Virus record (IMG/VR): IMGVR_UViG_3300028840_001005
Span: 1 to 35,803 of that record
Source: a virus
Direction: 5' to 3' (one strand)
DNA: 35,803 bases
Part shown: positions 1 through 35,803 of the stretch, piece after piece
Layout of the letters: each line of letters begins with the position of its first letter
Position numbering within the stretch: the first letter of the stretch is position 1
Position numbers and translations under genes: made by a program
Notes under the pieces: generated by a model
The model's input: the letters and a program-made list of their open reading frames with translations, nothing else
What the model was told of the DNA's origin: nothing
Databases searched by the model: none

Positions 1-942
1 GAGTTTCTTACACTGTTGGATCATTACAATAGGTACGAGAGTTTCCGAAAACTGATCAAGAACTGGTTTGGTTTGATTGATCCCAATGGGTTCCTTCATC
101 CATTGTTTAAGTTGCATGTAGCCAGGACGTACCGGTCCTCCTCCACGAATCCTAATTTCCAGAACATACCTAAACATGATGAGCTTTTGAAGTCCATTAG
201 AAGTTGTATCATTCCTAGGGATGGTGGAATACTTTTGGAGGTGGATTACAGTGCTTGTGAGGTGTGTGTATTGGCTATGGCCTCCCAGGATCCTGTGTTA
301 TATCAACAGATCGTGGATCAGATCAACTTCCACAGGTATTGGGCCAGCCGGATTTATATGAAACCTGAGTCGGAGATCGATAAGGACACTGAGAGATACA
401 AAACCAAGAACGCCTTTGTGTTCGCCTCTTTTTATGGATCTCGTCCGGAGTCCATCGCCAGGAACTTCCCAGAATTACAGGCTTCTGGATTGGTTAGGGA
501 CGTAAAAGAACATTTCCGTGAAATCCAGGCGGAGTTTTGGGACACCTACAAGTTGGTTAGGAAATGGCAGCAGGATACAATCCGAACGTACATTGATAAG
601 GGGTATGTGGAGGCTATTTCTGGCTTCCGTCGTCCAGGTCCCTTAACAATTGAGAAGTTGTATAATACTCCCATTCAAGGACCGGCCTTTCATTTACTGT
701 TGAATGGGTTGTACTTGTCTGATAATAAGATGTGGAAGGCGGGAATGAAATCCGTACCTATTATCGAGGTGCATGATAGTACAGTATTTGATGCACGGGA
801 AAGGGAGAAGGATGATGTTGTTGAGTTAGTGTCCAACACCTTAACGTCCAGGATGTTTGATTGGCAGGGCAAGGTACCTCTTACAGTGGAATGGGAGGAA
901 GGCTATGATTGGTACAATATGAAGGAGTTGGTGGCCGCATGA
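1..942 (+). CDS. DNA polymerase, family A (Pol I/T7 type), 5'-truncated by window edge
   Basis: This is the C-terminal palm and fingers of a family-A replicative DNA polymerase. The frame is open from base 1, so the true start lies upstream; the TTG at base 16 is not a convincing start. Seen in order: the SSSTNPNFQNIP template-binding stretch, motif A (DYSACEVCVLA, about visible residue 82), the motif B O-helix with Arg, Lys and Tyr-Gly (about 132-146) and motif C (EVHDST, about 258). The two catalytic Asp of motifs A and C are present. Two usually conserved positions differ: the Arg after the motif A Glu is Cys, and the Glu after motif C His-Asp is Ser. Its neighbours (clamp loader, SSB, recombinase) fit a phage replisome. 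The family call is firm; the exonuclease part is outside the window. Confidence 0.95.
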   Translation, partial: EFLTLLDHYNRYESFRKLIKNWFGLIDPNGFLHPLFKLHVARTYRSSSTNPNFQNIPKHDELLKSIRSCIIPRDGGILLEVDYSACEVCVLAMASQDPVLYQQIVDQINFHRYWASRIYMKPESEIDKDTERYKTKNAFVFASFYGSRPESIARNFPELQASGLVRDVKEHFREIQAEFWDTYKLVRKWQQDTIRTYIDKGYVEAISGFRRPGPLTIEKLYNTPIQGPAFHLLLNGLYLSDNKMWKAGMKSVPIIEVHDSTVFDAREREKDDVVELVSNTLTSRMFDWQGKVPLTVEWEEGYDWYNMKELVAA

Positions 943-1250
943 AACTAATTTATTGCCCTCAGTGTGGTGATATACTTAAACTCGGGTACGAGTGGGTGGA
1001 TTGTCTTTGTGGGATGTCCTGGGGGAAGTATGTGGATCGAATTAACGCGGTGGTTAGTTGTAATTGTATCCCTTTGGGTTTCCGCAATGATTCTTTTACG
1101 ATGGCTGTGCGGAAACAACCGAAGAAGGGTATGGGAAGGAGATTCGAGGCCTTCGTTATTCCAAAAACCTGTGACACTGTGTTGGTACTCAAATCAAAGA
1201 GGGAGTGCGATTGTGAACAATCCGATGCCAAAACAAATGACGGCGAATGA
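939..1250 (+). CDS. Small zinc-ribbon-like protein, unknown function
   Basis: A 103-residue protein whose ATG overlaps the polymerase stop (ATGA), with GAAGGAG about 12 bases upstream. The N-terminus carries Cys-Pro-Gln-Cys-Gly and then Cys-Leu-Cys-Gly about 22 residues later, a CxxC...CxC layout typical of a zinc ribbon. The rest is basic with a Lys/Arg-rich middle. No family is recognised. Its place between polymerase and clamp loader suggests, but does not prove, a role in replication. An in-frame start at 909 exists but would overlap the polymerase more deeply. Confidence 0.7.
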   Translation: MKLIYCPQCGDILKLGYEWVDCLCGMSWGKYVDRINAVVSCNCIPLGFRNDSFTMAVRKQPKKGMGRRFEAFVIPKTCDTVLVLKSKRECDCEQSDAKTNDGE

Positions 1251-1437
1251 GTGTAAGTTGGCTCTCCATACTTTGGACAACCGTTTGGGTATGCTACGAG
1301 GTTATTGGGTAGAAGCCAAGGACGCCGAAGAGAAGGCTAAATGGATGGACGTTATTGATTCCGCCTTGGCGGAACGTTTCGAGGTGATGAAGCATAGGGA
1401 TCGTTTGAATCTGACCAAGGAATTTAAGAAGGAGTAA
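1213..1437 (+). CDS. Small helical protein, unknown function
   Basis: About 74 residues, highly charged and predicted helical, ending just before the clamp loader start. I chose the GTG at 1213 because GGGAG lies 7 bases upstream; the ATG at 1225 is the alternative and would give 70 residues. The reading frame is open much further upstream, but that part overlaps the zinc-ribbon gene and looks like a shadow frame. No recognisable domain; the pattern of Leu and charged residues resembles a short helical hairpin. Function unknown. Confidence 0.6.
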   Translation: MNNPMPKQMTANECKLALHTLDNRLGMLRGYWVEAKDAEEKAKWMDVIDSALAERFEVMKHRDRLNLTKEFKKE

Positions 1438-1439
1438 TT

Positions 1440-2378
1440 ATGTTACACACGGATTTTCGACCTCCGGACTTTAATGCGTTTGTAGGGAATTCTTCGTTGA
1501 AGAGTTCTCTCCGGGCCATATTGAAACGGAAACCTAAGGATCGTCCACATACTTTCATGTTTTATGGACCGTCTGGGTGTGGTAAAACTACCGTAGGCAG
1601 AATACTCGGAGAGGCGTTTGGGGCCCTTCCTGAGAACATTATGGAGATGAATGCCGCCAACACTAATGGGATTAACACTGTCAGGGAGATAGTTCAATTG
1701 TCTGGTACTCCTCCTTTTGGAGGGGAGGCGAAGGTGTTCATCCTGGATGAATCTCACGAACTTCGGAAACAGGCTCAGGAGGCGTTTCTGAAGGATACAG
1801 AGGACGTTCCCGATTGGTGTTACTTCATTTTTTGTACAACTAATCCGGAAAGTTTCATTGAGCCTTTGTATCGACGATGCAGTAGGTATCAAGTGAAGAT
1901 ACTGTCTTCCAGTGAACTGATGGAGCTTCTTCTGTACGTGTGTAATAAAAAGGATTTGGAGGTATCCACAAAGGTGTTGAAGTGTATCTCCAGGAGGAGC
2001 GATGGTCGTCCACGGGATGCTTTGGTGAAATTGGATCAGGTGAGGGAATTGGAGGAACAGGCGGCCCTGGAGTTGGTTGACGTGGCGGAGGGTGTGTCTG
2101 AGGATGTCTGGGATTTGTGTAATGCCTTGGCACAGGCCCCTTCTCGACGCAAGAAAAACTGGCGGGATATTATGGACGTGGCGGAGTCCTTGGATGAAAG
2201 TCCTGAAACCATTCGTCAGGCCGTTCTTCGGGAGATGATGAAGAAGCTGCACAATACAGACTCCTCGGAGGACGCCCAGGATATGCTTCAAATTATGGAG
2301 TACTTTAACATCCCATTTTATGGTGGAAGACATCAATTGTTAATCGCCGTGGGAAAAAGTTGTTTTATGTCAGAATAA
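1440..2378 (+). CDS. Sliding-clamp loader ATPase subunit (gp44/RFC small-subunit-like)
   Basis: A 312-residue AAA+ ATPase that should open a sliding clamp and load it on primer-template DNA. Visible motifs: Walker A GPSGCGKTT (residues 43-51), Walker B ending DESH (about 103-106), sensor-1 Thr-Thr-Asn (133-135) and the SRC-type arginine-finger motif RRCSR (145-149) diagnostic of RFC/DnaX/gp44 clamp loaders. Length matches T4 gp44 (about 319 residues). AAGGAG sits 5 bases before the ATG and the stop of the previous gene lies right before it. No sliding clamp or small clamp-loader partner (gp62-like) is visible in the window, so those should be upstream. Confidence 0.93.
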   Translation: MLHTDFRPPDFNAFVGNSSLKSSLRAILKRKPKDRPHTFMFYGPSGCGKTTVGRILGEAFGALPENIMEMNAANTNGINTVREIVQLSGTPPFGGEAKVFILDESHELRKQAQEAFLKDTEDVPDWCYFIFCTTNPESFIEPLYRRCSRYQVKILSSSELMELLLYVCNKKDLEVSTKVLKCISRRSDGRPRDALVKLDQVRELEEQAALELVDVAEGVSEDVWDLCNALAQAPSRRKKNWRDIMDVAESLDESPETIRQAVLREMMKKLHNTDSSEDAQDMLQIMEYFNIPFYGGRHQLLIAVGKSCFMSE

Positions 2379-2381
2379 TTC

Positions 2382-2422
2382 CACCTATTGTAGGTGTGAA
2401 AGATATATGGTAGTGATACCAT
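2382..2422 (+). promoter_or_regulatory. Two short hairpins in the SSB leader
   Basis: The 92-base gap between clamp loader and SSB holds two perfect stem-loops: CACCTA-TTG-TAGGTG (2382-2396) and ATGGTA-GTGA-TACCAT (2407-2422), the latter closed by a GNRA-type tetraloop. No long T-run follows, so they are poor terminators. They could be mRNA-stabilising or translational-control structures for the abundant SSB. Purely structural inference. Confidence 0.4.
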
Positions 2423-2470
2423 TCTGTTTGTGATTAGTGGTTGCAAGTATTCATTTTAGGAGGTTCACAA

Positions 2471-3697
2471 ATGCCCACACGCGAAGAAGCTGTTCGTAAA
2501 CGTAATCAACAGAGGAAGAATGAGGGATCTTCCATGTTCCAGTATGTCGATGCCGACAAGCTGGCACGTCTGGGGATCACTCAGTACAAACCTAAACCAG
2601 GTGACTTGGGAATACTCGTGTTGCCTGGGGCCAATCCCGAGGAACTTCCCTGGAAGGAGATCTGGATCCACCGTCGTTTTGGGATCTACGGTCGTACCTA
2701 TCTGTGCCTGGAGAGGATGTTCGGGAAGCATTGCCCGGCCTGTAAGGAAGGACTTCGAAAGGCGGCCAGTAAGGATCACACGGAGGAGGAGGTCAAGGCC
2801 TGCCGACCACAGAGAAGGTGGTTGTTCTTTGTGGTGGATGTATCTTCCAAGGAGGAGGAGCGCAAGGGTATGCGGTGGTTTGATTGTCCGCCTACTGTAG
2901 AGGAAGGAATTGGAGAACTGACCTCCACCAAGAAAAGTGGCCGATTTGTTGATGTCTGTGCGGACGCCGACGATCCATACGAGGTATGGTTTACACGTAG
3001 TGGCCAGGGGAAGAACAATACGGAGTACAAGGGCTTCCAGTTGGAGCGTCGGGAGGGTAAAATCAAGAAGGATTGGCTGGATACTCCTGATTTTATGGAC
3101 GTTCTGAAGATTCCGACCCGAGAGCAGATGGAAGCAGTTATCGCCCGGCCCATGGACGACGATGATGATGACGGAGATATCGAGGACCGTGTGCGTGGAC
3201 GGATCGAGGAGGATGATTCCGGTTCTCGACGTGGTCGGGGCCGTGGTGGTCGTAGGGACGACGAGGACGAAATCGAGGAGGAACGTACTAGTCGACGTGG
3301 ACGTTCTCGTGATGACGACGATGAACCTGAGGAACGTAGTTCCAGAAGAGGCCGTTCCAGGGAGGAGGACGAGGAGCCAGAGGAGGAACGTAGTTCCAGA
3401 CGTGGCCGTTCTCGTGATGATGACGATGAATCGGAGGATGAAGGCCGTGGGCGTGGGAGACGTGGCCGTTCTCGTGATGATGATGAACCCGAGGAACGTG
3501 GTTCCAGAAGCAATCGTTCCAGGGATGATGACGATGAACCGGAGGATGAAGGACGTGGCCGTAGACGCCGTAGTGGTGGCGATGACTTGGACGACGTGGA
3601 GGAGGAGTCCACTGAATCCAAGCGAGGTCGCCGCGGTTCTCGAAGAAGTCGCGATGAAGACAACGACATAGATCTGGACGAGGACGTCCCGTTCTAG
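2471..3697 (+). CDS. Single-stranded DNA-binding protein with long repetitive charged tail (gp32-like)
   Basis: A 408-residue protein. The start is ATG 2471, with a perfect AGGAGG at 2458-2463; an upstream in-frame start at 2441 is not needed. Residues 1 to about 225 resemble phage gp32-type SSB: an N-terminal basic stretch, then an OB-fold-like core with a probable zinc site (candidates Cys79, His87, Cys88, Cys91, Cys111 around FGKHCPACKE). From about 228 to the end the protein is low complexity: Asp/Glu runs alternate with Ser-Arg-Arg-Gly-Arg-Ser-Arg blocks, about 16 residues per repeat. It closes with DLDEDVPF, very like the acidic Pro-Phe tip of bacterial SSB. In bacteria that tip recruits repair and replication partners; the same role here is inference. 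Gene order (clamp loader, SSB, UvsY-like, UvsX) supports the call. Confidence 0.85.
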   Translation: MPTREEAVRKRNQQRKNEGSSMFQYVDADKLARLGITQYKPKPGDLGILVLPGANPEELPWKEIWIHRRFGIYGRTYLCLERMFGKHCPACKEGLRKAASKDHTEEEVKACRPQRRWLFFVVDVSSKEEERKGMRWFDCPPTVEEGIGELTSTKKSGRFVDVCADADDPYEVWFTRSGQGKNNTEYKGFQLERREGKIKKDWLDTPDFMDVLKIPTREQMEAVIARPMDDDDDDGDIEDRVRGRIEEDDSGSRRGRGRGGRRDDEDEIEEERTSRRGRSRDDDDEPEERSSRRGRSREEDEEPEEERSSRRGRSRDDDDESEDEGRGRGRRGRSRDDDEPEERGSRSNRSRDDDDEPEDEGRGRRRRSGGDDLDDVEEESTESKRGRRGSRRSRDEDNDIDLDEDVPF

Positions 3698-3708
3698 ACC
3701 ACCTTTAT

Positions 3709-3804
3709 GCGGGACTAGGGCCATTGCGAGGGCGATAGGATCCAAGAGGTCTGGTGGTATATACGGCGCCTTCCGCCATCAGGTCTCGTCCCGCTCCATT
3801 TTTT
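3709..3804 (+). ncRNA. Candidate structured RNA: three-way junction ending TCCA and T-run, in SSB 3' UTR
   Basis: The gap after SSB folds into a clear three-helix element. P1 is 7 Watson-Crick pairs, GCGGGAC (3709-3715) with GTCCCGC (3788-3794). P2 is ATTGC/GCGAT (3723-3727 with 3732-3736), closed by GAGG and extended by CC/GG across a bulged A. P3 is 12 pairs including three G-U wobbles (3746-3757 with 3776-3787) and stacks directly on P1. The P3 loop (3758-3775) contains the palindrome GGCGCC. The 3' side is TCCA then six T (3799-3804). It could be a stable small RNA processed from the SSB transcript, a cis-regulatory element for the next genes, or an elaborate terminator. The 7-bp end stem plus CCA imitates a tRNA, but there is no T arm or anticodon arm. 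Confidence 0.6.
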
Positions 3805-3817
3805 ACTAGGAGTAATC

Positions 3818-3985
3818 ATGGCCCCTGAGTGGAAACGTTTACCCGCTGGGTCCATTGTGGATTGGTGTGCTGGTTGTGGTTGTTTACGTATATACAAGGA
3901 CGAGCAATCCAAACCGCGTTACCGAACTCCTAAGAGGGAACGTGATCGTAGAATCAAAAAGAAAAAGTTCAAGGGTGAATTATGA
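3818..3985 (+). CDS. Very small basic protein with CxxCxC motif
   Basis: A 55-residue protein starting at ATG 3818, TAGGAG about 8 bases upstream, and ending in an ATGA overlap with the next gene. The N-terminal half has Cys-Ala-Gly-Cys-Gly-Cys (about residues 17-22), a possible metal-binding knuckle. The C-terminal half is strongly basic (Arg/Lys-rich with a run of four Lys), which suggests nucleic-acid binding. It sits between SSB and recombination genes. No family is recognised. Confidence 0.6.
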   Translation: MAPEWKRLPAGSIVDWCAGCGCLRIYKDEQSKPRYRTPKRERDRRIKKKKFKGEL

Positions 3986-4530
3986 GTCGTGAAGATATTC
4001 AGGAACAGATCGAGGATTTCAAAAGTTTTATTGAGTCCTTGAACAAGAGGTTGCCAGTTAATGAACACGACTTGGTTGGGGAGTGTAGGAATCAGCCTAT
4101 CCTCCACCAGGAGTGTAGGGAACAATTGTCTGTGGCCAAGTTGATGTATAATCGACAGAAGGTCAGGTACAACAGGACGTACGCGGATCAATGTGTGAAG
4201 ATCCGTGACAATCCAGGTGCCTACAATTTGGACAAAGCCACCAAGGATGCTGTACAGGATTGTGCTCAGTCTTGTAAGGAGGTCCGGGGGGTGGAGGACG
4301 ACCTACTCGAATTGGAGGGCGTGGTGGACGCCTTGAATGGATTCATCGAAAGTATCAAACAACGCAAGTCCTTTATTCGGGATTTGGTAACATTGTTCGT
4401 TCACAACTATTACGAGTCCCATAATCTTCAAAGGGAGACGAACGCCGCCAAAGACATTCGTAGGGAGTCCTATGTCCAGAGTCGTAGGCGTCGTAGGGCC
4501 CAGGATTCCGCACACGAGGAAGAGGATTAA
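3982..4530 (+). CDS. Helical recombination-mediator candidate (UvsY-like)
   Basis: A 182-residue, almost all-helical protein without a catalytic motif. It overlaps the previous stop by ATGA and is immediately followed by UvsX. Its middle and end follow the plan of T4 UvsY: a Tyr-Asn-rich helix, a segment rich in Lys and Asp, then a final amphipathic helix (Ala-Leu...Ile-Lys-Gln-Arg...Ile-Arg-Asp-Leu, about residues 125-150) recalling the UvsY C-terminal helix. The very C-terminus is an Arg run followed by an acidic tail. UvsY loads UvsX on SSB-coated DNA, and this gene lies exactly between SSB and UvsX. The assignment rests on position and helix pattern, not on a clear sequence match. Confidence 0.5.
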   Translation: MSREDIQEQIEDFKSFIESLNKRLPVNEHDLVGECRNQPILHQECREQLSVAKLMYNRQKVRYNRTYADQCVKIRDNPGAYNLDKATKDAVQDCAQSCKEVRGVEDDLLELEGVVDALNGFIESIKQRKSFIRDLVTLFVHNYYESHNLQRETNAAKDIRRESYVQSRRRRRAQDSAHEEED

Positions 4531-4531
4531 T

Positions 4532-5623
4532 ATGTCGGAAGAAAAACCTAGACGTAGAAGGAGGAAGTCCAAGGAGTTGCAGGCTTCCGTGAATAAGGCC
4601 ACGGAGGAGATGTTTAGTCCACTTCTGGAAAGTGATGTAAAGGATTGGATTAGTACCACCTGTACTTTGCTGGATTTGGCCATTACAGGAGGGCTTCCAG
4701 GAGGGATCCCAGTTGGGCGTATTTCCCATTTCTTTGGGGCCCCTAGCACCTGTAAGTCCGCCCTAGCCTGTGCCCTCCTAGGGTCCATCCAACGGAAGGG
4801 TGGGATTGGGTACTACGCTGATATAGAGAACACCCTATCCACGGATTTCTCCGGTATATGTGGATTGGATGTATCCGACACCGATTCGTTCAAATTGGGT
4901 ATATGGACAGAGAAAGGGGCGGAACCTACAACTGTGGAGGAGTTGTACGATGATTGGTTGGGTTTAGTTTTGCAGGAGCGTAACAGGAAGCTCAAACTGG
5001 CCATCGCTGACACTCTTACGGTTCTTCCGTGTAAACATGAACTGAAAGGTGAGTTATCGGATGGACACTCCCTGGGTGAACGGGCCAAGAAAATTGGGGC
5101 TGGGCTTCGGAAATACAACGCCCCTATAGCCAAGAAAAATCTCACTTTGGTGTTCCTGGATCAGACACGTACCAAGATGAATGCCATGTTTGGGGAGAAG
5201 GAAACCACTTCAGGAGGAGTAGGTGTTCCTTTCTATTCCTCCGTTCGTGTGCATCTTAAGCATCTTCAACCTATCAAGAATGATTTTGGGGTTGTTATTG
5301 GGGGATGGTTGAAGTTTCAGGTGGTGAAGAACAAGGTGGGGGAGGCACACGCCGAGGGGAAGTTTAGGTTGTTGTATAAACATGGAATTGATGACACTTA
5401 CACTAATCTGTACTTCTTGAAGGAGCACCAGCTGGGATCCAAGGCCGCCGCCAAGGCTTCTTCTATAATGCAGTATAGAGGACGGGAAGGGAAGTTGTCA
5501 ACGATTCTAAAATACATCGAGGACAATGATCTGGAAGAGCAGTTGGAGGCCGAGGTAGTTAAGGCCTGGAAAGAGGAACATGTCGGGGAAGAAAGGAAAC
5601 CACGAAAATGGAAGCGTTCATAG
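4532..5623 (+). CDS. UvsX/RecA-type recombinase
   Basis: A 363-residue RecA-family ATPase for homologous pairing and strand exchange, important in recombination-dependent replication and repair. The start is ATG 4532 after GAGGAAGAGGA. Motifs: a basic N-terminal tail (Arg/Lys run, residues 6-14), Walker A GAPSTCKS (69-76, with Cys where RecA has Gly, in the manner of divergent UvsX P-loops), Walker B LAIAD (about 156-160) and the L2 DNA-binding region VFLDQTR...MFGEKETTSGG (about 207-229), which aligns well with RecA. The C-terminus is Lys/Glu-rich. It overlaps the next gene by 16 bases, implying translational coupling. Confidence 0.93.
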   Translation: MSEEKPRRRRRKSKELQASVNKATEEMFSPLLESDVKDWISTTCTLLDLAITGGLPGGIPVGRISHFFGAPSTCKSALACALLGSIQRKGGIGYYADIENTLSTDFSGICGLDVSDTDSFKLGIWTEKGAEPTTVEELYDDWLGLVLQERNRKLKLAIADTLTVLPCKHELKGELSDGHSLGERAKKIGAGLRKYNAPIAKKNLTLVFLDQTRTKMNAMFGEKETTSGGVGVPFYSSVRVHLKHLQPIKNDFGVVIGGWLKFQVVKNKVGEAHAEGKFRLLYKHGIDDTYTNLYFLKEHQLGSKAAAKASSIMQYRGREGKLSTILKYIEDNDLEEQLEAEVVKAWKEEHVGEERKPRKWKRS

Positions 5624-6354
5624 GGTTAGATTTGTCGTTAAATCATTGGGCCATGGTAGTACAATTACCGGGGTGGGAGATTGGGGATGAAGAATCCATC
5701 TTGGGATACTTTGTTACTAACGTTAAGAAGTTCACAACAACCAACTCTACAGCCACGGCTCACTACCTTACCAAAAAAGCCAAGGGAATGGACAAGGATA
5801 ACTACCAAATAAGGAGGATACAGGAAAGTTTGGATCACTTACTGGCTTCCTTGGATGATATCACGGTAAAGAACAAGCAGGCCTTGACATTGTATGTGGC
5901 CATGGAAGGGTACTCCTATCAATCTGTTTCCAGTTCCTCCGCACAATCGGCAGAATTGGCGGGACATGTGAAGATGAATTTGTTTTCCAGATGGAACGCC
6001 AGTCTTCCCACCTATCTACGTATTCATGATCCTCGTAGTGTGAAGATGTTTGGCACTGGAAATGGTAACGCCACTAAACGTATGATGTACAAGGAGTTTT
6101 CCGTGTCGGCTCCTCCTGTGGTACAAAGTTTAGTTCCTCCCGCCCTGTTTGTCGAAAAGAAAAAGGATATTGATGGGCCAGGGACAGATCTGGTGGACGC
6201 CTACTATTTGTCCCAGATGTGTAAGGTGGAGCACTTCGTACGACAAGGCGTGTACACCTTGGAAAAACTACCGGAGGCACAGAGGAGAATCTTTCTTCGT
6301 GTTACAAAAACCAATCCAGTGAATTTACTGGCTAGACAGTATATCACGGTGTAA
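5608..6354 (+). CDS. RuvC-like Holliday-junction resolvase
   Basis: A 248-residue RNase-H-fold nuclease candidate, expected to cut four-way junctions left by recombination and replication before packaging. The catalytic acids fit RuvC spacing: Asp8 in IGLDLS, Glu100 in AMEGYSYQ, and Asp194/Asp197 in TDLVDAYYLS. A Gly-Asn-Gly-Asn-Ala-Thr-Lys stretch (151-157) matches the RuvC region with the conserved Lys. It is longer than E. coli RuvC (173 residues), with insertions between the first two motifs. The start overlaps the recombinase stop, so the two are probably made together. Confidence 0.85.
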   Translation: MEAFIGLDLSLNHWAMVVQLPGWEIGDEESILGYFVTNVKKFTTTNSTATAHYLTKKAKGMDKDNYQIRRIQESLDHLLASLDDITVKNKQALTLYVAMEGYSYQSVSSSSAQSAELAGHVKMNLFSRWNASLPTYLRIHDPRSVKMFGTGNGNATKRMMYKEFSVSAPPVVQSLVPPALFVEKKKDIDGPGTDLVDAYYLSQMCKVEHFVRQGVYTLEKLPEAQRRIFLRVTKTNPVNLLARQYITV

Positions 6355-6370
6355 GTATGGCGAGTAAGTT

Positions 6371-6799
6371 ATGAAGCCCTATCGAAAATTTCGACCTTTT
6401 CAGATAAGATGGAAGGAGGCTCTGGGGCTGGAGGAATGTCCGTACCTGTATCGATGGACTTTTTTGTTTTTCAACTATTCCATTCGTATTCATCATTGGT
6501 TGAAGTCGGATGACATGAGATTCTTCCATGATCATTCTTGTGATTTTGTTTCAGTACCATTGAAAGGAAGATACTGGAACGTTACTCCCCATGGTGTTGG
6601 TGTCGCCAAACCTTGGAGGCCCTGGTTTTTTCGTGCTAAGCAACGACATTATTTGATGATACCTAAGGGTGGTGTTTGGACGTTACTGATATGTGGACGT
6701 CCTTATCATAAGTGGGGATTTTATGTGAAAGGGAAGAAGGTACGACCTTTACAGTATTTTCATAAGTATGGAGTAGTACAAACTGCTGATTATCAATAA
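6371..6799 (+). CDS. Cupin-like beta-barrel protein
   Basis: A 142-residue protein resembling a common phage/bacterial cupin-type family. Its signature is a W-L-K-S-D-D...FFHDHSCDFVS segment (about residues 43-60), in which the HDH is the likely metal-binding motif, followed by a beta-rich half with a second His region (QRHYLMIPKGGVWTL, about 95-109). The ligand or substrate is unknown, and I would not assign an enzyme name. The stop codon is directly followed by the tRNA-like gene. Confidence 0.6.
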   Translation: MKPYRKFRPFQIRWKEALGLEECPYLYRWTFLFFNYSIRIHHWLKSDDMRFFHDHSCDFVSVPLKGRYWNVTPHGVGVAKPWRPWFFRAKQRHYLMIPKGGVWTLLICGRPYHKWGFYVKGKKVRPLQYFHKYGVVQTADYQ

Positions 6800-6878
6800 C
6801 GCCGGGTAGCTCAGTCTGGCCAGAGCAGTCCTATGTAACATAGGAAAGGCCGCGTTGGTTCGAATCCCGCCCCGGCGA
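6800..6878 (+). tRNA. tRNA or tRNA-like gene with non-canonical anticodon and T arms
   Basis: Clear tRNA parts: acceptor CGCCGGG/CCCGGCG (6800-6806 with 6871-6877), TA at positions 8-9, D arm GCTC-(10-base loop with GG)-GAGC (6809-6826), and a perfect T loop TTCGAAT (6859-6865). Oddities: the T stem GCG-TT-GG pairs with CCCGC only if two T are bulged out. The anticodon region is an extended palindrome TCCTATG-TAA-CATAGGA (6829-6845). A 9-base loop would place anticodon GTA (Tyr) after T33; a 7-base loop would give TAA (Leu) but with G33. CCA is not encoded. The identity is therefore uncertain. It starts on the base after the previous stop, so it is probably cut from a polycistronic transcript. 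Confidence 0.8.
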
Positions 6879-6901
6879 TTTATTTATGTGGAATGTGCCC
6901 T

Positions 6902-6960
6902 GTATCCACCTGGGGTCCGCGACCCTCCCTCTCCCCTCCTACCCAGGTGGATACGTTTTT
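6902..6960 (+). terminator. Strong intrinsic terminator after tRNA
   Basis: A perfect 13-bp inverted repeat GTATCCACCTGGG (6902-6914) with CCCAGGTGGATAC (6942-6954) is followed by G and five T (6956-6960), then ACTTTT. The loop is unusually long (27 bases) and pyrimidine-rich. A competing small hairpin GGGTC-CGC-GACCC (6913-6925) overlaps the left arm. It closes the replication/recombination operon, so a promoter for the Rad50 operon should lie near here, though none is obvious. Confidence 0.85.
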
Positions 6961-6977
6961 ACTTTTGGAGAAGTACA

Positions 6978-8072
6978 ATGGAAGGCTATCTGGAATCTGC
7001 CAAGTTTGAAAATTTCCAGTCCCATGTGGATACCTATTTGGAGTTTTGTGATGGAGTAAACTTCATAATTGGTGTAGGGAACAATGGAAAGTCAGCCCTT
7101 ATAAGGGGACTGGATTGGTGTTGGACACTCCGGCCGAGGGGTAATGAATTCATCCACGATGACGCCGAGACTTGTGCTGTTACTACTACTTTTCGTAGGG
7201 GGGATAGGAAACTTTCGGTAGCACTTCATAGGGAGAAGAAAAAGGCACACTACGTCATTTCTAAGGGGAGAAGATCCTCCAATATCAATGCGAGTATCAA
7301 TCCTCCACGGGAAGTAACAGATCTGGTTAATGTACAGGGTATTAACGTACAGGGACAGTTTTCCCCTTACTTTCTTATCTTTGATTCCCCTGGTTCTGTG
7401 GCAAGATACATTCGTGAAATCGCCGGCCTGAATGAGATTGATCAACTTGTTAAGTTAGTGAAGTCCAAGATCACTCAGAAGGATCTACGATTGCTTAGTG
7501 TACGGGACGACATGGATAGGACGGATCTAGTCATAAAGGATCTTCAGGAGTTTCCCTTCGATACTGTAGATACCCTCATAGTGAAACTGGAGGATAACCA
7601 GGAGAAGCAAAAATCTTTGGAATCAAGGAACGAGCGTCTACAAGATCTTTTGGAGGAGATAGATTCCATTCAACGTTCTTTGGTTCCTGGTATAAACAGG
7701 AAGGTGAAACTGGCCAAGCAGATTGGTGAAGAGGGTTCCACTTTGGAACAATCCTGTATAAAACTGCTGGGATTGATATCCTCCATCGTCGGTTGTGATA
7801 AGATCATGAAGGTGGATTATGGTCCAGTACGGAACTTGTCGAGGGATTTACTGGACACCTACGCTAAGGTGTCTACTGAGTACTTTGATCTGGATGAGCT
7901 TTTGGAAGAGTTGGAGAATGTGGACGAGGAGTTAACCAAGGCGGTCCGTGGAATAGAAAAGACTAAACAGACGATCGGCTCTTTGAAGGAGAACCTAACT
8001 GAGTGTCCCACTTGTGGAACGGAAATCACCTCGGAGGAACAACGTAAACGTATACTAGAGGCGGGTGTATGA
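6978..8072 (+). CDS. Rad50/SbcC-type ATPase, N-terminal half (Walker A lobe, coil, zinc hook)
   Basis: A 364-residue protein starting at ATG 6978, GGAG 7 bases upstream; the frame is open further upstream but runs through the tRNA and terminator. It contains the N-terminal half of an SMC/Rad50 ATPase: a first strand and loop (AKFENFQSH), Walker A GVGNNGKSA (32-40), a Rad50-like globular region to about 200, then a coiled coil rich in Glu/Lys/Leu. It ends with a CPTC zinc hook (Cys343, Cys346) only 18 residues before the stop. The descending coil, signature motif and Walker B are missing here and are found in the gene at 9813-10433. Together the two halves are about 570 residues, close to T4 gp46 (560). 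The active site should therefore form from two polypeptides. Confidence 0.88.
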   Translation: MEGYLESAKFENFQSHVDTYLEFCDGVNFIIGVGNNGKSALIRGLDWCWTLRPRGNEFIHDDAETCAVTTTFRRGDRKLSVALHREKKKAHYVISKGRRSSNINASINPPREVTDLVNVQGINVQGQFSPYFLIFDSPGSVARYIREIAGLNEIDQLVKLVKSKITQKDLRLLSVRDDMDRTDLVIKDLQEFPFDTVDTLIVKLEDNQEKQKSLESRNERLQDLLEEIDSIQRSLVPGINRKVKLAKQIGEEGSTLEQSCIKLLGLISSIVGCDKIMKVDYGPVRNLSRDLLDTYAKVSTEYFDLDELLEELENVDEELTKAVRGIEKTKQTIGSLKENLTECPTCGTEITSEEQRKRILEAGV

Positions 8073-8647
8073 AGGTGAAGGGTATCAAACAGTGGCTGAT
8101 AACTGACACTCATTGGCATCATGATGCCACTAAGCGGTTTTGTAATCGTCCGGAGGACTACAATCAGAAGATTCGTTCTCTTTGGGAGTCCATGATAGGT
8201 ACAGAGGATATTGTATGGCACCTGGGGGATGTGGTATTTTACCGGCACAAGGAGTTCAAAGAGTGGTTTCCCTCTTTACCTGGACGGAAATTACTGATAC
8301 GCGGAAACCATGACAAGAAGTCGTACAGTTGGTATTTGGAGGCTGGATTTACCTGTGTGTTGGAATGTGCGGTCGTAAAATTCACGGAGGTTACTTCCTC
8401 CGGTCCTAGGAAGGGTGTAAAAGTCCTTTTAACCCATAAACCCAGGAAGATACCCTCCGACGTTGATATTTGTATATACGGACATACACACTTGCCAAGG
8501 ATAGAGCACAGGATAACAGATACAGGTGTACATCTTACGGATAACCATTATCTGTTATCCTTGGAGCATGTGAATTACAGGCCAGTACTTTTGTCTAGGG
8601 CCAGGTTTGACAAGGAAGTTTTACCAACTAGGGAGATTTTAGTATGA
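8069..8647 (+). CDS. Calcineurin-like metallophosphoesterase
   Basis: A 192-residue single-domain phosphoesterase with all family motifs: TDTHWHH (Asp13, His15), LGDV (Asp54), RGNHD (79-82), LTHKP (His123) and YGHTH (138-141), a complete di-metal site. It overlaps the Rad50 N-half stop by ATGA and the Mre11-like gene by ATGA. Family members hydrolyse nucleic-acid or nucleotide phosphoesters, but the substrate cannot be read from sequence. It is distinct from the Mre11-like enzyme next to it, so the operon carries two phosphoesterases. It may trim ends made by the Mre11 complex, or have an unrelated repair role. Confidence 0.85.
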   Translation: MKVKGIKQWLITDTHWHHDATKRFCNRPEDYNQKIRSLWESMIGTEDIVWHLGDVVFYRHKEFKEWFPSLPGRKLLIRGNHDKKSYSWYLEAGFTCVLECAVVKFTEVTSSGPRKGVKVLLTHKPRKIPSDVDICIYGHTHLPRIEHRITDTGVHLTDNHYLLSLEHVNYRPVLLSRARFDKEVLPTREILV

Positions 8648-9573
8648 GATTAGGGATTCTTGGAGATGCTCATTTTTCTGGGAGAAGACCGGAAAGTCGA
8701 ACGGATGAAGATTACTTCCAGACACAGATGGGGAAGTTGGATCAGGCCTTTACCTTTTTTGATGAGTGGAGTTGTGATTGTATCATACAAGTAGGTGATT
8801 TGTTTGATCGTCCCTCCACGGATAACGAGGTGAAGGCACAGTTAATCTCCTTTTTACGACATTGTAGTCTTCCTTTTTACTGTATCTATGGACAACATGA
8901 CATCTCCGGACATAGTGCGGATACTTTTTATAGAAGTCCGATGAGGGTTTTACAGGAGGCGGAGTCTCTGGAAGTAGTTGGTCAGACTGGTATACCAATA
9001 GCCAGTGGTGTGGATCTTTATGGGGCTTCGTTTAGGCAGCCGATCCCGGAGGTGGAACCCAAGGATGGTCTTTTTAATATTCTGGTGATACACGCCATGA
9101 TAGGAAGTCGTCCTTTGTGGCCTGGTCAGGAGTTGAAGAATCCAAAGAGGTTTCTACAAAAGCATTCGTTTGATTTGGTGCTTTGTGGAGATTATCACTA
9201 TAGTTTCCAGGAACAGGTGGGGGATAGGTGGATTGTGAATCCTGGGTGTTTGGTACGTAAGACTGTGGCCAAGTGGGATTTGGCACATGAGCCTATGGTC
9301 GGTATGTTTGATACCAAGAAAAGGACTTACAAAACACGGAAGTTGGATGTACTTCCTGTTGAAGATGTATTTCGTCTGGAAACCAGTAAGAAGGCTGTTG
9401 GAGATAGTGAGGCCTTAGACAAGTTCATAAGGAGTTTGAAGGAAAACAAAGTAAAGGGTACCGATTGGAAGGGTAGTCTACACGATATAATTGAAAAGGA
9501 TGGATATGGAAGTCGTATTTCCCATTTGTTTGATGGGTTCTTGGCTGAATTGGCAGAGATGGAGGACAAGTAA
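8644..9573 (+). CDS. Mre11/SbcD-type nuclease (gp47-like)
   Basis: A 309-residue nuclease expected to pair with the Rad50 halves and process DNA ends. Phosphoesterase motifs: LGDAHFSG (Asp8, His10), VGDLFDR (Asp52), YGQHD (about 83-86; Gln replaces the Asn of the usual GNHD), VIHAM (about 150) and CGDYHYSF (about 184-191). The C-terminal approximately 90 residues are helical and charged, as expected for the Rad50-binding region. Length is near T4 gp47 (339). It overlaps the upstream phosphoesterase and its stop abuts the next gene's ATG. Confidence 0.88.
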   Translation: MRLGILGDAHFSGRRPESRTDEDYFQTQMGKLDQAFTFFDEWSCDCIIQVGDLFDRPSTDNEVKAQLISFLRHCSLPFYCIYGQHDISGHSADTFYRSPMRVLQEAESLEVVGQTGIPIASGVDLYGASFRQPIPEVEPKDGLFNILVIHAMIGSRPLWPGQELKNPKRFLQKHSFDLVLCGDYHYSFQEQVGDRWIVNPGCLVRKTVAKWDLAHEPMVGMFDTKKRTYKTRKLDVLPVEDVFRLETSKKAVGDSEALDKFIRSLKENKVKGTDWKGSLHDIIEKDGYGSRISHLFDGFLAELAEMEDK

Positions 9574-9810
9574 ATGTCAGTATTTGATGATTTGAGAGAC
9601 GCAGAAAAAACTCTGGCCTCCTTACAAACTAAGCAGGAACGGTTGAAAGGGCAGAGGGATCAGTTGATGAAAAGTTTGAAGGAGCAGTTCGGTTGTGACA
9701 CCGTGGAGGAGGGTGAAGAGCTTTTCAAGAAAAAGGAAACTCGTATGAAGTCCTTGAAACAGGAGGCCAAGGACCTTCTAGGGGATTTGGAACCCTACTT
9801 GGAGGAGTAG
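9574..9810 (+). CDS. Small coiled-coil protein within the Rad50/Mre11 operon
   Basis: A 78-residue, almost entirely heptad-like, Lys/Glu/Leu-rich protein whose ATG directly follows the Mre11-like stop. One Cys (in EQFGCDTVEE, about residue 41) lies in the middle; there is no CxxC. Position between the Mre11-like gene and the second Rad50 half, plus coiled-coil content, suggests it is a piece or partner of the Rad50 coiled coil. That is inference. It resembles no named family that I can identify. Confidence 0.7.
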   Translation: MSVFDDLRDAEKTLASLQTKQERLKGQRDQLMKSLKEQFGCDTVEEGEELFKKKETRMKSLKQEAKDLLGDLEPYLEE

Positions 9811-9812
9811 TT

Positions 9813-10433
9813 ATGATTACTTTAGACGTCGCCAAGAAACTGGTGGAGAAAAAGCGTTTGAAACTCCAGGTGAGTCAGGAGAAGAAACTTGATTTACGAA
9901 AGGAGTTGAAGGGTCTCCGGAGGGATATGGAGGATCTCGAGACGTGTAAATCCATTGTGAATGAGCTTGGTATCGTAGTTCAGGAGGATATTCGTCGGTG
10001 TATCGAGACTCTTGTTACTCAGGCCCTTCAGTCTGTGATGGGGGAGGAGTACTCCTTTGTAGTGAAGAATGAGATTTCTAGGGGGACTGCGGAGACTTTT
10101 TTCTATGTAATGGATCATGGGAAGTTGCGTACACCGGAGGGATCCTTGGGTGGTACTGTGATCGATATCGTATCCTTCGCCCTGCGGCTGGTGGTTTGGT
10201 CTATTATGATGGATAGGACTCGTCCTCTGATGATATTGGACGAACCCTTCCGAAATGTAGATAAGACAGTACACATGGAGAAGTGTGGTGTAATGGTAAA
10301 GGAGTTATCCGAGATGTTGGGTTTACAATTCATATTCGTGTCACATGAAGTGGGTTTATCTGAGGTGGCAGCCGATAGCTGTTACGAGGTGACCAGGAAG
10401 AACAGGGTGAGTACAGTTCGGAGAATAAGATGA
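9813..10433 (+). CDS. Rad50/SbcC-type ATPase, C-terminal half (signature, Walker B)
   Basis: A 206-residue complement of the Rad50 N-half. It has a coiled coil in residues 5-50, then the ABC/SMC signature region (EGSLGGTVIDIVSFALRL, about 109-126), Walker B LMILDEP (139-145, catalytic Glu144), D-loop FRNVD, and the switch His in FVSHE (His178). No Walker A is present. GGAG-type spacing places the ATG 3 bases after the previous stop. This split at the hook means ATP binding requires association of two gene products. The stop overlaps the MazG gene (ATGA). Confidence 0.9.
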   Translation: MITLDVAKKLVEKKRLKLQVSQEKKLDLRKELKGLRRDMEDLETCKSIVNELGIVVQEDIRRCIETLVTQALQSVMGEEYSFVVKNEISRGTAETFFYVMDHGKLRTPEGSLGGTVIDIVSFALRLVVWSIMMDRTRPLMILDEPFRNVDKTVHMEKCGVMVKELSEMLGLQFIFVSHEVGLSEVAADSCYEVTRKNRVSTVRRIR

Positions 10434-10990
10434 CTTGGAAAGATTATTTGGCAATGGTGAAGTCCCTGGAACACAACGACTGGAGGATGACAGAATTCCA
10501 GGAGGGTGAATGTTGTGACCAGCTTATGTTTACACAGATTCTTGGGGACGCCGTAGGAAAGTTGAAGGGACATCTAGTGTATGGTAGGCCTTACGACGGT
10601 TTGTCTGTGTGGCAACAGCTGATGAGTGCCATGGAACTAGTGGAGGATAAAAGCACCCTCAGTAAACGTTTCAAGAATAAAAGTGTGAGAAGGGCCCATG
10701 CTCTCCTAGGCCTTATAAACGAGATAGGGGAACTGGCTGAGAAGTATGTAAAGGAGTGTATAGGGGAGGAGGTTTCCAAGGAAGATAACGTGGAGGAGTG
10801 TGGAGATTTACTTTTCTACTTTACAATGCTGGTGGATTCCTTTGGAGTTACTTTGGAGGACGTGATGAGGGCCAACCATGCCAAACTGAAGAAGGTAAGG
10901 TATAAGGATGGGTTTAGTAAGGAGGCGGCCAACCATCGACACACGACGGCGGAGTTGGAAAGTATTAAGGAGTCGTTACAAAATGAGTAG
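10430..10990 (+). CDS. MazG-like nucleotide pyrophosphohydrolase
   Basis: A 186-residue all-alpha NTP pyrophosphatase candidate. MazG motifs are visible: LGLINEIGELAEKY with the ExxE pair (about residues 94-107), NVEECGDLLFYFTML with the second acidic pair (about 121-135), and the C-terminal N-H-A-K-L-K-K-V-R-Y...GFS element (about 152-164). MazG proteins hydrolyse (d)NTPs or related nucleotides to monophosphates, and phage versions may clean the pool or act on alarmones. It opens the nucleotide-metabolism cluster and is coupled on both sides by overlaps. Confidence 0.82.
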   Translation: MTWKDYLAMVKSLEHNDWRMTEFQEGECCDQLMFTQILGDAVGKLKGHLVYGRPYDGLSVWQQLMSAMELVEDKSTLSKRFKNKSVRRAHALLGLINEIGELAEKYVKECIGEEVSKEDNVEECGDLLFYFTMLVDSFGVTLEDVMRANHAKLKKVRYKDGFSKEAANHRHTTAELESIKESLQNE

Positions 10991-11630
10991 GAAATTGGAA
11001 GTATACCATATTGTAATTCCTGCCGTGTATTCCAGTATGGCTCGTCAGATTAGACAGAATACGAAGGATTGGGATAACGTCGTACTGATCTGTTTGTTGA
11101 AGGGAGGGTTCTACCTGTTTTCCAAATTGATGGTCCACTTCAGTTGGAAATTGTCTGATGGTACTGAGTCCAAGTCTGGAGGTTCCCGTATCGGTTTTAT
11201 GGCCCTTCGCTCCTACCATATGGAGAAACAGAGTTCCGATGTGGAGGTTACTTACCATTTGGATTTGGATCCAGAAGACATTACAGGGAGGGAAGTATGG
11301 ATCATCGATGATATTTTGGACAGCACAAAAACTATTAGTATCGCCACATCCATGGTGTTGAAACATGGACCAAAGAGTGTAAAGTGGGCGGTGCTTGTGG
11401 ACAAGGTATTACTGGGACAGAATAATCGTCCAACACCATCCGTGTGTGGGATTGTAATACAGGAGGACGTTTTTTTGGTGGGGTGTGGTATGGGATTGGA
11501 TGAACAGTACCGGAACACCGACATACTGTATAAAGTAGTGGAGAATGTAGATGATACCTCAACAGGATCTACAACGCCTATTCGTAGCCGCGAAGGAAGC
11601 AGCACAGTTTGCCCGGTGCCACAGGAGTAA
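10983..11630 (+). CDS. Hypoxanthine-guanine phosphoribosyltransferase-like protein
   Basis: A 215-residue type I PRTase, start ATG 10983 overlapping the MazG stop. The PRPP-binding loop is VWIIDDILDSTKTIS (about residues 103-117). An upstream LICLLKGGFYLFSKL matches the HPRT ILKGS segment, and a late DVFLVGCGMGLDEQYRN matches the HPRT segment containing GYGLDY and YRN. It would join a purine (or modified purine) base with PRPP to make a nucleoside monophosphate. Compared with host HPRT, the DSTKT replaces the usual DTGxT. The last about 27 residues overlap the next gene and are Ser/Thr-rich, so they may be a dispensable tail. Confidence 0.83.
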   Translation: MSRKLEVYHIVIPAVYSSMARQIRQNTKDWDNVVLICLLKGGFYLFSKLMVHFSWKLSDGTESKSGGSRIGFMALRSYHMEKQSSDVEVTYHLDLDPEDITGREVWIIDDILDSTKTISIATSMVLKHGPKSVKWAVLVDKVLLGQNNRPTPSVCGIVIQEDVFLVGCGMGLDEQYRNTDILYKVVENVDDTSTGSTTPIRSREGSSTVCPVPQE

Positions 11631-12024
11631 CTTTCCAGTAGGTTGTGCGTTCCTGATGGATGATGGGACTATTTTCCGCGGTTTTAATATCGAGTTTATT
11701 GATCATAATCATTGTGTTCATGCGGAATTCTCGGTTTTACTCAATGTGATATTGGCTGGGAGGAACCCAAAGACCACTAAGGCCGTATCAATACAAACCA
11801 AGGATGGGTCTCCTTGTTGTGGGGGTTGTCGTCAGGTATTGGTGGACTGTTTAGATCCGGATACTCCGGTGTACTTTGGTAGTATTTCGGAGGACGGATG
11901 GCCAGGAGGCCAATACCTGTTAAGTGAATTACTTCCAGTTCCTTTTAAAAGAACCATAATTCCAGGCTACTGGGAGAAGTTCCGAGATATATGTAGTAAA
12001 GAGGGATGGAATCCTGTAATCTAA
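11551..12024 (+). CDS. Cytidine deaminase
   Basis: A 157-residue zinc-dependent deaminase, cytidine or deoxycytidine to uridine. Motifs: SNFPVGCAF substrate-binding stretch (26-34), CVHAEF (His57, catalytic Glu59) and SPCCGGCRQVL (Cys90, Cys93 as zinc ligands; 87-97). The start ATG 11551 with GGAG 7 bases upstream gives the family's normal N-terminus. This means an 80-base overlap with the PRTase gene. Being HAE rather than CAE type, it is closest to the tetrameric or divergent phage forms; the exact substrate is not decided by sequence. Confidence 0.87.
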   Translation: MIPQQDLQRLFVAAKEAAQFARCHRSNFPVGCAFLMDDGTIFRGFNIEFIDHNHCVHAEFSVLLNVILAGRNPKTTKAVSIQTKDGSPCCGGCRQVLVDCLDPDTPVYFGSISEDGWPGGQYLLSELLPVPFKRTIIPGYWEKFRDICSKEGWNPVI

Positions 12025-12054
12025 TTGAATGTACTCTTTGTAAGGAAAATAGTG

Positions 12055-12420
12055 ATGTATGAATTACGTGTTACTGCTACGTTTGACAGTGCCCATCACT
12101 TAGTGGATAGTGGCACAAAGTGTGACAATCTTCATGGGCATACCTGGAAGGTTATGGTGTGTTTACGAAGTACCAAATTACAACGGGAGGGATGGGTGGT
12201 AAACTTCTCCACCGTGAAGCAACAACTGAATGGTATTTTGGACGATTTCGACCACCATGTGGTAAATGATGTGGTGCATATTCCAACGGCGGAGAATATT
12301 GCACGACACCTATACAATCGAATGACACAGGGTATAGGACAGCATTGTCGGGATGTGTGTGTGGCCTGGGTGGAGGTGTATGAAACGCCTGGATGTGGCG
12401 TACGGTACTACGAACAATAG
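12055..12420 (+). CDS. queD: QueD-like 6-carboxy/6-pyruvoyl-tetrahydropterin synthase
   Basis: A 121-residue member of the PTPS/QueD family, start ATG 12055 after AAGGA. Motifs: FDSAHHL (His14/15), a catalytic-type Cys23, LHGHTW (zinc His27 and His29), VNFSTVK (49-55, where Asn replaces the usual Asp of VxDFxxLK), FDHHVVND (65-72), PTAENIA (77-83) and VEVYETP with the late Glu (about 110). QueD makes carboxytetrahydropterin on the route to preQ0 and queuosine; phages use this pathway for 7-deazaguanine DNA modification. No QueC, QueE, FolE or DpdA is visible here, so the pathway would need genes elsewhere or from the host. Confidence 0.85.
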   Translation: MYELRVTATFDSAHHLVDSGTKCDNLHGHTWKVMVCLRSTKLQREGWVVNFSTVKQQLNGILDDFDHHVVNDVVHIPTAENIARHLYNRMTQGIGQHCRDVCVAWVEVYETPGCGVRYYEQ

Positions 12421-12432
12421 GAGAATACTAGG

Positions 12433-13197
12433 ATGTACTTTACTTCATTGGATTTGGAGATGACAGGGAAGAACGTTCACCAGGATAGGGTGATTGAGAT
12501 TGGGTACTCTGTTTGGAACTGGCCCAAGATTGCCGACATACCACATTTGGTGTGTGGTCATTCCGAGCTGGTGGTTGATGGCGATATCCTGGAAAGGGAT
12601 CCTTGGGAGTGGGAGTACCAGGAGTGTGGCATCACTTATGATATGCTGCATCAAACTGGGTTGGAGTCCAGTTCTACGGCCTTTCAGGAGTTTTTGGATA
12701 CCCTGGTACATTTTGCCAATAAGGGTGTGGTAGTTGCTCACAATGGAATGGAGTTTGATAAGCCCATGTTGGACGCCTTTTTGGTGAGAAATCACATATC
12801 CATGGCGGATTCCATTTCGTCCACCTGGGTTGATACACGGATTGATGTTCCATATCCGGAGTCCTGCAGGTATCGTAACTTGTTGTATCTGGCAGCCTAT
12901 CATGGTTTTGTTAATCCTTTTCCGCACAGGGCTTTGTTTGATTCCGTTACAGCCATGAAGGTTATGTCCAATTACAATCCATGGACAGATAACATTCTGA
13001 ATAGGGCGGAAACACCCATAGTGGAGGTGATGGCGGAAGCCCCCTTTGAAATGAATGATTTAATCAAGCAAGCAGGGTTTCATTGGGAGTCAGAGGATAA
13101 ACTTTGGATTCAGAATATGAGGCTATGGGAGGCCGATAGATTGGACTTGGGGTTCAAAACAGTTGTATTGGATCCTCCGATTGAGAATGATATCTAA
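12433..13197 (+). CDS. DEDDh 3'-5' exonuclease (DnaQ/oligoribonuclease-like)
   Basis: A 254-residue exonuclease with SLDLEMTG (Asp7, Glu9), VVAHNGMEFDKPML (Asp near 110) and FPHRALFDSVTAMKVM (His and Asp, about 161-172), the full DEDDh set. Residues after about 195 form an extra domain with a FHWESEDKLWIQ segment. It could proofread for the family-A polymerase, or degrade RNA or short ssDNA. GGAG lies a few bases before the ATG, and it begins 13 bases after QueD. No ATPase or helicase is attached. Confidence 0.85.
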   Translation: MYFTSLDLEMTGKNVHQDRVIEIGYSVWNWPKIADIPHLVCGHSELVVDGDILERDPWEWEYQECGITYDMLHQTGLESSSTAFQEFLDTLVHFANKGVVVAHNGMEFDKPMLDAFLVRNHISMADSISSTWVDTRIDVPYPESCRYRNLLYLAAYHGFVNPFPHRALFDSVTAMKVMSNYNPWTDNILNRAETPIVEVMAEAPFEMNDLIKQAGFHWESEDKLWIQNMRLWEADRLDLGFKTVVLDPPIENDI

Positions 13198-13336
13198 ACT
13201 ACTAACGCTGTTTCAGATAACCTTAGTGGTGTCCATGTTTGGTCTTTGTATATGTTTTTTGTACAAGGGCCAGTACAAGGAGGCTTTTTTAGGGTTCCTG
13301 TACGGAGTATGTAACGTAATCATTTTTGTACTATGA
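13187..13336 (+). CDS. Tiny membrane protein (49 aa)
   Basis: An open frame whose ATG lies inside the end of the exonuclease gene and which ends at TGA 13334-13336. It has two hydrophobic segments (about residues 6-24 and 33-49) around a short KGQYKE linker. The ribosome site is weak (TTGAG), consistent with coupled translation. No family recognised; the hydrophobic pattern is the only support. Confidence 0.5.
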   Translation: MISKLLTLFQITLVVSMFGLCICFLYKGQYKEAFLGFLYGVCNVIIFVL

Positions 13337-13345
13337 GGTGTAACT

Positions 13346-13522
13346 ATGAGTAGTGAAGTTCTGAAGGAAATTGTGAGGCTCAGTCATCAGGCTTCTGTAA
13401 CACAGGCTTCCAAGGACGGCCTATCCGGTAAAAGGTCACCGGCCAGTGCTTTGGCTCACATAGCACATCATAGCAATAAACTCCACATTAAGAGGCTGGC
13501 CAAACGAGCCTTGGAGGAATGA
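13346..13522 (+). CDS. Small basic protein, unknown function (58 aa)
   Basis: ATG 13346 with GAGGTG 5 bases upstream, ending in an overlap with the next frame. It is Ser/Ala/His/Lys-rich with predicted helices (HIAHHSNKLHIKRLAKRAL near the end) and no Cys. Function unknown. Good ribosome site and tight packing support it as a gene. Confidence 0.6.
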   Translation: MSSEVLKEIVRLSHQASVTQASKDGLSGKRSPASALAHIAHHSNKLHIKRLAKRALEE

Positions 13523-13524
13523 TC

Positions 13525-14007
13525 ATGTTGGAAGCCATGGCCTATGTACATGTACAGATGATGAAGGATCCTGGAGGGGAGACTTTTCGGGAACAGATGA
13601 TGAAAGGTAGGACTATGAAGTTGGCTGATAAGGAAATACTTGCACAGATCCCGTTTTACAACCTTGAAACTGAAGAAATGCACTTTCCCCTGAGACCCTT
13701 ACACAATGTGGTTTTCATATGGGCCCTTTTAAAATACGATGAAAAGCTCTATAATACAAGCATAGAGCTTCCCGAGTCCGTGAAAACGGAAACGTTGAGT
13801 GATTTGGGAGTTTTATTGGCCCACGGTCCTGGGTACTGGGATAGGGAGAAACAAAACAAGTTTCATCCTACCTCACCTTTGGCACCTGGTACACTGGTAG
13901 TGTACGACAGGAACGTTCCTTGGAGGACGGTGGCTGTTGATGGGCAGGGAATCGGACATGAAGTCATTATGTGCGACTACAGTGATGTAAGTTGCGTTTG
14001 TGAGTAG
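13525..14007 (+). CDS. GroES/gp31-like co-chaperonin
   Basis: A 160-residue protein. ATG 13525 has GGAGG 7 bases upstream; ATG 13519 is possible but too close to that site. The C-terminal hundred residues read like a Cpn10: FPLRPLHNVVF (RPLH at 57-60, as in GroES), a mobile-loop-like segment NTSIELPESVK (about 77-87, compare GGIVLP), GVLLAHGPG (about 95-103, compare VLAVGxG), PGTLVVYDRN (GDxVxF equivalent) and an ending DYSDVSCVCE (compare ESDILAIVE). An N-terminal extension of about 50 residues is extra. It would cap host GroEL to fold phage proteins, as gp31 does for the T4 capsid. It lies next to the terminase genes. Confidence 0.7.
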   Translation: MLEAMAYVHVQMMKDPGGETFREQMMKGRTMKLADKEILAQIPFYNLETEEMHFPLRPLHNVVFIWALLKYDEKLYNTSIELPESVKTETLSDLGVLLAHGPGYWDREKQNKFHPTSPLAPGTLVVYDRNVPWRTVAVDGQGIGHEVIMCDYSDVSCVCE

Positions 14008-14009
14008 TC

Positions 14010-14699
14010 ATGACAGGGATCGAAAAACAACGAGTAGATACAGAGATACAGCTTCTGTATTATAAGTACAGGGGAAATGTACCACAGATAGTGGACGCCT
14101 GTGGTTATGATGCCACTTATGTAAACAAGGTGTGTGCGAAGCTGCGTCGCCGTCAGAAAAGGGATGTAGATTTCTATCTGGCGGGGAACATCATGCAATA
14201 CTTGATGATGGGTGTGGAGGAACAAAACGCTCACCACCGGGATTCACTAACTACCTTGATGGAACACGAACTCAAGTTGGTATCCATATGCCACTTGTCT
14301 AGGGTGATATCTGAGCGACAGAGAAGGAAGGTGACATACAAGTGTTCCTCCTGCCAGAAGGTAGTAACTCCTATCCTTGTTCCCGATCTTCGTGTGTTTA
14401 AGGAGAAGCGGGAGATTTTAACTTCCATGAAAGACATTCAAAAGGATCTTGTGGAATTCGCCCTGAAGTTACATTTCACTAATGAACCGGATAGGGAACT
14501 ACCTGCCAGGATCACCCAGTATCAAGTTGTATTGGATGGTAGTAATAGGAAGAAGGTACCCTCCCAGACGTTGCAGGAAGGTGATGCACAGGTGTTGCAA
14601 GACATAGCCAACATGCCCCCACAGGAACGGGAGAGGATTCGTGTCAAATTACAAAAGCAACTGACGGAGGCTTGTTCTGATGACAACTCGGAAGAATGA
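14010..14699 (+). CDS. Possible terminase small subunit (HTH protein)
   Basis: A 229-residue protein directly upstream of the terminase large subunit. The N-terminus has a helix-turn-helix-like segment (NVPQIVDACGYDATYVNKV, about residues 23-41) followed by an Arg/Lys-rich helix. The middle is helical with a single CSSC (about 112-115), and the C-terminus is acidic. DNA-binding N-terminus and position suggest the small terminase that recognises packaging DNA. No sequence match supports it firmly, so a transcription factor is the alternative. Confidence 0.5.
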   Translation: MTGIEKQRVDTEIQLLYYKYRGNVPQIVDACGYDATYVNKVCAKLRRRQKRDVDFYLAGNIMQYLMMGVEEQNAHHRDSLTTLMEHELKLVSICHLSRVISERQRRKVTYKCSSCQKVVTPILVPDLRVFKEKREILTSMKDIQKDLVEFALKLHFTNEPDRELPARITQYQVVLDGSNRKKVPSQTLQEGDAQVLQDIANMPPQERERIRVKLQKQLTEACSDDNSEE

Positions 14700-14835
14700 T
14701 GACTGGTGGAATGAACACTTTGACAAGTTGTTATGGTTGTTATTGGATTTGTGCATAGGTATCGTTGTTTGTTTTTTCGTTTTTGTTGCCATCACCTATA
14801 TAATTGGTGTGTTAGGATCGTATGGATCTCCGTAA
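14680..14835 (+). CDS. Tiny single-span membrane protein (51 aa)
   Basis: ATG 14680 with GGAGG 9 bases upstream. The gene overlaps the end of the previous one and the first codons of terminase. A charged Trp-rich N-terminus (about 16 residues) precedes one long hydrophobic span (about 17-45) of Leu, Ile, Val and Phe, then a short polar end. Tight overlap on both sides shows it is a translated link in the operon. Function unknown; small holin- or pinholin-like proteins look similar, but nothing else supports that. Confidence 0.65.
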   Translation: MTTRKNDDWWNEHFDKLLWLLLDLCIGIVVCFFVFVAITYIIGVLGSYGSP

Positions 14836-16780
14836 AGCCAATACATTTTTGGATCACGTCACTCAGATGAATTACAACGAACCCCCTGCCACGGTTCAGC
14901 AAATTCTTTGTGATGATGAATTTCTAGGCACTCTTACTAACAATGGAAAGTCCGTTTATCCTGTATGGCATGAAAGCCTAGAACAGATGATGACGGAGGA
15001 TAGTAAGTACATGGTGGTACTTACAGGAGCCATTGGGATTGGAAAAACTAGGGCAGCCATTCGTGGTATGATAATAGCCATGCAGCGGATTCTATGTTTG
15101 AAGGATCCGTGGGCCTTCTTCAATTTGGAGAAGGGTGGTAAAATGGCAGTTGTGTTCTTTAATCTGTCCAAGTCACAAGGTAAGAGTAAAGGATTTACTC
15201 TGTTTCAAAGCTATATCAAGTCCTCTCCTTGGTTCCGGAGACGAGGGATATTACATGGGACTAGTTATGACCATCCTAGTTCCTGGCTGGAGATTCCTTT
15301 GTTTGATTTTAAGATCGGTTCTCCCTACATGAAGGGTTTTGGTAGTTTGGGTGAGGATGTGATCTTGAGTTTACTTGACGAGATCGACTCCCCCGATGAT
15401 AGCGAAAAACAGAAGATTCGTGTAGTTAAAGCGTTTCGCTCGGCTATACGTCGACATGAATCTCGTTTCGTTATCGACGGGGAGTCTCTTGGGAAATGTT
15501 TCTTGGTGTCCTCCAAGCAAGATGAGATGTCTTTTCTGGAACCGTTCATCACAGAGATGAAGGGGACCAATAGTGTATTTGTAGTGGATGTCCCTCTTTG
15601 GGTGGCTAAACCTGATGCCATGTTTTGCGGGGAGACTTTTCCTGTATGTACAGGTGACATGTATCACCCTCCTTCCATTCTTGAGAACCAACACCAGGTG
15701 AGAGAGAAGTTGGAGAAAGGATTTAAGGTGTTGGATGTCCCCGTGGAGTTTAGGACGGAGTTCGAGAGGGACATAGTTGGTGCGTTGAAGGACTTGGCCG
15801 GAGAATCGGTGGCGTCCTTACGTAAATCCAAGTTGTTCCCTTCTGAGGAGAAATTGAAGAATTCCTATGATAAGGAAAAACAGGATCCGTTCTCCCGACA
15901 GATTATACAATTGTCGATGGATGGTCCGGAGGATCTAATCGAGTATATGGATCTCAGTAAGATTCGTGTACCCAAGGGAGTTCCCAGGTATGGGCATACA
16001 GATATAGCTTTTTCTTCCAATGGGGATACTTGTGGTTTGGCTATGTCCAGCATCAGGGATTACAAGGATCAAGAAGTAGAGTTGGAGGATGGACGGTTCG
16101 AGCTTAGGAAGATGCCTGTTGTAGAAACGGATTTTGTTGTAGGTGTACGAGGAAGGGATGGCCAGGAGATTCCTATGTTTAAGCTCCGCAAGTTTATCTT
16201 GGACTTACGATTGGTAGGATTCAACATTTGTGGATGGACGTATGACCTTAGGTTAGCGAGTTTTGAGACGGAACAGATTTTACAGAGACGGGGGATAGAA
16301 ACTGGATATCTTTCTTTAGACCGTACTAGGGAGGTATACTACGCCTTTAGAGATGTTGTGAGGGAGGGACGTTGGATCGTACACGAGAGTAAAGTACTCC
16401 ATTTTGAATTAGCCAATTTGGAGGATAGGAAGAACGAAGCCAAGATCGATCACCCCGAGAAGGTTTCCACGGTGGTGTTTTTGGAGGATGGTAAACGTAC
16501 AGATGTTGTTCTTAGTGGTTCTAAGGATTTGGCGGACGCCGCAGCTGGGTCTGTGCATAACGCCATACAAGGGGAACAAACTCCGCCCGATACAGCCAAG
16601 ATGAAGGAGATGATGAAAAAGATTCGGAATCCTGCTACCAAGGCCGCGGAGGATCCTAATGCTTGGTACGCCGATCTGAAACAAAAAGCTCCGAAGGATC
16701 CAACGGAATCCAAGGAACCAAAACGATCCAGCGTGAATACAGGTTCCATGAAGGAAATATTCAGGCGAATAGGTCGATGA
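14822..16780 (+). CDS. Terminase large subunit (packaging ATPase and nuclease)
   Basis: A 652-residue motor. Walker A is LTGAIGIGKTRAA (about 67-79) and Walker B ILSLLDEID (181-189, Asp186/Glu187), with an adenine-motif-like PVWHESLEQM before. The second half is an RNase-H-type nuclease region, with a first acidic strand in HTDIAFSSNGDTCGLAMS (about 397-414). The C-terminal 80 residues are polar and Lys-rich. It pumps DNA into the prohead through the portal and cuts it. The portal gene is 17 kb downstream rather than adjacent. The start is ATG 14822 within the small membrane gene; the stop overlaps the sigma-like gene by ATGA. Confidence 0.9.
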   Translation: MDLRKANTFLDHVTQMNYNEPPATVQQILCDDEFLGTLTNNGKSVYPVWHESLEQMMTEDSKYMVVLTGAIGIGKTRAAIRGMIIAMQRILCLKDPWAFFNLEKGGKMAVVFFNLSKSQGKSKGFTLFQSYIKSSPWFRRRGILHGTSYDHPSSWLEIPLFDFKIGSPYMKGFGSLGEDVILSLLDEIDSPDDSEKQKIRVVKAFRSAIRRHESRFVIDGESLGKCFLVSSKQDEMSFLEPFITEMKGTNSVFVVDVPLWVAKPDAMFCGETFPVCTGDMYHPPSILENQHQVREKLEKGFKVLDVPVEFRTEFERDIVGALKDLAGESVASLRKSKLFPSEEKLKNSYDKEKQDPFSRQIIQLSMDGPEDLIEYMDLSKIRVPKGVPRYGHTDIAFSSNGDTCGLAMSSIRDYKDQEVELEDGRFELRKMPVVETDFVVGVRGRDGQEIPMFKLRKFILDLRLVGFNICGWTYDLRLASFETEQILQRRGIETGYLSLDRTREVYYAFRDVVREGRWIVHESKVLHFELANLEDRKNEAKIDHPEKVSTVVFLEDGKRTDVVLSGSKDLADAAAGSVHNAIQGEQTPPDTAKMKEMMKKIRNPATKAAEDPNAWYADLKQKAPKDPTESKEPKRSSVNTGSMKEIFRRIGR

Positions 16781-17376
16781 GTGTTCACTACGATGTTATT
16801 CGAAGATTAACTACACAGTATCAACAAGGATCCAGAAAGGAAGTAACCTTCGGATTGGTGTTGAAACGTGTAGACAAGTTGCTTATGTGTTTGATGCGTA
16901 TTTGTTCCAGGAGAATGTATTCTGTAAACAAGGTGGAGCCCAATGATTTGTACCACACGGCCGTGATGGCGGTAGGGGAGGCCCTTTCCAGGGCCAAACC
17001 AGAAGAGGATGGACAAGCCATTATTACAAGGATAACTAAAACGGTGGCTCGTCGTCTTAGGTCTGTATACAAATACGGGTCTAAGCGTTGTGGTGTAGGT
17101 TTGGGGTTTCGCGAAGAGGTGGAAGGGAGGTCGTTTGATCATGATCTTGTACTGGATGTAGAAACTATTCTGAAGGGTTTTACCCCGGAGGAATTGGAAT
17201 TGATACACATGAGGTTTTCCTATTGTTACACTATGAGGGAGATTGGTGATAAATGTGGTTGTCCGATACCAACGGTGCAGTATCGTATCAACAAACTGTT
17301 GAAGAAGTTGGCGAAGGTGGCCGAGGATTACAAACCAATTCCAAGGAGAAGAAGATGGAAGAAAAAGAAAGATTAG
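16777..17376 (+). CDS. Sigma-like transcription factor
   Basis: A 199-residue protein whose layout is a small sigma factor. A helical region-2-like block (about 28-100) contains [18 protein letters not shown] region-4-like HTH follows: [44 protein letters not shown] (about 135-178), with the usual promoter -35 recognition helix position. The C-terminus is a run of Arg/Lys. The gene overlaps the terminase stop. It may direct host RNA polymerase to late promoters, such as those of the portal module. Identity is based on pattern, and no promoter set was confirmed. Confidence 0.72.
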
Positions 17377-17579
17377 TTATACGTTCAACCAAATTACGTT
17401 CTTCCTTTCGGTCTGTAACACCTCCCATCGTTAATCGAGTACCACATATAGGAAGGAACTCCGTGTGTATTTGTGGTAGTGGAAAGAAATATAAACATTG
17501 TTGTGGACGTCCTTTGAGGTTTTCAGATGATGAATCTATTCCATCGGATACTGAGGAAGAAGTGGAGGAGGGTAGTTGA
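17355..17579 (+). CDS. SEC-C motif zinc-binding protein
   Basis: A 74-residue protein, ATG 17355 with AAGGAG 6 bases upstream. Residues 33-51 read [19 protein letters not shown], the SEC-C metal-binding motif (C-x-C-8x-C-C) found at the SecA C-terminus and in many small proteins. The tail is acidic. SEC-C binds zinc and often mediates protein interaction; there is no evidence for SecA-type export here. Overlaps both neighbours. Confidence 0.8.
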
Positions 17580-17766
17580 AGCCAGTATTAACAACACATA
17601 CCGAGTGCAGTTTCGACTGTACAGGGAGTGTTGTAATTCTACCCCATTTTTTGGTGGGGGTAGAAGGAAGAATTCCCAAAATATAAATAAACGTCCCATG
17701 ACACGATTGTCCGGTTATATGTCGGAGTGTCGTGGAAACATTCGGGATAGGCGACAAGCCATTTGA
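17527..17766 (+). CDS. Small basic protein, unknown function
   Basis: A 79-residue frame that overlaps the SEC-C gene by about 50 bases and fills the space up to csrA. TGAGG stands about 8 bases before ATG 17527. It is Arg-rich with several Asn and one Cys-Cys pair and no recognised domain. Its start is uncertain, and the frame could be fortuitous, but the 180 bases would otherwise be empty in a very compact genome. Confidence 0.42.
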
Positions 17767-17783
17767 TAGTGAAAGGATTACAG

Positions 17784-17960
17784 ATGTTGGTGTTGACGAG
17801 ATGTAGGGATGAATCCATTGATATAAACAATGGGGAAATTTCGATAACTGTTGTGGATGTCCGAGGTGGAAAGGTTAGGTTGGGTATTGAGGCCCCCAAA
17901 CATATTCCTGTACACCGTCGTGAGATTCAGGAGAGAGTGGACGCTCAAAAAGAGAAATAG
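17784..17960 (+). CDS. csrA: CsrA-type RNA-binding translational regulator
   Basis: A 58-residue CsrA homologue starting at ATG 17784 with AAAGGA 6 bases upstream. Almost the whole protein matches: MLVLTR start (compare MLILTR), ESIDI, VDVRGGKVRLGIEAPKHIPVHRREI with the RNA-binding Arg in VHR, and a short charged C-terminus. CsrA dimers bind GGA in hairpin loops around ribosome sites to block translation or change mRNA stability. Here it may rewire host metabolism or time phage translation, whose mRNAs are full of GGA-containing ribosome sites. A longer start at 17763 is possible but lacks family support. Confidence 0.93.
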   Translation: MLVLTRCRDESIDINNGEISITVVDVRGGKVRLGIEAPKHIPVHRREIQERVDAQKEK

Positions 17961-17962
17961 CC

Positions 17963-18172
17963 ATGATTTTCCAGGTTTTGTGGACATTGGGATGTGGGTT
18001 GGTTTTTTACGTGATTCCTTTCGGGGTGTTTTTTCTCCTTGTTCGAGGGGCCTGGAGGGAGTCACGTGGTTTTGTGTTACTGATGTCTCCATGTATTTTG
18101 GGAGCCCTATTCTTTGGGGGTATTTGGTTGTTTTTGATAAGTTACGCCTTTGGTATGTTTTGGTGGTTGTAG
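17963..18172 (+). CDS. Small two-span membrane protein
   Basis: A 69-residue hydrophobic protein starting 3 bases after the csrA stop. There are two membrane spans (about residues 5-26 and 38-66), rich in Phe, Trp and Gly, separated by an RGAWRES loop. No family recognised. The ribosome site is weak, so it is probably coupled to csrA. Confidence 0.62.
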   Translation: MIFQVLWTLGCGLVFYVIPFGVFFLLVRGAWRESRGFVLLMSPCILGALFFGGIWLFLISYAFGMFWWL

Positions 18173-18173
18173 T

Positions 18174-18245
18174 ATGTTTTGGCATTTTGTACTAATTCTG
18201 ATATTGTTGCTTCTTCTGGTTATTGTTGGAAACCTGAAGAGGTAG
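18174..18245 (+). CDS. Possible 23-aa membrane peptide
   Basis: An ATG 2 bases after the previous stop opens a 23-codon frame that is one hydrophobic stretch (Leu/Ile/Val) ending Asn-Leu-Lys-Arg. The ribosome site is not clear. It might be a real micro-protein or simply a T-rich spacer; the confidence is low for that reason. Confidence 0.3.
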   Translation: MFWHFVLILILLLLLVIVGNLKR

Positions 18246-18258
18246 GGAAGGGGTTGTG

Positions 18259-18852
18259 ATGGTACTTCTGAGACAGGATTTTAGAAGGGCTGTGAAGGAA
18301 CATTGGTGTGTGGGGTGTTGTAATACAATACCCGCAGGTTGGTTGTACCATGTTTCCTCCTGGGAGGATTGTGGAAGTATTCACGAAACTAAGTTGTGTC
18401 CTAGGTGTTACTACTTATGGCGTATGTTTGTGGATGATGAATGGGGGGAGGGGGAAATCGCGGAATTCTACAGTACGGATCTTTCAGAACAGAAGCTGAG
18501 ACAATTCATTGTCCAACAGAAATGGCAGTACGGGATCGTTAGAGCCGTCGATAAGAAGGGGAACAAGTTTTATCTACACTGGAAAATAGATTCGCCCACG
18601 GAAGAGGAGGAGAAGGCCCCTCTTCCCGATAGTACGAAGGAGTATGGATATTATGGTCCTATTGTACATATGGACCCTCCCGCCTCGTATTACATAAATT
18701 CTTTACTTAAGGACCATCCGTGGAAGCGGCCTTTTTGTATCGATGCGGCGGGTAGGAATCACAAGGGTAGTTCGGTGTTTATTCCGACTAGAAAAATCAA
18801 CGAGTTCCTGAAGGATTGGAAATGGGCACAGGAAGAAAACTCCACCCAATAA
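18259..18852 (+). CDS. Cys-rich zinc-finger-like protein, unknown function
   Basis: A 197-residue protein; ATG 18259 follows a GGAAGGGG site (GTG 18256 also possible). Near the N-terminus, CVGCCNTIPAG and LCPRC flank about 28 residues, a four-Cys layout for one zinc. The middle is acidic and the C-terminal half has Trp/Tyr-rich strands. No catalytic motif seen. It may bind nucleic acid or protein; I cannot assign a function. Confidence 0.68.
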   Translation: MVLLRQDFRRAVKEHWCVGCCNTIPAGWLYHVSSWEDCGSIHETKLCPRCYYLWRMFVDDEWGEGEIAEFYSTDLSEQKLRQFIVQQKWQYGIVRAVDKKGNKFYLHWKIDSPTEEEEKAPLPDSTKEYGYYGPIVHMDPPASYYINSLLKDHPWKRPFCIDAAGRNHKGSSVFIPTRKINEFLKDWKWAQEENSTQ

Positions 18853-19121
18853 CTAATGTCTGCCAAAATTGTACTCGATACGAGGATCATCGATGTACAC
18901 TACATGATTTGCCAGTAAGTAATGTGGACACGTGCCCACACATTAAGTACAAGAGACCGTATTCACATGTTATACTTTATGAGGCCGCCCAGTACCCTCC
19001 TGGTTTGGATTTGAGTAAGGTTCCAAGAAGGAGACGGCGTTCTGTTCCTGTTTCGGTGGAAACAGAACCGAAACCGGACCGAACTCCCAAGGCCCTCGGT
19101 GGAAACCGTAATTTCTTTTGA
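18822..19121 (+). CDS. Small Cys-motif protein with basic tail
   Basis: A 99-residue protein, ATG 18822 with AAGGA 6 bases upstream, overlapping the previous gene. Residues 14-43 carry four Cys (VCQNCTR...RCTLHD...DTCPH), a compact zinc knuckle common in phage small proteins. The C-terminal part holds PRRRRRS and Pro-rich sequence. Function unknown. Confidence 0.66.
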   Translation: MGTGRKLHPITNVCQNCTRYEDHRCTLHDLPVSNVDTCPHIKYKRPYSHVILYEAAQYPPGLDLSKVPRRRRRSVPVSVETEPKPDRTPKALGGNRNFF

Positions 19122-19172
19122 CTTTGGTGTCTACCAGGTCCAGGAGGACCATAACTAGGGCGGAGATATATT

Positions 19173-19580
19173 ATGGATCCCATATACGACTCAACGACAG
19201 GAGGGACCCAGGAGGGATCCTCCTATAGTATGCAGGATATGCTCCATTTGATACGGGAGTTGGAGGAGAAGTTTGAGCCTGTTACTACTGTACGTCCTAT
19301 TTACACAGATCTAAGTACAACAGAGGAGGTACGAGTCAAAACGTGGAAAAGGTTGAATCGTCCACCAAAGGTTCGTACACGACGCTGTAGGAAACCGTCG
19401 ATGTTTCTTATGTGGTGTCCAATTCGAAAGCGATATGAATTGGTGGCTCATCCTATTTTTCGATCATACCTTCCTGAAACTATTCAATTTCCTTCCAAGG
19501 TCCTGAGAAAGCCCAATGTACAAATTACCGAAATCCTACAGGGTCCAAGATGGCTGTCACAATTGTCTCTTCTTGTATGA
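19173..19580 (+). CDS. Unknown protein (135 aa)
   Basis: ATG 19173 after a CGGAGA site. The N-terminal 40 residues are polar and acidic; residues 60-90 are Arg/Lys-rich (RLNRPPKVRTRRCRKP). The end is hydrophobic. No domain recognised. A 5-bp hairpin GGTCC-AGGA-GGACC (19137-19150) lies in its leader. The last 65 bases overlap the next gene. Confidence 0.55.
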   Translation: MDPIYDSTTGGTQEGSSYSMQDMLHLIRELEEKFEPVTTVRPIYTDLSTTEEVRVKTWKRLNRPPKVRTRRCRKPSMFLMWCPIRKRYELVAHPIFRSYLPETIQFPSKVLRKPNVQITEILQGPRWLSQLSLLV

Positions 19581-19875
19581 ACATCGTGAACGTTTAGAAA
19601 GTGGAATAGAGTTAACATTCTACTGTGATTTGAAGAGACTACGTCCGCCGGATGGTGTGGAGATTACGGAGATTCTGTCTAGTACAGGAGGTGGTACACG
19701 ATCCCGTTGGGAAAATATGGTTGATAACTTCAAGAGATGGGCCATGGGTAGACAGGTACATTTGGTAGGAAAATGTTCTAAATGGGAGGAGGATGATGGC
19801 ACGAGGGATCAAAAGAAGGTTAAGGAAAGTTTCAGACGCCGTAAACGCCGAGATATCAGCCATGACCAACAATGA
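19516..19875 (+). CDS. Cys-motif protein, unknown function
   Basis: A 119-residue protein with GCHNCLFLYEH (about residues 14-24), then TFYCDLK and GKCSKW spaced as a four-Cys zinc site. The C-terminus is Lys/Arg-rich (KKVKESFRRRKRRD). The 65-base overlap with the preceding gene and the lack of a clear ribosome site make the start uncertain; the Cys pattern supports the frame. Confidence 0.58.
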   Translation: MYKLPKSYRVQDGCHNCLFLYEHRERLESGIELTFYCDLKRLRPPDGVEITEILSSTGGGTRSRWENMVDNFKRWAMGRQVHLVGKCSKWEEDDGTRDQKKVKESFRRRKRRDISHDQQ

Positions 19876-20008
19876 TGACATGTATTCCCGTGGTTTGGCG
19901 TCCGAAGGTTACCTGGGAGGGTATAGGGACTGTCTCATGGATGTACTATCAGTGTTGAGTGGATATGATCCAACGGATCGTTCCAGGACTAATTGGTGGA
20001 AACTTTAG
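19796..20008 (+). CDS. Small protein, unknown function (70 aa)
   Basis: ATG 19796 is 5 bases after GGAGGA; ATG 19793 is too close to that site. It has a basic N-terminus (ARGIKRRLRK), then an acidic/neutral helical part and a Trp-Trp end. It overlaps the Cys-motif protein upstream. No family seen. Confidence 0.55.
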   Translation: MARGIKRRLRKVSDAVNAEISAMTNNDDMYSRGLASEGYLGGYRDCLMDVLSVLSGYDPTDRSRTNWWKL

Positions 20009-20020
20009 GAGAAAATACAG

Positions 20021-20671
20021 ATGAAGCCTCTACAGATCATGTTGTTGTTTTGTATTCTATGTGCTTGTGGATGTTCCAGTATGGGTCGGGATGTTACTGG
20101 TGTGAGCCTTGTGGCCGGTGATGGTATCCTGTACCTGGGGGATCATACACCTGGGCTTTGGCATGACAAGTGCACCAAGAACTACCAGGATCCGGAGGAG
20201 AGAACTGGATTTGGTTTCAAGTTTGATATTTTGTTTGGTCATACTGTCCGTCCTATGGGATGTTGGTGGCAGGCCGCCTTTTGGAACACGGGGGATCTTC
20301 GTATCAAAGATGTAGATTTTTCGTGTTGGGATGAACTATTCGGTCCGGAGTTGGCCGCGAAGCTACGGAACACGGATCCAAACCGGTGGAAGTATGATGT
20401 CTACAATCCCTGGTACGGAAAACATTGGGGAGTCCTGAGACTTCCAAAGTTTCTTCCTTCTTTCTATTTTAGCCTCAGTACGCCCTGGAAGTCCCTATAC
20501 ATCGGAAATAAGTCGTATAGGGTGGATGCCAGGACCGACACTCTACCCTTCCCAGGGAAGGATTTTACGTGGACCAACAAAAAGGATGAGGAGAGGTGTT
20601 TCAACGAGGAACCCGATACTTATTACATGGCTTTGTGCCCAAGTGGGTCGATTAGGAGTTCCAGGAAGTAA
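20021..20671 (+). CDS. Predicted lipoprotein, Trp-rich
   Basis: A 216-residue protein with a signal peptide (hydrophobic residues 4-14) and lipobox LCAC, with Cys16 as the likely lipidated residue; Cys18 is an alternative. TAGGAGA precedes the ATG. The mature part is rich in Trp, Tyr and Pro, with several Cys that could form disulfides outside the cytoplasm. No enzyme motif recognised. Phage lipoproteins often act in superinfection exclusion or as spanins, but this is longer than a typical o-spanin. Confidence 0.7.
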   Translation: MKPLQIMLLFCILCACGCSSMGRDVTGVSLVAGDGILYLGDHTPGLWHDKCTKNYQDPEERTGFGFKFDILFGHTVRPMGCWWQAAFWNTGDLRIKDVDFSCWDELFGPELAAKLRNTDPNRWKYDVYNPWYGKHWGVLRLPKFLPSFYFSLSTPWKSLYIGNKSYRVDARTDTLPFPGKDFTWTNKKDEERCFNEEPDTYYMALCPSGSIRSSRK

Positions 20672-20702
20672 TTAGGATGATATATGGAGGTGGAGTTTAT
20701 CA

Positions 20703-21038
20703 ATGGATGACGATAATTTACAACAGAAGATTATAAATTGGCCTTACACTAGTAGCTTCAATGAGTTACTGGAGTTGGTGAAGGAGGAATGGGCCTATCC
20801 TTCGTATTTTAGTCGGATGAAGGATAGGCCCTCTCACTTGTCCTGGAGGACCATCCTGAAGGAGAAGGGAACCTGGTGGGTTGTATCCACAGGTGGTATG
20901 TCTGACAATGAGTTTTTGATTGGGTGTTTAAAACAGAATGCCATGTTTTGGATCATGTGTTGGCAAGCCAGTTTTGTAGGTGGTCATTTTATTTTTTATG
21001 TATCGGATACCCAGGATAAACAAAAGGAGTCCGGTTAG
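20703..21038 (+). CDS. Unknown protein (111 aa)
   Basis: ATG 20703 after GGAGGTGGAG. The N-terminal 70 residues are soluble and charged. The C-terminal half is Trp/Phe-rich (FWIMCWQASFVGGHFIFYV), moderately hydrophobic but probably a folded core rather than a membrane span. No family assigned. Confidence 0.6.
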   Translation: MDDDNLQQKIINWPYTSSFNELLELVKEEWAYPSYFSRMKDRPSHLSWRTILKEKGTWWVVSTGGMSDNEFLIGCLKQNAMFWIMCWQASFVGGHFIFYVSDTQDKQKESG

Positions 21039-21039
21039 T

Positions 21040-21228
21040 ATGGAATGTATACTACATTTTGTGAGTGCTCTAGCCAAAGGGGCCGGAGGTGTACTGATTG
21101 TATTAGGTACACTGGCCTATTGTTATGTAGTTTGTGGGATGGCACACAACGAATCTAGAAGAAGAAAACAGGAACGTCGGTTGGAGGATAAAGAAAATGT
21201 CGGCAGAAGAACTGAAAGCTGTATGTGA
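21040..21228 (+). CDS. Small single-span membrane protein
   Basis: A 62-residue protein, AAGGAG 10 bases before ATG 21040. One membrane span (about residues 10-32, Gly/Val/Leu) is followed by a strongly charged, Arg/Glu-rich cytoplasmic helix. Its end overlaps the next membrane gene, which suggests a membrane-protein operon. Unknown role. Confidence 0.6.
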   Translation: MECILHFVSALAKGAGGVLIVLGTLAYCYVVCGMAHNESRRRKQERRLEDKENVGRRTESCM

Positions 21229-21541
21229 TGCCTTGAGTGGGTTAGGGGACCAGGCCCAGGCGGGATTCATTGTTTGGTGTATCAAAGAGGTGGTGGTATA
21301 TACCATCCCGTTTATTGGGTGGGCCGTCTTATTTGTCATCCTGGGTAGGGTTATTCCGAGGGCTCTTCTGGCGACGGTGAGTTGTTGGTCTAAACCTTAC
21401 TGTACTCTGATACGACTGAGGGATCTCTTGTTCAGTACAATCACGGGCCCATTGGATGGTTCCGATTGTGAAAAGATTCTAGGGGCCGTAGTGGATTTAC
21501 ATTCCGCAGGAACTGCCACAAAGAAACAAGTAGAAAGGTAG
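21197..21541 (+). CDS. Membrane protein (114 aa)
   Basis: ATG 21197 with GGAGGA 8 bases upstream. The N-terminal 25 residues are helical. One or two spans lie at about 22-60 (GFIVWCIKEVVVYTIPFIGWAVLFVILG in the sequence), then a soluble tail. No known family. Confidence 0.6.
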   Translation: MSAEELKAVCDALSGLGDQAQAGFIVWCIKEVVVYTIPFIGWAVLFVILGRVIPRALLATVSCWSKPYCTLIRLRDLLFSTITGPLDGSDCEKILGAVVDLHSAGTATKKQVER

Positions 21542-21548
21542 GGTTGTT

Positions 21549-21959
21549 ATGGATTGGAAAGTACCATTAACTATTTTGTGTTTGGCGTTCGTGCAGAATG
21601 TTTCCTTCAGTATTGTATCCAGGAGTAGGAACAGAGACAACATGACATACCATATGTTTGCTGCCTGTTTTTCCAATGGAATCTGGTTTCTTACAATGCG
21701 ACAGCTGGTACGTTCCGAACTGAATGGGTGGCTCCTGATTCCCTACGTGATGGGAACAGTGACTGGGTCCTTGGCCGGAGTGCGGGTGTCGATGTTTATT
21801 GAGCGTCTCATTGGGGCCACGGCGGATGGACACGTGAAGAAGAAACCTCGTAAGAAACATCCTGTTATAGAGGATGAAGGAAGGGAACCACTTTCTAGGA
21901 CCCTCCAGGATGGTCGTGGAAAATTTCATATTGTTGAGGATAAGGACAAAAAAGCATGA
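21549..21959 (+). CDS. Phage membrane protein with basic tail
   Basis: A 136-residue protein with about three hydrophobic segments (residues 5-20, 32-50, 60-80), including a Gly-rich GTVTGSLAGVRVSMFIERLIGATADGHV-type region. The C-terminal 45 residues are cytoplasmic-like and Lys-rich. The Gly/Ala segment and following ADGHV resemble small conserved phage membrane proteins of unknown function. Overlaps the next gene by ATGA. Confidence 0.6.
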   Translation: MDWKVPLTILCLAFVQNVSFSIVSRSRNRDNMTYHMFAACFSNGIWFLTMRQLVRSELNGWLLIPYVMGTVTGSLAGVRVSMFIERLIGATADGHVKKKPRKKHPVIEDEGREPLSRTLQDGRGKFHIVEDKDKKA

Positions 21960-22462
21960 CACTTACACCTGAACAGGAAAGTTGGGTCAAGGACATATTT
22001 AGTAACGGTATCGACAGCCAGAAGTTACAAGAGTGTTGGGAGAAGGAGATTCAGCTAGGAGGTCTACCAACGAATTTGGAATACACGGCGGGGATGATGA
22101 CTGGGACCCTATTCGAACATCCGGATGGACAGGACATGTATGATGAGTTCCTCCCTACAGTGGCCGCCAGGGTGGCCATGTTGTGTGTGGAGCTTCCAAA
22201 AAGGATGCAGACCTGGTGTAAGTTGGGAGAGGATGCTTTACCATTCATGTCAAACGTGATGCGGATCATTACCGCCTTTTTATGTTTTCAGTATTTGACG
22301 GAGTATACAGTACCGACACTTCGTGAGATACAGGAAATGGTCAAGAAGGACCAGGAACTGAGTTTGGAGGACTTTACTTGTTTCGATTGTTCCTTTTGGA
22401 AAACCTGTGAGTACGCCTTTGATGGTTACAATACTGGTGGGGATTGTTTGGCTACGAAATAG
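21956..22462 (+). CDS. Unknown protein (168 aa)
   Basis: ATGA overlap at the start. It is mainly helical, with a C-terminal Cys cluster (FTCFDCSFWKTCEY and DCLATK) that could bind zinc. No catalytic motif visible. Followed at 9 bases by another Cys-rich gene. Confidence 0.6.
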   Translation: MTLTPEQESWVKDIFSNGIDSQKLQECWEKEIQLGGLPTNLEYTAGMMTGTLFEHPDGQDMYDEFLPTVAARVAMLCVELPKRMQTWCKLGEDALPFMSNVMRIITAFLCFQYLTEYTVPTLREIQEMVKKDQELSLEDFTCFDCSFWKTCEYAFDGYNTGGDCLATK

Positions 22463-22470
22463 GAGGTAGG

Positions 22471-22893
22471 ATGAGTTCAGAGGAGAAACACAAAAAGGTA
22501 ATTGTATCCTTACCCATTGAAGTACCCAATTCTCAGTACTGTTGGGATGGCAAGGTTGTATGTGAACATTTCGACAACGAGGGTGGGCATGGAACTTGTG
22601 AGATGCGTTTGGGTCCCCCTGTTCGTACGAACGAAGGATATGGGAAACCTCCAAAGTGTATGGCTCTTTGGTGTGGTATGGGGAGGATTTCAGGTGTGCC
22701 TCGTACGAAGTCGATTATACACTATCGTCCCAGTAATGGTGGTAAGTCCGCCTGTGGTCTTGATTCTCCAAAGGAATTCGCCTACGATCCTAGGGATTGT
22801 AATTGTAGGAATTGTATGCTCTCCAGGGTGTGGTGTAAGGCCATGGGTATGAAGCCGAGGAAAACGGAGGACGATCCTGATGAAAAATCCTAA
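22471..22893 (+). CDS. Cys-rich protein with two possible zinc sites
   Basis: A 140-residue protein, AGGAGG a few bases before ATG 22471. Two Cys groups: YCWDGKVVCEHF...GTCEM...KCMALWC (about 24-71), and CNCRNCMLSRVWC near the end (about 111-123). No enzyme motif. Two metal-binding knuckles suggest nucleic-acid or protein binding. It overlaps the next gene by 14 bases. Confidence 0.62.
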   Translation: MSSEEKHKKVIVSLPIEVPNSQYCWDGKVVCEHFDNEGGHGTCEMRLGPPVRTNEGYGKPPKCMALWCGMGRISGVPRTKSIIHYRPSNGGKSACGLDSPKEFAYDPRDCNCRNCMLSRVWCKAMGMKPRKTEDDPDEKS

Positions 22894-23098
22894 TTGGGAA
22901 CAAGATGCTGTGAGGTGTGCCAGGAACAACCATATTTGGTTGAACGCCTTTAGTTGTGTTCGCCCTGGTCCGGAGTTTTGTCGGCAGTTGGGGGAGGACA
23001 TTCTACGTATAATGAGTGATCCGGGTAATTGCATTGAGCCGGAAAACCATCTTACGGCCCATGAAAAGGAGTTGGTGATTCGCATCAGCTCCACGTAA
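22880..23098 (+). CDS. Small protein, unknown function (72 aa)
   Basis: ATG 22880 inside the preceding gene, with GGAGGACG about 7 bases before. Charged and helical with three Cys (13, 26, 34) and one near 51. No family recognised. Confidence 0.55.
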   Translation: MKNPNWEQDAVRCARNNHIWLNAFSCVRPGPEFCRQLGEDILRIMSDPGNCIEPENHLTAHEKELVIRISST

Positions 23099-23131
23099 CC
23101 AAGTTGATACTAGATAGAAAAGGAGACAGCC

Positions 23132-23539
23132 ATGAAGATGATGTTACTTATGTTGGCCACAATGATCGCCCAGGACCCAGTTCCATCTTTTGACGCCAGG
23201 TGGGCCCAACAGGTGGGAGGGGTAGGAACTGTACGACTGAACTCCGTGGCGAAGAACATGGTGGTGACTCCCGAGGGAGTACTTCCTATTGGGTTTACTG
23301 TCGCCGTGGAGGGCCAGTCCTTGGTATTTGGTTTGGACGCCACGGCCACACTTCCAGGTGTGTATGACGCCACCCTTACAGTAACCGGACAGTACAAGCC
23401 CATTGAGAATTGGAAGGGTCCATGGGTGGAAGGGCAGGATACCTTGAACATACAATGGATTGTCTTCGATCCGGGGTTAGCCGATTTTTTTACTGGCTCT
23501 CCCTCGATGGGAGATCAACTAGTTTCGTCACAGCTGTAG
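23132..23539 (+). CDS. Probable exported beta-rich protein
   Basis: A 135-residue protein, AAGGAG before ATG 23132. It has a short hydrophobic N-terminus (KMMLLMLATMIAQ) that may be a signal peptide. The rest is Val/Thr/Gly-rich with alternating strands, including LPGVYDATLTVTGQY, reminiscent of an immunoglobulin-like fold. A secreted or virion-surface role is possible. Function is unknown. Confidence 0.55.
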   Translation: MKMMLLMLATMIAQDPVPSFDARWAQQVGGVGTVRLNSVAKNMVVTPEGVLPIGFTVAVEGQSLVFGLDATATLPGVYDATLTVTGQYKPIENWKGPWVEGQDTLNIQWIVFDPGLADFFTGSPSMGDQLVSSQL

Positions 23540-23637
23540 AGGCCATCGAGGCGTACATGAGGGATGGAACCCTCCCAGCCAAACAACGGCAGAAAACCTT
23601 TCAGGCCTTGAAAAAATGGAAACATTATTATCAGTGA
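23455..23637 (+). CDS. Small protein, uncertain start
   Basis: A 60-residue frame that overlaps the preceding gene by 85 bases and covers the next 98 bases. The last 36 residues (charged, helical, ending KKWKHYYQ) look coding. ATG 23455 is the first reasonable start; ATG 23557 would give 27 residues. No domain recognised. Confidence 0.4.
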   Translation: MDCLRSGVSRFFYWLSLDGRSTSFVTAVEAIEAYMRDGTLPAKQRQKTFQALKKWKHYYQ

Positions 23638-23644
23638 ACAGAAA

Positions 23645-23998
23645 ATGACATTTTTAGAGAGAATATCTTATTTGAAGTCCTTGGCCCCAGAGGTGTTATT
23701 ACAGGAGAAGACTGTGTTAATCGCCTACTGGGGCCTTACACTTCCTGAAGGCGTAATAGATAGGGTGAATGTTGATGTGATGCCCATCACTGGTTCCTTG
23801 TCAGAAGTATCGTACGAGATACGGGACGCCTGTATAGCCAAAGGGTATTCTGAGAAGTACGACTATCTTGTAAACTATGTGGTTGGTGCACAGGAGCAGT
23901 GGAAGATATCAGCCGCCAGCATGTTGATCACGGCAGTGTTAACTTGGGAAGAGCAACAGGACGGGGAGTGTACAGGGAATGAGGTGATGACGGTATGA
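23645..23998 (+). CDS. Unknown protein, member of a three-gene paralogous family
   Basis: A 117-residue protein. Its core (a Leu-Leu...LIAYWGLTLP...V segment, a SLSEVSYEIRDACIAKGY segment, then ISAASMLITAVLTWEEQ) aligns with the genes at 27837-28628 and 28678-29106. The conserved features are a Tyr-containing first helix, an Ile-Arg-Asp/Asn-Ala helix and an Ala-Ala-rich C-terminal helix. No known fold is recognised. The ribosome site is weak (AACAGAAA). Confidence 0.6.
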   Translation: MTFLERISYLKSLAPEVLLQEKTVLIAYWGLTLPEGVIDRVNVDVMPITGSLSEVSYEIRDACIAKGYSEKYDYLVNYVVGAQEQWKISAASMLITAVLTWEEQQDGECTGNEVMTV

Positions 23999-24023
23999 GT
24001 AGACCATTAGGGAGGAAGTACCT

Positions 24024-24398
24024 ATGAAGACAAGGTTTCGTTTGAAGATTGTGGCTAGTAATGGGGAGAACAGTTACACAAGATATGTGTACGGAAACAA
24101 CATCGAACTGTTGTGGCAAAGGGCTTTTCCAACCATTAGGACTATATTTCCTTCTAGTAGTTGGTCGATGTCCAGTTCTGTTGTGGCGGGAGCATACAAC
24201 AAACCAGGGATACGTCGTGTTTGGGCGGTGGCTAACACGAAGGTGGATTTTCCTCCCTATTTAGTTACCGCGGAATTTTCTGCCAGGAAATCCAGGTGTA
24301 GTGGATGTAATTCAGTAACTTCAGAGGATGAGGGCACTGTGTGTGATATCTGTTATTCGAAGGTTTCTGTTGGTGAACTATGTGATATGGATGCTTAG
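24024..24398 (+). CDS. Unknown protein with C-terminal four-Cys zinc finger
   Basis: A 124-residue protein, GGAGG before ATG 24024. The first about 90 residues are basic and strand-rich. The end has CSGCNSVTSEDEGTVCDICYS (about 93-113), a CxxC...CxxC zinc knuckle whose sequence recurs at the end of the gene at 31945-32289. Function unknown. Confidence 0.62.
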   Translation: MKTRFRLKIVASNGENSYTRYVYGNNIELLWQRAFPTIRTIFPSSSWSMSSSVVAGAYNKPGIRRVWAVANTKVDFPPYLVTAEFSARKSRCSGCNSVTSEDEGTVCDICYSKVSVGELCDMDA

Positions 24399-24399
24399 T

Positions 24400-24606
24400 A
24401 TGGGTGATCTACAAAAACAATTATGGGATAAAATACAAAAACATAGGTCCGAGGGGGCCTGTGAACCTGATTGTTGGTGTAGATTGGCAGAGGGAGTAAT
24501 TCATTTGTATCACTCAGCCTTGGAAGCCAACAAATTGTGTTGTAAACGAATAGAGGAATTGGAAAGGGGAGGTGATGCCAAAGTTCGCCATACCAGGGAG
24601 ATATAA
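24400..24606 (+). CDS. Small helical protein (68 aa)
   Basis: ATG 24400 two bases after the previous stop. It has CEPDCWC near residues 21-27 and CCKR near 48, with helices between. It overlaps the next gene. No family seen. Confidence 0.52.
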   Translation: MGDLQKQLWDKIQKHRSEGACEPDCWCRLAEGVIHLYHSALEANKLCCKRIEELERGGDAKVRHTREI

Positions 24607-24922
24607 GGGTCGTACTGTACCGTCCCAGCATGCCATGGGTAAACTGGACATAAGGGCCTGTTGGCACACCGGTGGGCTGGAGGTTGTAGATAACGATGGT
24701 GGTTGTCCTACATTTGTATACGAAATGTTTAAGTGCCACCCAGAATTGGAGTTGGTGGCCTTTCAATTTGCGAACAGTTCGGTACTTTATCACCGACCGG
24801 AGGAGTTGTCGGAACCTAAGAACCAGGAGAAAAAGGATGAAACAGTTGGAAAATCAGATAATGTTCCAGAAGTTCGTCGGGACGCGGGAGGAGATTCTGG
24901 AGGCCGCCAAGAAGGAGGCTAG
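24575..24922 (+). CDS. Unknown protein with acidic tail (115 aa)
   Basis: ATG 24575 after AAAGGGGAGG (GTG 24572 is an alternative). The first 80 residues contain HTGGLEVVDNDGGC and aromatic strands; the last 35 are Gly/Glu/Asp-rich and overlap the next gene by 86 bases. No known domain. Confidence 0.5.
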   Translation: MPKFAIPGRYKGRTVPSQHAMGKLDIRACWHTGGLEVVDNDGGCPTFVYEMFKCHPELELVAFQFANSSVLYHRPEELSEPKNQEKKDETVGKSDNVPEVRRDAGGDSGGRQEGG

Positions 24923-25217
24923 GGTTTGTGGGGACAAGTTGAACATTTCTTCCAACAGGGCCGAGATTTACAATTGGCATCAGAGTGGCGTTCGGTGGGT
25001 GGGTGTATGGGAGGAGGCCTACGTACAAAAACACATGAGACATGGATGTTGTAAGGATGGAAAGTGTACTCCTGGAACTTGTATGGAACTACCCACTGGG
25101 AAAACCTGTGGTGGTTGTGCCAATGTTGTTACCTGTACTAAGTTGTTTGGTGTGGAGACAACAAACACTTGGTGTGACTGGTTTCCGCGTAAGTATGTGG
25201 AGGCTTCTCGTGGATAA
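24837..25217 (+). CDS. Cys-rich small protein with zinc knuckles
   Basis: A 126-residue protein; AGGAG lies 7 bases before ATG 24837. N-terminal FVGTREEILEAAKKEA helix, then a Cys-rich C-terminal half with eight or more Cys (CCKDGKC...GTC...KTCGGC...TC...WCDWFP). Such GKTCGxC...C...C-D-W-x-P layouts occur in small phage proteins of unknown role. Metal binding is likely. Confidence 0.6.
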   Translation: MKQLENQIMFQKFVGTREEILEAAKKEARVCGDKLNISSNRAEIYNWHQSGVRWVGVWEEAYVQKHMRHGCCKDGKCTPGTCMELPTGKTCGGCANVVTCTKLFGVETTNTWCDWFPRKYVEASRG

Positions 25218-25233
25218 TTACAGAAGGATTAAT

Positions 25234-25425
25234 ATGGCAAAGAAACGTGTGAATCAAAAACAACAGGAAAGATGTTTGGATCAGTTGGAGGATTTGGACA
25301 ATCTCCAATCCGGATTGTCAAATCGCCAATTGGATTTTATGCAAAGTCTTCATGATTGGAATGGGTTGTTTACTTTGGATCAGGCGGCCTATCTGGATAG
25401 GATTTGGGAACAACATATGCTGTAG
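25234..25425 (+). CDS. Small helical protein (63 aa)
   Basis: ATG 25234 with AAGGA about 6 bases upstream. Gln/Asp/Leu-rich amphipathic helices, one Cys, no motif. It may be an inhibitor-type peptide or a partner protein, but there is no evidence for either. Confidence 0.55.
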   Translation: MAKKRVNQKQQERCLDQLEDLDNLQSGLSNRQLDFMQSLHDWNGLFTLDQAAYLDRIWEQHML

Positions 25426-25457
25426 GGGGAGTTGTGGATTCCAGGGAGATACGGACA

Positions 25458-25619
25458 ATGAGAGGTATGGCTTGGGAGAGGGCCAAGGGGGAATTGAGAA
25501 GTATGTTACAAACATACTACGATTCTGATACTGGGGAGGGAATGGATAGGACTCTTGCCTTTGAAGCCATGATAGATGACTTTGTAGCCAAGGTCGAAGA
25601 TGAAGGTTTACAGGAATAG
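25458..25619 (+). CDS. Small acidic protein (53 aa)
   Basis: ATG 25458 is preceded by AGGGAG at 8 bases, so I prefer it to the earlier in-frame GTG or TTG that would overlap the preceding gene. A MAWERAKGELRSML helix is followed by an acidic half. No known function. Confidence 0.52.
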   Translation: MRGMAWERAKGELRSMLQTYYDSDTGEGMDRTLAFEAMIDDFVAKVEDEGLQE

Positions 25620-25629
25620 AAAGGGTAGA

Positions 25630-26019
25630 ATGATGAAGAAATTAGTTGTACTGATTGTAGTGGGTTTTTTGGTGTTTGGGTTGGTAGGGTGTAGCAACGA
25701 CGCCGAGATTGCCAACAGGAACTTGTCCAAAAAGGCGGATCAGTTCGAGATCAATAGACGAGTCGTTTTTTACAACGGGATCACCGGGGAGTATATGTTG
25801 GTGATTGAGGGACGGCTCTCCATATACTCGGACGGGAACGACAATCAGTTGGAAGTTGTGTGTAAGACCGGGGAGAAGACTTTCAAGAAGCACACACTCG
25901 GTTTGTCGGATAACGTGACCTACTTTTGTGAACAACTCGACGAGGCCAAGGTTAGTACATACCGCTACAAGGTTGTATTCAAACCTTCAGCGATTATCCC
26001 CGACGTGGACGTCCGTTAG
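25630..26019 (+). CDS. Predicted small lipoprotein
   Basis: A 129-residue protein with a classic signal peptide (MMKKLVVLIVVGFLVFGLVGC) and lipobox LVGC, lipidated Cys at about 21. The mature part is beta-rich with Thr/Lys/Val alternation. It is likely anchored in the cell envelope. An exclusion or lysis role is possible, but there is no motif for either. An earlier in-frame ATG at 25600 would ruin the signal peptide. Confidence 0.68.
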   Translation: MMKKLVVLIVVGFLVFGLVGCSNDAEIANRNLSKKADQFEINRRVVFYNGITGEYMLVIEGRLSIYSDGNDNQLEVVCKTGEKTFKKHTLGLSDNVTYFCEQLDEAKVSTYRYKVVFKPSAIIPDVDVR

Positions 26020-26030
26020 GAACGCTTTCA

Positions 26031-26258
26031 ATGACTAGAGACGAAGCCAAAGCAAAGGGCCTTCCAGGTTGGAACCTTCGATGTAATTATTGTGGGGAGT
26101 ATCCGGCCGATTGGTTTGAATCGGAACGCCCTGGATGGGGAGCTTTGGCTTTGTGTGCTAAACACGGCGACGAGTTGAAAAAGGAGCAGGCCCGTCACGC
26201 CAAGGAGATGGACAGACTTCGTACTATTAATTTTGAACAGGAAAGGTTAGTGGGATGA
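26031..26258 (+). CDS. Small zinc-knuckle protein (75 aa)
   Basis: It has CNYCGEYP near residue 18 and a later CAKHGDE (about 42-48), a plausible CxxC...CxxH zinc site, followed by a charged helical tail. The stop overlaps the next ATG. Unknown function. Confidence 0.58.
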   Translation: MTRDEAKAKGLPGWNLRCNYCGEYPADWFESERPGWGALALCAKHGDELKKEQARHAKEMDRLRTINFEQERLVG

Positions 26259-26590
26259 ACAATTTACCTGTAATCGTACTGACGGACACGGAATGGATGG
26301 ATCTTATTGATAAGGAACGTGAAGCCCTTCCAGTGTGTTGTGCCAACCTTTCCTCTCTTCGAGATTGTATCGTCAAGGCGGCCAGAAACGGTGGAAGGAT
26401 GTCACATTTTGATGTTCAACAGATGCATGAAAAGTTGGACTGGTATTTGGAGGGCCATAGTATAAACTCCTTGTTGCGTAAGGTATGTGAACAGGTAAAC
26501 TACGAACTTCCCGTGGAGAACAATCCGACGGAGGACCAACTGATGGACGAGTTTTACGCCGCTGCGGAGAAGCGAGAGAAGGAGAATTAG
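26255..26590 (+). CDS. Unknown helical protein (111 aa)
   Basis: The start overlaps the previous stop. Largely alpha-helical and acidic with Cys-Cys at about 28. The C-terminus is Lys/Glu-rich. No family recognised. The stop TAG is directly followed by the next gene. Confidence 0.58.
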   Translation: MNNLPVIVLTDTEWMDLIDKEREALPVCCANLSSLRDCIVKAARNGGRMSHFDVQQMHEKLDWYLEGHSINSLLRKVCEQVNYELPVENNPTEDQLMDEFYAAAEKREKEN

Positions 26591-26591
26591 T

Positions 26592-26777
26592 ATGTTGTGT
26601 CACATAGAGGATTTCGAGGTAGTTGTGGAAAACGACAATGGCACAATCGTAGAGTGTTTTCTATGTGGGGCTCGCGGCTATATAAAGGAGATACAACACG
26701 GAGATGGTTGTCCAGTTAAGGTCGCCAGGGACCGTGGCGATAGTATGTTGGAGGTGAAACCTATTCGGGGTATGTGA
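26592..26777 (+). CDS. Small zinc-finger paralogue A (61 aa)
   Basis: The protein reads HIEDFEVV...VECFLCGARGYIKEIQHGDGCPVKVAR...LEVKP. The same arrangement (His-x-x-Asp-Phe-Glu, CxLCGRxGWIxEIxH, CPVxxAR, LEVK) appears in the gene at 31012-31194. Two CxxC/CP positions and a His may bind one zinc. The start follows GGAGAATTAGT. Function unknown. Confidence 0.62.
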   Translation: MLCHIEDFEVVVENDNGTIVECFLCGARGYIKEIQHGDGCPVKVARDRGDSMLEVKPIRGM

Positions 26778-26795
26778 CAGATTGGAGGTTCACCA

Positions 26796-27068
26796 ATGAA
26801 GTTGAGTCATGTCAAAGTACAAGGAACCATTTACACAGAAGTACACCTAAGCATGGAGGAAGTCAGGAAAGTAGTTCTTCGTCAGGTCCGTAATGTAATG
26901 GGATGGAAGGAAGGTTATCATATCAGGGATGGTAAGTTGATCCATTTCTATGAACAACAGTATGGGGCACATTCCAGGATAGAATCCAAGGAGATTCGTG
27001 AAGCCACTCCGGAGGATGTGGCGACTGAATTGGTGCTTCAGAAATTGGAGGAGGCGGAAGAGGTATGA
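26796..27068 (+). CDS. Unknown protein (90 aa)
   Basis: GGAGG 7 bases before ATG 26796. Mixed alpha/beta, Lys/Glu-rich, with a VRKVVLRQVRNVMG helix and a charged end. No Cys, no known motif. The stop overlaps the HslV-like gene (ATGA). Confidence 0.58.
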   Translation: MKLSHVKVQGTIYTEVHLSMEEVRKVVLRQVRNVMGWKEGYHIRDGKLIHFYEQQYGAHSRIESKEIREATPEDVATELVLQKLEEAEEV

Positions 27069-27634
27069 CAGCCATCGCAGGTATAGTGGATAAGGACACC
27101 GGGGTTGTTTACATTGGTGGAGACTCGGCCGGGGCGGGGGATCACCATGTGTTGGTACGTGATACTCCGAAGGTGTTCAAAAGGATGGTGATGGGGGATT
27201 GGATGGTGTTTGGTTTCACAAGCTCCTTCCGATTTGGACAAATCTTAGAGTATTGTTTTGAGCCTCCAGAATTAACTACTGGATTTGGACTTACATACAT
27301 GGTGTCTGCGTTCATTCCGGCCCTTCGAAACACATTGAATAGGGAGTACTGGTTGAAAACACGGGATGGTGTTGCGGAGCAAGGCGCTTTTATGATAGGA
27401 TACAAAAGTCGTTTGTTTGGTGTAGAGTGTGATTTTTCTGTGTTTCCAACCATACATGGGTACCACGCCTGTGGTTATGGGGCCGATATGATACGAAGTT
27501 CTTTATACACTTCTGGTAGAGTAGTGCCCAAGATACATTGTAGTGATCGTATTGGTATTGCCTTGGCGTCTTGTGCGGAGTTTTCTCGAGGTATACGGCC
27601 TCCATTTACCATACTAAGTACATTTAGAGATTAA
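27065..27634 (+). CDS. HslV-like Ntn-hydrolase/proteasome-fold protein
   Basis: A 189-residue protein resembling the beta-subunit fold of HslV/20S proteasome. Its second residue is Thr (TAIAGIVD), which would be the N-terminal nucleophile after Met removal. Then GGDSAG at about residue 18-23 (compare the GDGQ of HslV), a following Lys in TPKVFKR, and a GFTSSFRFGQILEYCF segment resembling the GxxG helix region. Length is near HslV (about 176). It could be a phage self-compartmentalised protease or a relative with another activity. No ATPase partner (HslU) gene is seen here. Confidence 0.62.
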   Translation: MTAIAGIVDKDTGVVYIGGDSAGAGDHHVLVRDTPKVFKRMVMGDWMVFGFTSSFRFGQILEYCFEPPELTTGFGLTYMVSAFIPALRNTLNREYWLKTRDGVAEQGAFMIGYKSRLFGVECDFSVFPTIHGYHACGYGADMIRSSLYTSGRVVPKIHCSDRIGIALASCAEFSRGIRPPFTILSTFRD

Positions 27635-27639
27635 TAAAA

Positions 27640-27840
27640 ATGAGTATACAGGATGACATCTTTGATATCTCCGCAGAGTTACAGGAAAAGGCCCCACACT
27701 TGGATGATGCACTGAACAGGATTGTAAGCTGGGCCAATACTTTGGAGGAGGAGAACGTTAGGATGAGACGTCAGATTCAGCCTTTGAAGGAGGCCATGTC
27801 TGTTCTAGTTAAATGGGGACTGGAGGCCGAGGTATTATGA
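27640..27840 (+). CDS. Small coiled-coil-like protein (66 aa)
   Basis: Helical, acidic, with heptad-like Leu (NTLEEENVRMRRQIQPLKEAM). The ribosome site is weak (AGAG then AATAAAA). The stop overlaps the next gene (ATGA). Function unknown. Confidence 0.52.
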   Translation: MSIQDDIFDISAELQEKAPHLDDALNRIVSWANTLEEENVRMRRQIQPLKEAMSVLVKWGLEAEVL

Positions 27841-28628
27841 AACCTGAAATTTTACAAGCCATGTTAGAAGCGGATCCCAGGGACCTGAAATCACATCCAT
27901 TGGTATTGGAGGCCTATTATGGTTTGGGGTGTGAAGCTGGGATGGAGATATGGGGGAGACGAACAAAGCCCACCCTATCCAGTTTGGGAAGTATCGCCTT
28001 CGCCATGAGGAACGCCATTGTTGGTTCCAATGAGAATGGGGAGTGGGGTGTTTGGGACAGTGCGTGTAGGGAGGTGGCTTCCTTCATTGACAACATGAGG
28101 GATGATCTGGGATGTTATGATCAAAACACAAGTATCAGTCCCGATCATTATTGGTCAGAATTGGCTGATGAAGGGCATTGGATAATAGCTGCCACCATAG
28201 TGTGGGTGAGTAGGGTCAAGGAACAGATGAATCGGTCCAGTGCTATTGCTGAGAATTTTCTTGAGTTAGAGGATGAGAAAATACTTACGTCACCCGAACT
28301 TTTGAAAATAGGAACAGAGTTGGGATGGAATTTGGAGTATAACTGCGGGGCCTGTAAATACAGAAACCACCCATCCAGTAGTTCCCAGTGTACGAACTGT
28401 TGTGGGAATAGGGTGGCTGGAACACTGAAGTCTTTGGCCTTTGATTTGAGAAAAGGATGTTATGACCAGGGATTGGATGTATTAGAAAGGTGGAGAAAGT
28501 TAGTAAAGCGATTAAAGACGGAGCATCTGGCGGAACCTAAGTTATGGGTGGCTGTGGCGATCGGTGTGTTATGGCCAATACTGGGAGAAGAAAAGAATGA
28601 AGTACACACATCCAAAGGGAAAGGGTAG
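27837..28628 (+). CDS. Unknown protein, largest member of three-gene paralogous family, with zinc knuckle
   Basis: A 263-residue protein, ATG 27837. It shares with 23645-23998 and 28678-29106 a VLEAYYGL helix, a LGSIAFAMRNAIVG helix and a WIIAATIVWVSRVKE helix (about 15-125). It adds a second half with CGACKYRNH and CTNCCG (about 172-190), a four-Cys site, then a repeat-like hydrophobic LWVAVAIGVLWPILG helix at the end. No enzyme motif. Confidence 0.6.
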   Translation: MKPEILQAMLEADPRDLKSHPLVLEAYYGLGCEAGMEIWGRRTKPTLSSLGSIAFAMRNAIVGSNENGEWGVWDSACREVASFIDNMRDDLGCYDQNTSISPDHYWSELADEGHWIIAATIVWVSRVKEQMNRSSAIAENFLELEDEKILTSPELLKIGTELGWNLEYNCGACKYRNHPSSSSQCTNCCGNRVAGTLKSLAFDLRKGCYDQGLDVLERWRKLVKRLKTEHLAEPKLWVAVAIGVLWPILGEEKNEVHTSKGKG

Positions 28629-28677
28629 TGGGAAGTACAATGGTATGTTAAGGGCCAGTCATTGAAGGAGACAACTA

Positions 28678-29106
28678 ATGCCGACAAAAATGAGGTACCT
28701 GGGGGAGGACTTGTCAGAGTTGATACTTCTTGGAGACGAGGAGTTTCGTAACAACGATAGGATTGTTGCCGCCTATTGGAAGTTAATGGATCCAGATAAG
28801 GTGTTCCAGCATAAGGGACCACAATGTACTCGATTGGGTCCTTCCCCAAACTATTGTATGAAATGTAAAAAGGACGTGGACGCCCGCTCCAATTGTCCCC
28901 ATCCGGATCCATTGACGGGACCACTGGAGGTTATTGCAATCGCCATGAGGGATAGATGTGTGGAGAGACAACTATCCACGGAGTGGAGATGCTATCTTAC
29001 TAACAGGAGATACAGTGATCACCGAATGGCACTGTGTTTTGCCTCAGCCAAGGAGATTATTGTGGCGGCGGTGGCCAGTGTTAGACACCTAGTGGAGAAG
29101 GAATGA
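28678..29106 (+). CDS. Unknown protein, member of three-gene paralogous family
   Basis: GAAGGAG about 7 bases before ATG 28678. Shared family helices: RIVAAYWKLMDP (about 23-34), LEVIAIAMRDRCVE, and IIVAAVASVRHLVEKE at the C-terminus. A CMKC...CP Cys group at about 60-73 adds a possible metal site absent from the first member. The stop overlaps the next gene. Confidence 0.6.
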   Translation: MPTKMRYLGEDLSELILLGDEEFRNNDRIVAAYWKLMDPDKVFQHKGPQCTRLGPSPNYCMKCKKDVDARSNCPHPDPLTGPLEVIAIAMRDRCVERQLSTEWRCYLTNRRYSDHRMALCFASAKEIIVAAVASVRHLVEKE

Positions 29107-29417
29107 TGGAAGGACCAATTACACTTCCTAATGGTTGCGGTCTTTTTTGGAGGAAGAACGAGGCCGGAGGTAGAACCTACTACACTGATGAGTGTAGTGT
29201 AGGTCATATTGTGTGGGATACAGCCACTACAGATCTTTCTACGTTGTTGGCTGCCATTGTACAGGAAGAAACACTACTACGTAAGGAAGAATATCATGCC
29301 AGACTCGCTCATTCTAAAGCCGATAGTGCCACCCGAGTACAAAGTGAAGGACGATTACGAGGACGAGCTCCAACAGTCCATAAGGACGATAGCGGAGAAT
29401 CAGGTGAGGTTATATGA
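29103..29417 (+). CDS. Unknown protein (104 aa)
   Basis: ATG 29103 (or 29106, AAGGA at 4 bases). Beta-rich first half with LPNGCGLFWRKNEAGGRTYY, then a charged helix and polar tail that overlaps the next gene for 122 bases. Known folds not recognised. Confidence 0.52.
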   Translation: MMEGPITLPNGCGLFWRKNEAGGRTYYTDECSVGHIVWDTATTDLSTLLAAIVQEETLLRKEEYHARLAHSKADSATRVQSEGRLRGRAPTVHKDDSGESGEVI

Positions 29418-29469
29418 GTATCTTCGTCAGAGATTGGATCATTTGGAGTCCTTGGTTAAATCCGCCTGA
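29296..29469 (+). CDS. Small coiled-coil-like protein (57 aa)
   Basis: ATG 29296 with AAGGAAGA about 7 bases upstream; the overlap with the preceding gene is long. A basic/hydrophobic start leads to a helical end (IRTIAENQVRLYEYLRQRLDHLESL), which suggests a short coiled coil. Function unknown. Confidence 0.55.
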   Translation: MPDSLILKPIVPPEYKVKDDYEDELQQSIRTIAENQVRLYEYLRQRLDHLESLVKSA

Positions 29470-29522
29470 TAATAGAAGGTGGATAAACCAAGATTGTACT
29501 CAAATAGAAAGGTGATCACCAG

Positions 29523-29729
29523 ATGGTGGAGAGAACAGAAGAAACAATTCGGAAGGAGTTAATTACAGACATTGAGGCTCTGTATCCTCCTGATACACAC
29601 GAGGAGGGTCGGGAGTTACTCCACTTGTCCTTGTGTCATTGTTGGAGGTCTCTTCCTATGGATGTACTGAACAGTTTACGTACTTTGTGTTTCCAGAAGG
29701 AACATATGAAGTACACAAAAGGGAGTTGA
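29523..29729 (+). CDS. Small helical protein (68 aa)
   Basis: AAAGGTG about 9 bases before ATG. Amphipathic helices, two Cys-containing segments (CHCW, CFQK), no recognised domain. Ends four bases before the next gene. Confidence 0.52.
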   Translation: MVERTEETIRKELITDIEALYPPDTHEEGRELLHLSLCHCWRSLPMDVLNSLRTLCFQKEHMKYTKGS

Positions 29730-29732
29730 GTT

Positions 29733-30023
29733 ATGGTAGTAACTCTTAAGGATTTAGCTAAGGACGTCCCACAGACCTACGTATACAACCAAACGGACAA
29801 ACGAGGTGGGTGGTTCCCAGCCCGACCATTGAATTGGACCTGTCGTACTTTGAGGGAACGACTTCGGGAGGCCTGGATGGTGTTTACAGGTAAGGCTGAT
29901 CCGTTTGTATGGCCGGAGGATGAGCCCGGGGCGATTGATCCAAGCCAACATCCATTTTTGTCGTCTTTCAGGCCGTTGGCTCCGAAGTTCCGCGGATACA
30001 AGGAAAGAAAATGGCGGGGATGA
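29733..30023 (+). CDS. Unknown protein with W/F-rich basic core (96 aa)
   Basis: GGGAG about 8 bases before ATG 29733. The core GWFPARPLNWTCRTLRERLREAWMVFTGKADPFVWPEDE resembles a small protein family seen in many tailed phages, as far as I recall; I do not assign a function. The end is basic and overlaps the next gene by 13 bases. Confidence 0.58.
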   Translation: MVVTLKDLAKDVPQTYVYNQTDKRGGWFPARPLNWTCRTLRERLREAWMVFTGKADPFVWPEDEPGAIDPSQHPFLSSFRPLAPKFRGYKERKWRG

Positions 30024-30214
30024 AACGTCCATCTAATGGCGAAGCGTCGGAGTGTTTGTCTCTTCGTAAGAAGTCCAGGAAAGGCGGGACTCTTACCTCG
30101 GCGGAGTTGGAGTTTTGTGAACGGATGTTTACTACCTATCCAGAGTGGTACGAGGAAACCGAGGCCGAGGTGTTTAACGCCACATTACCATTTGGAGCGA
30201 ACGAGGGATGGTAG
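30011..30214 (+). CDS. Small protein, unknown function (67 aa)
   Basis: ATG 30011 (or 30020), AAGGAAAG just upstream. The C-terminal half TLTSAELEFCERMFTTYPEWYEETEAEVFNATLPFGA resembles short proteins common in phages. N-terminus is basic and Ser-rich. Another frame across the same bases, 30036-30263, seems a shadow. Confidence 0.55.
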   Translation: MAGMKRPSNGEASECLSLRKKSRKGGTLTSAELEFCERMFTTYPEWYEETEAEVFNATLPFGANEGW

Positions 30215-30265
30215 AAAGTGTAATGACTTTTTACATAGAACAGTATTATTTGTAAGGAGATAGGG

Positions 30266-30409
30266 ATGAAGTGTATCATATTTTTGTTTTTGGGAGCCGT
30301 TTGTCTCGTCTCTGGTGAAAAGTGGCCGGAGCTGTGTCAACCTTTGGAGCAGCTTACTATTCTTTGTGTATTTGTGGCAGGTTACCTGTTACGTCCAAAA
30401 GAGGTTTGA
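30266..30409 (+). CDS. Small membrane or exported protein (47 aa)
   Basis: ATG 30266 is 6 bases after AAGGAG at 30254-30259, a strong start. An N-terminal hydrophobic segment (CIIFLFLGAVCLVSG) and a second one near residues 31-40 flank a short charged loop. It is probably a membrane peptide. No family. Confidence 0.58.
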   Translation: MKCIIFLFLGAVCLVSGEKWPELCQPLEQLTILCVFVAGYLLRPKEV

Positions 30410-30416
30410 TGAGTTT

Positions 30417-30596
30417 ATGCCGAAGCCACTAACCAAAAAAGACATAGCAGAAGAATACGCTCGGTGGGTACTGGCTGGGGACTCGGCACAACCGGTCTCT
30501 CCAGTGTTTAAGGAGTTGGAGTCTCGTATAGTATTCGCAATACTACAGGCCCACAGGAAAATAAAGGAGGAGGTGGACAGTGTCGGAACTCCCTAA
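30417..30596 (+). CDS. Small helical protein (59 aa)
   Basis: ATG 30417; AAAGAGG is 12 bases upstream, a little far. Residues show a helical, Lys/Glu-rich pattern (LTKKDIAEEYARWVLAG, then ESRIVFAILQAHRKIKEEV). No Cys, no known domain. Its end overlaps the next gene. Confidence 0.52.
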   Translation: MPKPLTKKDIAEEYARWVLAGDSAQPVSPVFKELESRIVFAILQAHRKIKEEVDSVGTP

Positions 30597-30786
30597 AGGA
30601 TTTACTTGTGGTTGTGGAGAATATCACGCGTTTGTTCCCTATGTATACGCCCATTGGGATATCGTATTGAACTTTGAGTGTCCCAAGTGTAAGCGGAAGT
30701 ACAGTATACGTGCGGGACATGCCTCGGAGTTAGGAATTAGACGGAGAAGGAAACGTGGATCTGGGTCGACTAAAAACACAGCTTAG
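30580..30786 (+). CDS. Zinc-ribbon-like protein (68 aa)
   Basis: GTG 30580 preceded by AAGGAGGAGG. CGCGEYH at about 10-16 and CPKCKRKY at about 34-41 form a CxC...CxxC zinc ribbon, with a basic tail (RRRRKRG). Likely a small nucleic-acid-binding protein. It overlaps both neighbours. Confidence 0.6.
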   Translation: MSELPKGFTCGCGEYHAFVPYVYAHWDIVLNFECPKCKRKYSIRAGHASELGIRRRRKRGSGSTKNTA

Positions 30787-31015
30787 TCCTAATCCCAAGG
30801 AACCCATGCCAGACATGGGAAGGTGTTCCGACTGTGGGTGGTCCGGACCTCTTTCCAAGTGTCCTATGGAGCAGGATGGGGATTGGGAAACAGGGTATTA
30901 TGATGTGCCTGTATGTCCAAGGTGTGATGATGGTGGATGCTTGGACGATTACTACTACTCCTGGCGACAATGGTGGAGATGGAAACGATGGCGGAAGAAA
31001 AAGGATCGACGATGA
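30755..31015 (+). CDS. Zinc-ribbon-like acidic/basic protein (86 aa)
   Basis: GTG 30755 with GGAGAAGG at 5 bases. CSDCGWSGPLSKCP and CPRCDDGGC form two CxxC knuckles about 30 residues apart, followed by DDYYYSWRQWWRWKRWRKKKDR, an unusual Trp/Arg-rich basic tail. No function. Confidence 0.58.
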   Translation: MDLGRLKTQLSPNPKEPMPDMGRCSDCGWSGPLSKCPMEQDGDWETGYYDVPVCPRCDDGGCLDDYYYSWRQWWRWKRWRKKKDRR

Positions 31016-31194
31016 AGAAACATGTGGACGATTTTGAGATAGTAACAAAGGATCACGGAGGATATAAGGCAGGTATGTGCTGTCTGTGTGGGAGAGACGG
31101 ATGGATTGGAGAAATTAAACACCGTGTTAATTGTCCAGTTCGTATCGCCAGGAGGAACCAGAAGTCCACGTTGGAAGTGAAAGTAGTACTATGA
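31012..31194 (+). CDS. Small zinc-finger paralogue B (60 aa)
   Basis: ATG 31012 after AAGGA. HVDDFEIV...MCCLCGRDGWIGEIKHRVNCPVRIAR...LEVKV matches paralogue A at 26592-26777 over the whole length. The CxxC...CPV plus His suggests one zinc. The stop overlaps the next ATG. Confidence 0.62.
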   Translation: MKKHVDDFEIVTKDHGGYKAGMCCLCGRDGWIGEIKHRVNCPVRIARRNQKSTLEVKVVL

Positions 31195-31394
31195 AGATTG
31201 ACGTTACAGAGGATGGCCAGATCCGGTTGAAAGAAGTATTCAATGGAGTGGTACTGGAAACCGAGGAGGGTAACCAGATCTCCGTGTGTATGAGAGACGA
31301 CACAGTGGAGATACATGTTATGCCGGCCGGGTGGTCCTCGGAGACATCCTGGTACAGGGCAAACATGCAGGATGGAACGATTGAAAAACTGTAA
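31191..31394 (+). CDS. Small beta-rich protein (67 aa)
   Basis: ATGA overlap with paralogue B. Acidic, alternating beta-strand pattern, no Cys pairs. Nothing recognised. Well placed between two good ribosome sites. Confidence 0.55.
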   Translation: MKIDVTEDGQIRLKEVFNGVVLETEEGNQISVCMRDDTVEIHVMPAGWSSETSWYRANMQDGTIEKL

Positions 31395-31406
31395 AAAGGA
31401 GGAGTA

Positions 31407-31667
31407 ATGAAACGTCGTACCTTCCTAAAATCCGCGTTGGCTGCCTTGGGGACCGGTTCGGGTCTCCTAAGGGCGTCCTGGTCCAGGCCTAAGCCCAGGA
31501 GGGTTGTCAGTAAGAGTAATACTCCTGGGTGGCCAACGATGGTGGAGTTGGCAAGTGTACAACCCATGACACTCCCCGTCAGGGGCTTTGTCTATTGTCC
31601 GTACATACCGTTGTTTGTAACTCCACCCTTGGCGGTGAAGAGAAAATCCAATTCTGAAGTAGGTTAG
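31407..31667 (+). CDS. Tat-signal-peptide protein (86 aa)
   Basis: AAAAAGGAGGAG about 3 bases before ATG 31407. The N-terminus MKRRTFLKSALAALGTG has the twin-arginine consensus (RRxFLK) followed by a moderately hydrophobic stretch, the hallmark of export by the Tat pathway. The rest is short, with basic and Pro-rich segments, and ends near YCPYIPLFVTPPLA. The mature protein might be about 60 residues. Tat usually exports folded, often cofactor-bearing proteins, which is unusual for so small a phage protein; function unknown. Confidence 0.65.
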   Translation: MKRRTFLKSALAALGTGSGLLRASWSRPKPRRVVSKSNTPGWPTMVELASVQPMTLPVRGFVYCPYIPLFVTPPLAVKRKSNSEVG

Positions 31668-31674
31668 TGTATAG

Positions 31675-31745
31675 GACTGGTGGTACGTAAAACGACACGG
31701 GATGTACGTCCAACGTCAGCTAGACCTCTTCCACCAGCCCATTTT
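31675..31745 (+). other. Possible structured RNA in intergenic gap
   Basis: CTGGTGG (31677-31683) can pair with CCACCAG (31731-31737), enclosing about 47 bases with a nested TACGT/ACGTA-type pairing. ATTTTATT follows. It could be a weak terminator or leader structure before the next gene. A stem of 7 pairs with a large loop is only moderate evidence. Confidence 0.3.
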
Positions 31746-31761
31746 ATTGAAAGGCCCTACG

Positions 31762-31935
31762 ATGAAGAAGTCAACACTATCCGATGAGAACTTTTTGTAC
31801 ATACTGGAATTACTGATGTGCTATGATCCCGTAAACGATCAGGAGAAACGCAAACGATTGGAGGTGTGGGCGAACAAGGAGGCACAACTGAGGGGATACA
31901 GTACCTGGGTCGATGCCTACACTGCCATGAACTAG
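31762..31935 (+). CDS. Small helical protein (57 aa)
   Basis: ATG 31762 with GAAAGG 7 bases upstream; an earlier in-frame ATG at 31702 lies in the stem-loop and lacks a ribosome site. Charged helices (LYILELLMCYD, KRKRLEVWANKEAQL). No known domain. Confidence 0.52.
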   Translation: MKKSTLSDENFLYILELLMCYDPVNDQEKRKRLEVWANKEAQLRGYSTWVDAYTAMN

Positions 31936-31944
31936 GAGTACACT

Positions 31945-32289
31945 ATGGACAAGAGGGAATTAGTAAGTACGAATATCAACACAGCCATGGAGACTTACAG
32001 GAAACACATGATCGAGTGTCAGACCTGTAATCAGGTTGGTGTTGTAGATGACTGTGATCACAACCCCAATCGAGCCTGGGCACTTAAACACTTCAAGGAA
32101 CAGGGGTGGAGGATGGTTTGGTACAGTGTACTACAGCGTATGGAGGCCATATGTCCAAAGTGTTTACAGGAGGAAAAGGAGCGAACCTGTACTGAATGTG
32201 GAAAGCCCGTTACAGAAGACGAAGGAAACATATGTGATGGATGTTCCTCCCAATTATGTGCCGGGGCTTGGGCTGATTTGCAAGGTTAG
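31945..32289 (+). CDS. Protein with two zinc knuckles (114 aa)
   Basis: AGGAG before ATG 31945. CQTCNQV...CDH at about 31-42, then CPKC at about 71-74, and CTECGKPVTEDEGNICDGCSS (about 82-102). The last knuckle matches the VTxEDEG...CDxC pattern of 24024-24398. Such protein families are probably nucleic-acid or protein adaptors; function unknown. Confidence 0.62.
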   Translation: MDKRELVSTNINTAMETYRKHMIECQTCNQVGVVDDCDHNPNRAWALKHFKEQGWRMVWYSVLQRMEAICPKCLQEEKERTCTECGKPVTEDEGNICDGCSSQLCAGAWADLQG

Positions 32290-32300
32290 GGGGTTATAAT

Positions 32301-32600
32301 ATGAAGGAAGCCAGAATTGAAATAAACGGAACACTCATTACCGAAGCCATGTCCATGACCATACGAGTAGCTGTGGAGAATTTCGTGTCGTTTTTGGAGG
32401 AGAACGGACTAGGAGATGATGAACATGGTCTACGGATGCGGCAGTTGTACATGGAACGTATTGAAGAGCTTCGTACACTTCTGTTAAGGAAGGTACGATG
32501 TCCTTCTTGTAGACGTCCGATGGATCCAGGACGTGTACTATGTAACAGATGTGTTTCCCTTCAAGTACTAGAAAAGGATGAGGAAGCGAAGCAGAAGTAG
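32301..32600 (+). CDS. Zinc-knuckle protein (99 aa)
   Basis: AGGGGG before ATG 32301. An N-terminal helical/beta domain is followed by CPSCRRPMDPGRVLCNRC (about 72-89), a four-Cys knuckle, and a Lys-rich end. Resembles the previous gene in layout, but the sequence is not clearly related. Confidence 0.6.
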   Translation: MKEARIEINGTLITEAMSMTIRVAVENFVSFLEENGLGDDEHGLRMRQLYMERIEELRTLLLRKVRCPSCRRPMDPGRVLCNRCVSLQVLEKDEEAKQK

Positions 32601-32633
32601 TCTATACACACCTAATGTGAAGGGAGGTGTACT

Positions 32634-32843
32634 ATGGCAGCGGAGCCACTGTCCCTTACGGACGACACGAAATTGTTGTTGATCCGGTTAGTGGCTTTGC
32701 ACGAGTCCATTGAACATTCTAAGACTTTTCCCCATGATGAGAACCACGAACGAATTGTGGAATGTGCAAAGCAATTTGAACGATACCTAAAACGAGGAAA
32801 TGTAGTATTTCCACCAGAGGAACCACCAAAACCTCCAAAGTGA
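32634..32843 (+). CDS. Small helical protein with Pro-rich end (69 aa)
   Basis: AAGGGAGG before ATG 32634. Leu-rich helix at 10-30, charged middle, VVFPPEEPPKPPK ending. No domain. Pro-rich tails often mediate interaction, but no partner is visible. Confidence 0.52.
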   Translation: MAAEPLSLTDDTKLLLIRLVALHESIEHSKTFPHDENHERIVECAKQFERYLKRGNVVFPPEEPPKPPK

Positions 32844-32903
32844 TAGGTAAGAAATTGTCGGTATCTATTCATGACCGAGAAGATACTTGAAAAAGGAGAA
32901 AAG

Positions 32904-33035
32904 ATGAAGGCTCTGATAATTGAATTTCTGGAACAGAATTGGCAACAGTTCGTGAACTTCTGTATGGATTTTGGAATGTCCAGTGAAGAGGATGTGTCCA
33001 CGGCGTTCGAGGATTGGAAGGATGGTAAGGGATGA
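32904..33035 (+). CDS. Small acidic protein (43 aa)
   Basis: ATG 32904 with AAGGAG 5 bases upstream; an in-frame ATG at 32871 has no ribosome site. Trp, Phe and acidic residues (LIIEFLEQNWQQFVNFCMDF). The stop overlaps the next ATG. No family. Confidence 0.55.
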   Translation: MKALIIEFLEQNWQQFVNFCMDFGMSSEEDVSTAFEDWKDGKG

Positions 33036-33205
33036 AAAAGATCTCCCTTACTAAACGGGAAGCCCAGGCCGCCTTTGCCGCCTTAGGAAATTGGGTACTC
33101 AATGGAGATGAGGAGGAGAACAACCAGTTCTTCGGAGGACCAGTAGGATCCAAGGCGGCCAAGTCGGCTATGGAGAAGATTGGTGAAATAGTGTACGAGG
33201 AGTAA
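33032..33205 (+). CDS. Small protein (57 aa), unknown function
   Basis: ATG 33032 overlapping the previous stop. An Ala-rich helix (TKREAQAAFAALGNW) precedes an acidic stretch and a helical end. Ends in GAGGAGTAA, which also forms the ribosome site for the following frame. Confidence 0.55.
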   Translation: MKKISLTKREAQAAFAALGNWVLNGDEEENNQFFGGPVGSKAAKSAMEKIGEIVYEE

Positions 33206-33207
33206 TC

Positions 33208-33384
33208 ATGTAGAAGGTAGAGAAACTTACATTGTACCTCTTACGGTTGACCGAGGAGGAGGCAGAATACCTAAAAGGACTCCTCCAGAATCACCAAGGC
33301 GACGTTGTGGAGGATAGAGACAATAGGCAGATCCGGAAGGACCTGTGGCAGGACCTGGATGAAGCTGGGGTGAATTCAATATAG
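33208..33384 (+). pseudogene. Small gene with TAG as its second codon (ATG TAG ...)
   Basis: After GAGGAG at 5 bases, ATG 33208 is followed at once by an in-frame TAG, then a good coding frame of 56 codons to TAG 33382-33384 (VEKLTLYLLRLTEEEAEYL... LQNHQG...RKDLWQDLDEAGVNSI). The amino-acid pattern (Leu-x-x-Glu-Glu-Ala-Glu-x-Leu) looks like an authentic small phage protein. Either a point mutation broke it (CAG or AAG to TAG), or translation starts at TTG 33232, or the stop is read through. TAG ends many other genes here, so general recoding is unlikely. Confidence 0.55.
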
Positions 33385-33440
33385 GAGGTAGTAAAGGGGT
33401 GTAAACAAGGTAGAGTCGTTGGGGTGCGAAGCCCGTAGAG

Positions 33441-33476
33441 GCCCTGGTTGTTCTTTGAATGACCAGGGCTGTTTTT
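33441..33476 (+). terminator. Intrinsic terminator before the structural module
   Basis: GCCCTGGT (33441-33448) pairs perfectly with ACCAGGGC (33462-33469), loop TGTTCTTTGAATG, followed by TGTTTTT. This is a strong rho-independent terminator that separates the small-gene region from the portal operon. It lies in the longest gene-free stretch of the window. Confidence 0.85.
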
Positions 33477-33591
33477 AACTAAGCCATAAAGTACTGAAAA
33501 ACCTGGTATTAGTAGATGTAGAAGGTAAAAAGTAGGAAAGTACTGTCCCCGTTTAAAGGGGTATTCACATCTAAACTGTGCTAGGTAGGCT
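33477..33591 (+). promoter_or_regulatory. Leader and likely promoter region of the portal operon
   Basis: After the terminator, 115 bases contain no gene. AAAGTACTG occurs twice (33488-33496 and 33537-33545, 49 bases apart), and a small hairpin CCCC-GTTTAAA-GGGG (33547-33561) precedes the start. No clear sigma-70 box is visible, consistent with a different or phage-specific promoter. AGGTAGG about 3 bases before ATG 33592 is the ribosome site. Confidence 0.45.
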
Positions 33592-35373
33592 ATGGCTGAA
33601 GAAAAGAAAGTTGTAACTCCCCAGGATAGGCTGGGAAGAGTAGTACAGGAACCTCAGGCCGTTCCAGTACAGGATATACCAGAACAACCAACCTCGATGA
33701 CGCCTGAGGAGAAGTTCACCCTGAAACGGTTAGGGATGCAAGGAAACCGAGTCCAGGAGACGGTGGGGAAGGCCCTGGAGATTAACTGGGAGCGCCTTAA
33801 CCTGTACAAGGAGTTGGACCGTGCCAGGGAACACGTGATGAATTCGGCGGCCCTGGATTTGTACGCGGACTACTCCACGAATTATGATCCGATAGCCAGA
33901 GCCACTGTCTGGATTACCAGTGATAGTCCAAAGTATGTACGTGAGCTGACGGACATGCTGGACAGGATTGGTATCGAGGAGAAGATATTCGACTGGGCAT
34001 GGACGACTGGTTGTTATGGCGATCACATGGTGAAGGTGGAAGGTAGGCCTACACTAGGCGTGATTGCTGTGGGGGATGATGAACACCCGGCGAATGTTAG
34101 CCGCGTGGACTACCAAGGTACACTTCTGGGATTTTTCCCTACCCCGTTGGCAGGAGTTAACCAGGCTTCTGAGAACAAGCTGGTAGCTCCTTGGGAGTAT
34201 GTACACTTCAGACTACTGGGGGCCAGGAAGAAACGTTCAGTGTATGGCGATCCTCATGTACAGGAGTTCCGAGCTGTACATCTCATGTCCCCGGACGAAC
34301 GCCAGATCACCACGAAGTATGGCACTTCACTATTGCAACACGCCCTGCCCATCTACAAACGCCTGAGACTGGCCGAGGACAGCCTGTTGATGACCAGGCT
34401 CACGCGTGGAATCCTGAAGTACATCTGGAAGCTCAAAGTGGATTCTACCAACTCCGAGTCGGTTGGAGAACTTGTGGATGAGTATGTTTCCCTCCTGAAA
34501 CGAGCTCGTGCGGTGGACACCAGTTCAAGTACAGGTCCGAAGTACGACGACAAGTTCGGGGCGATGGGGAGTATCGAGGACATCCTGCTTCCCGTTTGGG
34601 GGGATGTAGGAGACCTAACTTACGACGAGATCGGTGGGAAACCTGACATCAGGTGGATCGTGGACATTAAACATCTCCGGGATGAACTGGCTTGTGCTCT
34701 TAGGGTACCGCCCCAGCTCCTTGGAGGTTACGTGGAGGAAGCCTCCGGGGCCCTAGGAGCGGAAAGTCTTACGAAGCTCGATATAAGGTTCGCCCGGAAC
34801 GCCCGCCGCTTACAACGAAGCCAAATACACGGTATCAAGAGAATCTGCCAGATACACTTGGCCTTCATGGGTATGGATCCCGACCCTGATCTGTTTGACG
34901 TGAACATGTCCAGTATGTCCACGGCGGAAGAAGAACACATGAGGGAGTCGTTGGACCTTGGTACAGAGACGGTTGAGAAGTTCATGGACATGGTGGACCA
35001 GCTTGGAGTGAACATCGACAAGGTGAAGGCCCTGGATTACTTCAACCAGAAGTTGTTGAAGCTGAATGACTTCAACTTGGAGGAGTATCTTCTGGATGAG
35101 CCACAGTTGGCGGATCGACTTCCCTTCGAGTCTACGAAACGTGTACAAGTCCGTCGCAAAACAAAGTACGCCAGGAGAGTGGAGAACTTGGATCTTATAG
35201 CTCCATTACCTGGTAAGAGCTACAAGAAGATTCGTCTGTCGGAAGACAAATGGAGGGATCTGTACGCTGAGACGGTAGTGAAGTGGGAAGGTCAGAAAAG
35301 TGGCAAGCAAAATCTGACCGAGAAGGACGAGCCCAAGAAGAAACGTCGTCGTAGGAAAAAGGTGAACAGTTAA
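33592..35373 (+). CDS. Portal protein (gp20-like)
   Basis: A 593-residue protein matching the T4-type portal plan: a polar N-terminus, a long helical/beta body with REHVMNSAALDLYADYS (about 80-96), WVTTG-like and loop regions, an INHxxHF-type VAPWEYVHFRLLGARKKRS (about 200-218), RGILKYIWKLKVD (about 273-285), a MGSIEDILLP segment (about 325) and LACALRVPPQLLGGYVEE (about 365-382). The C-terminus is highly basic (KKKRRRRKK). It forms the dodecameric ring at the capsid vertex through which terminase pumps DNA. The stop overlaps the next ATG (TAATG). Codon choice is richer in C-ending codons than in the small genes, in keeping with a highly expressed structural gene. Confidence 0.87.
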   Translation: MAEEKKVVTPQDRLGRVVQEPQAVPVQDIPEQPTSMTPEEKFTLKRLGMQGNRVQETVGKALEINWERLNLYKELDRAREHVMNSAALDLYADYSTNYDPIARATVWITSDSPKYVRELTDMLDRIGIEEKIFDWAWTTGCYGDHMVKVEGRPTLGVIAVGDDEHPANVSRVDYQGTLLGFFPTPLAGVNQASENKLVAPWEYVHFRLLGARKKRSVYGDPHVQEFRAVHLMSPDERQITTKYGTSLLQHALPIYKRLRLAEDSLLMTRLTRGILKYIWKLKVDSTNSESVGELVDEYVSLLKRARAVDTSSSTGPKYDDKFGAMGSIEDILLPVWGDVGDLTYDEIGGKPDIRWIVDIKHLRDELACALRVPPQLLGGYVEEASGALGAESLTKLDIRFARNARRLQRSQIHGIKRICQIHLAFMGMDPDPDLFDVNMSSMSTAEEEHMRESLDLGTETVEKFMDMVDQLGVNIDKVKALDYFNQKLLKLNDFNLEEYLLDEPQLADRLPFESTKRVQVRRKTKYARRVENLDLIAPLPGKSYKKIRLSEDKWRDLYAETVVKWEGQKSGKQNLTEKDEPKKKRRRRKKVNS

Positions 35374-35803
35374 TGACGGACCTACTAGAACATCTTATGG
35401 AGGCCCACAAGGATCTGTTCCAACCGATGAAACGGGAGGAGTGGATTCAGAGGATGATGGAGAATGGAAAGTGGAAACAGAATCCTGATGGTACTTGGGA
35501 CGCCCTTGAAAGTGTGGATATTATGCACCTCGGCCTGACGGAGCTCCCTGTACAGTTTAACATTGTACATGGTCATTTCATCGCCAATAACAACCAGCTT
35601 ACTTCCTTGAAGGGTAGTCCAAGAGTGGTAGAAGGGGACTTCTGGTTGGCGGATAACAAACTCACCTCCTTGGAAGGTGGACCACAGTCCGTGGCAAGAG
35701 ATTACGTAGTGGAGAACAATTTACTTACTACATTGAAAGGATCTCCAACCTTGGTAGGTGGAGATTTCTATTGTAACGATAACAAACTCACTACCTTGAA
35801 GGA
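35373..35803 (+). CDS. Leucine-rich-repeat protein, 3'-truncated
   Basis: ATG 35373 overlapping the portal stop; the frame stays open to the window end (about 143 codons seen). After a charged N-terminal domain (about 60 residues, Trp-rich), about 22-residue repeats of the form NNxLTSLKGSPxxVxGDFxxxxN recur at least three times. This LRR type is common in large phage genomes and is likely a short solenoid. Function unknown; adjacency to portal is suggestive of, but not evidence for, a virion role. Confidence 0.78.
   Translation, partial: MTDLLEHLMEAHKDLFQPMKREEWIQRMMENGKWKQNPDGTWDALESVDIMHLGLTELPVQFNIVHGHFIANNNQLTSLKGSPRVVEGDFWLADNKLTSLEGGPQSVARDYVVENNLLTTLKGSPTLVGGDFYCNDNKLTTLK

Follow-up and report, generated by a model that had tools for sequence, protein, structure and literature searches.

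A phage and bacterial Mre11–Rad50 module in which Rad50 is divided at the zinc hook

The window, a stretch of viral DNA of 35,803 nt, very probably encodes a functional Mre11–Rad50 complex of the SbcCD or gp46/gp47 type for processing DNA ends, with Rad50 permanently divided over separately encoded chains, referred to here as the N-half, the C-half and S. We base this reading on gene order, conservation, complementary half-sites and homology to the lobes of Rad50 and to Mre11, together with the absence of canonical SbcC from carrier bacteria. The split at the hook recurs far beyond the window, in dozens of phages and in approximately one in seven of the sampled Firmicute species.

Organization of the locus and relationships of its products

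The five ORFs of the module are arranged head to tail at positions 6978–10433 (Table 1), and their coordinates and translations bear out the preliminary description: the first gene carries Walker A and stops shortly after a CxxC motif, and the last carries the signature, Walker B and the switch histidine. With no Walker B in the translated N-half of the window and no Walker A in its C-half, the ATP-site motifs partition cleanly between the two genes. The summed lengths, 570 aa for the two halves and 648 aa when S is included, also agree with the earlier statement that they approximate a normal phage Rad50; T4 gp46 has 560 aa. Two phosphoesterases had been placed between the halves: the Mre11-like one does belong to the module, but the other is probably a passenger, as outside the window it adjoins the module solely in three related contigs (L011, L013 and L014). 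A megablast search against phages returned no match.

Table 1. Features of the split Rad50 module and its functional neighbours in the window
Feature	Position	Strand	Remarks
UvsX/RecA recombinase, functional neighbour	4532..5623	+	Pfam RecA E 2e-35; phrog_97 E 1.5e-46
RuvC-like resolvase, functional neighbour	5608..6354	+	phrog_159 E 5e-14
N-half of Rad50	6978..8072	+	364 aa; ABC lobe I with Walker A, ascending helical arm, C-terminal CxxC zinc hook
Walker A GVGNNGKS (G32-V-G-N-N-G-K38-S39)	7071..7094	+	Translation of N-half
Zinc-hook motif CPTC (residues 343–346)	8004..8015	+	18 residues before N-half stop
Calcineurin-like phosphoesterase (phrog_547), probable passenger	8069..8647	+	4-nt overlap with N-half gene
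Mre11/SbcD-like nuclease subunit	8644..9573	+	Motif III is GQHD; 4-nt overlap with phosphoesterase gene
S, 78-aa two-segment heptad helix protein, probable third chain of split Rad50	9574..9810	+	Abuts Mre11-like gene
C-half of Rad50	9813..10433	+	Descending helix 4–76, ABC lobe II; 2-nt gap after S gene
ABC signature region SLGGT, atypical (LSGGE expected); GG113-114	10143..10157	+	Translation of C-half
Walker B LMILDE (139–144)	10227..10244	+	Translation of C-half
Switch histidine H178 (SH)	10344..10346	+	Translation of C-half

The N-half matches AAA_23 (E 2.5e-9) and phrog_16465 (E 6e-23), and its profile matches in the PDB are N segments of Rad50, ahead of SMC and RecF; there is no SMC hinge, its place being taken by the terminal CxxC. 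Its AF2 model (pLDDT 86.7, pTM 0.48, with a low-confidence break at 276–282) retrieves 9a9j_A and 1ii8_A in Foldseek. The C-half matches phrog_15167 (E 5e-22) and, by PDB profile, 3qkr_B and 1ii8_B, with Rad50 chains again outranking SMC and RecF; in Foldseek, its AF2 model (pLDDT 94.4, pTM 0.80) matches 1f2t_B, 1ii8_B and 9a9j_B, and one SMC C-chain ranks alongside Rad50. Both by profile and by predicted fold, therefore, the N-half corresponds to the N chains, and the C-half to the C chains, of the co-expressed halves of P. furiosus Rad50 (PDB codes: 1f2t, 1f2u, 1ii8, 3qkr and 9a9j), whose two-chain head is divided in the same way. Those constructs were engineered and lack the full arm and the hook, whereas here the split is natural, and both arm and hook reside on the N chain. 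The Mre11-like protein matches Metallophos (E 1.9e-10) and the SbcD-like phrog_100 (E 5e-7), and the best PDB matches of its family profile are to Mre11.

Conservation in phages and bacteria

Searches with the C-half yielded 129 non-redundant loci, 115 of which have a complete N-half 3' end; a direct scan with a single C-half sequence gave no matches, and scanning with the N-half alignment was precluded by its diversity. Phage contigs account for half of the loci and bacterial chromosomes for the other half. A CxxC motif lies in the final 80 residues of the N-half in 114 of the 115 loci, at a median distance of 17 residues from its end. In 113 of them, it falls among the terminal 45 residues; shuffled sequences give a mean of 0.7 such cases and a maximum of 4, which excludes a chance origin. 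Within the hook, C343 is invariant, and P344 and C346 are at least 90% conserved in the N-half alignment. Walker A is seen in 92 of the 115 N-halves, the others being truncated at the 5' end except for one fragmented locus (L092), and G32, G37 and K38 are invariant in 50 N-halves. In the C-half, L142, D143 and E144 of Walker B are invariant in 59 sequences, H178 is invariant in A1, and the GG pair of the signature is conserved, usually as xGGG but also as xGGT, a degenerate signature.

The claim that this is a stable split rather than decay is thus strongly supported: the hook is the site of the break in phages and bacteria alike, and the related phages, in which fused or equally split versions had been proposed as a check, show the same split recurring. 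No fused N–S–C form occurs among the surveyed loci; in the window and in all of them, the N- and C-halves are on separate genes, save for three arm-less natural fusions of Mre11, N-half and C-half. The Mre11-like gene was found in 94 of the 115 loci and lies within the module wherever the flank suffices, the other 21 all having just ~1.5 kb of flanking sequence. Fusions of Mre11 to Rad50 halves are limited to L054, where the partner is the N-half, and L175–L177. Moreover, the distance matrices of the N-half, S, the C-half and Mre11 correlate at 0.59–0.90 (permutation maxima 0.08–0.20), a co-variation that partly reflects shared phylogeny.

Among bacteria, the module is present in 60 of 398 Bacillota_A and 28 of 200 Bacilli genomes. 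These chromosomal copies form a well separated clade and have the operon order Mre11–N–S–C; their usual place is directly after recA, often before rny, in a conserved cinA–recA/rny neighbourhood. Canonical SbcC was found in none of 24 split-positive genomes, compared with 10 of 24 split-negative ones, and was also absent from ten further split carriers examined. It was scored by E-value and open-frame length because the curated cut-off of TIGR00618 is too strict (just one of 14 controls exceeded it). Apparently, the split module stands in for the usual SbcCD in the bacteria that carry it.

Protein S and alternative readings of the module

The preliminary description treated the small coiled-coil gene as incidental; instead, S proves to be conserved, being present in 111 of the 115 loci. 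Its heptads, at residues 3–39 and 44–78, flank a conserved turn, and these two equal segments make it more like a helical hairpin than a single straight helix. In the PDB, it matches generic coiled coils only. The possibility that S is a chance short ORF was rejected, as its heptads and turn are fixed across a conserved family. We infer that S is an arm subunit of the split Rad50.

It is possible, though doubtful, that S and the C-half helix are no more than pieces of the descending coil, paired residue by residue with the arm of the N-half, such that the split would be architecturally neutral. The S gene mostly stands immediately before the C-half gene, overlapping it or lying no more than 50 nt away in 93 of 111 cases, which is in keeping with this, as is the loss of S where the arm is lost: in the three single-chain fusions, arm, hook and S are all missing together. 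The lengths argue otherwise. Both halves are predicted to contain long helices, but the arm lengths do not match S plus C-half: the N-half arm comes in distinct length classes that differ by more than 100 residues (~190 in phages and ~300 in bacteria), whereas S and the C-half are nearly constant, S and the C-half helix together staying at ~150. A simple full-length antiparallel pairing of the N-half with S and the C-half at 1:1 is therefore untenable, and the hairpin-like form of S also speaks against it.

That the halves act independently, without a common ATP site, with a hook-dimerized N-half binding DNA or acting as a tether and the C-half regulating Mre11, would accord with the Magritte genome, where the module genes are dispersed. 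(The N-half there is gp155, which has no CxxC; gp4, an 'ASCE ATPase', was considered for this role and rejected, as its sequence is clamp-loader-like.) We regard such independence as highly improbable, since neither half has the ATP-site motifs of the other, the two are found together in almost all loci with sufficient sequence and also co-vary, and the three fusions link both lobes in one chain. Marginally less probable still is an ABC ATPase that serves defence or counter-defence instead of recombination: in PDB profile searches, the N-half does weakly resemble PtuA/GajA-type ATPases, but its Rad50 matches are stronger, its partner is Mre11 and the bacterial copies occupy their conserved chromosomal neighbourhood in genomes missing SbcC. 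Least credible of all is that a normal phage gp46 recently underwent fission or pseudogenization in this lineage alone. Split genes are common in phages, but this origin is refuted by the survey of 115 loci, 114 of which share the break: varied phages and the separate chromosomal clade are divided identically at the hook, and all motifs are intact.

Proposed complex and its significance

T4 gp46/gp47, E. coli SbcCD and archaeal Rad50–Mre11 likewise pair an Mre11-type phosphoesterase with a Rad50-type ABC ATPase bearing a CxxC zinc hook, and proximity to UvsX/RecA is a further common feature; in all of these, however, Rad50 is one polypeptide, whereas here it is distributed over three genes, with a chain that ends at the hook. 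Architecture also varies among the Mre11–Rad50 fusions (Mimivirus R555 and others; PMC3175470), as it does in the fusions of Mre11 to the N-half or to both halves seen here; in the R555 type, Mre11 is joined to Rad50, whereas in the window they are separate ORFs, and Rad50 is broken at the hook and accompanied by a third chain. The same N- and C-halves are catalogued as separate proteins in PHROG 16465 ('exonuclease') and 15167 ('ATPase'), and gp32, gp34 and gp35 of Bacillus phage vB_BboS-125 are the same N-half, S and C-half, the Mre11 gene there being unannotated; the examined records of neither label them as parts of one Rad50. We found no description of a split Rad50 in the CC0, CC BY and CC BY-SA literature of PMC, and an earlier report elsewhere is possible.

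In the proposed complex, the N-half would contribute lobe I and a helical arm ending in the hook, the C-half a helix of ~70 residues and lobe II, and S extra helical material for the arm or its base. By analogy with Rad50 biochemistry, the two halves would come together non-covalently as one ABC head, two such heads would dimerize on ATP over a DNA end gripped by an Mre11 dimer, and one zinc would be shared between the hooks of two N-halves. S may pack on the proximal N-half arm beside the C-half helix, the least certain of these steps. Several observations count against the proposed complex: the arm lengths that do not tally, the degenerate signature, the low pTM and the break in the N-half model, and the Magritte N-half with no CxxC. 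A hook at the end of a chain is plausible, as a 14-residue peptide of the P. furiosus hook already forms a stable Zn dimer with a near-native hairpin (PMC5093744). The heteromeric Rad50 of the preliminary description is supported, but the meeting of its halves at the hook needs rewording: most likely, they meet at the ATPase head and coil base, and the hook, being on the N-half alone, would most likely join two N-halves. In the phage, the adjacent UvsX/RecA and RuvC would receive DNA ends from the complex for use in repair and recombination-dependent replication; in Bacillota, the complex would serve as the resident SbcCD.

On balance, we favour, somewhat cautiously, the broader proposal that a distinct three-chain Rad50 is the resident processor of double-strand-break ends in ~15% of Bacillota species and many phages, with S as a dedicated arm subunit that has no counterpart in known Mre11–Rad50 complexes and, as the N-half chain ends at the hook, with the hooked arm as a subunit apart from the half-head that bears the signature. 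Given this separation, arm and head could each be swapped or controlled without the other. Textbooks present Rad50 and SMC proteins as single chains, their arms folding back on themselves, and how hook, arm and head communicate in them is an open question. If a natural, hook-cut complex is conserved in phages and many Firmicutes, a continuous chain through the hook would be dispensable; the system would also be a ready tool, in which arm (N-half), S and head half (C-half) can each be exchanged separately. Moreover, it appears to fill a gap in the carrier bacteria examined, which have no recognizable SbcC.

The divided Rad50 of the window

The preliminary description had proposed that five tightly coupled ORFs, listed in the table, lie here, with Rad50 divided at its zinc hook into separately encoded N- and C-halves, and the ORFs of the window, a 35.8-kb virus record in IMG/VR, bear out the arrangement. 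The assignment of motifs likewise stands on translation: the N-half has Walker A at residues 32-39 and a CPTC hook at residues 343-346, followed by 18 residues and the stop, and the C-half, lacking Walker A, contains the signature region, Walker B (LMILDE) and the switch histidine.

Genes of the split module in the window
Feature	Position	Details
N-half of Rad50	6978-8072	364 aa; AAA_23 (Pfam), phrog_16465 'exonuclease' (PHROGs)
Phosphoesterase	8069-8647	phrog_547
Mre11-like	8644-9573	SbcD-like phrog_100
S, small coil	9574-9810	ORF
C-half of Rad50	9813-10433	206 aa; phrog_15167 'ATPase'

Pfam and PHROGs identify a DNA polymerase fragment, a clamp loader and UvsX/RecA among the neighbours, together with RuvC-like, MazG-like and polymerase exonuclease subunit genes and a weak UvsY-like match; the module is thus placed among genes of replication and recombination. 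The gene at 6371-6799, which separates the N-half from the RuvC-like gene, matches phrog_4786, annotated 'cysteine dioxygenase' (E 2.9e-26), and a 652-aa ORF at 14822-16780 has no PHROG match at E 0.001.

The AF2 model of the N-half (50-row alignment; pLDDT 86.7, pTM 0.48) is closest in the PDB to 9a9j_A and 1ii8_A, both N segments of P. furiosus Rad50. That of the C-half (pLDDT 94.4, pTM 0.80) comprises a helix, residues 4-76, and then lobe II; an SMC C-chain, 5h66_B, heads its matches by a narrow margin, and these include 1f2t_B, 1ii8_B, 3qkr_B and 9a9j_B. In profile searches, the Rad50 entries (3aux, 3qkr_A and 1ii8_A for N; 3qkr_B and 1ii8_B for C) outrank SMC, RecF and RecN for both halves, and the two-chain Rad50 entries of the PDB provide a precedent for a head made from two polypeptides. 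The Mre11 family profile has archaeal Mre11 as its top matches. The asparagine of phosphoesterase motif III is normally a metal ligand; this motif reads GQHD rather than GNHD in 33 of the 57 viral loci, including the window, and in no bacterial one.

Recurrence in phages and bacterial chromosomes

A three-sequence C-half alignment recovered 120 viral contigs, of which 80 were retained, and a 59-sequence alignment recovered 50 loci (one archaeal) in bacterial genomes and MAGs; N, C, S and Mre11 profiles were then run against all ORFs. The 171 loci reduce to 129 non-redundant ones, 115 of them (57 viral and 58 from cellular records) with a complete N-half 3' end. CxxC lies within the final 80 N-half residues in 114/115, followed by 4-44 residues (median 17), and within the final 45 in 113, against 0.7 for shuffled sequences. 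The gene orders are N-M-S-C (50 loci; M, the Mre11-like gene), M-N-S-C (34), N-S-C (20, those with short flanks) and N-S-C-M (7). The four families co-vary, to which shared phylogeny contributes. The suggested comparison with relatives, fused or equally split, favours the split: the C-half search found no N-S-C fusion among these loci, and it is able to detect fused forms, since three M-N-C fusions were recovered. Two C-half ORFs (L072:7076-7990 and L073:5299-6186) are extended N-terminally by ~90 proline-containing, non-heptad residues.

The split Rad50 is not an oddity of one phage. By tblastn, the C-half matches Bacillus phage vB_BboS-125 and Microbacterium phage Magritte. The former has the same break as the window, its N-half, gp32, ending in GGICPLCEQTHKGGGC; next come an AP2 gene, a helical gene of 78 aa and the C-half, and then an Mre11-like gene (L001:7827-8807, NC_048735.1) that is unannotated in the deposited record. 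In the 133-kb Magritte genome, the four genes are dispersed (N-half gp155, Mre11 gp228, S gp245 and C-half gp2), so any joint action there requires the parts to come together as separate proteins. Magritte gp155 (L010:1839-2891) is a hook-less variant without any CxxC.

In Peptoniphilus, Thermoactinomycetaceae, Alkalicoccobacillus, Urinicoccus and others, an M-N-S-C operon lies directly 3' of recA, often with rny/ymdB downstream and cinA close by; this is core chromosome, not prophage. At E < 1e-46, a stand-alone C-half occurs in 60/398 Bacillota_A genomes (one, G165, phage-like) and 28/200 Bacilli genomes. In the C-half tree, the phage clades stand apart from a large chromosomal clade, with ~7 label changes, so the split goes far back in both lineages. 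The carriers examined lack canonical, single-chain SbcC, scored as a TIGR00618 match at E < 1e-30 in an open frame of about 1040-1225 aa: it was found in 10/24 Bacillota_A genomes without the stand-alone C-half versus 0/24 with it (one-sided Fisher, ~3e-4, for genomes that are not phylogenetically independent), and in none of ten additional carriers.

The small protein S and the arm

Profile search found S in 111/115 loci, its gene adjoining or overlapping that of the C-half in 93 of the 111. Hydrophobic heptads (3-39 and 44-78) flank a conserved turn, capped by S/T at position 43, and generic coiled coils are its sole PDB matches. Arm, hook and S are absent together from the three M-N-C fusions, which ties S to the arm. 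These chains of ~700 aa, in three Bacillota_A genomes (L175:3152-5254, L176:3764-5818 and L177:3083-5170), run Mre11-lobe I-lobe II without coiled coil, an arm-less Mre11-Rad50, and their genes adjoin an AddB-like gene. In L054 (5153-7276), Mre11 and the N-half share one 707-aa ORF with a CPLC hook at its end; no S was detected in that locus. The distance from Walker A to the hook falls into classes of ~300-320, 380-400 and 420-440 residues, whereas S and the C-half are nearly constant, so the N-half arm must lack a partner along part of its length, fold on itself or pair with more than one S.

A proposed assembly

N and C would build one ABC head; two such heads would close upon ATP, with an Mre11 dimer at the DNA end, and two N-half hooks would share one zinc. 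The placement of S is the least certain part of this proposal. For the canonical P. furiosus hook, a peptide of just 14 residues dimerises stably on zinc and adopts the native hairpin (PMC5093744), and zinc hooks are stable dimerisation modules (PMC6969161); it is therefore plausible for a chain to end in a hook. We found no description of a split Rad50 in the open-licence PMC literature, although one may exist elsewhere. The half-sites are complementary, and the system is conserved and linked to RecA and Mre11. The working parts are those of Mre11-Rad50, but the split system lacks the single chain, one of the defining features of Rad50, and adds a third conserved chain.
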